From Brumimicrobium glaciale (GTDB lineage: Bacteria; Bacteroidota; Bacteroidia; Flavobacteriales_D; Crocinitomicaceae), in assembly GCF_004152935.1 (NCBI RefSeq), contig NZ_SETE01000007.1, forward strand, positions 1-64,000: DNA of 64,000 bases. Direction: 5' to 3'. The translations under genes and the position numbers were made by a program. The first letter of the stretch is position 1, and each line of letters opens with the position of its first letter. The notes under the pieces are model-generated. The model was not told the DNA's origin. It did no database searches and saw only the letters and a list, made by a program, of their open reading frames with translations. Below, in pieces: positions 1 to 64,000 of the stretch.

Positions 1-237
1 CTGGAACTGAAAATATTAAACCCATGTATTGCAGTTATTTGAACTCAAAAATGGAAACATCTATATAAAACTAGTTTTGATAAAATGGAAAGGTTAATGG
101 TTTAACCATTAAAATCAGGGTAGAACCATAATTGTTGAGTTCGCTCTTAAATTCAAAGACAATTATTTGAATAGCCCCTATTTAAGCACTCCGATTACAA
201 ATAATTCGTAATTCGTAATTTAAAAATTCGTAATTAT
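1..237. other. Left-edge intergenic region with a 19-nt palindrome and AATTCGTAATT repeats
   Basis: No convincing gene is seen. Positions 94-112 form a perfect 19-nt palindrome (TTAATGGTT, one base, AACCATTAA). Positions 203-235 hold three copies of an AATTCGTAATT-type sequence just past the stop of the leftmost minus-strand gene; related repeats occur at 45.47 kb, 62.20 kb and 62.48 kb. No T-run follows the palindrome, so I do not call it a terminator. Confidence 0.5.
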
Positions 238-1179
238 TTATTTCGCCCGAATAGGCATCCCCACCATTCTAGCATAAACAGAAGTGTATTTTGCTCCTAG
301 AAATATGATTTGGGAAATATAAAAGATCCAAGTTAAAACGGCGAGTAATGTTCCAGCTACTCCACTATCAGCAGCAAAGAAAAAGTTTGCTAAATAATAA
401 TTAACTCCCAATTGACCAAGATATAGAAGAATTGAGGTAAATAAAGCACCTGCCATGGCTAATTTCCATTTTACAATTCCATCATGTAAATATTTAAAAA
501 CAAAGGTGAAAACCAAAAAGTTAATCGCTAAAATAGAAATATGTTCAAGGATAGAAAAAAGAACTTCTTGAAAAACACTACCATCCGAAAGAACCCTAGT
601 TCCTACTCCAATTAAGATGGATTGCGCAAAATAAATCACGACTATTATTGCTCCAAAAACAGCCATTAATCCAAAGGATAATAATCTTCTTACTAACTCT
701 TCTAATACAATATTATAATGCTGAATAGGAACTATTCCAAAGAAAGTATTTAAACTTTTACTTAAAGAATTGAACATTGCGGTGGAAATAAAGATCAAGA
801 AAATTATACCTATGATTTGAAGAAATGGCGTTCCTCCTTTACCTATTTCCCATTTATACATTAGATCAGTGAAAAATGTGACATCACCGATTCCCATATT
901 TGTCTCCAATAAATCACCAACGATAGCAATAACTTGATCCTGGCCCATGATTAATCCAAAAGAAGTAACAGCTAGATAGATTATAGGAACCAATGCGAAA
1001 ATAGTATAATAGGCCAATGCAGCACCGTGCATAAAACTGTCACCTTGAAAGAATTCCTTAAAACTGGTTTTTGTAAGTTCCCAAATTTCTGGCCAAGACA
1101 AACTTCTGCCTTTGTTTTTCTCCTTGACTACCTGAATGTCATTTTCTACTGAAGTGTTAATTATTCTTTTATCAGACAT
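238..1179 (-). CDS. YihY/BrkB family inner-membrane protein
   Basis: A 313-residue polytopic membrane protein of the YihY/BrkB family (once labelled ribonuclease BN; that activity is not supported for the family). The family signature is visible near residues 50-75 (MHGAALAYYTIFALVPII), followed by about five more hydrophobic segments. The first 45 residues are a charged cytoplasmic tail. Its start overlaps the end of the upstream ABC ATPase gene by 8 nt, so the two are almost certainly co-transcribed and probably translationally coupled. Family function is unknown; a transport or envelope role is inference. Confidence 0.85.
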   Translation of the reverse strand: MSDKRIINTSVENDIQVVKEKNKGRSLSWPEIWELTKTSFKEFFQGDSFMHGAALAYYTIFALVPIIYLAVTSFGLIMGQDQVIAIVGDLLETNMGIGDVTFFTDLMYKWEIGKGGTPFLQIIGIIFLIFISTAMFNSLSKSLNTFFGIVPIQHYNIVLEELVRRLLSFGLMAVFGAIIVVIYFAQSILIGVGTRVLSDGSVFQEVLFSILEHISILAINFLVFTFVFKYLHDGIVKWKLAMAGALFTSILLYLGQLGVNYYLANFFFAADSGVAGTLLAVLTWIFYISQIIFLGAKYTSVYARMVGMPIRAK

Positions 1180-2101
1180 AAATTTCTTTTGTCATCGTTA
1201 GTTCTTGATTGGCATATAGAACAATCTCTTTTCCATTATTTAATTCAAAATAATTAGCAGAATAAGGCCCTTTAAAATTAGAATATTTCCACTCTACTTC
1301 AAGTTTATGTTTGCCTTCTGAAAATTCTAAGGAGTATTCCATCGGACGAAATAGCACTTGCTTTTCATTAATGTAAATACTGTTTAATTCTCCGAAAAAG
1401 CGTCCTTCAAATAAACTTTTAGGTTTAAAATAAGCTTGTCTTGGTGAATATTTTGAAGTCAATTTCCCATTGCGCATCACTAAGATTCGATCCGACCAAG
1501 ATAAAGCCTCTACTCCATTATGAGTTACCAAAATAACACCCATGTTTCTCAATTTCGCTAATTTTCGAATGTACTCACCAATTTTCTTATTCAAATGTAC
1601 ATCTAAATGAACAAATGGCTCATCTAATAATAAACATTTTGGTTCTTTTGCTAAAGCGCAAGCCATTGAAAGTCTTTGCTGTTCACCTCCAGAAATATCT
1701 TTAGATTTAACAGATGACAATTCTTCTAATTCAAAAATCTCCAATAATTCTTTGATGAAATCAGCGCGATCTTCAATTGTTAAATGATGTAATTGATTGG
1801 AAATATTTTCTTTTACTGTGAAATAATCGTTTAATTTGAATAGTTGATTGACTAAAGCAATTTCCTGGTGACCTGCAATCAACATGTTTTTAGCTTCTGG
1901 AATTTCTTCCCCTTCGAAAAGCACTTTTCCGCTTTCTAACTGAATTAATCCAGCGATACATTTTAATAAAGTGGATTTCCCTGTTCCGCTGGGTCCTACA
2001 ATACTGATAACTTCACCGGGTGACAAGGTAAAGCTTACTCCTTTGAAAATTGATTTTGCTGGAGTATAAGAAAAACTAATATTTTCTATTTCAAGAATCA
2101 A
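1172..2101 (-). CDS. ABC transporter ATP-binding protein with C-terminal extension
   Basis: A soluble ABC-type ATPase. Walker A is GPSGTGKST at residues 36-44, the signature SGGEQQ lies near 137, Walker B CLLLDEP near 156, and the H-loop THNG near 193. The nucleotide-binding domain ends near 220; the remaining 90 or so residues are a beta-rich extension whose family I cannot name. No ABC permease is adjacent: the gene overlaps a small unknown gene upstream (4 nt) and the YihY/BrkB gene downstream (8 nt). Either the permease is encoded elsewhere or the YihY-like protein is an unconventional partner (inference). The substrate is unknown. Confidence 0.88.
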   Translation of the reverse strand: MILEIENISFSYTPAKSIFKGVSFTLSPGEVISIVGPSGTGKSTLLKCIAGLIQLESGKVLFEGEEIPEAKNMLIAGHQEIALVNQLFKLNDYFTVKENISNQLHHLTIEDRADFIKELLEIFELEELSSVKSKDISGGEQQRLSMACALAKEPKCLLLDEPFVHLDVHLNKKIGEYIRKLAKLRNMGVILVTHNGVEALSWSDRILVMRNGKLTSKYSPRQAYFKPKSLFEGRFFGELNSIYINEKQVLFRPMEYSLEFSEGKHKLEVEWKYSNFKGPYSANYFELNNGKEIVLYANQELTMTKEIYV

Positions 2102-2529
2102 TCAACTAGTGATTTAGGAAAATCTTGAATTGCTATATAGATTCCAGCAATAGGATTCGTTAATGGCTCCATTTCTTCCAAGAAAACTTTCAAATTAATT
2201 GAATCCTCTTCTCTATTGATGTCATATTTTAAAACCAAAGATTTAGAACACGCCATTTGAGTAACTGCTCCATCTTCTCCAATAATATTGAATAAAAGTA
2301 CATTCTTTATTTCTTCAGAAAATGCTTCCCCTCCTTTTTCGCCTTGAAGTGTGTAAATTGCATTATCGACTACTTCAATGTCTTTGACCTCAGTCGTGAT
2401 TTTTAATTCATCTTCCCAATCATAGAAACGATTATTCTCGGACTCATTTCCATCGTGATGCGCTTCGGCAAACTCTGGTGAAAAATCGTAATTCATTTTA
2501 TAAAAACGTGCTGTACACTTCATAAACAA
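2098..2529 (-). CDS. Hypothetical protein, first gene of the ABC/YihY set
   Basis: A 143-residue acidic soluble protein that I do not recognise. It has no signal peptide and no membrane segment. It begins MFMKCTARFYKMNYDF, so either of two Met codons (2529 or 2523) could start it. Its stop overlaps the ABC ATPase start by 4 nt, which ties it to that gene in one transcript. It may be an accessory or regulatory protein of the ABC module, but only the gene order supports this. Confidence 0.6.
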   Translation of the reverse strand: MFMKCTARFYKMNYDFSPEFAEAHHDGNESENNRFYDWEDELKITTEVKDIEVVDNAIYTLQGEKGGEAFSEEIKNVLLFNIIGEDGAVTQMACSKSLVLKYDINREEDSINLKVFLEEMEPLTNPIAGIYIAIQDFPKSLVD

Positions 2530-2600
2530 AGGATATTTTATGCATTTATTTCAATTAACAAAAATACGTTTAATATTAAATCTTCTACGCTAAATCAAGA

Positions 2601-3554
2601 CTAATTTAAAAAGCGTTTATCCGTAAGCGAATTAAGGAAATAAAGTAAATCTTCATTCTCCTGCGCTGTTAAAGAAAATGATTTAATCTGATCACTCTTA
2701 TTAGAATGTGACTTCCCTCCTTTTGAATACTGCTGAATTACATCACTTAATGATTTGAAAGAACCATCATGCATATATGGTCCAGTAATTGAAATATTGC
2801 GTAAAGAAGGCACTTTGAACTTTCCAATATCGGATGAATCCCCTGTGATATTATAGCTGCCTTGATCTTCGTAATAAGTATAAAGTCCGTTATTTTGCAA
2901 TGAATTATCCGTAAAGTTATTTCCGCCGTGACATTGAGTACAGTTTAAGTCTTCATTGAAGATTTTATAACCTTTTGTAATTGCTGAATCTTTAAGAATT
3001 CCATCTCTCTGCCAATCATCAAACTCGCTATTTTCTTGATAAATACTGCGTTGAAAAGCGCTCAAAGCTCTTGTTAGCACAAAAGGATCGAAATTTCTAT
3101 CGTATAAAACTTTTGCTAGACTATCGTAAAGAGGAACATTACTCAATTTAGGAAATAAATCAGTGATTAATCCGCCCATTTCATTGGTGTCTTGAAGCGG
3201 AACGATTGCTTGCATTTCGAGCGTCTTCACTCCTCCATCCCACATGAATTTGTCTTGATTCTTGACATTCCAAAGCGTTGGAGAATTTCTTTTTCCTGAC
3301 CGTTGATGAATTCCAACACTTGTTTTTTTGCCATCCGTAAAAGCTAGTTTCGGATGATGACAAGTTGCACAAGAAATGGTATTATTTAAAGATAATCTAG
3401 AATCAAAAAAGAGTTTTTCTCCTAAATTAATTAAAGTAGTGTTGAAAGTTAAAGAATCTAAAGGTTCAAATTGATAATTCTCAACAGTGCTTTTATTATT
3501 GCATTGAATCAGAAGTGGTAAAACAATGAGTCCAACCCAATAACTATATTTCAT
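2601..3554 (-). CDS. Di-heme cytochrome c peroxidase family lipoprotein
   Basis: Member of the CcpA/MauG family, which reduces H2O2 to water with electrons from small cytochromes. There are two heme-binding motifs: CATCH at residues 62-66, and CTQCH near 206. Residues 1-18 look like a lipoprotein signal ending in LLIQC, so the enzyme is probably anchored on the periplasmic face of a membrane. The 317-residue length fits the family. Its ATG overlaps the stop of the upstream methyltransferase gene by 1 nt, implying co-transcription. The electron donor cannot be told from sequence; a MauG-like maturation role is an alternative. Confidence 0.88.
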   Translation of the reverse strand: MKYSYWVGLIVLPLLIQCNNKSTVENYQFEPLDSLTFNTTLINLGEKLFFDSRLSLNNTISCATCHHPKLAFTDGKKTSVGIHQRSGKRNSPTLWNVKNQDKFMWDGGVKTLEMQAIVPLQDTNEMGGLITDLFPKLSNVPLYDSLAKVLYDRNFDPFVLTRALSAFQRSIYQENSEFDDWQRDGILKDSAITKGYKIFNEDLNCTQCHGGNNFTDNSLQNNGLYTYYEDQGSYNITGDSSDIGKFKVPSLRNISITGPYMHDGSFKSLSDVIQQYSKGGKSHSNKSDQIKSFSLTAQENEDLLYFLNSLTDKRFLN

Positions 3555-4327
3555 TACATCTTTTTCCTAACAATATAAAGAATTTCTTTGGAAATTAAGC
3601 GGTAACGTTCGATATCTTCAGCTGGAAATTCCTTTGAAGTAACAAACTCTTCCACTTCAAATCCAGCTCTTTTCAACCATTCTGGATAGTCACGACCAAA
3701 TAAACGAACATGATCTTTCTGCCAGAAATGTTTTTCTCTTTCTTCAGGAGAAGTGATTGTAGGATCTTCATAAGTTAACTCACGATTCAAATCTTGCGGT
3801 ACTTGGAAAATTCCCCAGCCACCTGGTTTCATCACGCGATTTAACTCACGCATACACTGCATTGCATCATCAACATGTTCTAAAACATGATTACAGAAAA
3901 CAACATCAAAACGATCATCTTCAAGAGGAATATTATGCAAATCAAAATGTAATTCTGCCAAAGGCGAAACCAAATCTCCAGTGAGATAATCTAAATTCTT
4001 TTGTTCTTTAAATTTTCCATGAAAACATTGTTCTGGTGCAATATGCAAAACCGCTTGCTTATCTTTAAAAAATGCTGTTTCCTGCTGCAAATATAACCAC
4101 ATCAAACGGTGACGCTCTAAAGTTAAATCGTAAGGGCATAAAACATTTTCGCGATGTGCTACATCCGAACCATAAGATAAGAACTTACTAAATGAACGTT
4201 CGCAAACTGGACAAGCAACTTTATTACCTTTGTAAAGTAATGGAGCTATTCTTTTAAAGACGAAGCTTAAACGAATCAATAAAGGTCGTGGCAACGTATT
4301 GAGCAAAAACTTATATAATTTCTTCAT
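3554..4327 (-). CDS. SAM-dependent methyltransferase with N-terminal Cys-containing segment
   Basis: Class I SAM-dependent methyltransferase (Methyltransf_11-like). The fold is marked by VLHIAPEQ (motif I region), FDVVFCNHVLEHVDD (post-motif region) and LNRVMKPGGWGIFQVP. Residues 38-90 resemble a zinc-ribbon segment: CPVC is intact but the second pair reads CPYD, so one expected Cys is missing. No signal peptide. It shares an end with the downstream cytochrome c peroxidase gene. Substrate unknown. Confidence 0.8.
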   Translation of the reverse strand: MKKLYKFLLNTLPRPLLIRLSFVFKRIAPLLYKGNKVACPVCERSFSKFLSYGSDVAHRENVLCPYDLTLERHRLMWLYLQQETAFFKDKQAVLHIAPEQCFHGKFKEQKNLDYLTGDLVSPLAELHFDLHNIPLEDDRFDVVFCNHVLEHVDDAMQCMRELNRVMKPGGWGIFQVPQDLNRELTYEDPTITSPEEREKHFWQKDHVRLFGRDYPEWLKRAGFEVEEFVTSKEFPAEDIERYRLISKEILYIVRKKM

Positions 4328-4417
4328 ATTATGCTTACAAATTTAATCAAATTCCATGTTTAGAACATACAAAAATATAAAGTTGAAGCACATAGTCACA
4401 ATTTAATTTGAATAACG

Positions 4418-4425
4418 TAGTTTTG
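4418..4425 (+). promoter_or_regulatory. Putative -7 promoter element (TAGTTTTG)
   Basis: Matches the Bacteroidota -7 consensus TAnnTTTG and ends 6 nt before the ATG at 4432. This favours the ATG at 4432 over the upstream TTG as start of the DUF4421 gene and predicts a near-leaderless mRNA. No well-spaced -33 TTG is visible. Confidence 0.45.
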
Positions 4426-4431
4426 CTAGTC

Positions 4432-5433
4432 ATGAAAGTTTTGTATTCAGTCATATTTTGTATAATTTTTTATAGCTTTTCCTATGGACAAAGTGAGCGT
4501 CTGCCGTATGTTATGTATCCTAACAAAATGGTTTTCCATACTTCTTTATCATTGAACAATGCTCCATTTAAACTAAGAGATAATTTTGGAGGATTTGATA
4601 AAATAAGCTTTAAACCCAATTTAAACCTAGTTCAGGGATTAGGAATTGCATACAAATGGTTTGCTCTTGAAATTAGTTATAAGCTTCCCGGACATATTCG
4701 GAACACAGAAAAATTTGGTAAGACAAAATACTTTGATCTCGGTTTACAGTTCAGTTATCTGAATTGGGATTTTGCTGTAAATTTTGATGAATACAAGGGG
4801 TACGGAATCAAAAATGCAGGTATAATTTCAAATAATCTTGACCTTTCCCCTTCTGGTTATTTCTTGAATTCAAATATTAAATCTAGATCTTTTGGAATAA
4901 ATGCATATCGTTTTTTCAATCCAGAATTAAGAATGAAACCAGCTGTTGGAATTGTTGGTAGATATACAGCTCCAGTTCACGGTGCATATTTAAGATTAAC
5001 AACAAACATTCATGGAATTTCCGCCAAAAAAGGTCTAATTCCATTTAACTATCTCAATACTTCTTCATCAATTCACAAAGCAAATTCGATCTCTGCATTC
5101 GATTTTGGAGCGGTTCCTGGTTATGGTTACATAAACAATATAGATGGATGGCAATTTGGTGCTTTCTTTGGACTAGGTGCTGTAATTCAAGCCAAATTCT
5201 ACACTTTTAGTAATACGAGTAGAGGATTTTTAGGATTAGCCCCACGAATTGATTTAAAACTTCAAGCCGGCTACAATGTGGACAATTGGTTTTTAATGCT
5301 GACTTCTCAATTTGATCAAAAAAGTATTCGCTTTAAAGAATTCAAGTACAATCAGACTTATTATTATTTAAGGCTGACTTATGGGTATAGGTTTAATTAT
5401 CGAATAAAGCTTTTTAAACGAAAATCCATCTAA
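4432..5433 (+). CDS. DUF4421 family outer-membrane protein
   Basis: A 333-residue secreted protein whose alternating aromatic/hydrophobic strands suggest an outer-membrane beta-barrel. The segment YKPNLNL-like (FKPNLNLVQGLGIAYKWFAL) is characteristic of DUF4421 proteins of Bacteroidota. The start was moved to the ATG at 4432: from there the protein begins MKVLYSVIFCIIFYSFSYGQ, a clean signal peptide, whereas a TTG 24 nt upstream would add eight residues and overlap a -7 promoter box. It stands alone on the plus strand. Function is unknown. Confidence 0.75.
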   Translation: MKVLYSVIFCIIFYSFSYGQSERLPYVMYPNKMVFHTSLSLNNAPFKLRDNFGGFDKISFKPNLNLVQGLGIAYKWFALEISYKLPGHIRNTEKFGKTKYFDLGLQFSYLNWDFAVNFDEYKGYGIKNAGIISNNLDLSPSGYFLNSNIKSRSFGINAYRFFNPELRMKPAVGIVGRYTAPVHGAYLRLTTNIHGISAKKGLIPFNYLNTSSSIHKANSISAFDFGAVPGYGYINNIDGWQFGAFFGLGAVIQAKFYTFSNTSRGFLGLAPRIDLKLQAGYNVDNWFLMLTSQFDQKSIRFKEFKYNQTYYYLRLTYGYRFNYRIKLFKRKSI

Positions 5434-5437
5434 CAAA

Positions 5438-5790
5438 TCATTTCTCAATCAATCCCTCAACCCTTCTCGCCTTCGTTTTCCGTTTGGTATGCACCCATTT
5501 TGGCCAAGTACTGCTGTCCTCAGCATCATAAACTCTCAGCCCTTGATCTTCCTTGGTACTTAATACTTCACTAGGATGAACATTCAAGATGTTGGCGGCG
5601 GCATTTATTCCTGAAGATGTTGCTCCAGAAACTCCATGAGATAAAGTACTTGCTCCGGCTAAATAAAGATTCTTGATTTCTGATTTATTTTTGAAAGCCA
5701 AAGGACCCACATTTCTCAACGTTTTCTCTGTTCCTTAGACATTACCATCGGTACTGTTAATGTAGAACTGATTGGTCGCCTTTATTTTCA
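5438..5790 (-). pseudogene. C-terminal remnant of a phytoene-dehydrogenase/retinol-saturase-like FAD oxidoreductase
   Basis: The reading frame from about 5719 to 5438 gives the C-terminal end of an NAD(P)/FAD-dependent oxidoreductase of the CrtI/retinol saturase group: KNLYLAGASTLSHGVSGA then SSGINAAANIL is the conserved FAD-contacting tail. Reading upstream in the same frame gives STDGN, an in-frame TAA, then GTEKTLRNVG, which continues the family pattern across a stop. Farther upstream the frame is lost. About 400-500 residues of the enzyme, including the N-terminal dinucleotide-binding motif, are absent. This is a decayed gene. Confidence 0.8.
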
Positions 5791-6251
5791 TTAGCATTCA
5801 TACTATCGGATAAGATGTGCAGAACTTGCCTAACTAAAGTTAGTAGTAAAGGCTAAAGAATAGCGATAATGTGTGCCTAATATGTCATCCATCAGTTGAC
5901 GAACTTTTTAAAAAACACTAGACGTTTTTTCTTTATCGTATGATATACTCTATAGGCTAGTTTATATGTAATTGAATAATGAATAAAGGCCAGGGGAAAA
6001 TAGTTTTAGACTAGATTTTTTCTATAAACTTTCGTATTGATTTTGTAGGCTTACCCTACTAGTTAAACTTTGTAACAAAACTTCAAATACTGCTACTTTC
6101 TTAGCCACAGGAGTGGCGACATAACAATTCAATCCAACTAAATAATTATTAGTCTTATCTGTTTCAAAAGAAGGAATAAATTTCATGATCAGCAATTTAC
6201 AACTCTATTTACCTTGTATATCATCCTTCAACTGACAGACGAGCAACCGTA
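5791..6251. other. Degenerate gap between the broken oxidoreductase and the PPTase gene
   Basis: About 460 bases without a convincing gene. An imperfect repeat of the form AT.TCATCC.TCA..TGAC occurs at about 5881-5900 and 6219-6238. An A/T-rich inverted repeat lies near 5909-5930. The stretch probably represents the debris of the rest of the lost oxidoreductase or of neighbouring genes; only one short open frame (6022-6186, minus) is present. Confidence 0.4.
6022..6186 (-). CDS. Possible small ORF of 54 residues (doubtful)
   Basis: An ATG-started frame of 54 residues beginning MKFIPSFETDKTNNYLVGLN. I do not recognise it. It lies within decayed sequence next to a broken oxidoreductase, has no visible promoter and no signal peptide, so it may be a relic of a larger gene or a chance frame. 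Confidence 0.2.
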   Translation of the reverse strand: MKFIPSFETDKTNNYLVGLNCYVATPVAKKVAVFEVLLQSLTSRVSLQNQYESL

Positions 6252-6797
6252 TCACGTCCAAACAAGAACAAAATCATTTGACACATAAAAACAAACTACT
6301 TCTTCTTGACCTTCATAAATTAAAGTCAACTCTTTAGACTCATGATTGATTTCAATAGCAGAAACATCTTTTCTTAAGTTCAATATATTTCCTTTATGTT
6401 TTTTATAAAACTCCTCTTTTGCACTCCAAATCAAATGAAGGTTTAATGACGACAATTCTAACTCTTCATCTTTAGAATTAATAAAGTAATCCTTCCCTTT
6501 TAGCAATGTAGATTTATAAGTTTGAATATCTACTCCATTTGGTTTTTCGGTATAGTATAGCGCAAACCAACCACCATAATGAGAAATTGAAATGTATGAA
6601 TAACTTGCGCCCAAAAGAATTGGCGCACCATTTTCTTCATACTCAATTCGTGCTTTAGGAAAAGATTCTTGGAGTTTATTCCTAACCTCCTCCACTTCTA
6701 TATCACGTTTTGAAAGGCCTTTACTGCGCTTAGTTTCATAGTTTGAATCAAACCATAAATGGATTAACCCTTCGTTTGTTTCAATTCGTGTGTTCAT
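6252..6797 (-). CDS. 4'-phosphopantetheinyl transferase superfamily protein
   Basis: A 181-residue Sfp/AcpS-superfamily enzyme, which moves phosphopantetheine from CoA onto a conserved serine of carrier proteins. The two signature regions are present: GVDIQTYK near residue 93 (the Mg-binding aspartate) and WSAKEEFYKKHKG near 128 (the W..KEA.YK-type motif). It is shorter than Sfp (about 220 residues). No synthase gene is adjacent, so it could serve fatty-acid ACP or a secondary pathway elsewhere. It ends beside the decayed region to its left. Confidence 0.85.
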   Translation of the reverse strand: MNTRIETNEGLIHLWFDSNYETKRSKGLSKRDIEVEEVRNKLQESFPKARIEYEENGAPILLGASYSYISISHYGGWFALYYTEKPNGVDIQTYKSTLLKGKDYFINSKDEELELSSLNLHLIWSAKEEFYKKHKGNILNLRKDVSAIEINHESKELTLIYEGQEEVVCFYVSNDFVLVWT

Positions 6798-6831
6798 CTA
6801 TTTAATTAATTACCCTGAACAGTAAACAAAA

Positions 6832-6868
6832 AATAATCCTGAAAACGAGATTCATTTTCAGGATTATT
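6832..6868 (-). terminator. Rho-independent terminator after the VWD gene
   Basis: Fourteen-base-pair inverted repeat (6832-6845 with 6855-6868, loop 9 nt), followed on the minus strand by a run of six T. It lies just past the stop of the VWD-domain gene. Confidence 0.8.
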
Positions 6869-6901
6869 AAATTCGTGGTAGAACCTTAATCTATGTGTCT
6901 A

Positions 6902-8380
6902 TCAACGTCCACCTGTTCTCGGAGAACTGGGTCTTGGACTAGTTCCTGTTCTTCTGGTATTAGGTCTAGGATTCGTTTGTGGACTTGGACGGTTTCTTCT
7001 AGGTGGTGAAACCCTCACTCCTGTACCAATAAATATAGTAGGACTTACTCTCATTTGTGGTTGTGCACTTTCTTTTTGTTCCAATCTCTCTCCAGACTTA
7101 TCTAGCTCTGGTTCTTTTGATCTTTTATCTTCTTTTGGCGCTACATAATCATCAACCATAGCAATTGGCTCTAAACCTAAATGTCCGTAGTCATAAACAG
7201 CTTCAAATAAATCATCTTCTGCTACACCAGCTGCTCTAGCTTTGCGTAATCCATTTTCGATTTGTTCGTCATCTAATTCAGCCAAAGTCAATAGTTCTTT
7301 AGGATAACGAATGCTGTCTGGAAGATTAGTCATTTGAGTTCTCATCAAAGAAGTCGTTTCATCCAATTGAAATTCTCCTCCATAAGTTCTTGTGATAAAA
7401 AACAATTCTTTAGATACTTTTTCTAAAATTTCGGGATTATTTCTGTTACTTCCAAAAACATCTTCATCGCTACGATTTGCTGTTTCACGCGTATATTCTT
7501 TTCCCGTCTCTTCATCGTAAACAACTAAATCATTTTTTCTATCTCCATCGTTATTCCCTAATAAACCGTAATAATTATCATTACACTTTGGAACATAAAC
7601 GTTTAAATCAAATAATTTCGAACTTTTAAAAGAACGTTCAGAAATACTTAATTGCTCACCTGTTGGCCATTTCACAAAATACTTTCCGTTTTTGTAGTTC
7701 ACGACTCCTCCTTGTGGCAATACAAGATCTGTCTTTTCGGTTTGAATTTCTTGATCATTCACATGAATCATCTTTTCTGTGCTTCCTTTTGCTACAGAAG
7801 AAAATGTCAATAAATCACCATTCACATTCATTGCAACAGAACCATTTAGAGCTACATTTGGAGTTGTTCTAACTTGTTGCGTTTGAATCATGAAAGAATT
7901 GTCTTCTGAAGCTACTAAAAGATAATCTCCGGCGTTTTGAAAGTCAAAGCTCTCACCGTCTAGTGTTCTCATGTGCGGATCACCACTAGATTTTCCATCT
8001 CTGTTCATTACACATTGAGTAGATTGTAAATAGCTCATCCATTCTTCCCAATAGTAACGGTCTCTTTTGTGGGTATTTCTTTCATTATCTAATTCACTAG
8101 CTGCAATTCTTTGTAATCGCTCCACGCGATGCTGATCCATTGTTTGCAATAACTCATAAGGCGTTTGATTAACATCATTTGGTCTAGTTGGTTGCTTTTC
8201 ATGCATAACCATAGCAGCCATACTTTCGTATAAATACTCCCCATTGGTGGTATTCCATGCCTTCATTATTTCTTTGATGTGTTCAGAATCCTGTCTTTGA
8301 AATGGAACAGGTTCAGATTGAATATTTGCCCAAAGAGATAAAGCAAATAACTGTGCAAGTATTAAAGTAAAGTATTTCAT
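6902..8380 (-). CDS. Secreted protein with a von Willebrand factor type D-like domain
   Basis: A 492-residue exported protein. Start set at the ATG at 8380, giving the signal peptide MKYFTLILAQLFALSLWA; an ATG 30 nt upstream would put ten extra residues ahead of it. Residues 130-300 form a VWD-like domain: GDPHMRTLDGESFDFQNAGDY is replaced here by its two halves GDPHMRTLDG and ESFDFQNAGDY, and it closes with YYGLLGNNDGDRKNDL, equivalent to the GLCGN.NGD..NDF motif but with the cysteine changed to Leu. The C-terminus is rich in Pro, Arg and Ser. VWD domains are mostly known from animal mucins and clotting proteins; a surface or adhesive role is inference. Confidence 0.78.
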   Translation of the reverse strand: MKYFTLILAQLFALSLWANIQSEPVPFQRQDSEHIKEIMKAWNTTNGEYLYESMAAMVMHEKQPTRPNDVNQTPYELLQTMDQHRVERLQRIAASELDNERNTHKRDRYYWEEWMSYLQSTQCVMNRDGKSSGDPHMRTLDGESFDFQNAGDYLLVASEDNSFMIQTQQVRTTPNVALNGSVAMNVNGDLLTFSSVAKGSTEKMIHVNDQEIQTEKTDLVLPQGGVVNYKNGKYFVKWPTGEQLSISERSFKSSKLFDLNVYVPKCNDNYYGLLGNNDGDRKNDLVVYDEETGKEYTRETANRSDEDVFGSNRNNPEILEKVSKELFFITRTYGGEFQLDETTSLMRTQMTNLPDSIRYPKELLTLAELDDEQIENGLRKARAAGVAEDDLFEAVYDYGHLGLEPIAMVDDYVAPKEDKRSKEPELDKSGERLEQKESAQPQMRVSPTIFIGTGVRVSPPRRNRPSPQTNPRPNTRRTGTSPRPSSPRTGGR

Positions 8381-8426
8381 AGTTGTTGTTTTAAATTCAA
8401 AGGTAAGCAATCCAATTTTTATACCA

Positions 8427-8456
8427 AAAAAGCCCCGACGGAACCGACGGGGCTTT
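8427..8456 (-). terminator. Rho-independent terminator after pckA
   Basis: Perfect 10-bp stem (AAAAGCCCCG with CGGGGCTTTT) around a 10-nt loop, followed on the minus strand by further T residues. It lies 20 nt past the pckA stop. Confidence 0.88.
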
Positions 8457-8475
8457 TAATAGTATAAAAATGAAA

Positions 8476-10092
8476 TTATTTTACCATCACCTTAGGTGCT
8501 GCATTGATAATTTCTTCTGAAGCGTTGCTTTCAAAAGTTTCAAAGTTTTTCACAAATGCTTGTGCTAACTCGTTCGCTTTTTTGTCAAATGCTGCTTTGT
8601 CTTCCCAAGTGTTTTTTGGATTTAAAATTTCAGCAGGAACATCTGGACATGAAGTTGGCATACTTAATCCAAAAACATCATCTGTTATGAAATCTACTTT
8701 ATCCAATTCACCTGTTAAAGCTGCAGTGATTAAAGAACGCGTATATTTTAATTTCATTCTTGATCCTGTTCCGTAAGCACCACCAGACCACCCAGTGTTG
8801 ATTAACCAAACATTCACATCATTTTGCTCAATTTTACTTCCTAGCATTTCTGCGTATTTTGCTGGATGTAAAGGCAAGAAAGGCGCACCGAAACAAGCTG
8901 AAAATACAGTTTGTGGCTCAGTAATTCCTGCTTCCGTTCCAGCAACTTTTGCAGTATATCCAGAGATAAAGTGATACATCGCTTGACCTGGAGTTAACTT
9001 AGAAATTGGAGGTAAAACACCGAATGCATCACATGTTAAGAAGAAAATATTTTTAGGCTCGTTTCCTTTTGAAGGAACCATAATATTATCGATATGATCA
9101 ATAGGGTAAGATACACGTGTATTTTGAGTGATTTTATCACATTCGTAATCTGGAGTTGAAGATTCACCGTGGAAACCAACGTTTTCTAACAACGCTCCAA
9201 ATTTAATAGCATCAAAAATTTGTGGTTCTTTTTCAGCAGATAAATCTATGGTCTTAGCATAGCATCCACCTTCAAAATTGAACACACTTCCGTTAGCTGC
9301 CCAACCATGCTCATCATCACCGATTAAACGACGATTTGGGTCAGAAGATAAAGTTGTTTTTCCTGTTCCTGATAAACCAAAGAAAACTGCTGTATCACCA
9401 TCTTCTCCAACGTTTGCTGAACAGTGCATTGAAAGTACATTTTTCTCATGTGGAAGAACGAAATTCAATACAGAGAAAATTCCTTTTTTAATTTCACCTG
9501 TGTAACCTGTACCTCCAATAATGATCATTTTCTTTGTAAAATCAATTACAGCGAAATTAGATTGTCTTGTTCCGTCAATCTCTGGATCAGCTAAAAAGTT
9601 TGGAGCAGCTACGATATGCCATTCCGGTACAAAATTTTCGATTTCTTCATCTGTTGGACGCAAAAACATATTGTGTGCAAACAAACTTTGCCAAGGCAAT
9701 TCTGAAACAACACGAATATTCATTCTGTAATCATCATCAGCACAAGCATAAGAGTCTCTTACATACATGTCTTTCCCCGTAAGGTAAGCTTTCATTCTGT
9801 TGTAAAGAGCATCGAATTTTTCAACGTCAAATTTCTTGTTAATCTTGCCCCACCAGACAGCTTTTTCTGTTTTTTCATCACAAACGATGAAACGATCTTC
9901 TGGTGATCTACCTGTAAATTTTCCAGTGTTAACAGAAATTGCTCCTGAATCTGTCATTACTCCTTCTCCTAGAAGAATTGTATCTTCTACTAACTCTGCT
10001 GGACTCATGTTCCAAAAAACATTTCCTAGGTTGTCTAATCCTATGTCCGACTTTAAATTGGTATTCGAACCTCTTTTACCAAATTCATTCAT
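8476..10092 (-). CDS. pckA: Phosphoenolpyruvate carboxykinase (ATP)
   Basis: Converts oxaloacetate and ATP to phosphoenolpyruvate, CO2 and ADP, the entry step of gluconeogenesis. The kinase-1a (P-loop) motif GLSGTGKTTLSSDP lies near residue 240, and the metal-binding kinase-2 motif follows as LIGDDEHGW. At 538 residues the protein is full length for the ATP-dependent family. It is monocistronic: a promoter (-7 box at 10126-10133) lies upstream and a strong terminator downstream. Confidence 0.97.
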   Translation of the reverse strand: MNEFGKRGSNTNLKSDIGLDNLGNVFWNMSPAELVEDTILLGEGVMTDSGAISVNTGKFTGRSPEDRFIVCDEKTEKAVWWGKINKKFDVEKFDALYNRMKAYLTGKDMYVRDSYACADDDYRMNIRVVSELPWQSLFAHNMFLRPTDEEIENFVPEWHIVAAPNFLADPEIDGTRQSNFAVIDFTKKMIIIGGTGYTGEIKKGIFSVLNFVLPHEKNVLSMHCSANVGEDGDTAVFFGLSGTGKTTLSSDPNRRLIGDDEHGWAANGSVFNFEGGCYAKTIDLSAEKEPQIFDAIKFGALLENVGFHGESSTPDYECDKITQNTRVSYPIDHIDNIMVPSKGNEPKNIFFLTCDAFGVLPPISKLTPGQAMYHFISGYTAKVAGTEAGITEPQTVFSACFGAPFLPLHPAKYAEMLGSKIEQNDVNVWLINTGWSGGAYGTGSRMKLKYTRSLITAALTGELDKVDFITDDVFGLSMPTSCPDVPAEILNPKNTWEDKAAFDKKANELAQAFVKNFETFESNASEEIINAAPKVMVK

Positions 10093-10125
10093 GATTTTAA
10101 TTTTTACGTTGGGCTTTATATTCTA

Positions 10126-10158
10126 CAAATTTAAACGATATTAATCGCATACTCTCAA
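10126..10158 (-). promoter_or_regulatory. Putative pckA promoter
   Basis: On the minus strand, TTG (10156-10158), 22 nt, then TAAATTTG (10126-10133), which fits the Bacteroidota TTG-N17-23-TAnnTTTG consensus. The -7 box is 33 nt ahead of the pckA ATG. Confidence 0.6.
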
Positions 10159-10203
10159 TATATTATTTATTTTATTCACAATGTCATTTTAAAAGTTGAA
10201 AAC

Positions 10204-10602
10204 CTATGATTTATAAGTTCTTAAATACTTAATTAACAAGGTTAACCAACCAAATATTAGAATCAATCCTCCTATTGGAGTAATTGGTCCTATAAATTTA
10301 TTTATTTCTAGTCCTGCAACAGGAAATAATACCAAAGCGAATATTGATCCTGAAAATAAAATAGTTCCTATTAAAATAGCCTTGTATTGAAAGCCTATTT
10401 CGAAATCAAATTTGTGTGCAATTCCTGCAATAGCTAGTGCCCCAATACCATTATAAAGTAAATAACTTGTTCCTGTAGCGAAACTATTAATTTGATCTTT
10501 CTCAACACCTATTGTCTCCAAATAGTGCGCTCCCATTGCTCCTAGTATAATTCCAAGGACAATAAAAATTAATCCGATCAGTATAAATTTCTTATCATTC
10601 AT
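10204..10602 (-). CDS. DUF423 family small membrane protein
   Basis: A 132-residue protein with four hydrophobic segments, matching the DUF423 (YgdD-like) family: the N-terminal LGAMGAHYLE and the central YNGIGALAIAGIAHK resemble the conserved GAFGAH and MYH/LA regions. Inner-membrane location is expected; function is unknown. It is the last gene of the bamD-to-recN operon, its start overlapping the recN stop by 8 nt. Confidence 0.8.
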   Translation of the reverse strand: MNDKKFILIGLIFIVLGIILGAMGAHYLETIGVEKDQINSFATGTSYLLYNGIGALAIAGIAHKFDFEIGFQYKAILIGTILFSGSIFALVLFPVAGLEINKFIGPITPIGGLILIFGWLTLLIKYLRTYKS

Positions 10603-12238
10603 TCATCAAGTTCTTAGCATTCATTAAAGCGGCTTCATTTACTTTACTACCACTCATTAATTTTGCGATTTCTTCAACTCTCTGTTCGTTATCTAAACGA
10701 CTCAAATATGTTTTTGTAATGCCTTTTTCATCATTTTTCTTAACCAAAATATGATCTGTTCCTTTACTTGCTACTTGCGGAAGGTGAGTAATTGCCATTA
10801 ACTGCATGGTTTCTCCCATTTTCTTTAAATGTTCCCCAATCTTTTGTGCAACTTCTCCAGAAACTCCTGTATCTATTTCATCAAAAATAACTGTTGGTAA
10901 TTGTTGCTTTTGAGACAATAAATATTGAATTACCAGCATTAATCTAGATAATTCTCCACCAGAAGCTGATTTCTCAATCACTTGTGGTGTCATTCCTTTA
11001 TTAGGTGCAAAATAAAGTGAAATATCATCCGTTCCTGATTCTCCTAATTCAACCGTTTCAAAATCAAAACGAATAGTTGCTCCCTCAAGTTTCAATTGAT
11101 TTAGTAATTCAGCGACTTCTTTTTCAAGTTTCTTAGCTACTTTCTTTCTTGCAACAGATAAATTATCAGCATATTTTAATGCTTTTGAATTTACTTGTTG
11201 AAGTTCAACATTCATTTCCTCTATTCGTTCATCAATTTGTCCTGAATCTTCAACTTCTTTAGAAAGTGAAATGAATAATGCCAACAGTTCTTCTTGAGAA
11301 TTCAAATTGTGCTTTCGCATAGCTGAATTATAAGCATCTAGTTTATTGATGTACTTATTCAATGTTTCAGGCTCCAGAGTCATATCAGTCAAATCGTCTT
11401 CTGCATTGGCTGCGATATCGTTCAACTCTAATTTTACAGATTGAATACGAACAATTAACGCTTGCACCTTTGGATCGCTAATATTTGCATTTTTGGTGAT
11501 CTTACTTAACGCATTAATTACTCCTTCTTCTTCGTCATTCACTAAATGAGCAATTAACTGATAAGCAGACTTTATTTCTTCAAATTGCTCACCTCTCTCT
11601 ACCTCTGCTTCTATGGTTTCGTAATCTAAATCCTTTAAATTTAATTTTGTCAATTCCTCTAATTGAAAGGAATTAAACTCATGTTCTAATTCTAATCTGG
11701 ATTTACTTTCTTCTAATTTTTTAATTTCTCTTTTTAAAGTTCTTGCTGAACCGTAAACGGATTTCAATAAATTTAAAGTAGCACTGTTTTCTGCTATAAC
11801 ATCCAAAATAGATCTTTGGAAAGCAGTGTCTTTTAATGCTAATGTATGATGTTGAGAGTGAATGTGAATTAAACCTTGGGTCAATTCTTTTAAAACATTC
11901 AATTGAACTGGAGTATCATTAATGAAAGCACGCGACTTTCCTTTTGCGTGAATTTCTCTTCTAATGATAGTTTCAGATTCTAAATCTAAATCATTCAATT
12001 TGAAAAAATCCGCGTATAACGTTTCATCAATATTGAAAACTGCTTCTACAATCGTCTTCTTTTCTTCGTCTCTAATTACAGAATAATCTGCTCGTTCGCC
12101 TAAGATAAGCTTTAGCGCTCCAAGCAAAATAGACTTTCCTGAACCTGTTTCACCAGTGATTACAGTGAATCCACTTTTTAAATCAAGTTGTGCATTTTCA
12201 ATTAATGCAAAGTTCTTTACTGATAATCGCTTTAGCAT
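10595..12238 (-). CDS. recN: DNA repair ATPase RecN
   Basis: SMC-like ATPase acting in recombinational repair of double-strand breaks. Residues 1-60 hold the N-terminal half-ATPase with Walker A GETGSGKSI, residues 150-380 are coiled-coil-rich, and the C-terminal half-ATPase carries the signature SASGGELSRLML and Walker B VIFDEIDTGVSG. The 547-residue length is normal. The start overlaps the DUF4835 stop by 1 nt, and the same gene order (coaBC, DUF4835, recN) is familiar in Bacteroidota. Confidence 0.96.
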   Translation of the reverse strand: MLKRLSVKNFALIENAQLDLKSGFTVITGETGSGKSILLGALKLILGERADYSVIRDEEKKTIVEAVFNIDETLYADFFKLNDLDLESETIIRREIHAKGKSRAFINDTPVQLNVLKELTQGLIHIHSQHHTLALKDTAFQRSILDVIAENSATLNLLKSVYGSARTLKREIKKLEESKSRLELEHEFNSFQLEELTKLNLKDLDYETIEAEVERGEQFEEIKSAYQLIAHLVNDEEEGVINALSKITKNANISDPKVQALIVRIQSVKLELNDIAANAEDDLTDMTLEPETLNKYINKLDAYNSAMRKHNLNSQEELLALFISLSKEVEDSGQIDERIEEMNVELQQVNSKALKYADNLSVARKKVAKKLEKEVAELLNQLKLEGATIRFDFETVELGESGTDDISLYFAPNKGMTPQVIEKSASGGELSRLMLVIQYLLSQKQQLPTVIFDEIDTGVSGEVAQKIGEHLKKMGETMQLMAITHLPQVASKGTDHILVKKNDEKGITKTYLSRLDNEQRVEEIAKLMSGSKVNEAALMNAKNLMNE

Positions 12239-13140
12239 TAGTCAAGTATTTCTTGGTATTTTGATGAATTTGCTGGGTCTAACCTTTTTAAGGTATTGAC
12301 CACATCAACTTTTTCTTTTCTATCTCCGTCAGCATAAACTCCTTTCAACTCATCTCTTTTCGCTTGGATAAAGTTGAGCACATTTACTGATCCTGGACGG
12401 GAACTATTTACCGTTAATAATTTATTTAAAGCATTAGAAATATTTACTCTTGCCAATCCTTGATCTTTGTATAAATTATCTAATCCATCTCTATGGTATT
12501 CATAAAAACAATCTCTTAAAGGTGTGAAAAGTTCTTGCAAGGCATTGTCAATTAACCAATATCTATTTTTCCTTCCTTTTTCACTAGCTCTCCAACCTAG
12601 TCCACCACCACTTTGGGCAAGAGTAACAATATTTTGTGCTTTAGCGAAATACGGATCACCTGCCCTTAAAGAAAATGAATCTGCATCTAAGCCAATGATA
12701 TAATAAGCGTAAAATGATAAAACGGAAGCTAAATTACTACTGAATTGATTCTCTGTAAATAATATTTGAGCATTTCGTTGGAAAGTAAATCCAACATCCT
12801 GATCTAAAAAATTGAATAAAGTCGTATTATAAGTAGAATTGTAAACAGGTCTTGTTGCTTGAACTTGAAGTGATGCTTCATAAGATCCAGTTCCACTCAC
12901 TTTTGTAATTGAAATTTGAAAAACACAATTAATTCGTTCTTCTACTTCATATTCATCTTTTGTCCATGCTGTATTATTCATTAGCTCAAAAACAGCTTGC
13001 TCTAAACCTGCGAATATTTCTTGTTCAGTAGTTGTTATATCCAATGCAGGATCTGAAACAACATTCACTTGACAGTTTAATTCTTGCGCTGAGGCAAGTG
13101 AAAAGATGAATAAGGTTAATATGGTGAAAATGTATTTCAT
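12238..13140 (-). CDS. DUF4835 family exported protein
   Basis: A 300-residue protein with signal peptide MKYIFTILTLFIFSLASAQ. Its position between coaBC and recN, and motifs such as ELNCQVNV and the internal LRAGDPYFAKAQNIV, identify the Bacteroidota DUF4835 family. Molecular function is not known; the export signal places it in the periplasm or outer membrane. It overlaps coaBC by 4 nt (ATGA) and recN by 1 nt, so all three should be translated from one mRNA. Confidence 0.85.
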   Translation of the reverse strand: MKYIFTILTLFIFSLASAQELNCQVNVVSDPALDITTTEQEIFAGLEQAVFELMNNTAWTKDEYEVEERINCVFQISITKVSGTGSYEASLQVQATRPVYNSTYNTTLFNFLDQDVGFTFQRNAQILFTENQFSSNLASVLSFYAYYIIGLDADSFSLRAGDPYFAKAQNIVTLAQSGGGLGWRASEKGRKNRYWLIDNALQELFTPLRDCFYEYHRDGLDNLYKDQGLARVNISNALNKLLTVNSSRPGSVNVLNFIQAKRDELKGVYADGDRKEKVDVVNTLKRLDPANSSKYQEILD

Positions 13141-14336
13141 TTCTTTAATTTCATTAGATAATCCAATATATTATTGGCAACAACTTTCTTTGAAGATAAC
13201 TCAAATTTAGTGGTTTTATTGTTGAAGTCCAACAAGGTAATCTTATTTGTATCGTGTCCAAATCCAGCACCCTCATCTTCAAGGGAATTTATAACGATTA
13301 AATCTAAATTTTTCTTCTTGAGTTTCTCTGCACCATATTCAATTGCATTGTTGGTTTCTAAAGCGAATCCAACTAGAAATTGTTTATCGGTTTTTAATCC
13401 TCCAATGGTTTTTAGTACATCAGGATTTTTAATCATTTCGATATTCATAATATCGGAAGATTTTTTAATTTTTTGTTCTGCTATAGATTTTGGTCGATAA
13501 TCAGAAACTGCTGCTGCAAAAATTCCGCCTGTACAATTTGAAAAATGTTTGGTAGCTGCTGATAGCATTTCCTCCGCTGTTTTTATATCAATTCGGGTGA
13601 GATTTTTATGATGAACCTCGCATTGTGTTGGACCAGCTATCAAAATCACTTCTGCTCCTCTTTCCAATAGACTTTCAACAAGAGCGAATCCCATTTTTCC
13701 TGTAGAATGATTTCCAATAAAACGAACAGGATCGATGGCTTCATATGTTGGTCCAGCAGTCACTAAAACTTTGTGACCAAGCATAGCATTAGAATTCCGG
13801 AAAAATGATTCCAATTCTTCAACGATAGTTTCGGGTTCAGCCATTCTCCCTTTCCCGATTAACCCGCTTGCTAAAAAACCTTCTTCAGCTGGAATAATCT
13901 TAACGCCATGTTTTTCAAGTTTATTTAAATTGTCGGTCGTTGTTTCATGCGAATACATGTCTAAATCCATTGCTGGTGCAACGATAACAGGACATTTTGC
14001 AGAAAGATAAGTAGCGGTTAATAAATTATCGCAAAAACCATTTGCTATTTTAGCCAAAGTATTTGCTGTTAATGGAGCCAAAACCATAACATCTCCCCAT
14101 GCACCCAATTCTACATGATTGGTCCATTCTCCATTTTCCTTATTCCAGAAATTGATGTGAGCAGGATTTTGCGATAAGGTGGATACAGTTAGTGGTGTTA
14201 TAAAATCAGAAGAGGCAGAAGTTAAAATACATTTAACTTCTGCCCCTTTTTGTTTTAATATTCTAATCAAAAACGCAACTTTATACGCTGCAATACCTCC
14301 AGAAACTCCAATAAGAATGCGTTTTCCTTTTAGCAT
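13137..14336 (-). CDS. coaBC: Bifunctional phosphopantothenoylcysteine decarboxylase / phosphopantothenate-cysteine ligase
   Basis: Catalyses two successive steps of coenzyme A synthesis: ligation of cysteine to 4'-phosphopantothenate, then decarboxylation to 4'-phosphopantetheine. The N-terminal flavoprotein (CoaC) half begins with GVSGGIAAYK and contains the PAMDLDM substrate motif; the C-terminal CoaB half contains VLVTAGPTYEAIDPVRFIGN and HSTGKMG. Length of 399 residues is typical. It sits between the omega-like gene and DUF4835 in one operon. Confidence 0.96.
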   Translation of the reverse strand: MLKGKRILIGVSGGIAAYKVAFLIRILKQKGAEVKCILTSASSDFITPLTVSTLSQNPAHINFWNKENGEWTNHVELGAWGDVMVLAPLTANTLAKIANGFCDNLLTATYLSAKCPVIVAPAMDLDMYSHETTTDNLNKLEKHGVKIIPAEEGFLASGLIGKGRMAEPETIVEELESFFRNSNAMLGHKVLVTAGPTYEAIDPVRFIGNHSTGKMGFALVESLLERGAEVILIAGPTQCEVHHKNLTRIDIKTAEEMLSAATKHFSNCTGGIFAAAVSDYRPKSIAEQKIKKSSDIMNIEMIKNPDVLKTIGGLKTDKQFLVGFALETNNAIEYGAEKLKKKNLDLIVINSLEDEGAGFGHDTNKITLLDFNNKTTKFELSSKKVVANNILDYLMKLKK

Positions 14337-14346
14337 TTTGAGTTAA

Positions 14347-14664
14347 TTACCCTTCAATTGCACGTATAGAAAGCTCTCCTCTTTCGAATTCGTCTATTGC
14401 CATAGCCGCTGGCTTAGGTAAACGTTCGTAAAAACGAGAAATTTCTATTTGCTCTCTATTTTCGAAAATCTCTTCAAGATTATCTGTAGTAGATGCAAAT
14501 TCCGCAAGTTTTTGTGTTAATTCTTCTTTTAAATCAACATTAATTTGATTTGCACGCTTTGAAAGCATTACAATAGACTGATAGATATTTTCAGTTCCTT
14601 TTTCTAAATCAACTGTATCTCTAGTAATTGTTGAACGTTCTGCCCTACTATTTTTAAAGCTCAT
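14347..14664 (-). CDS. RNA polymerase omega-like subunit (Bacteroidota type)
   Basis: A 105-residue protein that fits the Bacteroidota RpoZ-like family: it begins MSFKNSRAERSTITRD, has the core ENIYQSIVMLSKRANQIN, which parallels the omega segment of helix 1, and lies directly between bamD and coaBC, its usual place in this phylum. Omega promotes assembly of RNA polymerase by binding the beta-prime subunit. It is 17 nt from bamD and 10 nt from coaBC. Confidence 0.85.
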   Translation of the reverse strand: MSFKNSRAERSTITRDTVDLEKGTENIYQSIVMLSKRANQINVDLKEELTQKLAEFASTTDNLEEIFENREQIEISRFYERLPKPAAMAIDEFERGELSIRAIEG

Positions 14665-14681
14665 ATTTATAAAAAATTATA

Positions 14682-15674
14682 TTAACTATTGAGTAATTCC
14701 TTTTCTGCTCGTTTTTGATAAGTCTTTGCTTTTTCAAGTAATTCTGAGTCAGGATATTTTTTGGCAAAGTTATCAAATCTTTTCAATGTTTCCTCAAGAT
14801 AATATACTTTTTTCTGTTCTGATGTAGAACGAGACATTTCGTAAGCCTCAGCAATATCTTTATAGGCATATTGCTCTGCTACAAATATTAATTCTTGCGC
14901 TAAATTTTCGTTGTATTTTACAGTTCTTTTTTCATAAGATTCGCCATCAAATAACGAACTGTATTTGGCATAAGTTTCCATTGCATCCTCAACGCGTTCT
15001 TTCTTTTTATCGAGTATACTGCGCATTGCCAATTCATAATAGTTTCTGAATTGGATAAATGCTGCTTCTTTTAGATAAACTGAACGTGGATAATCTTCTA
15101 TAAAAGATTTAGATGCTGCTACTGCTGCTCTATTTTGCTCCATTTTATCATATAATTGAACGGACTCAAACTTTTTAGTTTCTAACTTAAATCTTAATCT
15201 GTCCATTGTTCGGTTACAAGAGTCAATGAGTTCACTCTCTGGGTAACGTTGAACAAAAAGTTGCAAATCATTAAGTGCCAATTCTGTTTCTTCCTGATCT
15301 AAAGAAACGGAAGGACTATTTTTTACAGAACAAATTGCTGTCATAAACAATGCTACCTCTGCATTATCACTAAAAGGATAACGCTGTGAGAATTGATTAT
15401 AGTAATAACCAGCCATATAATAATCGCCTACTTCAAAATAAGATTGAGCGATTCTATAGTAAGCTACTTCTCCTTTATCGGTTTTTGGAAAGCGTTGATA
15501 AATTTGCTCATATAAAGTAAGTGCTTTATTGTAAGTTCCTTTGTCATACATGCGATTGGCGTGTATAAACTTTTTATCGTAATCATCTCCCTTTACGATT
15601 TTTTGATAATCACTGCAAGAGAATAAAGCACTCATCAATAGCGCTACGGAAAGTATTTTAAAAATCATTTTCAT
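14682..15674 (-). CDS. bamD: Outer-membrane protein assembly factor BamD
   Basis: A TPR lipoprotein of the BAM complex, which inserts beta-barrels into the outer membrane. Residues 1-21 are a lipoprotein signal ending in ALFSC; several TPR-like repeats follow (for example YNKALTLYEQIYQRFP and YYMAGYYYNQFSQRYP). At 330 residues it is longer than the proteobacterial protein but normal for Bacteroidota. A second ATG at 15668 is an alternative start. The -7 box ends only 5 nt before the ATG, so the mRNA may be leaderless. First gene of the operon running to DUF423. Confidence 0.92.
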   Translation of the reverse strand: MKMIFKILSVALLMSALFSCSDYQKIVKGDDYDKKFIHANRMYDKGTYNKALTLYEQIYQRFPKTDKGEVAYYRIAQSYFEVGDYYMAGYYYNQFSQRYPFSDNAEVALFMTAICSVKNSPSVSLDQEETELALNDLQLFVQRYPESELIDSCNRTMDRLRFKLETKKFESVQLYDKMEQNRAAVAASKSFIEDYPRSVYLKEAAFIQFRNYYELAMRSILDKKKERVEDAMETYAKYSSLFDGESYEKRTVKYNENLAQELIFVAEQYAYKDIAEAYEMSRSTSEQKKVYYLEETLKRFDNFAKKYPDSELLEKAKTYQKRAEKELLNS

Positions 15675-15679
15675 CGCTG

Positions 15680-15711
15680 CAAAAGTATAATTTTTATGCC
15701 TTGAAAAGCAA
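15680..15711 (-). promoter_or_regulatory. Putative promoter of the bamD-coaBC-recN operon
   Basis: On the minus strand, TTG (15709-15711), 21 nt, TACTTTTG (15680-15687). Fits the Bacteroidota consensus. The -7 box ends 5 nt before the bamD ATG. Confidence 0.6.
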
Positions 15712-15769
15712 TTTTTAATAGAGTTTAACTAAAAGTGTGTGTTTAATTACGTTTTAACACCTCTTTTAT

Positions 15770-16056
15770 TGTTACATGTTGATCTCGTAGCGTCGATTCT
15801 TGAGCCCCGACGGAAATGGAAATCTTATTGAAATCGAATGCACAACGACCAAGCAGAACAAGCGACCTGCGGAAGCTCTGTTTATGCTTGAATGTCGTGT
15901 GGCAATGCGAGGAGATAAATTGGAATTGTAGGCGGATAAGGATCCCAAATATTCTAGAATTGAAATTTTATTTGATTATTCCTTTATATATGGTGCAAAC
16001 CACGATTCAAAACACAACTTAAAAACAGGTGAATATGTTAAATCTCATGATTTATA
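15770..16056 (+). pseudogene. Possible decayed coding remnant ahead of the endonuclease gene
   Basis: The region has a more coding-like composition than its surroundings. One plus-strand frame reads SPDGNGNLIEIE, continues to RPAEALFMLECRVAMRGDKLEL, stops at TAG, and goes on in the same frame as ADKDPKYSRIEILFDYSF to a stop at about 16054-16056. The open part split by a stop suggests a broken gene, but I cannot name the family. A chance open frame is a real alternative. Confidence 0.3.
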
Positions 16057-16111
16057 AGAAATTGAGTTAAAATAATTTCTTTTATTTTCTAAAAACAAAT
16101 AGTTTAGCACC

Positions 16112-17071
16112 ATGAAGAATATATATCGTACGCATTATCTAGTTGCAATGTTGACTTTTTTTAGTCTCCAAACATTACTAGCTCAAATTCCACCTGGTTA
16201 TTATACTCCAGCGGATGGACTCAGTGGCACAGCTTTAAAATCAGCTTTAAATAACATCATTAAAGGACATGTAGAATTTCCTTACTCAAGCGGAGGAACT
16301 GATGTTTGGGATATTTTAAAGGATACTGATAAAGATCCAGCGAATTCAAACAATGTTATTTTATTGTATACAGGTTGGTCTGTTAATGGTCCACAAGAAT
16401 ACGGTGGAGGAAGTGGATGGAATCGTGAACATGTTTGGGCTAAATCTCATGGAGACTTCGGAACTTCTATAGGACCTGGGACTGATGTTCATCATTTAAG
16501 ACCGTGCAATATTCAAGTAAATGGAGCAAGAGGAAACATGTGGTTTGGAAATGCAAGTACTCCTCATTACGAAGGAGGAACTGCAACAGGTAATTTCTAT
16601 GACACAGGACAGCATCTTTGGCAACCTAGAGCTGAAGTTAAGGGAGATGTTGCCAGAATGATTTTTTATATGGCAACTCGTTATGAAGGTCAAAATGGAG
16701 AACCAGATTTGGAGGTAATCGATTATTTACCAGCTAATAATAGTACGAATGATCCTGTTCATGCTTTGCTTTCCGATTTATTAGCTTGGCACCTTGAAGA
16801 CCCTGTAGATAATTGGGAACGCAATAGAAATAACATTATCTATTATGATTATCAACAAAACAGAAATCCTTTTATTGATAATCCTGCTTATGCTGATTTA
16901 ATTTGGGGAGAAGGAACGACTTCATCTATCGCTTATGAATTGAATAATCAACCAAAGGAATTACTTAAAATTATAGACTTGACAGGAAGAGAAGTTAAGG
17001 CTAAATCCAACACTGTATTGATTTATATTTACTCTGACGGAAGTCGTGAAAAGAGGGTAAACTTAGATTAA
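16112..17071 (+). CDS. Secreted endonuclease I family nuclease
   Basis: A 319-residue extracellular nuclease of the endonuclease_1 (EndA/Dns) family, which cuts DNA non-specifically. Signal peptide residues 1-25 end at LLAQ. The catalytic region contains WNREHVWAKSHGDF, TDVHHLRPCN and NMWFGN, with the His and Asn metal ligands of the beta-beta-alpha-Me fold. The last 50 residues (from ELNNQPKELLKIIDLTGRE onward) resemble a type A type IX secretion sorting tail, so export by T9SS is likely. A role in nutrient scavenging is inference. It stands alone. Confidence 0.88.
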   Translation: MKNIYRTHYLVAMLTFFSLQTLLAQIPPGYYTPADGLSGTALKSALNNIIKGHVEFPYSSGGTDVWDILKDTDKDPANSNNVILLYTGWSVNGPQEYGGGSGWNREHVWAKSHGDFGTSIGPGTDVHHLRPCNIQVNGARGNMWFGNASTPHYEGGTATGNFYDTGQHLWQPRAEVKGDVARMIFYMATRYEGQNGEPDLEVIDYLPANNSTNDPVHALLSDLLAWHLEDPVDNWERNRNNIIYYDYQQNRNPFIDNPAYADLIWGEGTTSSIAYELNNQPKELLKIIDLTGREVKAKSNTVLIYIYSDGSREKRVNLD

Positions 17072-17251
17072 TCAAATTTATAAAAAATCATAAAATACTA
17101 GCAGCTAGAGTTCCAATTCGAATATTTATAGTAATTTAAATTCACATTATTAACGTTGCGTGGTTTTCAGAGGATAAGAAACTAATTAATAATATGTTTT
17201 TTATCTATTTAAATCTCGTAATAATTACTCACTATTTAAAAACTATTTATT

Positions 17252-17416
17252 ATGCTTAGATTATCGATTGGATTAATTGTTGTTGCTATTATTGCAGCTA
17301 TTTTTGGATTTGGAGGAATTGCAGCTGGAGCTGCTGCTGCTGCTAAAGTTGTATTCTTTATTGCGGTAGCATTAATTGTACTCAGTATAATTTTCGGAGG
17401 ATTCAGAAAAAGCTAG
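17252..17416 (+). CDS. DUF1328 (YtjA-like) small membrane protein
   Basis: A 54-residue gene with ATG at 17252. The protein is two hydrophobic helices: MLRLSIGLIVVAIIAAIFGF then, after a Gly/Ala-rich turn with five alanines in a row, a second helix ending IIFGGFRKS. This is the DUF1328 pattern (inner-membrane micro-protein of unknown function, often stress-linked). A strong terminator follows at 17440. It is probably monocistronic. Confidence 0.85.
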   Translation: MLRLSIGLIVVAIIAAIFGFGGIAAGAAAAAKVVFFIAVALIVLSIIFGGFRKS

Positions 17417-17439
17417 TATTAAGCATAAATATTTATTAA

Positions 17440-17469
17440 AGACGCAATTAAATTGCGTCTTTTTTTTTG
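17440..17469 (+). terminator. Rho-independent terminator after the DUF1328 gene
   Basis: AGACGCAATT paired with AATTGCGTCT (17440-17449 and 17451-17460, with the inner pairs probably open), followed by nine T. Strong and close to the stop at 17416. Confidence 0.88.
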
Positions 17470-17565
17470 TCTAAACTCAATCAAAACAGAACATGATTCA
17501 AATCATAAAATGTCCCTAAAAGTAGTGCTAACTTTCCAGCTTGAAATAATTTAAAAGGAAAGTAC

Positions 17566-19308
17566 ATGACAAAAGCACATAGCTTCCACATTCCTGTCAT
17601 GGGGATTGGATTTACGATAGATACTCCATTAAAAGTTGCACAATTTGGAATGGATTCGGTGATTTCGTTAGTTGATGATGAACTAATGGAAAAATTGAGA
17701 AAAGTTTACACCAAGAAATTTAAGATGAATTATATCGAAATTTCAAATAAAATAAATGATTACAGAGCAAAACGTATCACTTCCTATCTGAACTTATTAA
17801 AAGAAGTGAGCGAACATAAATTGGAAGAATTAAAAAAATCAGCCAATGGAATAAAAGAATATTTCAGTTTTCACCCTAATTCAAAAGCTGATTCTCCTAA
17901 AGATATTCAAAGTGAGAAAGAAATGCATTTGGGGAGTATTGATGTAAATATCATGACCAAAGTAGATAGAGAAAACTACAAAGACAAAGTTCAATTACCA
18001 ATAGAATTTAATGATGCTCATGCTGCATTGCGTGGTTATGCGAACAGTAATCTCAATACTTCACTTGTTTTTTCTGCTGGAATGAATCCAAGACTGTTTA
18101 GTTATATCGAACAATTTGAAGATTTTTATCCGAACGAAAAAGGTGAAATCAAGAAAAAAATCATTTTGAAAGTAAGCGATTATAGATCAGCTCTTATTCA
18201 AGGAAAGTTCTTGGCGAAAAAAGGAATTTGGGTTTCAGAATATAGAATTGAATCAGGATTAAATTGTGGCGGACATGCATTTGCTACTAATGGTTTTTTG
18301 ATGGGACCAATTTTGGCTGAATTTAGAGACAATAAGAAAAGTATAATTGATGAGTTGTTTCCTGTTTTAATTGAAGCTTTAAAAAGCAAAGAGAAAGTTA
18401 CTCCAACCGCTCCACTGTCCATTAAATATTCGGCTCAAGGAGGAGTTGGAACCGCAGAAGAGCATGAGTTTTTATTAAAACATTATCAATTTGACGCTGT
18501 TGGTTGGGGAACTCCATTCCTACTGGTACCCGAAGCGACAACTGTTGATGACAAGACCATTGAAAAACTCAAAGAAGCAAAAGAGAAAGATCTTTATTTG
18601 AGTGACATCTCTCCACTTGGTGTACCTTTTAATAATTTAAGAGGGAACACAAAAGATTTAGAAAAAGAAGCTAAAATCAATAAAAAACGTCCTGGAAGTT
18701 CTTGCCCAAAGAAATATTTAGCACAGAACAAAGAATTTACCGAAGAAAGTATTTGCACTGCTTCACGACAATATCAACATTTCAAAATTCAAGAACTTCA
18801 AGAGTTAGATTTACCAATAGCTGTTTATGAACAACGCGTTAACAAGATAACTAAAAAATCATGTATTTGTGTTGGACTAGGTACTTCTGCCCTACTAACG
18901 AATTCAATTGATACTAGAAAAGAAGGTCCAGGAGTTTCTGTTTGTCCAGGTCCAAACATGGCTTATTTTTCAAGAGAGATGACATTAAAAGAAATTACAG
19001 ATCACATTTACAACCGGGACAATATGATTTCTAGAACTGACCGTCCAAACATGTTCATTAAGGAGTTGCTTTTGTATATGAAGGATTTTAAAAAGAAAGC
19101 GGAGGAACTCACCTTAGATTTTAATAAAAAACAAGAAAGGACTATAAAATCTTACAGAGATAATATGTTGGCTGGTATAGAATATTATAGAAATATGTTT
19201 GAAGATCAGAATGAGTTTTTTAAAGATCAGAAAGAGAGCGTTTTTAAGGAGTTAGAAAACTTTAGTTTAGAATTGAATCAATGGGTTAAAAAACTAGAGT
19301 TGACTTGA
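17566..19308 (+). CDS. Conserved hypothetical protein with FMN-barrel-like features
   Basis: A 580-residue soluble protein of unknown function. From about residue 220 it shows elements reminiscent of TIM-barrel FMN enzymes of the nitronate monooxygenase/glutamate synthase type: GGHAFATNGFLMGP, SAQGGVGTAEEHEFLL and DAVGWGTPFLLVPEAT. Five cysteines follow in the second half (GSSCPKKY, ESICTAS, KSCICVG, VSVCPGP), which could bind a metal or iron-sulfur centre. The N-terminal 100 residues and last 70 are predicted helical/coiled-coil. It has no signal peptide or partner gene. The oxidoreductase suggestion is weak. Confidence 0.6.
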   Translation: MTKAHSFHIPVMGIGFTIDTPLKVAQFGMDSVISLVDDELMEKLRKVYTKKFKMNYIEISNKINDYRAKRITSYLNLLKEVSEHKLEELKKSANGIKEYFSFHPNSKADSPKDIQSEKEMHLGSIDVNIMTKVDRENYKDKVQLPIEFNDAHAALRGYANSNLNTSLVFSAGMNPRLFSYIEQFEDFYPNEKGEIKKKIILKVSDYRSALIQGKFLAKKGIWVSEYRIESGLNCGGHAFATNGFLMGPILAEFRDNKKSIIDELFPVLIEALKSKEKVTPTAPLSIKYSAQGGVGTAEEHEFLLKHYQFDAVGWGTPFLLVPEATTVDDKTIEKLKEAKEKDLYLSDISPLGVPFNNLRGNTKDLEKEAKINKKRPGSSCPKKYLAQNKEFTEESICTASRQYQHFKIQELQELDLPIAVYEQRVNKITKKSCICVGLGTSALLTNSIDTRKEGPGVSVCPGPNMAYFSREMTLKEITDHIYNRDNMISRTDRPNMFIKELLLYMKDFKKKAEELTLDFNKKQERTIKSYRDNMLAGIEYYRNMFEDQNEFFKDQKESVFKELENFSLELNQWVKKLELT

Positions 19309-19439
19309 GACTTATTGGATAGTAATGAATTGCGAATCAATTCAGCGTCTGAATTCCTCTTTATCCGAAATGTTTTCCTGATTTTAACAGTTTTTGCATC
19401 AATAATTCCAATTTATCTCAAAAAAAAGGGTCTATATTT

Positions 19440-19469
19440 TTGGACATCGTGACATAACCCATACCTTTG
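19440..19469 (+). promoter_or_regulatory. Promoter of the FKBP gene
   Basis: TTG (19440-19442), exactly 19 nt, TACCTTTG (19462-19469): a textbook Bacteroidota promoter. Transcription should start near 19475, leaving a leader of about 50 nt before the ATG at 19525. Confidence 0.75.
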
Positions 19470-19524
19470 CACAAGATTTAAGTAATTAGACTTTAATCAA
19501 TATTAATATACAAAGACAAATTTT

Positions 19525-19956
19525 ATGAGTCAAGTTAAACAGAATGACAAGGTAAAAGTACACTACACAGGTAAATTAGCAAACGGTGAGGTTTTCGATA
19601 GTTCAGAAGGACGTGATCCAATGGAATTTCAAGTTGGTACAGGTCAACTTATCCCAGGATTCGAAAATGGTGTAATTGACATGAAGGTTAATGAGAAAAA
19701 AACAATAGTTATTCCTTCAACAGAAGCTTATGGTGAGCCTCGTGAAGAATTAATTCAAGAAGTTCCTAGAGATAAATTACCACAAGAAATTCAACCAGAA
19801 ATTGGAATGGGATTAGTTTCTAAGACTCCAGATGGTCAAGAAATTCAATTGGTAGTTAAAGAAGTTAAAGAAGATGCTATCATCGTAGATGGTAACCACC
19901 CTTTAGCTGGACAAGAATTAACTTTTGATGTAGAGGTTGTTGAAATCAATGCATAA
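19525..19956 (+). CDS. FKBP-type peptidyl-prolyl isomerase, SlyD-like
   Basis: A 143-residue cytoplasmic proline isomerase. The FKBP core is VHYTGKLANGEVFDSSEGR, then MEFQVGTGQLIPGFENGV, followed by the insert-in-flap domain with KTIVIPSTEAYGEP and closing with the GNHPLAGQELTFDVEV segment typical of SlyD. The His-rich metal-binding C-terminal tail of E. coli SlyD is absent. It has a strong promoter upstream and paired hairpins downstream, so it is monocistronic. Function as folding chaperone/isomerase is from the family. Confidence 0.93.
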   Translation: MSQVKQNDKVKVHYTGKLANGEVFDSSEGRDPMEFQVGTGQLIPGFENGVIDMKVNEKKTIVIPSTEAYGEPREELIQEVPRDKLPQEIQPEIGMGLVSKTPDGQEIQLVVKEVKEDAIIVDGNHPLAGQELTFDVEVVEINA

Positions 19957-20089
19957 TTATTCGTGATAAGGAAGAGTTAAATATTACGTTACACTCGCTT
20001 TCACAAGCTCAGTGCATCGTGTTTCAAAATTTTCTTATCAAAGAATTAAATATTTAAAAGTTTTATTTCAGCTTCTGAAATAAAAATGA
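19957..20089. other. Intergenic stretch after the FKBP gene with an A/T-rich hairpin
   Basis: No gene is seen. A 10-bp inverted repeat with a 3-nt loop (20062-20071 and 20075-20084) lies just ahead of the stronger terminator at 20090. I see no open frame or operator here. Confidence 0.5.
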
Positions 20090-20122
20090 AAAGGTGAGAT
20101 TTATTTCTCACCTTTTTTTTTT
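20090..20122 (+). terminator. Rho-independent terminator after the FKBP gene
   Basis: AAAGGTGAGA with TCTCACCTTT (20090-20099, 20106-20115), 6-nt loop, followed by ten T on the plus strand. Confidence 0.85.
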
Positions 20123-20191
20123 GTGCCCTATATTTAGTCCCCACTATTCTTGCATGCCCTGTCATTATTTAGATTAAGTCTAATTTAGAAC

Positions 20192-20203
20192 TGATATAAA
20201 TCA
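20192..20203. promoter_or_regulatory. Fnr-like operator upstream of the cbb3 operon
   Basis: TGAT-ATAA-ATCA, a perfect match to the Crp/Fnr half-site pattern TGAT-N4-ATCA. It is centred about 62 nt before the transcription start predicted from the -7 box TATATTTG at 20248-20255, which is the class I activator position. cbb3 oxidases are commonly induced at low oxygen by Fnr-family regulators; the regulator gene is not in this window. Confidence 0.55.
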
Positions 20204-20247
20204 TTTTTTTATCTACTTTATAGCTGTTAAAGATTCACAATCCGTAT

Positions 20248-20255
20248 TATATTTG
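20248..20255 (+). promoter_or_regulatory. Putative -7 box of the cbb3 operon
   Basis: TATATTTG ends 4 nt before the ccoS ATG at 20260. This predicts a leaderless transcript, or translation from the second ATG at 20269. No clear -33 TTG is seen at the right distance, which fits an activator-dependent promoter. Confidence 0.5.
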
Positions 20256-20259
20256 TGCC

Positions 20260-20457
20260 ATGGAAATTATGTATGTGATGCTACTCGTTAGCTTATTTCT
20301 TGCCGTTATTTTTTTCATCTCATTCATTTGGGCCAATAAATCGGGTCAGTATGATGATGACGTAACACCTGGCATGCGCATTTTATATGATGATGAAGAA
20401 GTTGTTGAAGAGAAACCAAATAATGAGAAAACAAAAAAAGAAGAATGGAAAAAATAG
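20260..20457 (+). CDS. ccoS: cbb3 oxidase maturation protein CcoS
   Basis: A 65-residue single-span membrane protein: hydrophobic residues 4-28, then DDDVTPGMRILYDDEE, matching the CcoS/FixS pattern of a short tail after the helix. CcoS is needed to insert cofactors into the cbb3 oxidase. Its end overlaps the ccoNO start by 13 nt. The copper ATPase gene ccoI, often just upstream, is absent from this locus. Confidence 0.88.
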   Translation: MEIMYVMLLVSLFLAVIFFISFIWANKSGQYDDDVTPGMRILYDDEEVVEEKPNNEKTKKEEWKK

Positions 20458-22625
20458 AAGTTAGATATGACAATAAGATTGTAAAGTACTTCGCGTATGC
20501 TACAATCATTTGGGGAATTACTGGAATGCTCGTAGGATTAACTGCTGCATTACAATTAGCTTTTCCAAATTTTTTCAATGATTACCTTGGATATAAATAT
20601 CTTTCTTTTGGAAGAATTAGACCATTGCATACCAATGCAGTAATTTTTGCTTTCGTAGGAAATGCTATTTTCACAGGTGTATATTATTCACTTCAGCGTT
20701 TGTTAAAAACCCGTATGTGGAGTGATAAACTTAGTTACATCAATTTTTGGGGTTGGCAATTAATTATTCTTTCCGCAGTAATTACCTTACCAATGGGGTT
20801 CACCTCTTCTAAAGAATATGCTGAGCTTGAATGGCCAATTGATATTGCAATTGCATTAATGTGGGTAACATTTGGTTGGAACATGTTCGCTACAATTTTA
20901 GTTAGACGTGTGAAGCACCTTTATGTAGCTATTTGGTTCTACCTTGGTACTTTTGTTACTGTAGCTGTATTGCATATTTTCAACTCATTTGAAATTCCTA
21001 TTCACTTTATGAAAAGTTACTCCTGGTACTCAGGAGTTCAAGATGCACTTGTTCAATGGTGGTACGGACACAATGCCGTTGCATTCTTCTTAACCACACC
21101 ATTCTTAGGATTGATGTACTACTTTGTTCCTAAAGCAGCAAATCGTCCTATTTATTCATACAAATTATCAATCATCCACTTTTGGGCGTTAATTTTCCTT
21201 TACATCTGGGCTGGACCGCACCACTTGTTGTACTCAAGTTTACCAGACTGGGCACAATCATTAGGAGTTGTATTCTCTATAATGTTGATTGCTCCTTCAT
21301 GGGGAGGAATGTTAAACGGACTTTTAACTTTAAGAGGTGCTTGGGATAAAGTACGTGACAGTGCAATCCTAAAATTCTATGTTGTAGCGCTTACTGCTTA
21401 TGGTATGGCTACTTTTGAAGGACCACTTCTATCACTTAAAAACGTTAACTCTATCACTCACTTTACGGATTGGATTGTTGCACACGTTCACGTAGGTGGT
21501 TTAGGTTGGAATGGAATGTTAGTCTTCGGGATGATGTATTACTTATTCCCTAAATTATTTAAAGTTAAACTATACTCAGAGTCGCTAGCAAATACGCACT
21601 TTTGGATTGCTACTTTAGGTATTTTATTGTGGACTATTCCAATGTACTGGGCTGGATTTAGCCAAGGATTAATGTGGCAAGAATTTAACCCTGATGGAAC
21701 GTTGGCATACCCTGACTTCTTAAGTACGGTTACAGTTCTTAAACCATTCTATATCATGCGTACATTTGGTGGATTAATTTACATCATTGGGGTATTCTTA
21801 ATGGCATACAACTTATTTAAAACTGGAAGAAGCGGAGTTTTCTCTAACGATGAAGTTGTTCAAGTAACCAATACTTTAGAAAAGAATGTAAAAGTAAAAG
21901 GCGAATATTGGCACAAAGTAATTGAGCGAAAACCAGTTAGACTTATGGTTTTTAGTTTAATTGTAATTGCCATCGGTGGTATTGTAGAGATTATTCCAAC
22001 AATGGCTGTAAAGTCAAACATTAAAAAGATAGCACAAGTATTGCCTTATACTCCGCTTGAATTAGAAGGTCGTGATATATACATCCGTGAAGGTTGTGTA
22101 GGTTGTCACTCTCAAATGGTTCGTCCATTGCGTTTTGAAACAGAACGTTACGGAGAATACTCGAAAGCTGGAGAATTTGTTTACGACCACCCATTCTTAT
22201 GGGGTTCTAAACGTACGGGTCCTGACTTGGCTCGTGAAGGTGGATTAAGAAGTAATTCTTGGCACTATAGTCACATGATTATGCCTAAGGAAATTTCTCC
22301 AGGTTCAATTATGCCTGCTTACCCTTGGTTAGCTGAAGATGATTTGAATACTGAATATATTGAGAAAAAAATCACAGTATTACAAGGTTTGGGTGTTCCA
22401 TATCCTGCAGGATTTGAAAAAGAAGCATTAGCGGATCTTCAAACACAAGCCAATGGAATCGCGGAGAGCATTATTAAAGACCTTAGTAAAAAGGAAAGTA
22501 ATGCACAAGCATCCGATATTGCAGGAAAAGAAATCATTGCGATTATCGCTTACCTACAAAGGTTAGGTACAGATATTAAAGCTGTTCCTGCAACGGAAGC
22601 TGATGTTGAAACTTCAATGAAATAA
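20445..22625 (+). CDS. ccoNO: cbb3-type cytochrome c oxidase, fused subunits I and II (CcoN-CcoO)
   Basis: A 726-residue fusion. Residues 1-470 are CcoN, the heme-copper catalytic subunit that reduces O2, with about 12 helices and the conserved His sites in HTNAVIFAFVGN, WYGHNAVAFFLTT, WAGPHHLLYSS and HVHVGGLGWNGM. Residues from about 525 on are CcoO, a membrane-anchored c-type cytochrome with heme site CVGCHSQMVRP and a later Met-containing region. The fusion is common in Bacteroidota. Function: terminal oxidase with high O2 affinity. Confidence 0.96.
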   Translation: MEKIEVRYDNKIVKYFAYATIIWGITGMLVGLTAALQLAFPNFFNDYLGYKYLSFGRIRPLHTNAVIFAFVGNAIFTGVYYSLQRLLKTRMWSDKLSYINFWGWQLIILSAVITLPMGFTSSKEYAELEWPIDIAIALMWVTFGWNMFATILVRRVKHLYVAIWFYLGTFVTVAVLHIFNSFEIPIHFMKSYSWYSGVQDALVQWWYGHNAVAFFLTTPFLGLMYYFVPKAANRPIYSYKLSIIHFWALIFLYIWAGPHHLLYSSLPDWAQSLGVVFSIMLIAPSWGGMLNGLLTLRGAWDKVRDSAILKFYVVALTAYGMATFEGPLLSLKNVNSITHFTDWIVAHVHVGGLGWNGMLVFGMMYYLFPKLFKVKLYSESLANTHFWIATLGILLWTIPMYWAGFSQGLMWQEFNPDGTLAYPDFLSTVTVLKPFYIMRTFGGLIYIIGVFLMAYNLFKTGRSGVFSNDEVVQVTNTLEKNVKVKGEYWHKVIERKPVRLMVFSLIVIAIGGIVEIIPTMAVKSNIKKIAQVLPYTPLELEGRDIYIREGCVGCHSQMVRPLRFETERYGEYSKAGEFVYDHPFLWGSKRTGPDLAREGGLRSNSWHYSHMIMPKEISPGSIMPAYPWLAEDDLNTEYIEKKITVLQGLGVPYPAGFEKEALADLQTQANGIAESIIKDLSKKESNAQASDIAGKEIIAIIAYLQRLGTDIKAVPATEADVETSMK

Positions 22626-22632
22626 TTAAGCC

Positions 22633-22836
22633 ATGCTTAGATACATTAAACATAACATGTCGGAAATAGTGGGGATAGAGATATTCCCCATTATCTCTCT
22701 GCTCATTTTTACTATATTCTTTGCAGGAGTACTTTGGAGAATGTACAAAATGACAAAAACAGAAACAGATATTTACGGTCAAATTCCTTTATTGGAAGAT
22801 GACGAGGTTATTGATACTAACGACACTAAAGATTAA
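22633..22836 (+). CDS. CcoQ-like small subunit of cbb3 oxidase
   Basis: A 67-residue single-span protein with hydrophobic residues 16-36 (GIEIFPIISLLIFTIFFAGV) and an acidic tail. It lies between ccoNO and ccoP, 7 nt from the first and 2 nt from the second, the position of ccoQ. CcoQ stabilises the complex. The assignment rests mainly on location, length and topology. Confidence 0.75.
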   Translation: MLRYIKHNMSEIVGIEIFPIISLLIFTIFFAGVLWRMYKMTKTETDIYGQIPLLEDDEVIDTNDTKD

Positions 22837-22838
22837 TT

Positions 22839-24302
22839 ATGAAAAGAATGATGAACTTAAGGAAGTCAATCCTTTTAAGTGTTTTGACAATCGGACTTTC
22901 AATGGTTGCCAATGCGCAAGATGGACAAAAGATATACGAAACTAAATGTAGTGTATGTCACATATTAGGAAAAGATGCTACAGGACCTAACTTAATTGGT
23001 GTTAAAGCAAAATGGGAAGGTGAAGAAGAAAATCTTTACGAATGGGTTCTGAATCCAGCAAAGTTGATTGAATCAGGGAAAAGTGAACGTGCTAAAGTAG
23101 CTGAGCAATTTAGTGCTGCTTTTATGACACCTCAAAACATTTCATTAGAAGAAGCTAAAGCAGTAATTGAGTATGCAGATTCTTATGAAGCTCCTGCACC
23201 TGAACCAACGCAAGCAACTGAACAAATAGCATCCATAAATGCATCTTCAAATAATTCTGCAGATGTAGTTTATGTTGATAATTACGAAGAGAATTTAACA
23301 ATTTTTAAATTATTCTTATTTATCATTCTTGTCCTTCTATTCGGTATTTATGTAGTATCTCGCAGTACTTCAGCTCTAATTAGCTCTGAATTGTACCACG
23401 AAAAGATCGCTGAATTACACAATAAGTCTAAAAAAAGTGGAAAGATAATGACACTATTATTGGTTCTTGGGTTTGTTGGAACAAGTCAAATTGCTAGTGC
23501 ATTAAGTTTTACTGGACCAACAGCAGCAGCTGAAGAATTAGAATTGTGGGTATATGTTACGAGTGCAGATATTAATGCGTTAATGATTATCACTTTGCTA
23601 TTGTTAGGCTTCTTGTTACACATGATTAACATGTTCTACAAGTCATTAAGACTAATTAAACCGAAAGTGATTAAAGTTAATGCTGAAGGAAAGCCTCAAA
23701 CAAGTTCGTTTACTCAAGCGTTGACAGGTGCTACTCCAGTTGAAGAGGAATATAAAGTTGACATGGGACACGATTACGATGGTATTCGTGAATTAGATAA
23801 CCCAATGCCACCTTGGTGGGTAGCATTATTCGGTATAACTATACTTTTCGCTGTTGTTTATATATTCCACTATCACATTCTGGGTACAGGTGATTTACAA
23901 CAAGCAGAATACGAAAATTCAATGGCAAAAGCTAAAATTGAAGTAGCGGCTTACCGTAAAGCAAATGCAATGAACGTTGATGAAACAAATGCGACTTTAA
24001 TGGAAGATACGGCTGACCTAATGGCTGGAAAAGCATTGTATCAAAACAAGTGTGCGCTTTGTCATACTGAAAAAGGAGGTGGAGAAATTGGACCAAACTT
24101 GACAGATAATTCATGGATCTATGGAGGAGACATCAAAGATGTTTACAAAGTGATTAAGCTTGGAGCACCAAGAGGAATGCCAGCACACGAATCAGCATTT
24201 AACCCTATTGAAATACAACAGGTTGCATCATTCGTTTTACACTTAGAAAATGTAAGTGAAGCAGATGGTGGAAAAGCTCCAGAAGGAGACATAGTTGATT
24301 AG
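22839..24302 (+). CDS. ccoP: cbb3 oxidase subunit III (CcoP) with an added N-terminal cytochrome c domain
   Basis: A 487-residue protein. Signal peptide at about 1-27, a c-type heme site CSVCH near residue 38 with GPNLIGV beyond it and a Met near 93, then membrane spans near 155-175, 205-225 and 240-265. After MPPWWVALFGITILF (the standard CcoP anchor), a second heme domain contains CALCHTEKGGGEIGPNL. It is longer than the usual 300-residue CcoP; the two hemes sit at opposite ends instead of both being C-terminal. The final domain accepts electrons for CcoO. Other Bacteroidota have related long forms, so novelty is not claimed. Confidence 0.85.
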   Translation: MKRMMNLRKSILLSVLTIGLSMVANAQDGQKIYETKCSVCHILGKDATGPNLIGVKAKWEGEEENLYEWVLNPAKLIESGKSERAKVAEQFSAAFMTPQNISLEEAKAVIEYADSYEAPAPEPTQATEQIASINASSNNSADVVYVDNYEENLTIFKLFLFIILVLLFGIYVVSRSTSALISSELYHEKIAELHNKSKKSGKIMTLLLVLGFVGTSQIASALSFTGPTAAAEELELWVYVTSADINALMIITLLLLGFLLHMINMFYKSLRLIKPKVIKVNAEGKPQTSSFTQALTGATPVEEEYKVDMGHDYDGIRELDNPMPPWWVALFGITILFAVVYIFHYHILGTGDLQQAEYENSMAKAKIEVAAYRKANAMNVDETNATLMEDTADLMAGKALYQNKCALCHTEKGGGEIGPNLTDNSWIYGGDIKDVYKVIKLGAPRGMPAHESAFNPIEIQQVASFVLHLENVSEADGGKAPEGDIVD

Positions 24303-24324
24303 ATTCAACATTTTTTAAGGTGTA

Positions 24325-25737
24325 ATGGTAAAAGAAGAGGAATTATACGAAGAAGAGTTTAGAGACTCAATTTCTACAGTTGATAAAAGCGGAAAAAGAA
24401 TTTGGGTTTATCCAAAGAAACCAAAAGGATTTTTCCATAAGTGGAGGGCTATACTTAGTATTTTCTTAATTGCTCTTCTTTTTCTTGCGCCTCATATAAA
24501 AATTGGTGGTCAACCCCTGGTTTTATTAGGAATCTTAGAGCGTAAGTTTGTATTATTTGGACAGGTGTTCTGGCCTCAAGATTTATACATATTTGCCTTT
24601 ACAATGATTCTTTTGATGGTTTTCATCATCTTATTTACGGTCGTATTTGGTCGGGTATTTTGTGGATGGATCTGTCCTCAAACTATATTTATGGAATTTG
24701 TTTTCCGTAAGATAGAATACTGGATAGAAGGAGACTGGACACACCAAAAGAAATTAAATAAACAGCCTTGGAATGCAAATAAGATTCTTAAAAAGACGGC
24801 AAAGCATTCGCTCTTCTTACTGATTTCGTTCTTAATTGGTAATACTTTTTTAGCCTATATTATAGGTGCAGATGGTTTGTGGGAAATTCAAACGGATCCT
24901 TTATCAGCACACTTAGGTGGGTTCATGGCTATGATTATTTTCTCCCTTGTTTTTTATGGAGTATTTGCTTTCTTAAGAGAACAAGTTTGTACTACTATAT
25001 GTCCATATGGTAGATTACAAGGTGTACTTTTAGATTCTGATTCGATTATCGTCGCTTATGACCATGTTCGTGGTGAATCAAGAGGTAGATTCAAGAAAAC
25101 TGAAGACAGAGAAGAAGTTGGTAAAGGAGACTGTATAGATTGTAAACAATGTGTACATGTTTGTCCAACAGGAATAGATATAAGAAATGGTACACAATTA
25201 GAATGTGTAAACTGTACAGCTTGTATTGATGCTTGTGATGACATTATGGAAGCAGTAAATCTTCCAAAGGGTTTAATTCGTTATGCTTCAGAAAGTAACA
25301 TTGAAGGAGGTAAGAAATTTAGATTCACGAGAAGAATGAAGTCTTATAGCGTCCTACTCGTTCTACTTATGTTGATTTGGGGATTGTTGATTGGAACTAG
25401 AACAAATTTTCAAGCTGACGTATTAAAGAAACGAGGATCAACTTATCAACAGTTAGAAGGAGGAATGATTAGTAACATATATGAACTTAATTTGATTAAC
25501 AAATCCAATGAGTCGTATGAAATTGAATTAAAATTGGAAGATGGTGTCGAAGGTGAGGTACAACTTACTGAATCACCATTGCATTTAGGTCCAGAAGAAC
25601 ATACAAAAAACAACTTTATCATTCGTTTAAATTCAAACGAACTCAAAAGAGGTCAGAAAAAATTGAAGATTATTGTAATTGGAGATGGTGAAGAGTTACT
25701 CAAAGTTAAAACGAGCTTTGTTGGTCCGTTACTTTAA
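24325..25737 (+). CDS. ccoG: cbb3 oxidase accessory protein CcoG (FixG/RdxA)
   Basis: A 470-residue polytopic membrane ferredoxin implicated in copper handling during cbb3 assembly. It has about five helices, and cysteine motifs GWICPQ and CTTICPYGRLQGV before the two [4Fe-4S] sites CIDCKQCVHVCPTGID and CVNCTACIDACD. The C-terminal 120 residues form a periplasmic Ig-like FixG domain. It starts 22 nt after ccoP and precedes ccoH by 18 nt. Confidence 0.95.
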   Translation: MVKEEELYEEEFRDSISTVDKSGKRIWVYPKKPKGFFHKWRAILSIFLIALLFLAPHIKIGGQPLVLLGILERKFVLFGQVFWPQDLYIFAFTMILLMVFIILFTVVFGRVFCGWICPQTIFMEFVFRKIEYWIEGDWTHQKKLNKQPWNANKILKKTAKHSLFLLISFLIGNTFLAYIIGADGLWEIQTDPLSAHLGGFMAMIIFSLVFYGVFAFLREQVCTTICPYGRLQGVLLDSDSIIVAYDHVRGESRGRFKKTEDREEVGKGDCIDCKQCVHVCPTGIDIRNGTQLECVNCTACIDACDDIMEAVNLPKGLIRYASESNIEGGKKFRFTRRMKSYSVLLVLLMLIWGLLIGTRTNFQADVLKKRGSTYQQLEGGMISNIYELNLINKSNESYEIELKLEDGVEGEVQLTESPLHLGPEEHTKNNFIIRLNSNELKRGQKKLKIIVIGDGEELLKVKTSFVGPLL

Positions 25738-25755
25738 TTGATTAAATTTTAAGAG

Positions 25756-26178
25756 ATGAATTGGGGAAAAGCAATTACAATAGCATTGATCGCATTTATG
25801 TCATATATCGTATATATGGTTGTGATTTTAATTAGTCAAGACACAGATTTAGTTAGTCCAGATTATTACAAAGACGAAGTTAAATTTGAAACTGAAATTA
25901 CAGCGCAACAAAATGCAGTTGATAATAGAAGCAATTTGAATATAGATGTTTCTCCAGAAGGATTATACTTAGTATTAGAAACGCCTGATATCATTAATGC
26001 ATTGAATGTTCAGTTATACCGTTCTAATGCAAAAGACGATGATATTAACATTGAATCAAAAGGGAAAAACCTATTTATAGAAAGTTCACAATTAAAAACT
26101 GGAAGATACTATCTTACTACCAATTGGAAGATTCAAGATAAGAATTACCAGTTGAGAGACACAGTATGGATTCATTAG
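25756..26178 (+). CDS. ccoH: FixH/CcoH family protein
   Basis: A 140-residue protein with one N-terminal membrane helix (residues 4-28, ITIALIAFMSYIVYMVVILI) and a periplasmic beta domain that contains LVSPDYYKDEVKFE, a typical FixH/CcoH feature. It is required for cbb3 assembly. Its end overlaps the start of the next gene by 13 nt. Confidence 0.9.
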   Translation: MNWGKAITIALIAFMSYIVYMVVILISQDTDLVSPDYYKDEVKFETEITAQQNAVDNRSNLNIDVSPEGLYLVLETPDIINALNVQLYRSNAKDDDINIESKGKNLFIESSQLKTGRYYLTTNWKIQDKNYQLRDTVWIH

Positions 26179-26957
26179 TACAAATAGTAGTTTTAGCATT
26201 TTCTTTGGGATTGGTAACCAATCTACATTGTATTGGTATGTGCGGTCCAATATCAATGGCACTTCCTTTAAACAGAAAATCTAAAGCTACAATTACTGGT
26301 GGAATCACCTCCTACTCTCTTGGCAGAAGTTTAGGTTACACCCTAATGGGACTTTTGGTTGGTCTTATTGGATTAAGCGCATCGCTTTTAGGCGTTTTAC
26401 AGTGGTTAAGTATTATCTCAGGAATATTAATTATCTTTTTCGCTTGGGGAGCTTATTACAAAGGAAAAGGCAAACCAACTTGGTTTAATAAGATGGTCAT
26501 GCGCACCATGTCAAAATTTCTTCAAGGTAAACCCGCAGGAACTCCAAAATTAATGGGAATTGGATTTATCAACGCATTCCTCCCATGTGGAATGGTTTAC
26601 GTTGCCCTAGGTTTCGCATTAAGTATGGGAAGTGTTCAAAATGCAATGCTTTACATGTTCGTTTTTGGTTTAGGAACTCTTCCTGGTTTCATTTTTCTTG
26701 GCGTGTTAAAAGACTTTTTTGCAAGAATAGGTTTCTTCAATAGAAAATTCGTTCTCGCTACTTTAATTTCTGTAGTTGGTTTATTTATGGTGATTAGAGG
26801 TCTCAACCTTGGAATACCTTATGTTAGTCCAAAGATTGAAATGATGATGGCCAAAGGAGATAAAGAAGCTTCAGGAGAATCTAAAATGGAAGCAAAAATG
26901 AGTTGTTGTTCTTCGAAAGATGAAGATTCATGTGAAGAAGAAGCTGAAGAGAATTAA
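26166..26957 (+). CDS. TauE/SafE-like membrane protein (UreH/DsbD-type), cbb3-linked
   Basis: A 263-residue membrane protein with six to seven helices. The first helix holds NLHCIGMCGPISMALPL, a Cys-x3-Cys with nearby Met typical of the family that accompanies cbb3 and copper genes, and a second copy of the family motif is INAFLPCGMVYVALG. The last 35 residues are rich in Met, Cys and acid (MSCCSSKDEDSCEEEAEE), suggestive of metal binding. Position right after ccoH suggests copper delivery to the oxidase (inference). Confidence 0.82.
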   Translation: MDSLVQIVVLAFSLGLVTNLHCIGMCGPISMALPLNRKSKATITGGITSYSLGRSLGYTLMGLLVGLIGLSASLLGVLQWLSIISGILIIFFAWGAYYKGKGKPTWFNKMVMRTMSKFLQGKPAGTPKLMGIGFINAFLPCGMVYVALGFALSMGSVQNAMLYMFVFGLGTLPGFIFLGVLKDFFARIGFFNRKFVLATLISVVGLFMVIRGLNLGIPYVSPKIEMMMAKGDKEASGESKMEAKMSCCSSKDEDSCEEEAEEN

Positions 26958-27001
26958 AATTGTTGTTATTTTTACAATTCATAAAAGCATAAAATAACAA
27001 T

Positions 27002-27322
27002 ATGGAAGATTTATCCTTATCCGAATGGAATTCAAAATTAGAAGCTGCTCCAAAAGCTATAATACTTGATGTTCGTAGACCAGACGAATGGCAACAAGGT
27101 ATTATTCCAAATGCAATTATGATAGACTTAATGGAGATTAATAGTTTCCTTGATGAAGTTAAAAAGTTAGACAAAAACATCCCCTATTTTATTTACTGTA
27201 GAAGTGGCTCAAGAAGTCACCAAGCTTGTTTGGTACTTGAACAAATGGGTTTTAAGGAAACTTATAATCTGGATTGTGGGATATTGGGATGGGATGCTTC
27301 GACCCCGCTCAGCAACCCATGA
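27002..27322 (+). CDS. Rhodanese-like domain protein
   Basis: A 106-residue single rhodanese domain, a sulfur carrier or transferase. The active-site loop is CRSGSRSHQA near residue 67, and DVRRPDEW and NLDCGILGWD are the usual flanking motifs. No signal peptide. It begins 44 nt after the TauE/SafE-like gene and may belong to the end of the cbb3 operon; its physiological role is not clear. Confidence 0.88.
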   Translation: MEDLSLSEWNSKLEAAPKAIILDVRRPDEWQQGIIPNAIMIDLMEINSFLDEVKKLDKNIPYFIYCRSGSRSHQACLVLEQMGFKETYNLDCGILGWDASTPLSNP

Positions 27323-27600
27323 GATCTTCTGCTCAGTAAACCATAAATTGAGTGTTGAGTTGGGAGGTTTGAGTAAGGAAAATAAAATCAAAAGTGTTTA
27401 CTCCATTCTAGCTCTTTTCCTCACGACAAAACTCTATTCTATAAACTTATCATTTTATTTTAAAGCCAAATTCGTAGAGTTGAATTCTCTAACCAAAAAC
27501 AAGTCCACGCAGTACAGAACTTCGGCAGCTGAGCGATATTTATCAGACAGCTAAGCGATATTTATTTTGGCAGTTAAGCGGAGCCAAAACTGCAATAAAA
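27323..27600. other. Intergenic region with three short direct repeats
   Basis: No gene is supported; an open frame that overlaps the rhodanese gene and continues here is a frame shadow. CAGCTGAGCG, CAGCTAAGCG and CAGTTAAGCG begin at 27526, 27548 and 27571 (spacing 22 and 23), the first two followed by ATATTTAT. TTTTGGC (27565-27571) and GCCAAAA (27583-27589) form a hairpin around the third copy. Confidence 0.5.
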
Positions 27601-27624
27601 AAAGGAGACCTTTCAGTCTCCTTT
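27596..27624 (-). terminator. Rho-independent terminator after the DUF1573 gene (bidirectional)
   Basis: AAAGGAGAC with GTCTCCTTT (27601-27609 and 27616-27624), 6-nt loop, seven or more T on the minus strand. It can also work on the plus strand for the rhodanese transcript. Confidence 0.82.
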
Positions 27625-27648
27625 CCTTAAAAATAAATAAAATATTTT

Positions 27649-28173
27649 TTATCCTTGTACTTGTCCTTTTATAGTAACAACTTTTGTTGAACCAGGAACA
27701 TTCGTAGTTACAGTAACTGACTTATTCATTGGAGCACCAGCTTGACTTGGGTTAGAAGTAAATGAAACTTCTAATTCACCTGTTTCGCCTGGCATAATTG
27801 GCTCTTCTGGTTTACGTGGAACTGTACAACCACATGACGCTTTTGCATCGTTTATGATCAACGGCTTGTCTCCTGTGTTCTTAATTTTAAAGATTGTAGA
27901 AACTGGAGTTTCTTTAGGAATACTACCAAAATCATGTACGTTAGGAGAAATCTCCATAGTTGTTTGACTCGCTAATCTTTCTTCTTCCTCTTTCTTCTGT
28001 TGAGCTTGACGCTCATCAGCAGCTTGTTTTAACTCCTCAGAAGTTTGCGAACCTGCAGAAAGTCTAGATCTTTTTTGACCGTCTTTCACTTCAATGTTTG
28101 CATCTGTTTGTGTTTCATTTGCACATGAAAACGTCAAAAGCGCAAAAGAAAATATCCAAATAACTTTTCTCAT
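27649..28173 (-). CDS. DUF1573 domain lipoprotein
   Basis: A 174-residue lipoprotein: signal ends in LLTFSC (Cys17). Residues 30-80 are a charged, Gln/Glu-rich linker; residues 85-174 hold the DUF1573 beta-sandwich (VHDFGSIPKETPVSTIFKIK, ASCGCTVPRKPEEPIMPGE), which is abundant in Bacteroidota. Function unknown; envelope localisation is expected. It lies downstream of the S41 protease gene with 58 nt between, so co-transcription is possible. Confidence 0.85.
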   Translation of the reverse strand: MRKVIWIFSFALLTFSCANETQTDANIEVKDGQKRSRLSAGSQTSEELKQAADERQAQQKKEEEERLASQTTMEISPNVHDFGSIPKETPVSTIFKIKNTGDKPLIINDAKASCGCTVPRKPEEPIMPGETGELEVSFTSNPSQAGAPMNKSVTVTTNVPGSTKVVTIKGQVQG

Positions 28174-28231
28174 AATAAATTAATTCTTGTGTTTTTAATA
28201 GATTACAAATATAAAAAATGTAATCGGCTTA

Positions 28232-29818
28232 TTACTTTTCGTTCAAATTCATTTTATCATATGTTCCATTCTTCAATGTTTTGTATCCTTCCATGAAGAT
28301 TTCGTTTTTTACATTAAAAATTTGGTAGAACGCCTCAAAGTCCCAAATATTCTGTGCGACCATTGACTTCAAACGGATTTTAAGTAAATCTCCACTTACC
28401 TTAAAATCTTCTTCTACATAAACTAAATTAGTGTCTTCTTTTATCGAATAATCAAAGAACTCATCTAAAAATACTTGATCAATCTCAAATTCATCTTTAA
28501 ACTTCTCAATCGTTTTGTATTTACTTTTGATTTCTTTTCTATGATCATTTGAATATTCTAATGAGAATGTATTAATTACTCCAGAACGACTCAATTTCTT
28601 ATAGAAGTCTGAATATTCTAGCGTATCTAATGGAACAAATACATCTGGCATAATTCCTCCACCACCATAAACATTACGTTCTTTCACTAGCGTTTTGTGG
28701 ATCAATGAATCTGGAAGATTAATGCTGTCTCTGTGCATCATTTCACCATGTAAATATCTTTCCATATAGTCATTTCTATAGGCTGAAATATCTTCATAAG
28801 GTTTTTGAATAAATCTTCCACTTGGTGTGTAATATCTAGCAATTGTTAATCTCAATTGACCTCCATCAGATAATTCAACTGGACGTTGAACCAATCCTTT
28901 ACCAAAAGAACGTCTTCCTACAATTAATCCTCTATCCCAATCCTGAACGGCTCCAGAAAGAATCTCACTGGCAGATGCTGAGCTTTCGTCTATTAAAACA
29001 ACGAGTCTTCCTTTCTCAAAATCACCTTTTTTATCTGCTTTCAAAACACTTCTTGGTTGTCTTCTCCCTTCAGAATAAACAATTAATTTATCCTCAGAAA
29101 GGAATTCATCAGCCACATACTTTGCAGCATAAAGTAATCCACCACCGTTTCCTTGCAAATCAAAAATCAAATCTTTCATTCCTGATTTCTTTAATTTTTT
29201 AATTGCTGCATCAACTTCATCTTCTGTTGTTCTTGAAAAATTTGTCAATTTAATGTATCCAACTTCTTCATCTACCATATAGGCGCTCACTACAGAATTT
29301 ACTGGAATTTTATCTCTAGTAATAGTGTAGACCTTTAACTCTTCCTGACCTCTTTTTATAGTAATGATTACTTTACTCCCTTTTTCACCCAATAAAAGTT
29401 CACGTACTTGAGCGTTTTTCAATCCAGTACCGGCAATTAATGCTCCGTCTACTTTTATAATTTGATCTCCTGCTCTAACGCCTAACTTTTCTGATGGTCC
29501 GCCAGGAATTGGATTTACAACCAATAAAGTATCTTTTAGAATATTGAAACGAATTCCAACACCTACAAAGCTTCCATTGATTCGCTCATTTGCTTCCTCT
29601 ACTTCATCAGCTGGAATATATGTTGAGTGCGGATCTAACTTTTCCAACATGGCAATTACAGCGGCCTCTGAAATATCTTTATTTGGAACATCATCCACAT
29701 ACATGCGATCTATATAGGTATAAACCTCATATAACCTGAGCATATTTGCATCGTCTTCTTGAGAAAATAAAGTACTTGAAAATAACAATGTGGTTAGTGC
29801 AATTATAATTCTATTCAT
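28232..29818 (-). CDS. S41 family C-terminal processing protease
   Basis: A 528-residue exported serine protease of the CtpA/Prc family. The signal peptide (MNRIIIALTTLLFSSTLFSQ) is followed by an N-terminal helical region, a PDZ domain (NPIPGGPSEKLGVRAGDQII, residues 95-150), and the peptidase core with the catalytic Ser in IDESSASASEI and the Lys in GRRSFGKGLVQ. It cleaves near the C-termini of envelope proteins; the target here is unknown. Confidence 0.95.
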   Translation of the reverse strand: MNRIIIALTTLLFSSTLFSQEDDANMLRLYEVYTYIDRMYVDDVPNKDISEAAVIAMLEKLDPHSTYIPADEVEEANERINGSFVGVGIRFNILKDTLLVVNPIPGGPSEKLGVRAGDQIIKVDGALIAGTGLKNAQVRELLLGEKGSKVIITIKRGQEELKVYTITRDKIPVNSVVSAYMVDEEVGYIKLTNFSRTTEDEVDAAIKKLKKSGMKDLIFDLQGNGGGLLYAAKYVADEFLSEDKLIVYSEGRRQPRSVLKADKKGDFEKGRLVVLIDESSASASEILSGAVQDWDRGLIVGRRSFGKGLVQRPVELSDGGQLRLTIARYYTPSGRFIQKPYEDISAYRNDYMERYLHGEMMHRDSINLPDSLIHKTLVKERNVYGGGGIMPDVFVPLDTLEYSDFYKKLSRSGVINTFSLEYSNDHRKEIKSKYKTIEKFKDEFEIDQVFLDEFFDYSIKEDTNLVYVEEDFKVSGDLLKIRLKSMVAQNIWDFEAFYQIFNVKNEIFMEGYKTLKNGTYDKMNLNEK

Positions 29819-29985
29819 GGTTTAATTATATTTATTCTTTGAACTTAAATCAAATATGACACCAAAAATAACAGTTTGGTGACTTTTAAACACGGAATAT
29901 AGACATTTGTTTTATAATTTGCTTTTAAACATGTAAATGTTAATCTAATAAATCAGTCCCTATTCTATTGAAGAGACTTTTAACT

Positions 29986-29993
29986 TAGTTTTG
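29986..29993 (+). promoter_or_regulatory. Putative -7 box ahead of the C40 peptidase gene
   Basis: TAGTTTTG matches TAnnTTTG and lies 21 nt before the ATG at 30015. A TTG at 29968-29970 is 15 nt upstream, slightly closer than the usual 17-23. Confidence 0.4.
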
Positions 29994-30014
29994 TAAGAAC
30001 GAATAAATTGAATC

Positions 30015-30917
30015 ATGCGTAAAATCATTATACTTCTTTTCCCATTGTTATTTAGTTTCACACTATCTGCACAAGTGCTGGAATTTGATCAATTAGAAAT
30101 GAGGTACGATCAAAAGCAATATAAAACCGTTTATAGAAAAGCAAACCGATTACTTGACAATCCAGAATATGACTTTTCTTTTGTTCCGCGTTACTACTTA
30201 GCACTTTCAAAACTTCAGTTAGCCCAAAACAAACGTTGGTACAAACGCCATCAATATGCTGTTCAAGAATCTTATGAAACTTTTAAAGAGTTAAAGCAAA
30301 CTTACGAAGGGAGAGAAATTCTCAGAGCTCATACGTATGAATTAAGTGTACTTAAAAGTGATTTAAAACAATGGATGTACGAATTGAAGAGAGATGGAGA
30401 TCAAACAACTTTTGATTTAATAGAGGGTTTTGTTGATGCAATACTTTCTGATATTCCCGATGTAGACAACATGAAAGAGGATTTAATTGCTCCTGAGGAA
30501 GTGATTATTGCAGAAGTTACTTCCATTTCAAAACAAAGAAAAAATGTTTTAAAACTTTCAAATGATCTATTAGGTGTTCCTTATAAATGGGCTGGAAATA
30601 CGCCAAAAGGATTTGATTGTAGTGGATTCACTTGCTATTTAGCAGAAAAAGAAATGGGCCAAACCCTGAACCGAAGAGCAGTTGATCAATACAAAGCTGC
30701 AACAAAGGTAAAACGTAAGAATGTAAAACCAGGAGACTTTGTATTTTTTGATAATGGGTCAGGAATTTCGCATGTTGGTGTAGTTTATTCTACAAATAAC
30801 AACAGCGTTCAAATGATTCATGCCAGTACAAGCGTTGGAATTTCTATCGTTGATATTTACCAATCTTCTTATTGGAAACAAAGAATTGCTGGTTTTGGGA
30901 CTTATTTGGAAGATTAA
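30015..30917 (+). CDS. NlpC/P60 (C40) family cell-wall hydrolase
   Basis: A 300-residue exported protein with signal peptide residues 1-19 (FSFTLSAQ). Residues 20-165 are a helical N-terminal part of unknown function; the C-terminal NlpC/P60 domain has the catalytic Cys in GFDCSGFTCYLA (near residue 201), His in ISHVGVVYS and a third polar site in MIHAST. Such enzymes cut the peptide stems of peptidoglycan. Confidence 0.92.
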   Translation: MRKIIILLFPLLFSFTLSAQVLEFDQLEMRYDQKQYKTVYRKANRLLDNPEYDFSFVPRYYLALSKLQLAQNKRWYKRHQYAVQESYETFKELKQTYEGREILRAHTYELSVLKSDLKQWMYELKRDGDQTTFDLIEGFVDAILSDIPDVDNMKEDLIAPEEVIIAEVTSISKQRKNVLKLSNDLLGVPYKWAGNTPKGFDCSGFTCYLAEKEMGQTLNRRAVDQYKAATKVKRKNVKPGDFVFFDNGSGISHVGVVYSTNNNSVQMIHASTSVGISIVDIYQSSYWKQRIAGFGTYLED

Positions 30918-31204
30918 AATAATGATGAGTGACTTTGGTTGTCAGCTTAGCTAATGATTGAAAGATTGAAAAAATTCAAGGATTCAAGGATTTGAAAGAT
31001 TCAGGTTTAAAATTTAAAAATTGATTTCACTTAAAGTTACCAATAAACTCAATTTACTTTAGCAAATAATACTTTCCTCGAAAAAAATAGTTCTAGAATA
31101 TAGAGTTATAGCCTAAGTAATCAATTAAAAGAGTCTCATTTACACAGAAGAATATAGAATCTGTGTAGAATATCAAACTCACATGAATACTTATTCTATT
31201 ACAC
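30918..31204. other. Low-complexity intergenic region
   Basis: No gene. Positions 30954-31004 contain irregular GATT.AAAGATT and GATTCAAGGATT-type repeats that can fold on themselves. The rest is A/T-rich without a clear open frame or promoter. Confidence 0.45.
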
Positions 31205-31744
31205 CTACAAACTCATCCTAGGCTTTCTCAATAACACAATCATCAAGCTCAAAAAACTAACTACTCCTCCAACTATTCCAAAAACAATTCCTTCCATTAG
31301 AATAGTAATATCGAAGAAAAAGATAAAAGCCAGAAAGAGAAATAAAACATAATTAATGACGGCTAAGACTTTCAAGCCAGGTGAAATACCTTTCTTTATA
31401 AAACCACCTAGTAAAGCATAGATTCCAGTTCCGACTTGAAAGATCATTCCTCCAACAAATAGCTTCCAATAACCTGTATATGCTTCCGCTGAAATCAAGC
31501 TCATTAATGGCGTAAATACTGGAAGGATCAGTAAAATTACAAACAGGAAATATTGTAATTTACTCACTTCTTCACGATGCGTAAATAATCCAAGTGAAAG
31601 GAAAGTAAAGAACAATGAGAAGAAAATAATGAGATATTTCAAATGAATGATTGGATTTAACACCTCAAACACCATCAATAGAGCATAAATGACCAAAGCC
31701 ATAAAGCTTGAAATTGACAGTATTGAAAATGAACGATTCATCAT
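31205..31744 (-). CDS. Hypothetical membrane protein
   Basis: A 179-residue protein with five to six hydrophobic segments and short loops; I do not recognise the family. The first ATG gives MMNRSFSILSISSFMALVIY. It lies downstream of the YfhO-like gene (44 nt gap, same strand) and could share its transcript. Confidence 0.6.
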   Translation of the reverse strand: MMNRSFSILSISSFMALVIYALLMVFEVLNPIIHLKYLIIFFSLFFTFLSLGLFTHREEVSKLQYFLFVILLILPVFTPLMSLISAEAYTGYWKLFVGGMIFQVGTGIYALLGGFIKKGISPGLKVLAVINYVLFLFLAFIFFFDITILMEGIVFGIVGGVVSFLSLMIVLLRKPRMSL

Positions 31745-31788
31745 TCTGTTTGAATATTACTTATTAGAAATTAAAAACTCTTATTCTA

Positions 31789-34752
31789 TTATTCAGCAGC
31801 GTCTTCTTCTTTTCTTTTCATCAAGAAATCTTTAAAGAATAAACCACCCATAACTATGAATAGCAATATTGATCCGGCAAATGACAGATTGTTTGCAAAA
31901 TCAAATTTAGGAACTTCAAATCGCATTTCTACTTCATATTCTCCTGCTGGCAATTCAAGTCCTCTCAACAAATAATTTACTCTATGAATTTCTACTTTTT
32001 CTCCTTTAATATAAGCATTCCATCCATCAGGGAAATACATTTCTGAGAATACTCCAAATTGTTTATCTGCAACATTGACGTTGTAAACCATCGCGTTTGG
32101 TGCATAAGATTTCATTTGAATACTCCCTTGACCAGTGAAAGTCAATGAAGAAAGTTGACTTGCCTCTTCTTTTCCAATAATTGCTTCATTCTTAGGGTCA
32201 AAATCATGAATCATTTGAATACTTAGCAATGAAGAAAAACTATTTAAAGAATCTTTAGCTAATTCTGCTGTTGGAATCCAATTTGTCTGACCATTTACGT
32301 CTTTAACAAAGCTAGAGCTAACTCCAGAACGCACAGCAGTCATTAAATCAACATTTAAAGAATCGCCATCAAAAAACACAACTTTTTCTCTTCCAGAAAT
32401 GGTATCTGATTTCTTTTCAACGCCATTCACGAATAGGGAGTTACTTGTTTCATTTGAAACCATGAACATATTCCCCAGAGCCAAAAGCTCTTTATTTGCA
32501 TTGGGTTGAACATTCATTTCTTTAATCAACCATACATTTCCTAAAGCACCTGGATTTCTTCTCGCTTGTCCTTCTTGAATGAAATATTTGATGTTTAACA
32601 TATTCAAAACATCCATATTATTATAATTGATATGGAAATCTTTAACATTTTGAATTCTTCTCAATTTAGCTCCGTGGTAACCATTCAATGCTTTGTGGAA
32701 ATAAGATGCTCTTGAACTATTGAAACCAATTGAAGGTTCATAAACACGATAGTTTGTCGCCATTCCTAATGTTTGTAGCTTTTTCAACCACAATTCATCT
32801 TGATTAACACGTCCACGTGATTTACCATTACTTACAGAAACATTATCCACTAATTTTTTTAAAAATGGATCAGCTGCAATTTCTTGTTCTAGTATTTGTT
32901 TATCTGCTTGACTTGCGGAAACAGGGAAATCATTCTTTTCTTTATCAGCCCAATGGTCATAATTTCTTCCGTCAGACTTTTTATTGTTTAAGTAATTCAA
33001 ATCTACCATCACAAGATCAACAACAACAAACAAGGCCATTCCAATTAAAATGTATTCTTTCTTGACCGTTGTTTTTAAGAAAATAGCGATTAAAGCAATT
33101 CCCATCACCAAGAAGAAAATTGAACGCAACATACTGGATTGATAAACACCTTGTCTAAACTCAGTTAAAGCACCAAACTGATCATTTACACGCTTCATTT
33201 GCTGATCAATTACTTGTTGCACCTGAGTTGGGTTGTTGATATCAATTCCATTTTCTTTTAATAATGCAGGATCTTCATTCGCTAATTGCGTTTTTACTTG
33301 GTCTCCATAAGAATAGATATATTCATTTTCTTGAGCAGACAAATAACCATTTCCTAAGCCAGTAAAAGTCAAAACTACCATCACTCCTAGCAAAGCTCCA
33401 GAGGCAATATAAAATGGTTTAATGTTATTGAGTATTTCTTCTTTCTTTTTAAATAAACGATTTAAGAAAAGCACTGCTAACAATGGAATCGTTAATTCAA
33501 CAATAGCAAGAATAATAGTTACAGCTCTAAATTTGTTATAAAACGGAACATTATCTAAGAAAAAGTCTGTTAATCCCATAAAGTTTTTTCCCCAAGACAG
33601 CATCAAGGCCAGTAGAGTCATTCCAAATAACGCCCATTTCATTGGTCCTTTAAGGTAAACCATTCCTAAAATAGCCAAGAAGAAAACAATGATTCCTAAA
33701 TAAACAGGACCAGAAGTAAATGGTTGATCTCCCCAATAAATATTGTTTTGGGCAACTAAACTTGCTTTAGATCTCATTTCAGGTGTTCTCAACTGATCAG
33801 CAAACTGACTATTGGCAATTGCAGTACTTGACCCACCTAATGTATAAGGAGAAATTAAAGTCATTGATTCTTTAACGCCATAACTCCATTGTGTAATGTA
33901 ATCTTTGTCTAATCCCGAAGTTGAATTCTCATGATTCGCACTTCCATCCACATTAATTGAAATATCGTTTCCACCACGAATCGTGTATTTAGCATAGTCA
34001 TTAGTCAAGGAAAGATTTCCGTAATTAATTCCCAAAGCGAAAACATAGACCAATAATAAACCTCCTGTTGCTTTAAGGAAATGAACAATGTTTTTGTGTT
34101 TTATATGTCTGATAAATTCAGCTATTCCTATAAAAACAAGTAACATTCCCAAATAAAAAGTAATTTGAACGTGATTAGCTGTCAACTGCATGCTCATAAA
34201 TAAAGCTGACAATACAATTCCCCATTTTAGATTGTGTCGGTAAGCCATATAAAAAGCTCCAATTACAGGTGGTGCTAAACCGATAGCTGCAGCTTTTGTA
34301 TTGTGACCTGCTTGTAAAATGATAATGAAATAGGAGGAAAAAGCAAAGGCAAATGCTCCAAAAATGGCAACTTTAGCATTCACTTTCATGCACAAGAGCA
34401 TAATATAAAAACCAAGTAAGTAAGCGAAAAACATTCCACCGGGTGAGGAAATCCATAACTGGAAAGTCCGAGAAACACTTTTTATAAGGTTCCCTTTATA
34501 TTTGGTTGAAATTTGATAGGTTGGCATTCCACCAAACATTGAATTTGTCCACAAAGGTTCTTCACCATTAATATCACGAAAATGATTAATCTCATTTGAC
34601 ATTCCCTTGAACTGTTCGATATCATGCTGTTTCAAGCTATGTCCAGTAAACTGCGGCTGAAAATAAATAAACGTTGTTAGAATAAATAAGCCAATGGCTA
34701 AAAAGTGAATCCAATTATTTTTGAATAGCTGTTGGAAATTAATTTTTCTCAT
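31789..34752 (-). CDS. YfhO family large membrane protein
   Basis: A 987-residue polytopic protein with a first helix at about residues 14-30, about 12 further helices, and a C-terminal periplasmic domain with a final helix near 955-975. The N-terminal loop GHSLKQHDIEQFKGMSNEI and MFGGMPTYQISTKYKG are typical of YfhO/GT-C-type proteins in Bacteroidota. These are thought to act in glycosyl transfer to envelope polymers, but no activity is proven. The C-terminal beta domain includes MYFPDGWNAYIKGEKVEIHR. Confidence 0.85.
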   Translation of the reverse strand: MRKINFQQLFKNNWIHFLAIGLFILTTFIYFQPQFTGHSLKQHDIEQFKGMSNEINHFRDINGEEPLWTNSMFGGMPTYQISTKYKGNLIKSVSRTFQLWISSPGGMFFAYLLGFYIMLLCMKVNAKVAIFGAFAFAFSSYFIIILQAGHNTKAAAIGLAPPVIGAFYMAYRHNLKWGIVLSALFMSMQLTANHVQITFYLGMLLVFIGIAEFIRHIKHKNIVHFLKATGGLLLVYVFALGINYGNLSLTNDYAKYTIRGGNDISINVDGSANHENSTSGLDKDYITQWSYGVKESMTLISPYTLGGSSTAIANSQFADQLRTPEMRSKASLVAQNNIYWGDQPFTSGPVYLGIIVFFLAILGMVYLKGPMKWALFGMTLLALMLSWGKNFMGLTDFFLDNVPFYNKFRAVTIILAIVELTIPLLAVLFLNRLFKKKEEILNNIKPFYIASGALLGVMVVLTFTGLGNGYLSAQENEYIYSYGDQVKTQLANEDPALLKENGIDINNPTQVQQVIDQQMKRVNDQFGALTEFRQGVYQSSMLRSIFFLVMGIALIAIFLKTTVKKEYILIGMALFVVVDLVMVDLNYLNNKKSDGRNYDHWADKEKNDFPVSASQADKQILEQEIAADPFLKKLVDNVSVSNGKSRGRVNQDELWLKKLQTLGMATNYRVYEPSIGFNSSRASYFHKALNGYHGAKLRRIQNVKDFHINYNNMDVLNMLNIKYFIQEGQARRNPGALGNVWLIKEMNVQPNANKELLALGNMFMVSNETSNSLFVNGVEKKSDTISGREKVVFFDGDSLNVDLMTAVRSGVSSSFVKDVNGQTNWIPTAELAKDSLNSFSSLLSIQMIHDFDPKNEAIIGKEEASQLSSLTFTGQGSIQMKSYAPNAMVYNVNVADKQFGVFSEMYFPDGWNAYIKGEKVEIHRVNYLLRGLELPAGEYEVEMRFEVPKFDFANNLSFAGSILLFIVMGGLFFKDFLMKRKEEDAAE

Positions 34753-34830
34753 ATTATATTATTTTGCCTTAAGTTTTATAATCTGTAAATATAATTAAAG
34801 TAGTGAACTATGAAATACGTTTAATTATGA

Positions 34831-35412
34831 TTAACCATGAATCGTTTCTTTTTTCCCGTACTTTTTCATCAACTCACCTTCGTATTCCAGAAACTCTTTC
34901 CAACGTTTATCAACATCGATGGTAGTAGCATACTTTTTAGCGAAATTTAGAAACATCATATAATGTCTTGCTTCACTTTCCATTAATTCTCTATAAAACA
35001 CGCGTAATTCAGGATCTGAAATATGCTCTGACAACAATCTAAATCGTTCACAGCTTCTGGCTTCTATCATGGCTCCGAACAGCATTTTTTCTACAAATTG
35101 CAATTCTTTACTACCCCCTTTCTTCTGGAAAGCCAATAAATCATGAATATATGCGTCTTTTCGTTCATACCCTAAAGTAAAACCACGCTTTATTAACTCA
35201 CGATGAACCATCTGAAAATGTTCCATTTCCTCTTTTACCAATTCTCCCATTGCTTCTACAACATCAGGATACATAGGGAATTTAACAATAACAGTAATTG
35301 CGTTTGTTGCAGCTTTTTGCTCACAATAGGCATGATCAGTTAATATTTCTTCTATATTTTTTTCTACTATGTTCACCCAACGAGGATCTGTAGCTAATTT
35401 TAATCCGAGCAT
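34831..35412 (-). CDS. miaE: tRNA-(ms2io6A)-hydroxylase MiaE family
   Basis: A 193-residue ferritin-like di-iron enzyme that hydroxylates the isopentenyl side chain of the modified adenosine at position 37 of tRNA. Iron ligands fit EEMEHFQMVHREL, EARSCERFRLL and ESEARHYMMFL, the repeated Glu/His helices of the family. Promoter at 35440-35469. The gene symbol follows the family; substrate use was not checked. Confidence 0.9.
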   Translation of the reverse strand: MLGLKLATDPRWVNIVEKNIEEILTDHAYCEQKAATNAITVIVKFPMYPDVVEAMGELVKEEMEHFQMVHRELIKRGFTLGYERKDAYIHDLLAFQKKGGSKELQFVEKMLFGAMIEARSCERFRLLSEHISDPELRVFYRELMESEARHYMMFLNFAKKYATTIDVDKRWKEFLEYEGELMKKYGKKETIHG

Positions 35413-35439
35413 ATTATTTGAAATTTATGAAATTAAATA

Positions 35440-35469
35440 CAAAAATAGATTTAGATTTTCAATAAGCAA
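35440..35469 (-). promoter_or_regulatory. Promoter of the miaE-like gene
   Basis: On the minus strand, TTG (35467-35469), 19 nt, TATTTTTG (35440-35447), matching the Bacteroidota consensus; the -7 box lies 27 nt before the ATG. Confidence 0.65.
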
Positions 35470-35615
35470 AGAATTGAATTATTAACGCATTTTTTAATCA
35501 GAATTTAAAGATAAAAACAACTTTTGAATTAAGATTTCGTTCCAGTACTGAATAGTAAAGAATTTTTATTTACATTTGGATTTATTATTTAAACTAATTA
35601 AAGCATTTTTAGGCG

Positions 35616-37301
35616 ATGAGATACGTACTACTTTATTCATTTTTAATAAGTTACCTCTTCAGCTTCAGTCAAACTCAAATTTGGAGTGATGATTTCGAAG
35701 CAACAACAGCGAATTGGAACTTAACAATTCAGTCAGGTTTAAACAATCCAAATTCAAATATTTGGGAAATTAGCGATGATGAAGGTGGAGTACTTCCTCC
35801 AAACTGTGCTGTTAATTCAAATAACAACAAAACGCTACATGTTACATGTATGGGTGGTGATTGTGGCCCACTAGGAAGTGGTGCTCGTTATTATCCAGGA
35901 GATATGGGAGGTGCTAATCCAGGAAATACTAATATACGTGCTGCATTAATTGCTGGAATTTCAACAGTTGGTGAAACCCAATTACAACTCGATTTCGATT
36001 GGATGGGTGTTGGTCAAGCAAATGTTGATTTTGCAGCTTTAGAGTACAGCGTTGATGCTGGTGCAACTTGGACTGTTTTATGGTCACAAACTCCTGGTCC
36101 TGTTTGCGGAGGAGATGGACAATGGAGTCAGCAATCAGTTACACTTCCTACTGCAACTGAAAATCAAAGTGATTTAAGATTCGCATTTAATTGGACAAAT
36201 GACAATGATGGAGCTGCAATTGCACCTTCTTTTGCCGTTAACAATCTTTCTTTAGTAACAACTGTTGCTCCACCAGGTGGACCAACAGCAGACTTCACAT
36301 CAACATCTTTCACTATTTGTGAAGATGATTGTGTAAACTTCATTGATATGTCTGTAGGTACAAACATATCATCTTGGACATGGAGTTTTAATGGAGCAAA
36401 TACTTTAACTTCTTCAAGTCAAAATCCTACTAACATTTGTTGGTCAACTGCTGGAACATACAATGTAAAATTAACGGTAACAGATGATAACGGAACAGAC
36501 GATGTTACCTATCAAATCATAATTGAAAACTGTGATGTTGTTGTACCCACAGCTGCTTTTTCAACTGACACACTTGTCATTTGTGCTGGAGACTGTATAG
36601 ATTTCACAGATGAATCAGAAGGCAATCCAACATTATGGAATTGGGACTTTGATGGTGGATCTCCAGGATTTGCAACTACACAGAACCCTTCCAATGTTTG
36701 CTTTAATCAACCAGGAACTTATGATATATCTTTAACAGTATCAAATTCTGCTGGAACTGATCAAGTCATTACACCAATTACTGTTTTAGACCTTCCTACT
36801 GTTACAACTTTCGGCGATACAATAATTGCTATGGGTGGAGCTGCAGGACTTATTGCAATTCCAAATCAGCAAAGTTTTGTGTTGTGGGAACCGAATGAGG
36901 ACATTGATTGTGATACATGTATAGCTGTAATTGCGACACCAGTAATTACAACAACCTACTATTCTTATGTAACAGACTTTAATGGTTGTGTTGGATATGA
37001 TTCAGTAACTGTACATATTGCCTTTGAAGAAATCGTTGATGTACCAAGTGCATTCTCTCCTAACAATGATGGTCAAAACGACAAATTAAGAGTTTTAGGA
37101 ATTGGAATTGCAGAAATTGATTTCAAAATATTTAACCGTTATGGACAGTTGGTCTTCTCGACTACTGATTTAGAAGAAGGCTGGGATGGGAAATTGAACG
37201 GAGAACCTTTAAACCAAGGTGTATTTGTTTATACCTTAAGCTATACACTCATTGATGGAACAACGAGTGAGATATCAGGAAATGTTACACTTGTAAAATA
37301 A
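35616..37301 (+). CDS. PKD-domain surface protein with type B T9SS sorting domain
   Basis: A 561-residue secreted protein. Signal peptide residues 1-19 (ISYLFSFSQ); a Cys-containing domain to about 215; two PKD domains (about 225-305 and 312-390, each containing a WSFNG or WDFDGG core and GTYNVKLTV or GTYDISLTV); a linker; and the gliding-motility-associated type B C-terminal domain VPSAFSPNNDGQNDKLRV to FVYTLSYTLIDG. It should be secreted by type IX and displayed on or released from the cell surface. It is followed 7 nt later by a PorP/SprF gene, the standard partner of type B cargo. Confidence 0.92.
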   Translation: MRYVLLYSFLISYLFSFSQTQIWSDDFEATTANWNLTIQSGLNNPNSNIWEISDDEGGVLPPNCAVNSNNNKTLHVTCMGGDCGPLGSGARYYPGDMGGANPGNTNIRAALIAGISTVGETQLQLDFDWMGVGQANVDFAALEYSVDAGATWTVLWSQTPGPVCGGDGQWSQQSVTLPTATENQSDLRFAFNWTNDNDGAAIAPSFAVNNLSLVTTVAPPGGPTADFTSTSFTICEDDCVNFIDMSVGTNISSWTWSFNGANTLTSSSQNPTNICWSTAGTYNVKLTVTDDNGTDDVTYQIIIENCDVVVPTAAFSTDTLVICAGDCIDFTDESEGNPTLWNWDFDGGSPGFATTQNPSNVCFNQPGTYDISLTVSNSAGTDQVITPITVLDLPTVTTFGDTIIAMGGAAGLIAIPNQQSFVLWEPNEDIDCDTCIAVIATPVITTTYYSYVTDFNGCVGYDSVTVHIAFEEIVDVPSAFSPNNDGQNDKLRVLGIGIAEIDFKIFNRYGQLVFSTTDLEEGWDGKLNGEPLNQGVFVYTLSYTLIDGTTSEISGNVTLVK

Positions 37302-37308
37302 TATCTAG

Positions 37309-38310
37309 ATGAAATTTACACTATTATCGATTGCATTAACCACAATTCTATTTGCCTCAGCTCAGCAAGGCAATAACTTTAGTATGTGGTTTAAAAACAA
37401 CCTACAGCATAATGCAGCAGCAGTAGGAACAAATGATAACGATATGAGGTTATTTACTAACTTTAGATATCAATATTTTAGCGTAACAGAGAAACCATTC
37501 CAAACCATTTCAGCTTCGGTTGAAGGAAAAATTTTGGGATCTCAAATGCGTAAGAACTATTTTGGATTAGGTGCTTCATTTATTAATGATGTGAGTGGCG
37601 ATGGACGATATATGGTAAACCAATTTACGGTTCCTATTTCTTATCATATCTTTTTTGATGATGAAAACTCAATCTCTATTGGAGTTTCACCAGGATTATA
37701 CCAACGTTCTTTAGGTGGTAGTAACTTAACATGGGAAAGTCAATGGAATGGTTACTATTTTAACCAACAACAGAATCCTGTTGGAATTGGAAATACATCT
37801 GCTTCTAACTTCGATTTAGGTGCTGGTATTTTCTATAAGTTCGAAAACTCTGATAAAAACAAAGTTTATTTAGGTTTTTCTGCGAATCATATTTTAGAAC
37901 CAAAAATTGATTTTAATGTTCAAGATAATATGTTCATTAGATATGTTGGACAATTTGGAATGAATCACCGATTCTACAATAGCGACTTTGGAATTTCTCC
38001 ACAAGCGATTGCTGTATTCCAAGGACCTAATAGAAATATAATCTTCGGTACTAATTTCGATTACTACCTTCAAGATGCTTCTAAAAGAACTTCTTTTTAT
38101 ACACCAACAGTATTTTCTTTTGGTATCTACCACAGAGTTCAAGACGCTATAGTTCTTAACTTCCAATATTCATTTAAAGGAATGACGGTAGCAGCATCTT
38201 ATGATTCTAATATCAATACAATGTTACCTGCTTCTAGAAGTGTTGGAGGATTTGAAGTAGCAATAATTTATGATCTTATGCTCAATAGAAAAGGTAGATT
38301 TATTTACTAA
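37309..38310 (+). CDS. PorP/SprF family type IX secretion outer-membrane protein
   Basis: A 333-residue outer-membrane beta-barrel. Signal peptide residues 1-18 (ALTTILFASAQQ). The N-terminal FKNNLQHNAAAVGTNDNDMR is the start of the family pattern seen also as NPA.AG. The barrel strands run to the end. SprF-type proteins attach a type B cargo to the cell surface, and this one follows such a cargo by 7 nt. Confidence 0.93.
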   Translation: MKFTLLSIALTTILFASAQQGNNFSMWFKNNLQHNAAAVGTNDNDMRLFTNFRYQYFSVTEKPFQTISASVEGKILGSQMRKNYFGLGASFINDVSGDGRYMVNQFTVPISYHIFFDDENSISIGVSPGLYQRSLGGSNLTWESQWNGYYFNQQQNPVGIGNTSASNFDLGAGIFYKFENSDKNKVYLGFSANHILEPKIDFNVQDNMFIRYVGQFGMNHRFYNSDFGISPQAIAVFQGPNRNIIFGTNFDYYLQDASKRTSFYTPTVFSFGIYHRVQDAIVLNFQYSFKGMTVAASYDSNINTMLPASRSVGGFEVAIIYDLMLNRKGRFIY

Positions 38311-38313
38311 ACT

Positions 38314-38913
38314 TTGAATTATTTAGGACATTTATATTTTTCAAAAGAGAAGCCAGATTTAATGGTCGCCAATTTATTTGGCGACTTTATTAAAGGTAAA
38401 GATTACTCTTTTCTACCTAAAATTGTTCAGGAAGGTGTGTTATTACACCGTCAAATTGATGACTACGTTGATCATCACCCAACAGTAACAGAACTTCGAC
38501 TGCATTTATACAATGAACTTCCAAAAATAGCAGGCATTGCTATAGACTTATACTTTGATCATTTATTGGCCAAGGATTGGTCAACATATCATTCCAAAAG
38601 TCTAGATGAATTTGTTGATCCCTTTTTAGCCTATACGAAAAATGCAAAAAATCTAAAATTTAACAATCCTAAATACGAATATCCACAGCATTTTATAAAT
38701 CTATTAAATGCAATCAGTAAACATAATTTACTCAAAAGGTATGTCCATTTAGATGGTTTAGCAATGGCATCTGAAGGTTTATCTCGTCGCATTTCTTTCG
38801 AAAATAATTTAGATATGGCTGTTGTCGTATTTCAGAACAACGAAAAACGCATTGAAGCTGCATTTGAAGTTTATATGAAAGCTGCTAAATTGAGATTCAA
38901 CGTTAAAGATTGA
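38314..38913 (+). CDS. Acyl carrier protein phosphodiesterase (AcpH-like)
   Basis: A 199-residue member of the ACP phosphodiesterase/AcpH family, which releases phosphopantetheine from holo-ACP. Diagnostic segments are NYLGHLYFS at the N-terminus, FGDFIKGKDY, LHRQIDDYVDHHP, and LYFDHLLAKDW, holding the metal-binding His/Asp set. The start is TTG at 38314: the family begins MN(F/Y)L.HL directly there and no ATG fits. It starts 3 nt after the PorP gene. Confidence 0.87.
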   Translation: MNYLGHLYFSKEKPDLMVANLFGDFIKGKDYSFLPKIVQEGVLLHRQIDDYVDHHPTVTELRLHLYNELPKIAGIAIDLYFDHLLAKDWSTYHSKSLDEFVDPFLAYTKNAKNLKFNNPKYEYPQHFINLLNAISKHNLLKRYVHLDGLAMASEGLSRRISFENNLDMAVVVFQNNEKRIEAAFEVYMKAAKLRFNVKD

Positions 38914-39105
38914 GCCTTATTTATTGATATTCAAAACAGCAGTTTATCTATTGTTTAAATTGATTAGCATCACTTCATTATGAGCAAAACAATAGATTGG
39001 AAGCAAATACATCAGACAATCTAAGCTCACGATTCTTCTAAAGTTAGAAATACAAGTATCTCTTATTGATTTTTTTATTATATTTAAACAAACAAAATTA
39101 ATATT

Positions 39106-40566
39106 TTGATAAGAAAACTAACTATATTCTCCACTACTCTATTGTGCATTTCTGTGCTCGTTCTTGGTACAATTGGATGTCAGAACACAAAGGGTAAAGA
39201 AAATAATATCGTTGGAAAAGCCATAGAGAAAAAACAAAATGATCTAGGTGAAATATTAAAATCTAATAAACTAACCGTTTTAGCTGAAAATAGCGCCACC
39301 AGTTACTTTATTTATAGAGGTCATAAAATGGGATTGGAATATGAAATCCTCAATGAATTTGCTAAAGAAATTGGTGTAAAATTAGAAATCAAAGTTGTTC
39401 AAGATCTTGACGATATCATCAACCAACTAAACAATGGAGAAGGTGATATTATAGCGTGTAATTATACCGTAACCAAAGATCGTAGAAATAAAATTGACTT
39501 TTCGAAACCAATAATGAGAACGTCACAAGTTTTGGTTCAAAGAAAACCGGAAGGATGGGAAAAGACCAGGAAAAGTGTTTGGGAAAAAGAGGTTATTCGT
39601 GATCCTGCTCAATTGTCAAGAAAAACTATTCATGTATGGAAGAACTCAAGTTATTACGAACGCTTGGTTAACCTGCAAGATGAATTAGGAGATACAATTA
39701 TACTGAAGCCATTAGATGGAAATATTATTCCTGAAGATGTTATTGAAATGGTTTCTAAAGGATTTATTGACTATACTGTGGTAGATGAAAACGTTGCATC
39801 AATTAATAAAAGATACTATCCAAATGTTGATACGGAGCTTGAATTAAGCGTTAAACAACGTATTGCTTTTGGATTAAGAAAACAAAGTCCGCTGCTTAGA
39901 AAAAGGCTAGATGCATGGCTAGATGATTTTATGAAAACATCTACTTTCAATTACATTAAATACAAGTACCTGAATAACTCAGCAAATGTTTCAAAATCTA
40001 AAAGTGAATATTCCTCTATTAAAGGATCAAAAATATCACCTTATGATCAAATCATTAAAGATGTTTCAGGCAGATACGGATGGGATTGGAGATTAATTGC
40101 AGCATTAATTTATCAAGAATCGAAATTCCAATTGGGTGAACAGTCTTGGGCTGGTGCCTACGGATTAATGCAATTTATGCCAACCGTTGGTCCTACATTT
40201 GGTGTCTATCCTGACTCTCCTCCTGCTGTTCAAATTGATGGTGGAATTAGAAAAATAATCAAGAATTTTAGAGAATGGAAAAGTATTCCAGATTCTATTC
40301 AACGTGTAAAATTTGCTTTTGGAACATATAATGCCGGAATTGGCCATGTTTTAGACGCACAACGTTTGGCCAAAAAATATGGAAAAGATCCATTGGTTTG
40401 GGATGATAACGTTGAAGTTTATATTTTAAACTTGTCAAATCCGAAATTCTATCATGATCCTGTTTGTTATTATGGATACATGAGAGGCTCTGAGACCTAT
40501 AATTATGTGCGTTCGATTTTCATTCGATATACGGAGTATAAGACGGCTTTTCCGGTTGAAAGTTAA
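39106..40566 (+). CDS. MltF-like membrane-bound lytic transglycosylase lipoprotein
   Basis: A 486-residue lipoprotein (signal ending TIGC, Cys near 25). Residues 50-290 form a periplasmic substrate-binding (SBP_bac_3) domain; residues 315-470 a lytic transglycosylase SLT domain with catalytic Glu in ALIYQESKFQ and GAYGLMQFMP. MltF-type proteins cut the glycan strands of peptidoglycan, controlled by the sensor domain. The start is TTG at 39106; no nearer ATG keeps the whole signal peptide. Confidence 0.9.
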   Translation: MIRKLTIFSTTLLCISVLVLGTIGCQNTKGKENNIVGKAIEKKQNDLGEILKSNKLTVLAENSATSYFIYRGHKMGLEYEILNEFAKEIGVKLEIKVVQDLDDIINQLNNGEGDIIACNYTVTKDRRNKIDFSKPIMRTSQVLVQRKPEGWEKTRKSVWEKEVIRDPAQLSRKTIHVWKNSSYYERLVNLQDELGDTIILKPLDGNIIPEDVIEMVSKGFIDYTVVDENVASINKRYYPNVDTELELSVKQRIAFGLRKQSPLLRKRLDAWLDDFMKTSTFNYIKYKYLNNSANVSKSKSEYSSIKGSKISPYDQIIKDVSGRYGWDWRLIAALIYQESKFQLGEQSWAGAYGLMQFMPTVGPTFGVYPDSPPAVQIDGGIRKIIKNFREWKSIPDSIQRVKFAFGTYNAGIGHVLDAQRLAKKYGKDPLVWDDNVEVYILNLSNPKFYHDPVCYYGYMRGSETYNYVRSIFIRYTEYKTAFPVES

Positions 40567-40909
40567 GGTAGATTGGAGGGAAGAGAGAGGGGAGATTAGA
40601 GTGAGAAAGAGAATGATAGCGGTAAAACAGAATGAGAGGGAAGAGTGAAAATTAGAGTGAGAAAGAGAGTGAGAGCGGTAAAACAGAGTGAGAGAATAAA
40701 ACCAGAGCGCAGAAAAAGGCTTCGAATCATGGTAGATCGCAGGTTCAAGCTTTTAGATTTCAATCTTGGCTTTGAGGAATAATAAAGTCCAGGAGACGCA
40801 TTTAACAAAACCTTCTTCTTCCCTGCGAATCTCTGCCCCTCCGCAAATCTCTGCGCCATTCTTCTTAATCACAACCCACCCCAACCTAATCCTTTCTTAT
40901 TCCAAAAAA
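40567..40909. other. Repeat-bearing intergenic region
   Basis: No gene is supported. Two copies of a 44-nt repeat lie at 40595-40638 and 40651-40694 (three mismatches between them, period 56). Positions 40822-40857 carry a CTCTGCG-type element with several partial repeats (CTGCGAATCTCTGCC and CCGCAAATCTCTGCGCC); similar elements are scattered in many bacterial genomes. Confidence 0.5.
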
Positions 40910-40943
40910 AAAGCGAGCACCTCCATAGAGAATACTCGCTTTA
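40904..40943 (-). terminator. Rho-independent terminator after the DUF2911 gene
   Basis: AAAGCGAG with CTCGCTTT (40910-40917 and 40935-40942) and 17-nt loop; nine T on the minus strand follow. Confidence 0.7.
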
Positions 40944-40965
40944 ATATATTAGATAAGTAAACTAA

Positions 40966-41811
40966 TTATTTACTCCACTCTTTAATTGATTCTTGATTCT
41001 TACGAATGTACTCAGCACTTCCTGCAGCAGTTGCTTTCTCTAAAGAAAGTTTCGCAGCTTCGATTGCTTCTTTGTCTTTCCCCATTGCTTTAAGAATTAA
41101 CGCTTTATTACGGATGTAGTAAAAAGGCGCTTCTCCATTCATTTCAATTGCTTTATTTACATATTTCAAAGCTTCGTTTAACTCTGTATTTGCATGTAAA
41201 TAGTAATTTGCAGCATTGTAGTAATCACGTTCTGATGGAGAACCTTTCATTGTTTCTTTAATAGAAGCAACAGTTAATTTTCCAGTTGGTAATTTTACTT
41301 TGATCGGTAACATAGTATTTCCCCACTCAACAACTAAATCAAAATGGTTTACATCTAAATTATCAAAAGAGATAGTGAAAGTTTCAACTGAATTTTTGTT
41401 CGTTTTAACAGGAACTAATATTTCAGCAACAACTTTTTCGTTTTCCCATTTTTCTGGTAATCCCCAATTTTCTGTTCCGCTGTATAAAGTAATTTTCCAT
41501 TCTTTTTCTCCAGGAACTGCAAACATAGCGTACTCACCAGCTTTTACATCTTTTCCACCAAAGTTAATTTGTGTATCAAAAGAAATTGTTGAGTTTTTGT
41601 TTGCTCCAAATCGCCAAGCTTCACCAATAGGAAGAATATCTTTGTGTAAATCTCTGTCACGTAAAGAAGGACGAGAGTATTCCACTTCGAACTTTGTTAA
41701 ACCTACTGTTTGCTCAACTTCAGCTTTTGGGCTTAATTGAGGAGTTTTAACTTGAGCTGTAGTTGCTAAACTGATAACCAGCCCTCCTAATAAAAACAAT
41801 GTTTTTTTCAT
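40966..41811 (-). CDS. DUF2911 domain exported protein with TPR-like tail
   Basis: A 281-residue protein with signal peptide residues 1-20 (LATTAQ). Residues 25-165 hold the DUF2911 domain (EVEYSRPSLRDRDLHKDILP, GEAWRFGANKNSTI, AGEYAMFAVPG) of unknown role, and the C-terminal 100 residues look like TPR helices (YYNAANYYLHAN and ALKYVNKAIEMN). Periplasmic location is expected. A -7 box TATATTTG lies at 41829-41836. Confidence 0.88.
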   Translation of the reverse strand: MKKTLFLLGGLVISLATTAQVKTPQLSPKAEVEQTVGLTKFEVEYSRPSLRDRDLHKDILPIGEAWRFGANKNSTISFDTQINFGGKDVKAGEYAMFAVPGEKEWKITLYSGTENWGLPEKWENEKVVAEILVPVKTNKNSVETFTISFDNLDVNHFDLVVEWGNTMLPIKVKLPTGKLTVASIKETMKGSPSERDYYNAANYYLHANTELNEALKYVNKAIEMNGEAPFYYIRNKALILKAMGKDKEAIEAAKLSLEKATAAGSAEYIRKNQESIKEWSK

Positions 41812-41828
41812 ATTATCTTAATTTTCAT

Positions 41829-41836
41829 CAAATATA
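41829..41836 (-). promoter_or_regulatory. Putative -7 box of the DUF2911 gene
   Basis: TATATTTG on the minus strand, 17 nt ahead of the ATG at 41811. No well-placed TTG for -33. Confidence 0.45.
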
Positions 41837-42009
41837 AAGATTCATTTCTATCTAAGCGAACCTTCAATTGGAATTACATTTTTTTGTCATTTGAGAGCAA
41901 TTCAAAATTCAATGATAGTGCTTAACTGTAGGCCCTTAAGAGATAAAAAGTGTTAAACTTTAATCGGAAATGATTTCTTAATTAGAATTTCAAAATTCAT
42001 AAACATTAT

Positions 42010-42171
42010 TTGAAATACAATTTAATCAGTATTAAAACCTTGATATTATTGACTTTACTTATTAACTCTTGGGCATTTAACTTCAAAACTTCTGAAAATC
42101 TGACTCAAATTGCGCTATTTGAATTATTATCGGAATTAAATAAAAAAACTATCTTAGAACTGGTCTTTTAA
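42010..42171 (+). CDS. Possible small exported peptide, 53 residues (doubtful)
   Basis: A TTG-started frame of 53 residues, MKYNLISIKTLILLTLLINS then a polar tail to ILELVF. The N-terminus resembles a signal peptide, and TTG starts are used by other genes here (acpH-like, mltF-like). No promoter or homologue is visible to me, so it may be a chance frame in the 423-nt gap ahead of the DUF748 gene. Confidence 0.3.
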   Translation: MKYNLISIKTLILLTLLINSWAFNFKTSENLTQIALFELLSELNKKTILELVF

Positions 42172-42234
42172 AAATTACTTCAAATTTCTTAAATGACCAC
42201 ATATTCAAAATCTTATTAACGTATTAAAAATTAT

Positions 42235-43395
42235 ATGAAAAGCTTTAAAGAAATCATTTTTCCTTCTAATAAAAAGAAAAGGAGGCGCAGAATAGTACTA
42301 TTTGTAGTGATAGTAGTGCTTATTGGTGTTAGAATGTGGCTCCCATATTTTCTAAAAGATAAATTAGTCGCAGCGGTTAATGAAGTTGACGGCTATGAAT
42401 GTACGCTTGGAGATTTAGATTTATCCATATTTCGTGGTGCTATGGTACTGCAGGAATTTGAAATTAAAATCACAGAAAATGCAGTTACAAAACCATTTGT
42501 ATATTGCAAGAATGCTGATATTTCTGTAGAATGGAGAGCAATTTTCCATGGTTCTATCGTAAGTGAGGTTATATTAGATCAGTTGGAACTTTATTTCGCT
42601 GATGGAAATAGCGAGGAGGAAGAACAATCAGGAGATGCTTCATGGGTTGAACCAATTATAGACTTCATTCCATTAAAAATCAACCGTTTTGTTATCAATA
42701 ATGGACAAATTGAATTTGAAAATATGGTTTCTGCTCCACCAGTAAATTTAAAATTAACAGATCTTCAATTAAAGGTAGAAAACTTAACCAATTCTACGGA
42801 TGAAGGTAAAGCGTTGCCTTCTCATTTAAAATTAACTTCTAAAGTCTTAAATAAAGGAAACCTTCATATTGAAGGAGACTTAAATATCTTAAAAGATTTA
42901 CCAGATATGGATTTAGATATCGATATTAAAGAGGTTGATTTAATGGAACTAAATGCTTTTACAATGGCTTATGCTAATTTTGATTTTGAAAAAGGCCAGT
43001 TTGCATTGGCTTCCGAATTTGCAATGTTGAATGGTGAAGCGAAAGGATATATAAAACCAATATTGACAGATGTAAAAGTATTGAGCTTCAAAGAGGACAA
43101 ACCTGTTCTTAATGGATTTTGGCAAGCATTTGTTGGATTAGCATTTAACATTACAAAAAACTTCAAAAAGGACAGGACAGGAACTAAAATTCCAATCTCA
43201 GGAAATATAACTGATCCAAACATAGAAATTGGTGCTACGATTGTGAATATTTTCCGAAATGCATTCATAAAGGCTTACGAAGCTGAAGTAGACAACACAA
43301 TTAGCTTAAAAGATATTGCAAATGATCAAGATGAAAGTAGTTTTTGGGACAAATTCAAAGGATTATTCTCAGGAGATGATGATGATAAAGAATAA
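42235..43395 (+). CDS. AsmA/DUF748-like membrane protein
   Basis: A 386-residue protein with one N-terminal helix (IVLFVVIVVLIGVRMWLPYF, residues 20-39) after a Lys/Arg-rich tail, then a beta-rich periplasmic domain with the repeated pattern of AsmA/DUF748 (for example YECTLGDLDLSIFRG and LKITENAV-like strands) and a final segment DPNIEIGATIVNIFRNAF. AsmA-type proteins are implicated in lipid transfer and outer-membrane biogenesis. A strong terminator follows. Confidence 0.8.
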   Translation: MKSFKEIIFPSNKKKRRRRIVLFVVIVVLIGVRMWLPYFLKDKLVAAVNEVDGYECTLGDLDLSIFRGAMVLQEFEIKITENAVTKPFVYCKNADISVEWRAIFHGSIVSEVILDQLELYFADGNSEEEEQSGDASWVEPIIDFIPLKINRFVINNGQIEFENMVSAPPVNLKLTDLQLKVENLTNSTDEGKALPSHLKLTSKVLNKGNLHIEGDLNILKDLPDMDLDIDIKEVDLMELNAFTMAYANFDFEKGQFALASEFAMLNGEAKGYIKPILTDVKVLSFKEDKPVLNGFWQAFVGLAFNITKNFKKDRTGTKIPISGNITDPNIEIGATIVNIFRNAFIKAYEAEVDNTISLKDIANDQDESSFWDKFKGLFSGDDDDKE

Positions 43396-43408
43396 ATAAT
43401 TTAATTTT

Positions 43409-43439
43409 AAGGGTCTGTTGAATTCAACAGACCCTTTTT
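43409..43439 (+). terminator. Palindromic rho-independent terminator after the DUF748 gene
   Basis: A perfect 28-nt palindrome (43409-43436, AAGGGTCTGTTGAA and its complement) followed by T-run; the centre is self-complementary so a 4-nt or larger loop must open. Confidence 0.82.
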
Positions 43440-43489
43440 AATTAAAGAATATATAAAATACTAAAGATCTCAGTTTATTAAACATACTT

Positions 43490-45460
43490 ATGAAAAACAT
43501 AAAAGCAGCATTACTCCTCGTTTCCATCATTTTATTTGCCAATCCATCTTTATTCGCTCAAGAATCAAGAACACATTGTTCTAAAAGAGATGCCTATTCA
43601 AATATGCAATTGAAAAGTCCTAATTTGAACCTTCAAGAAATTGCTAAAGCGAAAAAATACGATATTCATTTTTACGCTTTAGATGTAGAAATGGATAATT
43701 TATCGACTGATATTGCTGGAACAGGAGAAATCCATGGTTTTGCTAATGAAATTCTAGATTCAGTACTTTTTGAATTGCACTCTACTTTCAATATTTCTGA
43801 AATTAGATTAAATAACGTGGCAACTCCTTATAACAGAAGCGGATCAATTATTAAAGTTCCAGTGAATTTAACACAAGGTCAAGATTTCAAAATTGCAATC
43901 GATTATGATGGAACACCTCCTAACTCCTCCTCCACTCCTTTTGGTGGTTCAGGAATGTCAAATGATTCATCTCCATCTTGGGGAAATCAAGTGACTTGGT
44001 CTTTGTCTGAACCTTTTTCAGCTTATGAATGGTTTCCTTGTAAGCAAGATTTAAGAGACAAAGCAGACAGTGTTTCAATGAAAATCACTGTTCCAAATAG
44101 CTGTAAAGCGGGTTCAAACGGAGTTTTAGAAAACGTTGTTGATCTTGGAAATGGAACTTCTCGATACGAATGGTTTCACAGACATCCTGTTGCTTATTAT
44201 TTAATCTCAGTGGCAGTTGCAGAATATATTGAATACAATGTTTATGCTAATCCAATGGGTTCTGCAAACCCTGTTTTAATTCAAAATTACATTTATAATA
44301 ATCCAGGAACATTACCTAATTTTCAAAATGATATTGATGAAACAGTTGATTTCATTGAATTATTTGCGGAATTATATGGGAAATATCCATTTGATGATGA
44401 AAAATACGGACATTGTATGGCGCCACTTAGCGGTGGAATGGAACACCAAACTATGACAACTCAAGGTTACTTTGAAAAAGGACTTACGGCGCATGAATTA
44501 GGTCATCAATGGTGGGGAAATAATGTTACTTGTGCTTCATGGTCAGACATCTGGGTCAATGAAGGTTTCGCTTCCTACTCTAGTCATTTGATGTTGGAAT
44601 ATTTGCATCCAAATGAAGCTCCTTCAAACATGTTTGACATTCACGATTATGTTATGGATAGTCCAGGAGGAAGCATTTGGGTTTCTGATAGCTTAAATGA
44701 AGGTTCTATTTTCGATGGAAGATTAATCTATGATAAAGGTGCTGCATTTGTTCACACATTGCGTTTTATGATGAATGATGATTCCTTATTCTACCAAGCT
44801 TTAAAAGAATTTCAAATCAACTTTAAAGACAGCGTGGCATTGGGTTTAGATGTAAGAAATCAACTCAATAGCATGTCCGCTACAAATTTTGATGATGCAT
44901 TTGATCAATGGTTTTTTGGAGAAGGATTCCCTACTTACAACCTAAAATATAACGCTACTGGAAACAATTTATATTTTGAAGTAAGCCATACTACTTCTAG
45001 TTCTACTCCGACTTTCACAAATCCGCTTGAAATTAAATTTGCGAGAACAGGTTTATCGGATACGACAATTCGAGTAAATATCTCCAGCAATAGTGATCAT
45101 TTTGTGATTCCAAATATTGGAGGAAATGTCACGAGTGCTTCTATTGATCCTAAAAATTGGATTATAAACAAAGTGGGCTCAATTGTGAAGGACGAAAATT
45201 ATGTTTCTCTTTCGCAAGAAAATAAATCAGTTGTAATCAATATTTATCCAAATCCATCAGCAGGAGAATTCAATATTGCGATGGATGATAATACCGAAAA
45301 ATCGATTCAAATTTATAATACACAAGGAAAATCCGTTTATGATGGAAGCTTCAATAAATCTGCTCAAGTGAATCTGAGAACTCAGAATTCAGGATATTAT
45401 ATTGTGAAGATTACGAGTGATGATGGACGACAGTGGGTTAAAACAATTGTTTTGAAATAA
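43490..45460 (+). CDS. M1 family metallopeptidase with T9SS type A sorting domain
   Basis: A 656-residue secreted aminopeptidase. Signal peptide residues 1-23 (NPSLFAQ). The gluzincin motifs are GGMEHQTM and, near residue 335, HELGHQWWG with the third zinc ligand Glu 18 residues later in VNEGFAS. The C-terminal 75 residues are a type A sorting domain (INIYPNPSAGEFNI to WVKTIVLK). It should remove N-terminal residues from peptides outside the cell. Confidence 0.94.
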   Translation: MKNIKAALLLVSIILFANPSLFAQESRTHCSKRDAYSNMQLKSPNLNLQEIAKAKKYDIHFYALDVEMDNLSTDIAGTGEIHGFANEILDSVLFELHSTFNISEIRLNNVATPYNRSGSIIKVPVNLTQGQDFKIAIDYDGTPPNSSSTPFGGSGMSNDSSPSWGNQVTWSLSEPFSAYEWFPCKQDLRDKADSVSMKITVPNSCKAGSNGVLENVVDLGNGTSRYEWFHRHPVAYYLISVAVAEYIEYNVYANPMGSANPVLIQNYIYNNPGTLPNFQNDIDETVDFIELFAELYGKYPFDDEKYGHCMAPLSGGMEHQTMTTQGYFEKGLTAHELGHQWWGNNVTCASWSDIWVNEGFASYSSHLMLEYLHPNEAPSNMFDIHDYVMDSPGGSIWVSDSLNEGSIFDGRLIYDKGAAFVHTLRFMMNDDSLFYQALKEFQINFKDSVALGLDVRNQLNSMSATNFDDAFDQWFFGEGFPTYNLKYNATGNNLYFEVSHTTSSSTPTFTNPLEIKFARTGLSDTTIRVNISSNSDHFVIPNIGGNVTSASIDPKNWIINKVGSIVKDENYVSLSQENKSVVINIYPNPSAGEFNIAMDDNTEKSIQIYNTQGKSVYDGSFNKSAQVNLRTQNSGYYIVKITSDDGRQWVKTIVLK

Positions 45461-45576
45461 TTACGAAATGTTCAATTACGAATTACGAATTGGACAACTA
45501 TCAATTATGAGATGGATAATTAAGAAAGGATAGTTAGCAAATTATGAATTCCATATTATTGAATTGAAAACCATTT

Positions 45577-46023
45577 ATGACAAACCCTTTTTATGCGAAT
45601 TGCAGCGTGCGTTTAGATTCTAGTATTTCGGTTTCTAAACGCATGGAAGTTATTGGAAATAGATTGAACAGTCTAGGGTATTTCACTAAGAACAGAGAGA
45701 ATAAAATTAATTTCTCAGAGAGGTCAGTACTTTACGGAGGGAGATTTGCTTATTCTTATTTGGTCTTTGGTGTTTCTAGAAGAGGAGTTATAGCATTCAA
45801 AAACAATGAAATCATTTGTGAATTTCCGCTATTCACACAGTTTATAGGATTGTTGACTTTAGTTACTGTTTTGGCTTCTACATTTATTAATATCGGGGAT
45901 TCATCTCTTTTATATGTAGGAATTAGTTCTCTTCTATTATTCACAATACTCTTTACAATTGTACGCACCAAGAATTTAAAAGTCGCTAACGGACTTTTAA
46001 GGAGACTAACGGGTATTCAATAA
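45577..46023 (+). CDS. Hypothetical membrane protein
   Basis: A 148-residue protein with two hydrophobic segments (about 90-110 and 112-130) after a polar 85-residue N-terminal part. I do not recognise a family. It lies 116 nt after the M1 peptidase and 92 nt before the sulfide:quinone oxidoreductase gene; the gap contains the AATTACGAATT repeats. Confidence 0.5.
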   Translation: MTNPFYANCSVRLDSSISVSKRMEVIGNRLNSLGYFTKNRENKINFSERSVLYGGRFAYSYLVFGVSRRGVIAFKNNEIICEFPLFTQFIGLLTLVTVLASTFINIGDSSLLYVGISSLLLFTILFTIVRTKNLKVANGLLRRLTGIQ

Positions 46024-46046
46024 TAATATGTTGTAATTATTTCAAA

Positions 46047-46060
46047 GTAACATAAGTTAC
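46047..46060. promoter_or_regulatory. Operator-like inverted repeat ahead of the sulfide:quinone oxidoreductase gene
   Basis: GTAAC-ATAA-GTTAC, a perfect 5-nt inverted repeat with a 4-nt spacer. Its right edge lies 23 nt before a -7-like box TATGTTTA (46083-46090). The same motif with the same spacing precedes the peroxiredoxin gene (47547-47560). The form resembles Crp/Fnr-family operators, but the regulator is unknown. Confidence 0.6.
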
Positions 46061-46115
46061 AACTATCCGAATACAAAGCCATTATGTTTATGGATTCACT
46101 ATAAACAAAAGCTCA

Positions 46116-47423
46116 ATGGCAAATCATTATGAAATTTTAATTATTGGAGGTGGTACCGCAGGAATCATGTCCGCAGCTCAACTTTTGAGGCAAAAGTTAT
46201 CCAAAAGTATTGCAATTATTGAACCTGCAGATACACATTATTATCAACCCGCTTGGACTTTAGTTGGTGCTGGAACATATAATTTCGACAAAACAGCGAA
46301 GCCAATGTCGGAAATGATTCCAAAAGGCGCAAAATGGATAAAAGACAAAGCAACAACTTTCGATGCAGACAACAACAGTGTTCACACAGAAAAGTCTGGG
46401 GTAATTACTTATGACTATTTGGTTGTAGCACCTGGTTTAGCTTATGATTTCAGTTTAGTTCCTGGCTTAGGAGAGGCTATGGACAAAGGTGTTGTTTGTA
46501 GTAATTATACCGATCCAAAACACACTTGGGATGTTGTCAAAAATTTCAAAGGTGGTACCGCATTATTTACTCAACCAGCAACACCAATAAAATGTGGTGG
46601 AGCTCCTCAAAAAATAATGTATCTAGCAGAAGACTATTGGAATAAAAATAAGGTTAGAGCTAAGTCTGAGGTACTATTTGCAACTGCTGGAACTGTAATT
46701 TTTGGAACTAAAGTAATCGCAGAAACCTTAATGGAAGTTGTAGAACGCAAGGATATTAATTTGCGTTTCAATCATAAATTAGTCAAAGTTGACGGAGAAA
46801 ATCAAATTGCTTGGTATGAATTAACGAAAGATATAAAAGCCGGCGGTTGTATTGTGATGTCTGGAGACGACGATGAAAAAAGATTAGATGAAGATTTCCA
46901 ATACAATTATAAAAGAGTAAAAGTAACGAAGAAAGATGGTCTTTACGGAATTCATTATGACATGCTGCATACTGCTCCTCCATCTGTTGCACCGAAATTT
47001 ATTCGTGAATCAAATCTAGTAAATGACGCTGGTTGGTTAGATGTCGATATTCATACTTTGCAACACAAAAAATATCCTAATGTCTTTGGTTTAGGAGATG
47101 TTGCAGCATTACCAACTGCAAAAACAGGAGCAGCTGTTCGTAAACAAGTTCCAGTTTTAACAGACAACCTCAGTATGTTGATTAAGCACAAAAAAATAGG
47201 TTCAAAATCGTACAATGGCTATTCTTCTTGTCCATTAGTAACTGATTATGGAAAGATGGTTCTTGCAGAATTCGATTACGAAGGAAACTTCACACCAGAT
47301 CCAAAATTAAAAAGGATGCTGATTAAAGACAGTTCAAAAGAACACTGGAGATTATGGATGTTTAAGAAGTATATGCTGCCGTATTTATATTGGCAAAGAA
47401 TGATGAAAGGGAAGAACGTTTGA
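46116..47423 (+). CDS. Sulfide:quinone oxidoreductase family flavoprotein
   Basis: A 435-residue FAD enzyme that oxidises sulfide and reduces quinone. The N-terminal dinucleotide-binding motif is GGGTAGIMSA, the HYYQPAWTLVGAG segment is typical, and CGGAPQKIMYLAED is the SQOR-like motif of the mitochondrial/type II group, whose Cys takes part in sulfide oxidation. A second FAD-contact segment FGLGDVAALPTAKTG lies in the C-terminal half. No signal peptide; peripheral membrane location is expected. It shares an operator-like site with the peroxiredoxin gene. Confidence 0.9.
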   Translation: MANHYEILIIGGGTAGIMSAAQLLRQKLSKSIAIIEPADTHYYQPAWTLVGAGTYNFDKTAKPMSEMIPKGAKWIKDKATTFDADNNSVHTEKSGVITYDYLVVAPGLAYDFSLVPGLGEAMDKGVVCSNYTDPKHTWDVVKNFKGGTALFTQPATPIKCGGAPQKIMYLAEDYWNKNKVRAKSEVLFATAGTVIFGTKVIAETLMEVVERKDINLRFNHKLVKVDGENQIAWYELTKDIKAGGCIVMSGDDDEKRLDEDFQYNYKRVKVTKKDGLYGIHYDMLHTAPPSVAPKFIRESNLVNDAGWLDVDIHTLQHKKYPNVFGLGDVAALPTAKTGAAVRKQVPVLTDNLSMLIKHKKIGSKSYNGYSSCPLVTDYGKMVLAEFDYEGNFTPDPKLKRMLIKDSSKEHWRLWMFKKYMLPYLYWQRMMKGKNV

Positions 47424-47546
47424 TATAATTGTTAATGGTAAATTATTAATTATTAACGAGGTTTGGTAAAGGTGATTTGGTTTGGGCGATTTGATGGGCG
47501 TTTTGGTAAGGGCGATTAGTAAATCGCCCATCAAACCGCCCCAAAA
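47424..47546. other. Intergenic region with nested inverted repeats
   Basis: Arm GGGCGATTTGATGGGCG (47484-47500) pairs with 47525-47541 (16 of 17 bases), and GGGCGATT pairs with AATCGCCC within it, so two alternative hairpins exist. No T-run follows, so I do not call a classic terminator. Confidence 0.5.
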
Positions 47547-47560
47547 GTATCTTAAGTTAC
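47547..47560. promoter_or_regulatory. Operator-like inverted repeat ahead of the peroxiredoxin gene
   Basis: GTATC-TTAA-GTTAC, matching the GTAAC-N4-GTTAC site of the sulfide:quinone oxidoreductase gene with one mismatch. The -7-like TATCTTG begins at 47583, exactly 23 nt after the site, as in the other promoter. Confidence 0.55.
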
Positions 47561-47632
47561 AGTAAAACCAAAAGTTTATGCGTATCTTGCAAGTAATACA
47601 AAACAGTCAATTAATTAAAAAAATACATACAA

Positions 47633-48298
47633 ATGGAAAATCAAGAAGAGTGCTTAGAAAAAGTTTATCCAATGCCAAGAATTGGTGATGTTGCTCCAGA
47701 TTTTGAAGCGGTAACAACAAAAGGGAAAATTAAGATGTCTGAATTCGCTAAAGACAAATGGACATTAATGTTCTCCCACCCTGCTGACTTTACTCCTGTT
47801 TGTACAACAGAAATGAGTGGATTTGCAAAAAGACAATCTGAGTTCACTGCTTTAAACACTGAACTTTTAGGATTAAGTATTGACAGTTTACATTCTCATT
47901 TAGCGTGGGTACAAAACGTAAGAGAGACAACTGGTGTCTATTTTGATTATCCAATCATCGCAGACATCGATATGAATGTTGCAAAGCTTTACGGAATGTT
48001 ACAGCCAAACGAAAGCGAAACTGCAGCAGTTAGAGCGGTATTCTTTATCGACCCTGCAAAGAAAATACGTTTAATCATGTATTATCCGTTAAATGTTGGT
48101 CGAAACATGGATGAGATTTTGCGTTCGTTAGATGCTTTACAAATGTCAGACAAACACAAAGTAGCAATGCCGTTAGATTGGAAACGTGGAGACAAAGTGA
48201 TTGTTCCAGCACCAAGTACATTGGATGCGTTGAATGAAAGATTAGCAGACGAATCGCTTGAAAAGATTACTTGGTATTTAGCTAAGAAAAGTATTTAA
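47633..48298 (+). CDS. 1-Cys peroxiredoxin (Prx6 type)
   Basis: A 221-residue thiol peroxidase that reduces peroxides. The peroxidatic site is HPADFTPVCTTE with Cys57. The C-terminal half has the Prx6-like NVGRNMDEILRSLDALQMSD. No second resolving Cys of typical 2-Cys enzymes lies in the C-terminal tail. The promoter has the operator-like site shared with the sulfide:quinone oxidoreductase gene. A terminator follows at 48353. Confidence 0.93.
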   Translation: MENQEECLEKVYPMPRIGDVAPDFEAVTTKGKIKMSEFAKDKWTLMFSHPADFTPVCTTEMSGFAKRQSEFTALNTELLGLSIDSLHSHLAWVQNVRETTGVYFDYPIIADIDMNVAKLYGMLQPNESETAAVRAVFFIDPAKKIRLIMYYPLNVGRNMDEILRSLDALQMSDKHKVAMPLDWKRGDKVIVPAPSTLDALNERLADESLEKITWYLAKKSI

Positions 48299-48352
48299 GA
48301 GTAGATGTTTAAGGTTATAGTTGATGTTTGAATAGTGAGTAGTAATGTAGAG

Positions 48353-48383
48353 AAGAGCTTTCGAGAGGAGGCTCTTTTTGTTT
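48353..48383 (+). terminator. Rho-independent terminator after the peroxiredoxin gene
   Basis: AAGAGC with GCTCTT (48353-48358 and 48371-48376), 12-nt loop, T-rich tail. Confidence 0.7.
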
Positions 48384-48479
48384 TTGGGGTATTTTGAAAT
48401 AACAGGAATTGGAATTGCTATAATCGAAAGTATCCAAGCGCTGATTTATTTTTCGAAGGAATATATTAGAATCATTACA

Positions 48480-48820
48480 TTCTTACAATACACAAGGCTT
48501 TTTTGATTTTATAGAACCATCAACGCTACCAAAAGGAATATGATAAAGATTAACAAGAAAGGATTGAAGATCCTTAATAACTCCAAATTCCGAGTAAAGC
48601 CTTTGTGTTCTTGCAGAACACTAGTCTTTTTTTGATTTTACAGAACCTTGAACGTTTCATAAAGAATATGATAAAGATCAAGAAAGGATTAAAGATCCTT
48701 AACGACACCTAATTCCGAGTGAAGCCTTTACATTCTTGCCGAATGTTAGGCTTTTTTACTTTTACAGAACCTTGAACGTTTCTTTGAAACGCTCAGACTT
48801 CTATAAAAGCAAAAAAGCCT
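48480..48820 (+). repeat. Tandem stem-loop repeat array with T-runs
   Basis: Three degenerate tandem units, spacing about 129 and 124 nt (TTTTA.AGAACC core at 48506, 48635 and 48759). In units 2 and 3 a hairpin AAGCCT-TT-stem-loop-stem-T-AG(G/T)CTT is followed by six or seven T; the inner stem is GTGTTC/GAACAC (48605-48621) in unit 2 and ACATTC/GAATGT (48730-48746) in unit 3, that is, three base pairs changed with pairing kept. A shared second hairpin AAGGATT.AAGATCCTT lies in units 1 and 2. Unit 1 has lost its partner strand. An inverted homologous copy is the tRNA-Arg trailer. Confidence 0.72.
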
Positions 48821-48840
48821 TCCCGAAAGGGAAAGCTTTT
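48811..48840 (-). terminator. Terminator after tRNA-Arg (bidirectional)
   Basis: AAGC and TTCCC pair with GGGAA and GCTT around a GAAA loop (one internal mismatch), T-run on the minus strand beyond 48815. Confidence 0.8.
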
Positions 48841-48848
48841 ACTCTTCT

Positions 48849-48925
48849 TGGTGAGCCCGAAAGGATTCGAACCTTTGACCGCCTCCTTAGAAGGGAGGTG
48901 CTCTATCCAGCTGAGCTACGAGCCC
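48849..48925 (-). tRNA. tRNA-Arg (anticodon TCT), CCA encoded
   Basis: Cloverleaf reads GGGCTCG acceptor with CGGGCTC, A discriminator, T-arm GGTTCGAATCC and anticodon loop CTTCTAA (anticodon TCT). The 3' CCA is present in the DNA (48849-48851), unlike the other two tRNAs here. It reads AGA and AGG codons. Confidence 0.96.
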
Positions 48926-48964
48926 TAGTATAAATTTTACTAGTGCGGAAATACACTTTTAATT

Positions 48965-48999
48965 AAAAAAAGGGGATGAAATGAATCATCCCCTTTTTT
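48965..48999 (-). terminator. Terminator after tRNA-Pro (bidirectional)
   Basis: AGGGGATGA with TCATCCCCT (48971-48979 and 48986-48994) flanked by A- and T-runs. Confidence 0.85.
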
Positions 49000-49001
49000 A
49001 G

Positions 49002-49076
49002 TCGGGGTGGCAGGATTCGAACCTGCGACCTCCTCGTCCCAAACGAGGCGCGATGACCGGGCTACGCTACACCCCG
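49002..49076 (-). tRNA. tRNA-Pro (anticodon TGG)
   Basis: Acceptor CGGGGTG with CACCCCG, anticodon stem-loop CCTCG-TTTGGGA-CGAGG (anticodon TGG), T-arm GGTTCGAATCC. CCA is not encoded. Confidence 0.96.
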
Positions 49077-49339
49077 AACTGGTGTATTAATTAAAATTTT
49101 TAATTCAATATCGTTTTATTGAACTTCACTAATTGTCTTTCGATTATTAGTTTTTAATGCTTTATTTCAAAGTGATTCTTGTTATCAAATCCCTTGCGGA
49201 CGGCAAAGATACAAACAGTTTTTAAGTTAGCAAGGCTTTTATTTATTTATTTTTAAACAAATAAATAAGAAGCTTTAAATCAACAGTTTTAGAATTAAAA
49301 TTCTTGATTTGCTTATTAAAAACGTCAACTTTACCAATG

Positions 49340-49426
49340 CGGAGAGACAGGGATTCGAACCCTGGATACAGTTGCCCGTATAACACCTTAGCAGGGTGCC
49401 GCTTTCAGCCACTCAGCCATCTCTCC
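49340..49426 (-). tRNA. tRNA-Ser (anticodon GCT)
   Basis: Acceptor GGAGAGA with TCTCTCC, anticodon loop CTGCTAA (anticodon GCT), a long variable arm as expected for tRNA-Ser, T-arm GGTTCGAATCC. CCA is not encoded. Confidence 0.96.
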
Positions 49427-49564
49427 GTTTTATTTTCAAAATACAAATGTTCCGCTTGAACATTTGGTGCAACCTAATCGGTTGCGGACTGCAAAAATAC
49501 TAATTACTTAGACTATTCAAATCATTTTAATGAAAAAAGTCAATGATTTTCTACAATTATATTT

Positions 49565-50158
49565 TCACAAAAGGTAAGTTATTCGTTCAATGATAGTTAT
49601 TACTGCTACTCCATTCAAAACATAAAATATTTTTTCGTACTTATCATCAGTAACAACCGCTTTATTCGTTCTTTCGAAAACAAAAAAGAAGAAAGCAACG
49701 ATTACCATTCCCCAATCGAACACAATTTGATCCTTAAAGATAATTGTTAGTGGAATCAAAGCAGCTGAAATAACAATAGGTAAATAGTATTTTATGGAAC
49801 GATAACCCAATTCTCCAACTAACTTATAAGTCATCGCTATAAATGCTGCAACAGATCCCATTAATACAAATGGCTCAACATTGTTGACATAAAAATCTAC
49901 CATGTCGTAATCAAAGAAGATTTCAACGAAGTATTGTCCAACAAATATTAAAGTCATCATCCAGATTAACAATCCAATTCTAAGTAAAGGAGAATAATCC
50001 TGTCGTGAAACAGAAACATAGGCTATTAAAAAAGCCGCAAAAACAAATGGCTTGATTGGAATTGGAGGAATAAATGTCCCCAAATCGAATAAACTCACCA
50101 AACCGTATAATCCGTAAATCAAACAGCCAATAATTACCGTTTTACGTAAAGCCTCCAT
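49565..50158 (-). CDS. Hypothetical membrane protein
   Basis: A 197-residue protein with about six hydrophobic segments spread through its length; no conserved motif is recognised. It lies upstream of the tRNA cluster and downstream of map, same strand; the map-to-gene gap of 196 nt holds an inverted repeat (near 50279-50352). Confidence 0.55.
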   Translation of the reverse strand: MEALRKTVIIGCLIYGLYGLVSLFDLGTFIPPIPIKPFVFAAFLIAYVSVSRQDYSPLLRIGLLIWMMTLIFVGQYFVEIFFDYDMVDFYVNNVEPFVLMGSVAAFIAMTYKLVGELGYRSIKYYLPIVISAALIPLTIIFKDQIVFDWGMVIVAFFFFVFERTNKAVVTDDKYEKIFYVLNGVAVITIIERITYLL

Positions 50159-50354
50159 ATTATATTGTTTTTTGGTTTAAGAAATAGTTTAAACTATATT
50201 TCAAATAAGCCATCGAGATTGGTACATCTTGCTTAACTTCTAAGCATCTATATTAATAACTAGACCTTAGGTGATGTCAGATATTAGATGTTAGAAAAAA
50301 AGACAAAAACTCTTTGGTCTTTGGTCTAACATCCAATGTCTAATATCTAATTAA

Positions 50355-51140
50355 CTACTTCTTCTTCTTTTTAGCTAGCGCTTCTTCAACATATTTAAAA
50401 GTAGACAAAACGTCTGGTTCACCATCTACAACGGCAACATCATGCTCAAAGTGAGCACTTGCTCTTCCATCTGCAGTAGCAATTGTCCAATTGTCTTCTA
50501 GGTATTTAATTTGCTCTGTTCCTAAATTAACCATTGGTTCAATAGCAATTGTTAAACCTTCTTTAATCTTCTTGCCACGACCTCTACGACCGTAATTTGG
50601 TACTTGTGGCTCTTCGTGCATTGTTTGACCAATTCCATGACCAACCAGTTCTCTTACCACACCGTAACCATTGTCTTCAGCATGCTTTTGGATATGGTAA
50701 CCGATATCTCCTAGCCTATTTCCTACTCTGGTTTGTGCTATTCCTATATCCAAACATTCTTTGGTTACTTTTAGCAGTTTTAATTTCTCCTCAGAAACAT
50801 TTCCAACTGCAAAGGTATAGGCATGGTCACCGTAATAACCATCTAAAATAGCTCCACAATCTACAGAAACAATATCTCCGTCTTTTAATGGTTCATTCGT
50901 TGGATATCCGTGAACAACTTGTTCATTTACAGAAATACATAATGTATTTGGGAAATCATACAAACCTAAAAACCCAGGTTCTGCTCCTTGAGAACGGATA
51001 TAACTTTCGGCAATAGCATCTAGTTCTAAAGTTGTAACTCCAACTTCAATTGCCTCAGCAACCTTACCTAGAGTTCTACTTACTACTTGCGCTGCTGCTC
51101 TAAGCAACTCAATTTCTTCTCTTGATTTATAAATTATCAT
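50355..51140 (-). CDS. map: Methionine aminopeptidase, type I
   Basis: Removes the initiator methionine from new proteins. The metal ligands are in VSVDCGAILDGYYGDHAYTF (two Asp), GHGIGQTMHEEPQVPN (His, Glu), IEPM (Glu) and AHFEHDVAV (Glu). A 261-residue length is typical. The last 10 residues are Lys-rich. Confidence 0.96.
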   Translation of the reverse strand: MIIYKSREEIELLRAAAQVVSRTLGKVAEAIEVGVTTLELDAIAESYIRSQGAEPGFLGLYDFPNTLCISVNEQVVHGYPTNEPLKDGDIVSVDCGAILDGYYGDHAYTFAVGNVSEEKLKLLKVTKECLDIGIAQTRVGNRLGDIGYHIQKHAEDNGYGVVRELVGHGIGQTMHEEPQVPNYGRRGRGKKIKEGLTIAIEPMVNLGTEQIKYLEDNWTIATADGRASAHFEHDVAVVDGEPDVLSTFKYVEEALAKKKKK

Positions 51141-51178
51141 TCTGTTAATAATAAGATTTCTAAAAAAGTATTATAAAA

Positions 51179-51207
51179 GTAAAAAGGGAACACCTGAATG
51201 CTCCCTT
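51179..51207 (-). terminator. Terminator after sucC
   Basis: AAGGGA with TCCCTT (51184-51189 and 51202-51207), 12-nt loop, T-rich tail on the minus strand; modest strength. Confidence 0.6.
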
Positions 51208-51232
51208 AATTTAATATGTTACATTCGAGGGT

Positions 51233-52444
51233 TTAAGCCAGAACCTTCCTCACTAAGTCAGCAGCTTCTTGTAAAAGAACAGCCGAGTGAACGTCTAAAC
51301 CTGAATCATCAATTAATTTCTTTGCTTCAACAGCATTTGTTCCTTGCAAACGAACGATAAGAGGAACTGGAATTCCACCCATGTTTTTGTATGCATCAAC
51401 AATACCTTGTGCAACACGATCACAACGAACAATACCACCAAAGATATTGATCAAAATTGCTTTCACGCTTTTATCTTTTAAGATAATTTCAAATGCTTTC
51501 TCAACACGAGCAGCATCTGCAGTACCTCCAACGTCTAAGAAGTTAGCTGGATTACCACCTGATTGCTTGATAATGTCCATAGTCGCCATTGCTAAACCAG
51601 CACCATTTACCATACAACCAACATTTCCATCTAATTTCACAAAGTTCAATCCAGCTTCATCAGCTTCCACTTCAGCAGGATCTTCTTCTGTTTTGTCACG
51701 CATTTCAGCATAATCTTTGTGACGGAATAAAGCTGATGCATCTAAAGATACTTTAGCATCTACAGCGATAATTTTATCATCTGATGTTTTTAACACTGGG
51801 TTAATTTCAAACATTGATGCGTCACATCCGATGTAAGCGTTATATAAAGCAGGAACAAACTTAGTCATTTCCTTAAATGCTTTTCCGCTTAAACCTAAGT
51901 TGAATGCAATTTTTCTAGCTTGGAAACCTTGAAGTCCAACACGTGGATCAATTTCTTCCTTAAAGATAAGGTGCGGAGTTTCCTCAGCAACTGTTTCAAT
52001 GTCCATTCCTCCTTCAGTAGAGTAAATGATCACATTTCTACCTTTATCACGGTCCATCAATACAGACATGTAGATTTCAGAAGTTTCACTCTCACCTGGA
52101 TAATAAACATCCTCAGCAATCATTACTTTACTTACTAATTTAGCTACTCCGTTAGTTTGAGCTGTTTCAAGGTGTCCTCCAAGGATCCCTTTTACCACCT
52201 CCTCTACTTTGTCAATTCCTTTGGCTAAAACTACTCCGTGAGAACCTGTTTCCTTAACAGTTCCTTTACCACGACCTCCAGCGTGAATTTGCGCTTTAAC
52301 AACATACCATTCAGTACCTGTTTTTTCCGTTAATTCTTTTGCTTTGGCTACAGAATCAGCAACGTTATCAACGACAACACTCTCCTGAATAGCTACTCCA
52401 AAACTTTTTAAAATTGATTTCCCTTGATATTCGTGTAAATTCAT
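51233..52444 (-). CDS. sucC: Succinyl-CoA ligase (ADP-forming), beta subunit
   Basis: Converts succinyl-CoA to succinate while making ATP in the citric acid cycle. The N-terminal ATP-grasp part is MNLHEYQGKSILKSFGV with HAGGRGKG; the C-terminal ligase domain includes FLDVGGTADAARVEKAF and INIFGGIVRCD. The partner sucD is not adjacent within this window. Length 403 is usual. Confidence 0.96.
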   Translation of the reverse strand: MNLHEYQGKSILKSFGVAIQESVVVDNVADSVAKAKELTEKTGTEWYVVKAQIHAGGRGKGTVKETGSHGVVLAKGIDKVEEVVKGILGGHLETAQTNGVAKLVSKVMIAEDVYYPGESETSEIYMSVLMDRDKGRNVIIYSTEGGMDIETVAEETPHLIFKEEIDPRVGLQGFQARKIAFNLGLSGKAFKEMTKFVPALYNAYIGCDASMFEINPVLKTSDDKIIAVDAKVSLDASALFRHKDYAEMRDKTEEDPAEVEADEAGLNFVKLDGNVGCMVNGAGLAMATMDIIKQSGGNPANFLDVGGTADAARVEKAFEIILKDKSVKAILINIFGGIVRCDRVAQGIVDAYKNMGGIPVPLIVRLQGTNAVEAKKLIDDSGLDVHSAVLLQEAADLVRKVLA

Positions 52445-52575
52445 TATTTGACTTATTTATTTCGGCACTAAATTAATCTTATTTCCAGCAAATTTCAAGA
52501 TTAAAAGACTTAAAATTAACAAAAACATGATAATTAATCTTATTTGATCATAAAGAACAAAAAAGTACCATTAAA

Positions 52576-52605
52576 CAAAAAAAGCCCACCTGAAATTGAT
52601 GGACT
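52576..52605 (-). terminator. Terminator after rpmH
   Basis: On the minus strand AGTCCATC and GGTGGGCT pair with two G-T wobbles (52598-52605 with 52583-52590), then seven or more T. Confidence 0.7.
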
Positions 52606-52629
52606 ATTAACAATATTATCTATAAGAGA

Positions 52630-52788
52630 CTAGCGTTTTGCTAACTTATTACTAGAAACTGTTAAACTTTTTCTTCCTTTTTTACGACGAGCAGCTAATA
52701 CTCTACGACCGTTCTTGCTAGCCATACGGCTACGGAATCCATGCTTGTTTCTTCTCTTACGCTGTGATGGTTGAAATGTTCTTTTCAT
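52630..52788 (-). CDS. rpmH: 50S ribosomal protein L34
   Basis: A 52-residue basic protein starting [20 protein letters not shown] and containing [20 protein letters not shown], the L34 signature. ATG at 52788. It has its own promoter (52834-52862) and a terminator downstream. Bacteroidota L34 is this length. Confidence 0.97.
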
Positions 52789-52833
52789 GACCTATTTTTA
52801 TAAATTTAAAATTCTCTTTCTATTTAAGGTTGG

Positions 52834-52862
52834 CAAAGATAGTGCTTTTTTGTTTTAAACAA
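52834..52862 (-). promoter_or_regulatory. Promoter of rpmH
   Basis: On the minus strand, TTG (52860-52862), 18 nt, TATCTTTG (52834-52841). Leader about 40 nt. Confidence 0.7.
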
Positions 52863-52913
52863 AACGCAAATGCAAAAATATTCTTTTTTAATCGTTATCC
52901 ACACTTCTTACAT

Positions 52914-52921
52914 TAACTTTG
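52914..52921 (+). promoter_or_regulatory. Putative -7 box of the MsbA-like ABC exporter gene
   Basis: TAACTTTG on the plus strand, 28 nt before the ATG at 52950. A clear TTG at -33 is not visible. Confidence 0.45.
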
Positions 52922-52949
52922 CACTCTAATTTATTATACTAGAATAAGC

Positions 52950-54773
52950 ATGCTCAAACCAAAGGATAAAAAAAAAGAACGTATAAAATTAAGTAAAGAG
53001 TCTGTTCAAAAAGCTAAAAAAATATTTAGCTACCTTAAACCATACAGGGCTTACTTTATGCTAGGATGGGTATTTTTGATCATATCTTCCTCAGCGGGAT
53101 TACTATTTCCCTATCTATTAGGACAATTATTGGGAGGTGACTTATCTTCTGAAACTGCAAGTCCTAATAATCAGGATATGATGCAGAATCTGAACTTAAC
53201 CAACATAAATAGTGTTGCTTTATTACTAGTGGTTCTACTTATTATCCAAAGTGTAGCATCTTTCTTTAGGGTAGTTATTTTTACGAAAGTAACAGAAAGA
53301 ACGATGCGAGACATTCGTAAAGATGCTTTCGACAAGTTGATTTATATGCCAATGGATTTCTTCAACAAAAATAAGGTTGGAGAACTAACCAGTAGAATTG
53401 CTGCAGACATCACTTTAATTCAAGATACTTTAAGAACAACAGTTGCTGAGTTATTTAGACAACTAATCATCATTGTTGGATCTATTATTTTCATCACGAT
53501 TGTTTCTTGGAAATTAGCTTTAATAATGCTGGCTACAGTTCCAGTAATGGCTTTAATTGCAGTGATTTTCGGAAGATTCATTCGTAAATTGAGTAAAAAA
53601 GCACAAGATCATTCTGCAACTTCAAATTCAATCATTGAAGAAAGTTTAATGGGAATAACGAATGTGAAGACGTTCACGAATGAATTATTCATGATTGCTA
53701 AGTACAGAAAGTCAATAGAAACCATTAAGAAACTGAATATTAAAAGTGGTAACTGGAGAGGTTTATTTATTTCCTTTATTATTACTTGTTTATTTGGAGC
53801 TATAATTTTCATTATTTGGCAAGGTCTGCATATGACAGTTGGTCCAAATCCTTCATTAGACAAGGGAGATTTCTTTGCATTCGTTATGTTTACTGTGTTT
53901 ATGGGAGCAAGTATTGGTTCTATTCCTGACTTATATGCGTCAATGCAAAAAGCGATTGGTTCAACAGAGCATTTAATGAATATTATTGCAGAAAAAACAG
54001 AAGAACAAATTCATACTGGAAAAAGTAAAGCTACTATTAATGGAGATGTCGCATTTGATAAAGTATCCTTCCATTATCCGCAAAGACCTGATTTTAAAGT
54101 ATTAAATGAACTTTCTTTTTCTGCTAAACGAGGAGATAAAATTGCTTTAGTTGGCGCTTCCGGAGCTGGGAAGTCTACAATTGCTTCATTATTACAAAGA
54201 TTTTATTCACCAACAGCTGGCTCTTACACGATTGATGGTGTAAATGTAGAAGAATTTGACTTGAATCATTTACGTGAAAACATGGCGTTAGTTCCTCAGG
54301 AGGTAATTCTTTTCAGTGGATCAATTAAGGAGAATATTCTATTTGGAAAACATGACGCAAGCAATGAAGAGGTTGAAATGGCCGCTAAAAAAGCAAATGC
54401 TTATGACTTTATTGAGTCGTTTCCTGATGGATTTGAAACTGAAGTTGGTGACCGTGGAATTCAACTTTCTGGTGGACAAAAACAAAGAATTGCAATTGCA
54501 AGAGCGATTTTAAAAGATCCAACTATTTTAATCTTGGATGAAGCTACGTCAGCTTTAGATGCTGAATCTGAAAGATTGGTACAAGAAGCTTTGGATCGAT
54601 TGATGGAAAACAGAACTTCATTTATTATTGCCCACAGACTTTCTACTATTCGCAAAGCAGATACGATACTAGTAATGGAGCATGGAAAAGTTGTTGAACA
54701 AGGAACACACGAAGAATTAATTGTAAAAGATAATGGTGTTTATGCAAATTTAAACGAACTTCAAATCAACTAA
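52950..54773 (+). CDS. MsbA-like ABC exporter (fused permease and ATPase)
   Basis: A 607-residue half-transporter. Residues 35-330 are six helices; the ATPase has Walker A GASGAGKST (about 404-412), signature LSGGQKQRIAIARA and Walker B ILILDEATSALD. The family moves lipids or drugs out of the cell; MsbA flips lipid A. The exact substrate cannot be told. Promoter -7 box lies upstream, divergent to rpmH. Confidence 0.92.
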   Translation: MLKPKDKKKERIKLSKESVQKAKKIFSYLKPYRAYFMLGWVFLIISSSAGLLFPYLLGQLLGGDLSSETASPNNQDMMQNLNLTNINSVALLLVVLLIIQSVASFFRVVIFTKVTERTMRDIRKDAFDKLIYMPMDFFNKNKVGELTSRIAADITLIQDTLRTTVAELFRQLIIIVGSIIFITIVSWKLALIMLATVPVMALIAVIFGRFIRKLSKKAQDHSATSNSIIEESLMGITNVKTFTNELFMIAKYRKSIETIKKLNIKSGNWRGLFISFIITCLFGAIIFIIWQGLHMTVGPNPSLDKGDFFAFVMFTVFMGASIGSIPDLYASMQKAIGSTEHLMNIIAEKTEEQIHTGKSKATINGDVAFDKVSFHYPQRPDFKVLNELSFSAKRGDKIALVGASGAGKSTIASLLQRFYSPTAGSYTIDGVNVEEFDLNHLRENMALVPQEVILFSGSIKENILFGKHDASNEEVEMAAKKANAYDFIESFPDGFETEVGDRGIQLSGGQKQRIAIARAILKDPTILILDEATSALDAESERLVQEALDRLMENRTSFIIAHRLSTIRKADTILVMEHGKVVEQGTHEELIVKDNGVYANLNELQIN

Positions 54774-54852
54774 AAACAGATTTAGAATTGAACTATTTGA
54801 AGTACTGCTTTTATTTATTTTTTAATAAAACCCTTGATTTGAATATTTTAGT

Positions 54853-54883
54853 TTGATATTCCAACTAATACTTTATATATTTG
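54853..54883 (+). promoter_or_regulatory. Promoter of the DUF6089-like gene
   Basis: TTG (54853-54855), 20 nt, TATATTTG (54876-54883), ATG at 54920. Confidence 0.65.
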
Positions 54884-54919
54884 TATATTAATCATTGAAT
54901 GACACATTAAAATTAATAC

Positions 54920-55864
54920 ATGAAGAATATTTTACTCTATCTTCTTTTATTTTTTACACCTCTTGTTTATAGTCAAAACAGTGGTGGATTTGGAAATTCT
55001 AAGAATTGGTCTTTAAACAAACACGAAATTTATTTCAGCATTGGTACCTCTCAATTTCTCGGAGATTTAGGAGGATTAGATAAAGAAGGTACGCAAAAGT
55101 CATTAGTTGATTTAGATTTCTCTAGTACAAGAATTGGAGGAGGAATTGGATATAGATATAGATTTCATAGGAGATGGGCAACATCAACACAATTATATTT
55201 CGGAATGGTTTCTGGTGCAGATGCAAATACTGATGAAGTCATTAGACGAAGTAGAAACTTATCATTCCGCTCTCCTATTTTAGAATTAAGTCAAAGAATT
55301 GAATTCATCATATATTCAAAAGAACAAGGCGGGGCAAGGTATTCGAGACTGGGTACAAAAGGTAGATCAACGACAGCTGATTTCTTTTATGTATTTTCTG
55401 GAATCTCTGGGTTCTATTTTAATCCACAAACAAAAATTAATGGTTCTTGGACCAATCTTCGTCCTTTAAAAACAGAAGGTCAAGGTTTACCAGGAGGACA
55501 AGAGGAATATGGTAAATTCAGCATGGCTATCCCAATGGGAGTTGGATTTAAATTTGCGATCGGTAAGTATTGGAGATTAGGATTAGAAATTTCATACAAC
55601 AAAACATTTACTGACTATATTGATGATGTAAGTACAGACTATTATGATCCTGCAATTTTAGCAAAATCAGTTGGTAAAGACGCTGTTTATGCTGCCAATC
55701 CTTCAATTGAAAATCATACTTGGTTTACTGAAGGTCAGCAAAGAGGAAATCCAGATGACAATGATGGGTATTTATTTACTAACATTACTGTCACTAGAAA
55801 CATTACAAATTCTAAATCTAAGGGAATGTCTAGATCTAGATGGAATGGAAGAACAAAATTCTAA
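54920..55864 (+). CDS. Outer-membrane beta-barrel protein, DUF6089-like
   Basis: A 314-residue protein with signal peptide MKNILLYLLLFFTPLVYSQ. Residues 20-300 show alternating strands of a small barrel, with FSIGTSQFLGDLGGLDKEG, matching the N-terminal GYFGDLN-type motif of the DUF6089 group. Function unknown. A strong terminator follows. Confidence 0.7.
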   Translation: MKNILLYLLLFFTPLVYSQNSGGFGNSKNWSLNKHEIYFSIGTSQFLGDLGGLDKEGTQKSLVDLDFSSTRIGGGIGYRYRFHRRWATSTQLYFGMVSGADANTDEVIRRSRNLSFRSPILELSQRIEFIIYSKEQGGARYSRLGTKGRSTTADFFYVFSGISGFYFNPQTKINGSWTNLRPLKTEGQGLPGGQEEYGKFSMAIPMGVGFKFAIGKYWRLGLEISYNKTFTDYIDDVSTDYYDPAILAKSVGKDAVYAANPSIENHTWFTEGQQRGNPDDNDGYLFTNITVTRNITNSKSKGMSRSRWNGRTKF

Positions 55865-55890
55865 ACTGATTTAATTAAAAAAATATTATC

Positions 55891-55917
55891 AGGTGAGGTA
55901 ACCCCTCACCTTTTTTT
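55891..55917 (+). terminator. Rho-independent terminator after the DUF6089-like gene
   Basis: AGGTGAGG with CCTCACCT (55891-55898, 55904-55911), 5-nt loop, seven T. Confidence 0.88.
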
Positions 55918-55922
55918 ATTCC

Positions 55923-55930
55923 TATTTTTG
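55923..55930 (+). promoter_or_regulatory. Putative -7 box of pyrD
   Basis: TATTTTTG, 24 nt ahead of the pyrD ATG at 55955, just after the upstream terminator. No clear -33 TTG. Confidence 0.4.
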
Positions 55931-55954
55931 TGAAAACAATTAATTTGCTATAAC

Positions 55955-56977
55955 ATGTACGCATTAATTAAACGTATCTTTTTCCTTTTCGATCCCGAAA
56001 AAATCCATCACTTTACATTTAAACTTATCAAAACAACACTTGCCATTCCAGGCATGAAATCATTGTGGAAAAAATGGTATGTTGTAGAAGATAAAAGACT
56101 TGAAAGAGAATTGTTTGGACTAAAATTCAAAAACCCTGTTGGTTTAGCTGCCGGATTTGATAAAAACGGTAAACTATTTAATGAGTTAGAATATACAGGA
56201 TTCGGCTTTATTGAGGTGGGAACAGTTACTCCAAAAGCTCAAGAAGGAAATCCAAAAAAACGTTTATTTCGATTAATAGAAGACGAAGCGATTATCAATA
56301 GAATGGGTTTCAACAATGATGGTTTAGAAGAGTTGATAAAGAACCTTAAGAACCGAAAAACAAAACTAATCATAGGTGGAAATATTGGAAAGAATAAAGA
56401 CACTCCCAATGAAAATGCAGTTGATGATTATGTAAAGTGTTTTGATGCACTTTACCAATATGTTGATTACTTCGTTGTGAATGTTAGTTCGCCAAATACG
56501 CCAAACTTACGTGAGCTTCAAGACAAAGAGCCACTTACCGCTTTGTTAAATACGCTCAAAAAGCTAAATGCATCCAAACACATTCAACGACCAATTTTAT
56601 TGAAGATTGCTCCCGATTTAACCAATGAGCAATTGGATGATATTATCGAAATTGTAGGAACAACAAAGATTGACGGAATAATAGCAACGAATACTACGAT
56701 TGACAGATCAAAGCTTCAAACAAAAAACATTGAATCTATTGGTGCTGGTGGACTTTCGGGTAAGCCTTTAACAAAAAGATCAACTGAAGTAGTTCGCTAT
56801 TTACATCAAAATTCAAACGGTAGTTTCCCTATTATTGGCGTTGGTGGAATACATTCTGCTGAGGACGCTTTAGAGAAATTTGAAGCGGGCGCGTCACTTG
56901 TTCAATTGTACACTGGATTTATATATGAAGGTCCACAATTGATTCGGAAAATAAATGAAGCACTACTTAAATCATAA
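55955..56977 (+). CDS. pyrD: Dihydroorotate dehydrogenase (quinone), class 2
   Basis: Oxidises dihydroorotate to orotate in pyrimidine synthesis, passing electrons to quinone. The N-terminal membrane-associating helices (residues 1-45) mark class 2. The FMN barrel has [38 protein letters not shown] and ATNTTIDRS, with FMN-phosphate site [14 protein letters not shown] 340-residue length is normal. Confidence 0.97.
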
Positions 56978-57151
56978 GCTTTTAGTAAAAACTTGAGACA
57001 CATAGCTTTTTGGTTTTTAACTATTTATTTATCTCTGCTTTAGAATTTCCAACCGTAACGATTGCTATGATTGGAAATTTAGCAGAGTTAAAAGAAAAAT
57101 ATTCTTACTTAATTATCCATAAACCTAAATGCATTGAGTATATTCGTAACT

Positions 57152-58006
57152 ATGGAAGATTTAAAAATAATCGAGTGTCCAAGAGATGCAATGCAAGGGA
57201 TTACTGAGTTTATCCCAACCACTACAAAAATCACCTACATCAATGAATTATTGAAGGTAGGATTTGACACCATAGATTTTGGAAGTTTTGTATCTCCAAA
57301 AGCAATTCCTCAATTGAGAGATACTGCAATGGTTTTAGAGAAACTCGATCTTTCGAAAACAAGATCTAAATTATTGGCCATTGTAGCTAATGAAAGAGGA
57401 GCTCAAGATGCAGCAACTTTTGAGGAAATTGATTATTTAGGTTATCCGTTTTCTATTTCAGAAACATTCCAACAGCGCAATACAAACACTTCAATTGAAG
57501 GAAGTATATCCAGATTAGAAAGTATTCAAGACATTGCAATAAAGTCAAATAAAAAATTGGTGGTTTATTTATCAATGGGATTTGGAAATCCTTATGGCGA
57601 TGCTTGGGATACAGAAACTGTTTTAAAATGGGCTTCTCGATTAAATAAAGAAATGGGAATTGATATTTTATCTCTATCCGATACAATTGGAGTTTCAGAG
57701 CCGGGAACAATTACCAGTATTTTAAATGGTATTATGCCAGAGCTTCCCAATGCAGAAATTGGAGTTCATTTACATACCACTCCAGACACTTATCAAGAAA
57801 AGATTAAAGCTGCCTATGACGCTGGATGTCGAAGATTTGATGGTGCAATTAGAGGATTTGGAGGTTGTCCGATGGCTAAAGATGATCTAGTCGGAAACAT
57901 GCCAACAGAAAAGATGGTTGAATGGTTTTCAAATAACAACATCAGAACCGATTTGAACTTATCTGCATTAGAAAAGGCAGTTCAAAGAAGTAATTACGTA
58001 TTTTAA
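57152..58006 (+). CDS. Hydroxymethylglutaryl-CoA lyase
   Basis: A 284-residue TIM-barrel enzyme splitting HMG-CoA into acetyl-CoA and acetoacetate (leucine breakdown). The N-terminal IIECPRDAMQGI and the active-site Cys loop GAIRGFGGCPMAKDDLVGN are family signatures. Start set at the ATG at 57152 (MEDLKIIECPRD); a TTG 18 nt upstream would add six residues that do not fit the family. Confidence 0.92.
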   Translation: MEDLKIIECPRDAMQGITEFIPTTTKITYINELLKVGFDTIDFGSFVSPKAIPQLRDTAMVLEKLDLSKTRSKLLAIVANERGAQDAATFEEIDYLGYPFSISETFQQRNTNTSIEGSISRLESIQDIAIKSNKKLVVYLSMGFGNPYGDAWDTETVLKWASRLNKEMGIDILSLSDTIGVSEPGTITSILNGIMPELPNAEIGVHLHTTPDTYQEKIKAAYDAGCRRFDGAIRGFGGCPMAKDDLVGNMPTEKMVEWFSNNNIRTDLNLSALEKAVQRSNYVF

Positions 58007-58019
58007 ATTCAAACATATT

Positions 58020-58709
58020 ATGAAATTTTTATTGGCAGTATTTTCTTCGATTATATTATTTTCATCTGCACTAAGTCAAGAGGTAACAGCTTTTGAATTA
58101 TCTAATTTTGAGAAATTGGTTGTTATTGGAAACTTCCCTATTGAAATATTTACTTCAGATAGAAAAGAGGCAATTGTAGATAAAGAAAAAACGGAAGCAA
58201 ATTTAGACAATCTTTCTTTTTCTTATTCTCAAAAAACGCTAACAATCAAATACAGTGGAAGTTTTGTTGAAGAAATCGGGATTGAATTAACATTATATCA
58301 CCCAGGATTAATTTCTTCTATTGAAGCGCGAAGAGGAGCTCAAATTAAGGTGAAAGATGCTGGAAATTTTACTTCTACAGTTAGTTATAAAGCTGATTCG
58401 GGAGGAAAGTTTGTGATTGACAAAGTTTATGCTCCACTTATCAAAGCCGAAGTAACTAAAGGTGGCTCAATTAGTATAAATGGAGAAACTCCAATATTTG
58501 AACCTACGGTTAAAACAGGAGGTACAATTGCATCGGTACGATTAATAACGCAAGAAGTAAATGCAAGTATAATTTTTGGTGGTGAGATTATTTGTGCACC
58601 AATTGAGACTTTAACAGCTAATGTTACTAGTGGTGGAACAATAAGTTACACAGGAAATCCAAAAGTGACCCAAAAAATTACACTTGGCGGAACAATCGAG
58701 AAAATATGA
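58020..58709 (+). CDS. DUF2807 (head GIN domain) exported protein
   Basis: A 229-residue protein with signal peptide residues 1-20 (LFSSALSQ). A beta-helix-like right-handed repeat of short strands (for example SSIEARRGAQIKVKDA) is the GIN/DUF2807 pattern of Bacteroidota. It probably sits in the periplasm or outer membrane. Function unknown. It overlaps the next gene by 4 nt (ATGA) and follows the HMG-CoA lyase gene by 13 nt. Confidence 0.82.
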   Translation: MKFLLAVFSSIILFSSALSQEVTAFELSNFEKLVVIGNFPIEIFTSDRKEAIVDKEKTEANLDNLSFSYSQKTLTIKYSGSFVEEIGIELTLYHPGLISSIEARRGAQIKVKDAGNFTSTVSYKADSGGKFVIDKVYAPLIKAEVTKGGSISINGETPIFEPTVKTGGTIASVRLITQEVNASIIFGGEIICAPIETLTANVTSGGTISYTGNPKVTQKITLGGTIEKI

Positions 58710-59407
58710 AACTAAGATTCCTTTCCATTATTATTCTATTGCTATTATTTTCATGTAAAGAAGATGGAAAAGAAATCAATAGCTCCACTCCTGCTTCAAA
58801 TGAAAAGGCGAATACAAATGATGAAATCCAAACTAACGATTTAAAAGATGAGCTTCCAGAAGGCTTCAATCAAGACACATTGAAAACCGAGGCTTTGTTT
58901 ACTGCTGGAGGTTTCGACGATAAATTGTACTATGAATTATTAATTGAAACTCATTTATGTAACCCAAATTATACAGATACCACAAGTGATGGCTCCACAC
59001 CTTGCAGCTCTCGTTTTTTTAACTTCTATCCTTACAATCACAAAAGAACAATTGATGATGCATTCCTTTTACAAATCAAAGCAGGGGTAAATAAATATCC
59101 ATACCGAAGATTATTGGTTTTTGTTAGAGAAAAGGGAAAGCTTATTCTAATGAACGGTATTGTTGGTTATTTGGTGGAACGTATTTCTCGTCCTAATGAA
59201 ATAGATGATTTAATTGTTGCTGTTTTTGATGATCTCGGAAACGATAAATTTGATCGTTATGATGTTTTATTGAGATATAAAGACGGAAAATATCATTTTA
59301 TTGAGGCAATTGGGGATTTAAAAGGTAAATTCGAAACAGCTGATTTGAAGAAAAGAGCTTCAAAAGCCATTCAAGAACGTATTAACGAAAAAGAACTTAT
59401 TTTTTGA
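58706..59407 (+). CDS. Hypothetical lipoprotein
   Basis: A 233-residue lipoprotein: signal MKLRFLSIIILLLLFSC, Cys17. A low-complexity Ser/Asn/Glu linker runs to about residue 60, followed by a domain with several charged beta strands (YYELLIETHLCNPNYTDT, HFIEAIGDLKGKFE). I do not recognise a family. It overlaps both neighbours by 4 nt. Confidence 0.6.
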   Translation: MKLRFLSIIILLLLFSCKEDGKEINSSTPASNEKANTNDEIQTNDLKDELPEGFNQDTLKTEALFTAGGFDDKLYYELLIETHLCNPNYTDTTSDGSTPCSSRFFNFYPYNHKRTIDDAFLLQIKAGVNKYPYRRLLVFVREKGKLILMNGIVGYLVERISRPNEIDDLIVAVFDDLGNDKFDRYDVLLRYKDGKYHFIEAIGDLKGKFETADLKKRASKAIQERINEKELIF

Positions 59408-59838
59408 AAAATGTAGTGTTCATCATATCACTTCTTCTGCTCTCCTCGTGTATTAACGAAAATACATTACATTCTTCATTTCCTATTCAATTATTACATG
59501 GAAATAGCGCAAAGGTTTGGGTTCTTACTAAATCAAGTGATCCAAATGACAGGAATGTTGCTGCAATGAACAATTATCGTAAAAGCTTTATTTTTTATTC
59601 CAACAAACGATTTAGAGATCAAGAATTGATTCATTTAGGAAGTAATGAAGGATTTAAAGGAAAATATACCGTAAATAATTATCCTAATAATGATATTGTT
59701 CTTAACCTGAATTATAGTGATGGAAGTGTTTATTATTTTAGAATAAACACTATTGGCAATCAAACTATGACCCTTCAAGATATAAATCATGAGGAAATTA
59801 TTTGGGAATTCACAAGTTTAAAACCACCGAAAATATGA
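59404..59838 (+). CDS. Hypothetical lipoprotein
   Basis: A 144-residue lipoprotein (signal ending LLLSSC, Cys16), with a small beta-rich domain after it. The start is TTG at 59404: its frame overlaps the previous stop by 4 nt and no ATG preserves the signal peptide. Function unknown. It overlaps the next gene by 4 nt. Confidence 0.55.
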   Translation: MKNVVFIISLLLLSSCINENTLHSSFPIQLLHGNSAKVWVLTKSSDPNDRNVAAMNNYRKSFIFYSNKRFRDQELIHLGSNEGFKGKYTVNNYPNNDIVLNLNYSDGSVYYFRINTIGNQTMTLQDINHEEIIWEFTSLKPPKI

Positions 59839-60407
59839 TACTTATCGTCGATTGTGGATATACTTCGATTTACAAATTGGAAGATTTAGTAGATCAATAC
59901 AGTGACTATAAAACTGTATCTATTTATGATATTGACTTCGACGAAATACAAAAACTAAATCCAAAAGGTGCGATAATTTCTCATGCGCATATCTCAATTA
60001 ACGACACCAATGTTGAAAAATACATTGAGAAAATTAGAGAGGTTTTGAAGTTAGAAATACCCGTTTTAGGAATTGGAGTTGGACATCATCTTATAGGAGT
60101 TTGCTTTGATGCACGACCAGCATTTGAACCTTATCGCAATGAACTGGTAGAAATTGGTATCCTTGAAACAGAAGGGATTTTTGACAAATTACCTCATGAA
60201 GTTCAATTGATTAAGGACAATGCAGGAACGATTTCTATTCCTCCAGGATTTCAGTTACTAGCGAGTTCAGACTACAGCATCAATGAAGCCATGAAAAAAC
60301 ACGATAAACCAATTTACGGAATTCAATTTATTCCTGAAGTTTCTGGAAATCTTGGCGCTGTTATCATGGATAACTTTGTGAATATTTCTCTGCATAAAGC
60401 GGATTGA
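59835..60407 (+). CDS. Class I glutamine amidotransferase-like protein lacking catalytic Cys and His
   Basis: A 190-residue protein similar to the glutaminase subunit of GMP synthase. It begins MILIVDCGYTSIYKLEDL; start chosen at the ATG at 59835, which overlaps the upstream stop (ATGA). The nucleophile motif normally GxCxGH is GIGVGHH near residue 79, with Gly in place of Cys; the normal HPE is IPE in IQFIPEVSG near 164, so the catalytic His is Ile, while Glu is kept. This cannot hydrolyse glutamine by the usual triad. A regulatory or binding role is inference. Confidence 0.75.
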   Translation: MILIVDCGYTSIYKLEDLVDQYSDYKTVSIYDIDFDEIQKLNPKGAIISHAHISINDTNVEKYIEKIREVLKLEIPVLGIGVGHHLIGVCFDARPAFEPYRNELVEIGILETEGIFDKLPHEVQLIKDNAGTISIPPGFQLLASSDYSINEAMKKHDKPIYGIQFIPEVSGNLGAVIMDNFVNISLHKAD

Positions 60408-60435
60408 ATTCCACATAAATTAAGAACTTAGCGCT

Positions 60436-61668
60436 ATGTTATTAAATCGTTTGTGGATCGGATTGTTTTTCTCAGCCTTGGCTGTTGGACTAGGGAAGTT
60501 ACTCTTCTTTGGTGACATGATGATTTTCAAGGAAATGGTTGACGCATTATTTGAAAGTGCAGAACTTGCTTTTAAAATTGCACTTTTCCTAACTGGAGCA
60601 TTGTGTCTTTGGATGGGAATAATGGAAATCGGTGAAAAAGGAGGAGCAATTCGTATTTTAACGCGCTTGGTCTCTCCACTTTTCGGGAAATTATTTCCAG
60701 ACATCCCAAAAGACCATCCAGCTGTTGGTTCTATGATGATGAACTTTAGCGCTAATATGCTTGGATTAGACAATGCCGCTACTCCATTGGGATTAAAAGC
60801 CATGGGACAATTACAAGAACTCAATCCGCAGAAAGACACAGCCTCCAATGCACAAATAATGTTCTTGGTGATGAATACTTCTGGATTAACGATAATTCCT
60901 GTGAGTATTTTAGCTTATCGAAGTGGCGCTGGATCCGCTTCCCCTTCAGAAGTATTTCTACCTATTTTAATTTCTACATTCTTCGCTTCCTTGGTTGGAT
61001 TATTTGTTGTCGCTTTTAAACAAAAAATAAACCTACTCAACACAACAGTCATTGCTTATTTGGGTACTTTGACTGTTTTAATTGTTGGTCTTTTGATCTG
61101 GTTGTATCTAAATCCCGACATGGTAGAACCTGTTTCGAGCGTTGGTGGGAACTTGCTTTTATTTTCTGTCATTATTGTGTTCTTAGGATTAGGAATTCGA
61201 AAGAAGATCAATGTCTACGAAGTTTTTATAGATGGTGCAAAAGGCGGTTTTGATGTTGCCATTAAAATCGTTCCATATTTAGTAGCAATTCTTGTTGCAA
61301 TTGGAGTTTTTAAAGCTTCTGGAGCAATGGAAATAATGTTTGATGGAATTCGTTATCTCTTAAAACTAGCTTCTGTTGCCAATACAGAATTCATCGAGGC
61401 ATTACCAACTGCATTTATGAAACCATTTAGTGGTGGCGCTGCTCGTGGAATGATGCTGGAGACTTTTTCAACACATGGAGTAGATTCATTTGTAGGGAAA
61501 ATGGCCGCTACCTTCCAAGGTTCAACTGAAACAACTTTTTATGTTTTGGCTGTTTATTTTGGTTCCGTTGGAATTAAGAAAACTAGATATGCCGCCGGAG
61601 CTGGACTCATTGCTGATGCTGCTGGAATTATCGCGGCAATATTCATTTCCTTCCTATTTTACACTTGA
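60436..61668 (+). CDS. SpmA/SpmB-like fused nucleoside-recognition membrane protein
   Basis: A 410-residue polytopic membrane protein. The N-terminal half has the SpmA-like FSANMLGLDNAATPLGLKAM and the nucleoside-recognition SGLTIIPVSILAYRSG; the C-terminal half resembles SpmB (GDGIRYLLKLASVAN-like region and GSTETTFYVLAVYFGSVG). In sporeformers these are separate spore maturation proteins; in non-sporeformers the function is unknown. It follows the amidotransferase-like gene by 28 nt. Confidence 0.82.
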   Translation: MLLNRLWIGLFFSALAVGLGKLLFFGDMMIFKEMVDALFESAELAFKIALFLTGALCLWMGIMEIGEKGGAIRILTRLVSPLFGKLFPDIPKDHPAVGSMMMNFSANMLGLDNAATPLGLKAMGQLQELNPQKDTASNAQIMFLVMNTSGLTIIPVSILAYRSGAGSASPSEVFLPILISTFFASLVGLFVVAFKQKINLLNTTVIAYLGTLTVLIVGLLIWLYLNPDMVEPVSSVGGNLLLFSVIIVFLGLGIRKKINVYEVFIDGAKGGFDVAIKIVPYLVAILVAIGVFKASGAMEIMFDGIRYLLKLASVANTEFIEALPTAFMKPFSGGAARGMMLETFSTHGVDSFVGKMAATFQGSTETTFYVLAVYFGSVGIKKTRYAAGAGLIADAAGIIAAIFISFLFYT

Positions 61669-62213
61669 TGAAAAAGCCAATTGGTGAAATAAAACCTGAA
61701 GATGCTGTTCCGTTATTAATCAAAATTAAAAAACTGATTTTAGGAAAACAGAAACCCGATGGATTTACAAGATTAATGTTCTCATTTTCATTATTTTCTT
61801 GGTTTTTACTTACAATTTGGAACGCCGTAAGCTATTTTGTTTTGCTTACTTCTGACATTATTAAGGAAAACAAAGGTTTCTCTGTAGCCGATGTCATCAT
61901 TAAAAATGGACAGAATTTAGGATTTAATGGAGAAGAATTCTTGGTTTCAATCACAACATTCTATTTCAATAGTCTCTTTGTTTGGCTCTTTATCTTAGTT
62001 GGACTCGTATTAATGTACCGTAAAAAAACGATTTATACTTTCATAGTTTTAGGAGGTTTGGCATTTCACTTTATCTATATGTTTATCGTACTTGGATTCC
62101 AATATTTTATTGAAGACGTCTCATTTTTTGATAAAATTCTTTATGCTGTATTGACTGTTGTGACTTTGATTCATTCTTTCTTGATGAAAAAGGAGAAGAT
62201 AATTACGAATTAG
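61668..62213 (+). CDS. Hypothetical four-helix membrane protein
   Basis: A 181-residue protein starting MKKPIGEIKPEDAVP at the ATG at 61668, which overlaps the stop of the SpmA/B-like gene by 1 nt; a TTG 3 nt earlier is an alternative. Four hydrophobic segments lie near 45-65, 100-120, 125-145 and 150-170. No family recognised. Its last codons and stop fall in a dispersed AATTACGAATT repeat. Confidence 0.6.
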   Translation: MKKPIGEIKPEDAVPLLIKIKKLILGKQKPDGFTRLMFSFSLFSWFLLTIWNAVSYFVLLTSDIIKENKGFSVADVIIKNGQNLGFNGEEFLVSITTFYFNSLFVWLFILVGLVLMYRKKTIYTFIVLGGLAFHFIYMFIVLGFQYFIEDVSFFDKILYAVLTVVTLIHSFLMKKEKIITN

Positions 62214-62504
62214 GAATTATCAATTACGAATTAAAAAAAAGAAGGCGAATTGTTAATTATCAATGGTCAATTGTAAACGGAATTTTATTGGTTCTTTTAT
62301 TCAGTTATACTATCTCAAAATTCAGGGAACACGTGACAGAAATACTAATTTTTCATAGGGTTGGCATTGATGCTTCTGCTTGCACTCCTGAACTGGAAGC
62401 TCCGTGAATTGTAACAAATTTTAATACAGATTTTTTAAGGAAGTTCAATTTAACATAATCAACTTTTTACAGCGGAAAATTATTGATTCGTAATTCTCCA
62501 ATTG
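62214..62504. other. Intergenic region with dispersed AATTACGAATT-type repeats
   Basis: No gene. AATTACGAATT-like repeats lie at 62201-62235 and 62482-62515 (the second runs into the stop of the next gene). No terminator or open frame is convincing. Confidence 0.45.
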
Positions 62505-63515
62505 TCAATTATCCAAGCTCCATTCAATAAAAGCATTCATTACATTTTTCCATTCTCCATTTTTATGATCTGGTTTTCCATCAACTATAGGAAAAAAGTT
62601 GTGCTCTAAACCTGAATAGCGTTTTATGAAATAATTCGTTTTGCCTTGTTCTATAAAATACAATGGAATCATATCTGTATTTGCACAGCTAATATCTTCC
62701 GAACCGTTGGCTATATAAACAGGGATTTCTAAGCTAGCTAATTCCTCAATTGTTGATTTTGAGAATGAGCGCCAAGAGGTTAAGTGCGGTCTAATTTTCA
62801 AAGAATCGTCATTAAGAACTCTCTTATAAAATTCATATTGAGAAGATTGTTTGGCATCGGCTTCTTCCCAAGTTATTTCTCCTTTTTCAGCTTGTGCACG
62901 AATTTTCCTAATAATTCCATCAATCCTTCTTTCATAACTATAAGCAAACAATCCTAAATGTGTAACGTCTTCATTCGCATCGGCAATTCCAACCGCCACT
63001 CTACTTCCTTGAGAATGTCCGCAAACTACTAATTTAGTAAAGTCAATAAAATCTTTAGTTTTCAAATAATCAATTACAACATTTGCTCTTCTCACATAAT
63101 TCTCGATATAGTCAGCTAATGAAAATTCCTCCGTTGGATTTTTGCTTCCCGAATTACCGATATAAAAATATTGCTCTGAAAGTTCTCCGTATTCGACTAT
63201 CATTGGAGTTTTAGGCATTGAAATCACAGCAACATGGTAGTGTTTCCTCATTTCTTCTAAATCAAAATTACCCAATGGCATAGGCACGATTCTATTATTC
63301 CCAACATCCATAAATAATGGCATTGGAGTAGAACCTTGACAAAATAACAGCAAAGGCTTTTGAGTATTTAGAACTGTATCTGCAATTACAAAATCAATTT
63401 GATCATTTTCTTCTTCGATGGTAAAAGAAATAAAACCTGTGTCTCCCACTCTATTTTGGGAATAAGAAAAATTAAAGAAAATGAGCAATACAAGCAGTGA
63501 TATTAGCTTTTTCAT
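62505..63515 (-). CDS. Secreted alpha/beta hydrolase
   Basis: A 336-residue protein. Start set at the ATG at 63515, giving the signal peptide MKKLISLLVLLIFFNFSYSQ; an upstream ATG would add 18 residues ahead of it. The alpha/beta hydrolase fold shows the nucleophile elbow VVCGHSQGSR, the acid Asp in NGSEDIS and the catalytic His in LEHNFFP. Substrate unknown. Confidence 0.85.
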   Translation of the reverse strand: MKKLISLLVLLIFFNFSYSQNRVGDTGFISFTIEEENDQIDFVIADTVLNTQKPLLLFCQGSTPMPLFMDVGNNRIVPMPLGNFDLEEMRKHYHVAVISMPKTPMIVEYGELSEQYFYIGNSGSKNPTEEFSLADYIENYVRRANVVIDYLKTKDFIDFTKLVVCGHSQGSRVAVGIADANEDVTHLGLFAYSYERRIDGIIRKIRAQAEKGEITWEEADAKQSSQYEFYKRVLNDDSLKIRPHLTSWRSFSKSTIEELASLEIPVYIANGSEDISCANTDMIPLYFIEQGKTNYFIKRYSGLEHNFFPIVDGKPDHKNGEWKNVMNAFIEWSLDN

Positions 63516-64000
63516 AGTGATTTTATATGTGATTTCTAAAAATAAGTTTTTTACATTTATAAATTTCATTTACTTAATTTTAGTTTCCCTATTAAGTGAA
63601 TTGATTGAACTATAATACCCAAATCAAAGTAGGATTTTCTTTAGCTAATGAGAAGAATGAGCTCAATTAGGAAATAGGAGAATCAAAATGATTCTGTGCT
63701 TTATGTATTGTTGAAATCGTTGCGGTTTATAAGGTGTAAACCAATTTTCTTATCAGAATAAAACGTTTTTCACTATCAATAGGAAGCGTTTAAGATTATT
63801 ATTGAATAGAATGTTAATAAACAGATTGAGAAGAAGAGTTTAGTGGATTTGTTTGATTGACAAGAAATTATGATTACTGAAAGGAATTATTTTAAAGTAA
63901 ATTCTTTGATGTTTTTAATTTCTAAAGATTTAAAAAGTCGTTTATTGAGGATATAAATAATGTTTTAAATTTGTGAAATCAAGATACTAGTGAAAAGTAA
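63516..64000. other. Right-edge intergenic region
   Basis: No gene with clear coding support; a 28-codon frame near the end is not persuasive. A plus-strand promoter-like pair lies at 63945-63973. Confidence 0.5.
63945..63973 (+). promoter_or_regulatory. Putative promoter reading out of the window
   Basis: TTG (63945-63947), 18 nt, TAAATTTG (63966-63973), a good match to the Bacteroidota consensus, pointing to a gene beyond the right edge. Confidence 0.5.

Follow-up and report, generated by a model that had tools for sequence, protein, structure and literature searches.

The window analysed here is the whole stretch of 64,000 nucleotides from the marine bacterium Brumimicrobium glaciale (contig NZ_SETE01000007.1, positions 1 to 64,000). 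An array of tandem repeats lies in it between a peroxiredoxin gene, which has its own terminator at 48353-48379, and tRNA-Arg(UCU) at 48849-48925 on the minus strand. Tandem Repeats Finder placed the array at 48475-48782 with a period of 125, 2.4 copies, 80% matches and a score of 386, and the tandem units described in the first-pass annotation are therefore real. The limits of 48480-48820 given there were found to be too short, as the array continues unbroken through 48848 into the tRNA gene. Both hairpins described earlier, GTGTTC/GAACAC (48597-48633) and ACATTC/GAATGT (48722-48757), are present with T-runs beside them on the plus strand, as is the second internal hairpin AAGGAT...ATCCTT at 48559-48575 and 48684-48700. 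Of the three units proposed, two carry these hairpins and the third (48475-48504), at the end far from the tRNA, keeps a worn hairpin and nothing else. The complete unit is the tRNA-proximal one, and only AATCCTTTC is left of the tRNA tail copy in the units of the window.

The features are listed below, where R1 denotes the covariance model built from the unit.

48849-48925, minus strand: tRNA-Arg(UCU), source of the copied 3' end (ARAGORN; Rfam tRNA, 67.8 bits)
48849-48868, minus strand: tail of tRNA-Arg(UCU), GAATCCTTTCGGGCTCACCA (sequence)
48811-48840, minus strand: P1, terminator hairpin with T-run immediately 3' of tRNA-Arg, first arm of the predicted four-way junction (sequence and fold)
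48748-48820, minus strand: P2, long inverted repeat with a T-run arm, an A-run arm and the apical hairpin TCTGA...TCAAGG (inverted-repeat finding and fold)
48722-48757, minus strand: P3 of unit 3, the ACATTC/GAATGT hairpin, which corresponds to the tRNA terminator in inverted form (covariation; R1 match over unit 3 at 48683-48757, minus strand, 89.9 bits)
48708-48719, minus strand: conserved core of unit 3, CTCGGAATTAGG (invariant columns of unit alignment A2)
48684-48700, minus strand: T-arm-like hairpin of unit 3, AAGGATCTTTAATCCTT, joining the inverted tRNA 3' end to the next direct tail (alignment and covariation)
48636-48654, minus strand: right arm of P2, second copy, CGTTCAAGGTTCTGTAAAA, in an internal unit without P1 and without the P2 left arm (sequence)
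48597-48633, minus strand: P3 of unit 2, the GTGTTC/GAACAC hairpin (R1 match over unit 2 at 48558-48632, minus strand, 95.3 bits)
48583-48594, minus strand: conserved core of unit 2, CTCGGAATTTGG (alignment)
48559-48575, minus strand: T-arm-like hairpin of unit 2 (alignment)
48475-48504, minus strand: P3 hairpin of unit 1 in worn form, at the array end away from the tRNA (array start at 48475 in Tandem Repeats Finder)
48811-48876, plus strand: 3' end and terminator of tRNA-Arg read backwards, fitting the covariance model of the unit (R1, 26.3 bits, E = 0.0041)

No Rfam family was found to match the array, in agreement with the annotation; at the gathering score and up to E = 10 we obtained only chance matches of the microRNA type to the palindrome. 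Two simple assignments were rejected. The array is not part of the peroxiredoxin gene, which ends at its own terminator, and the relatives of the array adjoin other genes. Tandem small-RNA genes with their own promoters find no support, since the linkers that join the units show no conservation from one species to another.

Two other repeats were observed in the window, namely an inverted repeat (GGGCGATTTGATGGGCG... / ...AAATCGCCCATCAAACCGCCC) at 47462-47545 upstream of peroxiredoxin and a degenerate tandem array of AGAGTGAGAAAG at 40598-40707. Strings like the latter also occur 3' of tRNA-Leu(CAA) at another locus (L101).

Anatomy, covariation and predicted fold

A complete copy of the element is about 130-180 bp long, contains no gene and starts directly 3' of the tRNA-Arg gene. 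Read on the tRNA strand, the unit consists of the tRNA tail, a trailer, P1 with its T-run, the left arm of the inverted repeat, the apical hairpin, the right arm with its A-run, P3, the core TCGGAATTCGG, a T-arm-like palindrome (GGATC...AATCC) and a fresh tRNA tail in direct orientation, which begins at this palindrome. P3, core and palindrome together form an inverted copy of the terminator, the trailer and the tRNA 3' end, as R1 matches the reversed tRNA-Arg 3' end both in the window and in B. oceani (C1:131334-131407, minus strand, 35.1 bits). The overall arrangement is thus A - inverted A - A, and both of its junctions fall at natural palindromes. The core TCGGAATTCGG is non-tRNA sequence that is kept in other families, and the arms of P2 differ in sequence among relatives while their pairing stays. 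P1 on the tRNA strand and P3 with its T-run on the plus strand have the form of intrinsic terminators. GTTAAGG-like strings, to be compared with the integron attC boxes GTTRRRY / RYYYAAC, were seen by eye in some units only.

In eight flanks (L003, L050, L063, L066, L111, L128, L153 and L159) the new tail shares 16-18 of 18 bases with the tail of the tRNA at the same locus, which is the target-site duplication expected of MITEs and non-autonomous integrative elements; full tail copies also occur in L181, L182 and L186. The tail copies fit the tail of their own tRNA better than the tails belonging to other loci (p = 0.0009). In genome G094, the tail present at the ACG locus belongs to the UCG tRNA of that genome. 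In L066, L128 and L153 the distal tail is itself followed by another terminator.

Two variants of the architecture were observed. ATGCTTG replaces TCGGAATTCGG in several other genera (L117, L128, L147, L151, L152 and L153, in tandem in L152), and a 60-bp insertion with a hairpin (CCGTAGCGAAGCAAGCTCATGAAGAC) lies between P2 and P3 at different tRNA-Arg loci of two species (L006:1440-1500 and L054).

The first-pass annotation had proposed that pairing is kept through matching base changes, and this held in an alignment of 11 units from 4 genomes with explicit structure and 500 shuffles. Covariation was counted on a 75-column core only, as the sequence alignment of whole elements is too diverged for a usable full-length covariance model. 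Paired cells amount to 93.6% against 87.7% in the shuffles and double changes to 20 cells against 6.4, neither value being reached in any of the 500 shuffles; sliding the partners against each other abolishes the pairing. The inner three pairs of the P3 hairpin occur as GUG/CAC, ACA/UGU, GCA/UGU, GAG/CUC and AUG/CAU.

RNAfold predicted the same four-way junction in 28 of 34 first elements, against 57 of 620 dinucleotide shuffles and one of 30 flanks of other tRNAs in the own genome, counts that describe rather than test the fold because the elements had been chosen by eye beforehand. All stems differ in sequence between genera. The first, complete copy in the window has a predicted energy of -75.4 kcal/mol on the tRNA strand (z = -8.4), where it forms this junction, and -59.6 kcal/mol on the opposite strand (z = -5.4).

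The annotation had read the units as small-RNA or terminator units on the plus strand; we assign them to the minus strand together with tRNA-Arg. The tRNA strand was found to be the more stable one in 27 of 31 elements, although over half of the difference is accounted for by composition (-3.4 of -5.9 kcal/mol in shuffles). Interior GU pairs number 48 on this strand against 16 on the other. After correction for composition, but not for the relatedness of the elements, the strand difference remains at p = 0.01 for the whole element and p = 0.0003 without the terminator arm. These comparisons of predicted folds suggest that selection may act on RNA made from the tRNA strand.

Distribution, arrays and spread among tRNA-Arg loci

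A covariance-model search, the check proposed in the annotation, returned homologous covarying copies in related genomes. Matches to R1 were found in seven of ten genomes of the genus Brumimicrobium, which belongs to the Crocinitomicaceae within the Flavobacteriales. Further matches came from additional genera of this family and from outside it within the order, and the relatives span at least five Flavobacteriales families. At E up to 0.01, twenty-three loci lie directly behind tRNA-Arg genes of three isoacceptors (anticodons ACG, UCG or UCU) and three lie behind a stray tRNA-Arg tail with an island between locus and gene; four more are cut by contig ends and one has the distal tail alone. 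None of the loci at this threshold lies behind any other tRNA. In the own genome an element with the CGGAATT core is present at all three tRNA-Arg genes and at none of 30 flanks of other tRNAs. The DNA search likewise returned units behind tRNA-Arg(ACG) on contig C4 of the own genome, tRNA-Arg(UCU) in B. oceani, tRNA-Arg(UCG) in G001 and a stray tRNA-Arg tail in G003. The presence is patchy over the 72 tRNA-Arg flanks of the family, many of these genes being without the element. Our literature search found no description of the element, and no viral contig or plasmid was found with the tested patterns or query.

Two further structures behind other tRNAs of one genome (G000) were observed. A look-alike with a terminator, a long T-run/A-run inverted repeat and a second hairpin, lacking the TCGGAATTCGG core, follows tRNA-Ser(UGA) (L103; C1:531152-531236), and a worn second tRNA-Val with a terminator follows a tRNA-Val pair (L079:1740-1900; C6).

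The number of copies at a locus ranges from 1 to 7. In three Brumimicrobium genomes, where the orthologous loci are marked by the same peroxiredoxin gene, the length differs by the number of units. Inner units that lack P1 and most of the left arm and start near the apical hairpin occur both in the window and in no fewer than seven further arrays, including those of B. oceani, G001, G004, G007, G169, G034 and G025. The two tandem elements of G100 are clearly distinct from each other and both end in a full tail, as is expected for successive insertions.

Exchange was observed between families. Genomes G230 (family f1, behind tRNA-Arg ACG) and G094 (family f3, behind tRNA-Arg UCG) have 3.09 kb in common at 99.6% identity, in a block that starts at the tRNA and holds the element together with genes for LemA and a DUF2207 protein. 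The cargo (L189:8006-11097 and L194:7461-10192) is shared at over 99% identity between tRNA-Arg 3' ends of two Flavobacteriales families, and G094 has a third copy at its ACG locus. As the tRNA tails of G230 and G094 are not the same, each recipient kept its own. No recombinase is present in the common block of 3 kb, which may itself have travelled as a larger island and carried the element along. In the tree, the elements group partly by locus, partly by genome and partly across genomes, the support of one cross-genome pair being inflated by the shared 60-bp insertion. The ACG and UCG elements of G003 cluster with a support of 100/99, a grouping which we read from the sequences as probable exchange between loci within one genome.

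Gene islands use the same site. The tail and the element lie behind an island in G003, G004, G007 and G169, and the right ends of islands, TCCTCCAAAAAGTTTGAAC followed by the tail, recur and are unlike the ends of the element. Recombinase genes were seen in such islands. A large serine recombinase gene (PF00239, PF07508; L191:13230-14861, G094 C9) belongs to a neighbouring tRNA-Arg island of about 24 kb; its frame runs into the 3' end of tRNA-Arg(UCG) on the opposite strand, and the island ends at a repeat of the tRNA-Arg(UCG) tail (L193, about 10860). Islands also lie between tRNA-Arg(UCU) and its element in L168-L170 (G004 C23:96307-120051) and L026, and their tRNA-proximal gene was judged by eye to be a candidate tyrosine recombinase with an arm-binding domain.

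Origin of the element and relation to known systems

The annotation had named an inert duplicated terminator as the simplest rival, and this is right in part, since the unit does copy the tRNA terminator in inverted orientation. The tRNA 3' end would have undergone tandem-inversion duplication through template switches at the palindromes of T-arm and terminator, and quasi-palindrome correction rather than selection would keep the pairing. The A - inverted A - A order with both junctions at natural palindromes speaks for such an origin, as does P3 with its T-run, a good plus-strand terminator that faces the peroxiredoxin gene. That gene, however, is already terminated, and tRNA-Arg alone is used, whereas all tRNAs contain such palindromes. 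The non-tRNA core shared by several families argues that the origins were not independent, and neither the core nor the specificity for tRNA-Arg nor the horizontal sharing of the G230/G094 block is explained; we regard this account as rather improbable. Another possibility, which we also think unlikely though somewhat less so, is an RNA that functions for the host, in which read-through transcripts of tRNA-Arg carry the junction and the T-arm hairpin as a trailer or small RNA that controls tRNA-Arg maturation or acts in trans. The bias in stability and GU pairs towards the tRNA strand, part of which survives the correction for composition, agrees with it, and so do the conserved single-stranded core and the occupation of all three tRNA-Arg genes of the own genome. 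It accords less well with the strong terminator immediately 3' of the tRNA, the loss of half of the junction in internal units, the variable copy number and the many tRNA-Arg genes of the same family without an element. The units might also be stationary scars of past integrations of large islands in tRNA-Arg, with neither mobility nor function of their own. Islands do use the site, leave the tail and element behind them and have recurrent right ends, but retention of one four-way fold and one core throughout an order is not expected of debris, and the ends of islands and element differ; this we consider very improbable.

Because it recurs behind tRNA-Arg across Flavobacteriales, the element has the look of a hitherto overlooked parasite or partner of tRNA genes and not of a plain terminator duplication. 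The reading that we favour, and to which we give roughly even chances, is a palindromic mini-element specific for tRNA-Arg and of common origin, which passes from one tRNA-Arg 3' end to another and accumulates at them. It would be moved by a recombinase acting in trans or, along with the gene islands inserted at this site, by recombination between tails. Each insertion would rebuild the tRNA tail and bring a terminator, and the host would tolerate it because a complete tRNA is left and a terminator supplied; excision would give a circular junction GGATCNNNAATCC-tail-TAAGAATAAAAGC. Copies would accumulate through repeated insertion, as in G100, and through tandem duplication of the right half, as in the window and at least seven relatives. 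The element would be transcribed together with tRNA-Arg in read-through transcripts, and this would explain the conservation of the fold at the RNA level. Against the mini-element stands that no recombinase is encoded in it and none could be tied to it, and that no clean orthologous empty site was found. In Brumimicrobium the three tRNA-Arg loci are usually all occupied and share their neighbouring genes, so that vertical inheritance fits as well. A stronger version combines a gene-free selfish palindrome moving among tRNA-Arg 3' ends across the order with a four-way RNA that would control maturation of the host tRNA through anti-tail/tail pairing; this combination we hold to be distinctly improbable.

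Several known systems share parts of this anatomy. Bidirectional intrinsic terminators likewise have GC-containing hairpins and T-runs on both strands, whereas the element has in addition a long stem, a conserved core, a T-arm-like hairpin and tandem arrays. MITEs are also short, gene-free and built of inverted repeats with a short direct repeat at their bounds; for the element no parent transposase was found, a single tRNA family is targeted and the direct repeat consists of tRNA sequence. Snap-back products (tandem inversion duplications) have the same A - inverted A - A order with palindromic junctions and are young and independent. In contrast, the element carries an order-wide shared core, is tied to tRNA-Arg and did not arise independently at each locus, the non-tRNA core being common to families. 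Genomic islands that target tRNAs, tycheposons included, enter at the 3' end of the tRNA gene and restore the tRNA through a duplicated tail, but they are of kilobase size and carry genes, unlike the gene-free element of about 130-180 bp with the same manner of insertion. Tycheposons are named among such islands in PMC10872708.

The nearest precedent is provided by the tandem units behind tyrT/tyrV in E. coli with the RttR (rtT) RNA (RF00391). These units are spaced by 178 bp (L180), and each closes with a copy of the 3' end of that tRNA and has an anti-tail before it (GGGGAAGGAT ... AATCCTTCCCCC). The tail copies of our relatives correspond to the upstream tRNA 3' end copies of the RtT units, but the loci lie behind tRNA-Arg and not behind tRNA-Tyr with an annotated small RNA. 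RttR further differs in its unrelated sequence, in a predicted fold that is not a four-way junction and in having an annotated RNA and a small protein, whereas the tRNA-Arg element has the core TCGGAATTCGG and no open reading frame. R1 did not match the E. coli tyrT/tyrV repeats, and RF00391 gave no match to the array at the gathering score or among the matches up to E = 10. The element therefore shares the tail/anti-tail/tail logic of tyrT/RttR and fails the tests for a common family. Control of tRNA maturation or action in trans has been proposed for RttR, and to our knowledge the tyrT repeats and their RNA have so far stood alone as a peculiarity of a single tRNA locus. A family that spans an order and follows this logic with a different tRNA, sequence and fold makes the origin of such repeats accessible to comparative study. 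It also bears on whether they are parasites or regulators of tRNA genes, and on why the 3' ends of tRNA-Arg genes are hot spots for gene islands in Flavobacteriales.
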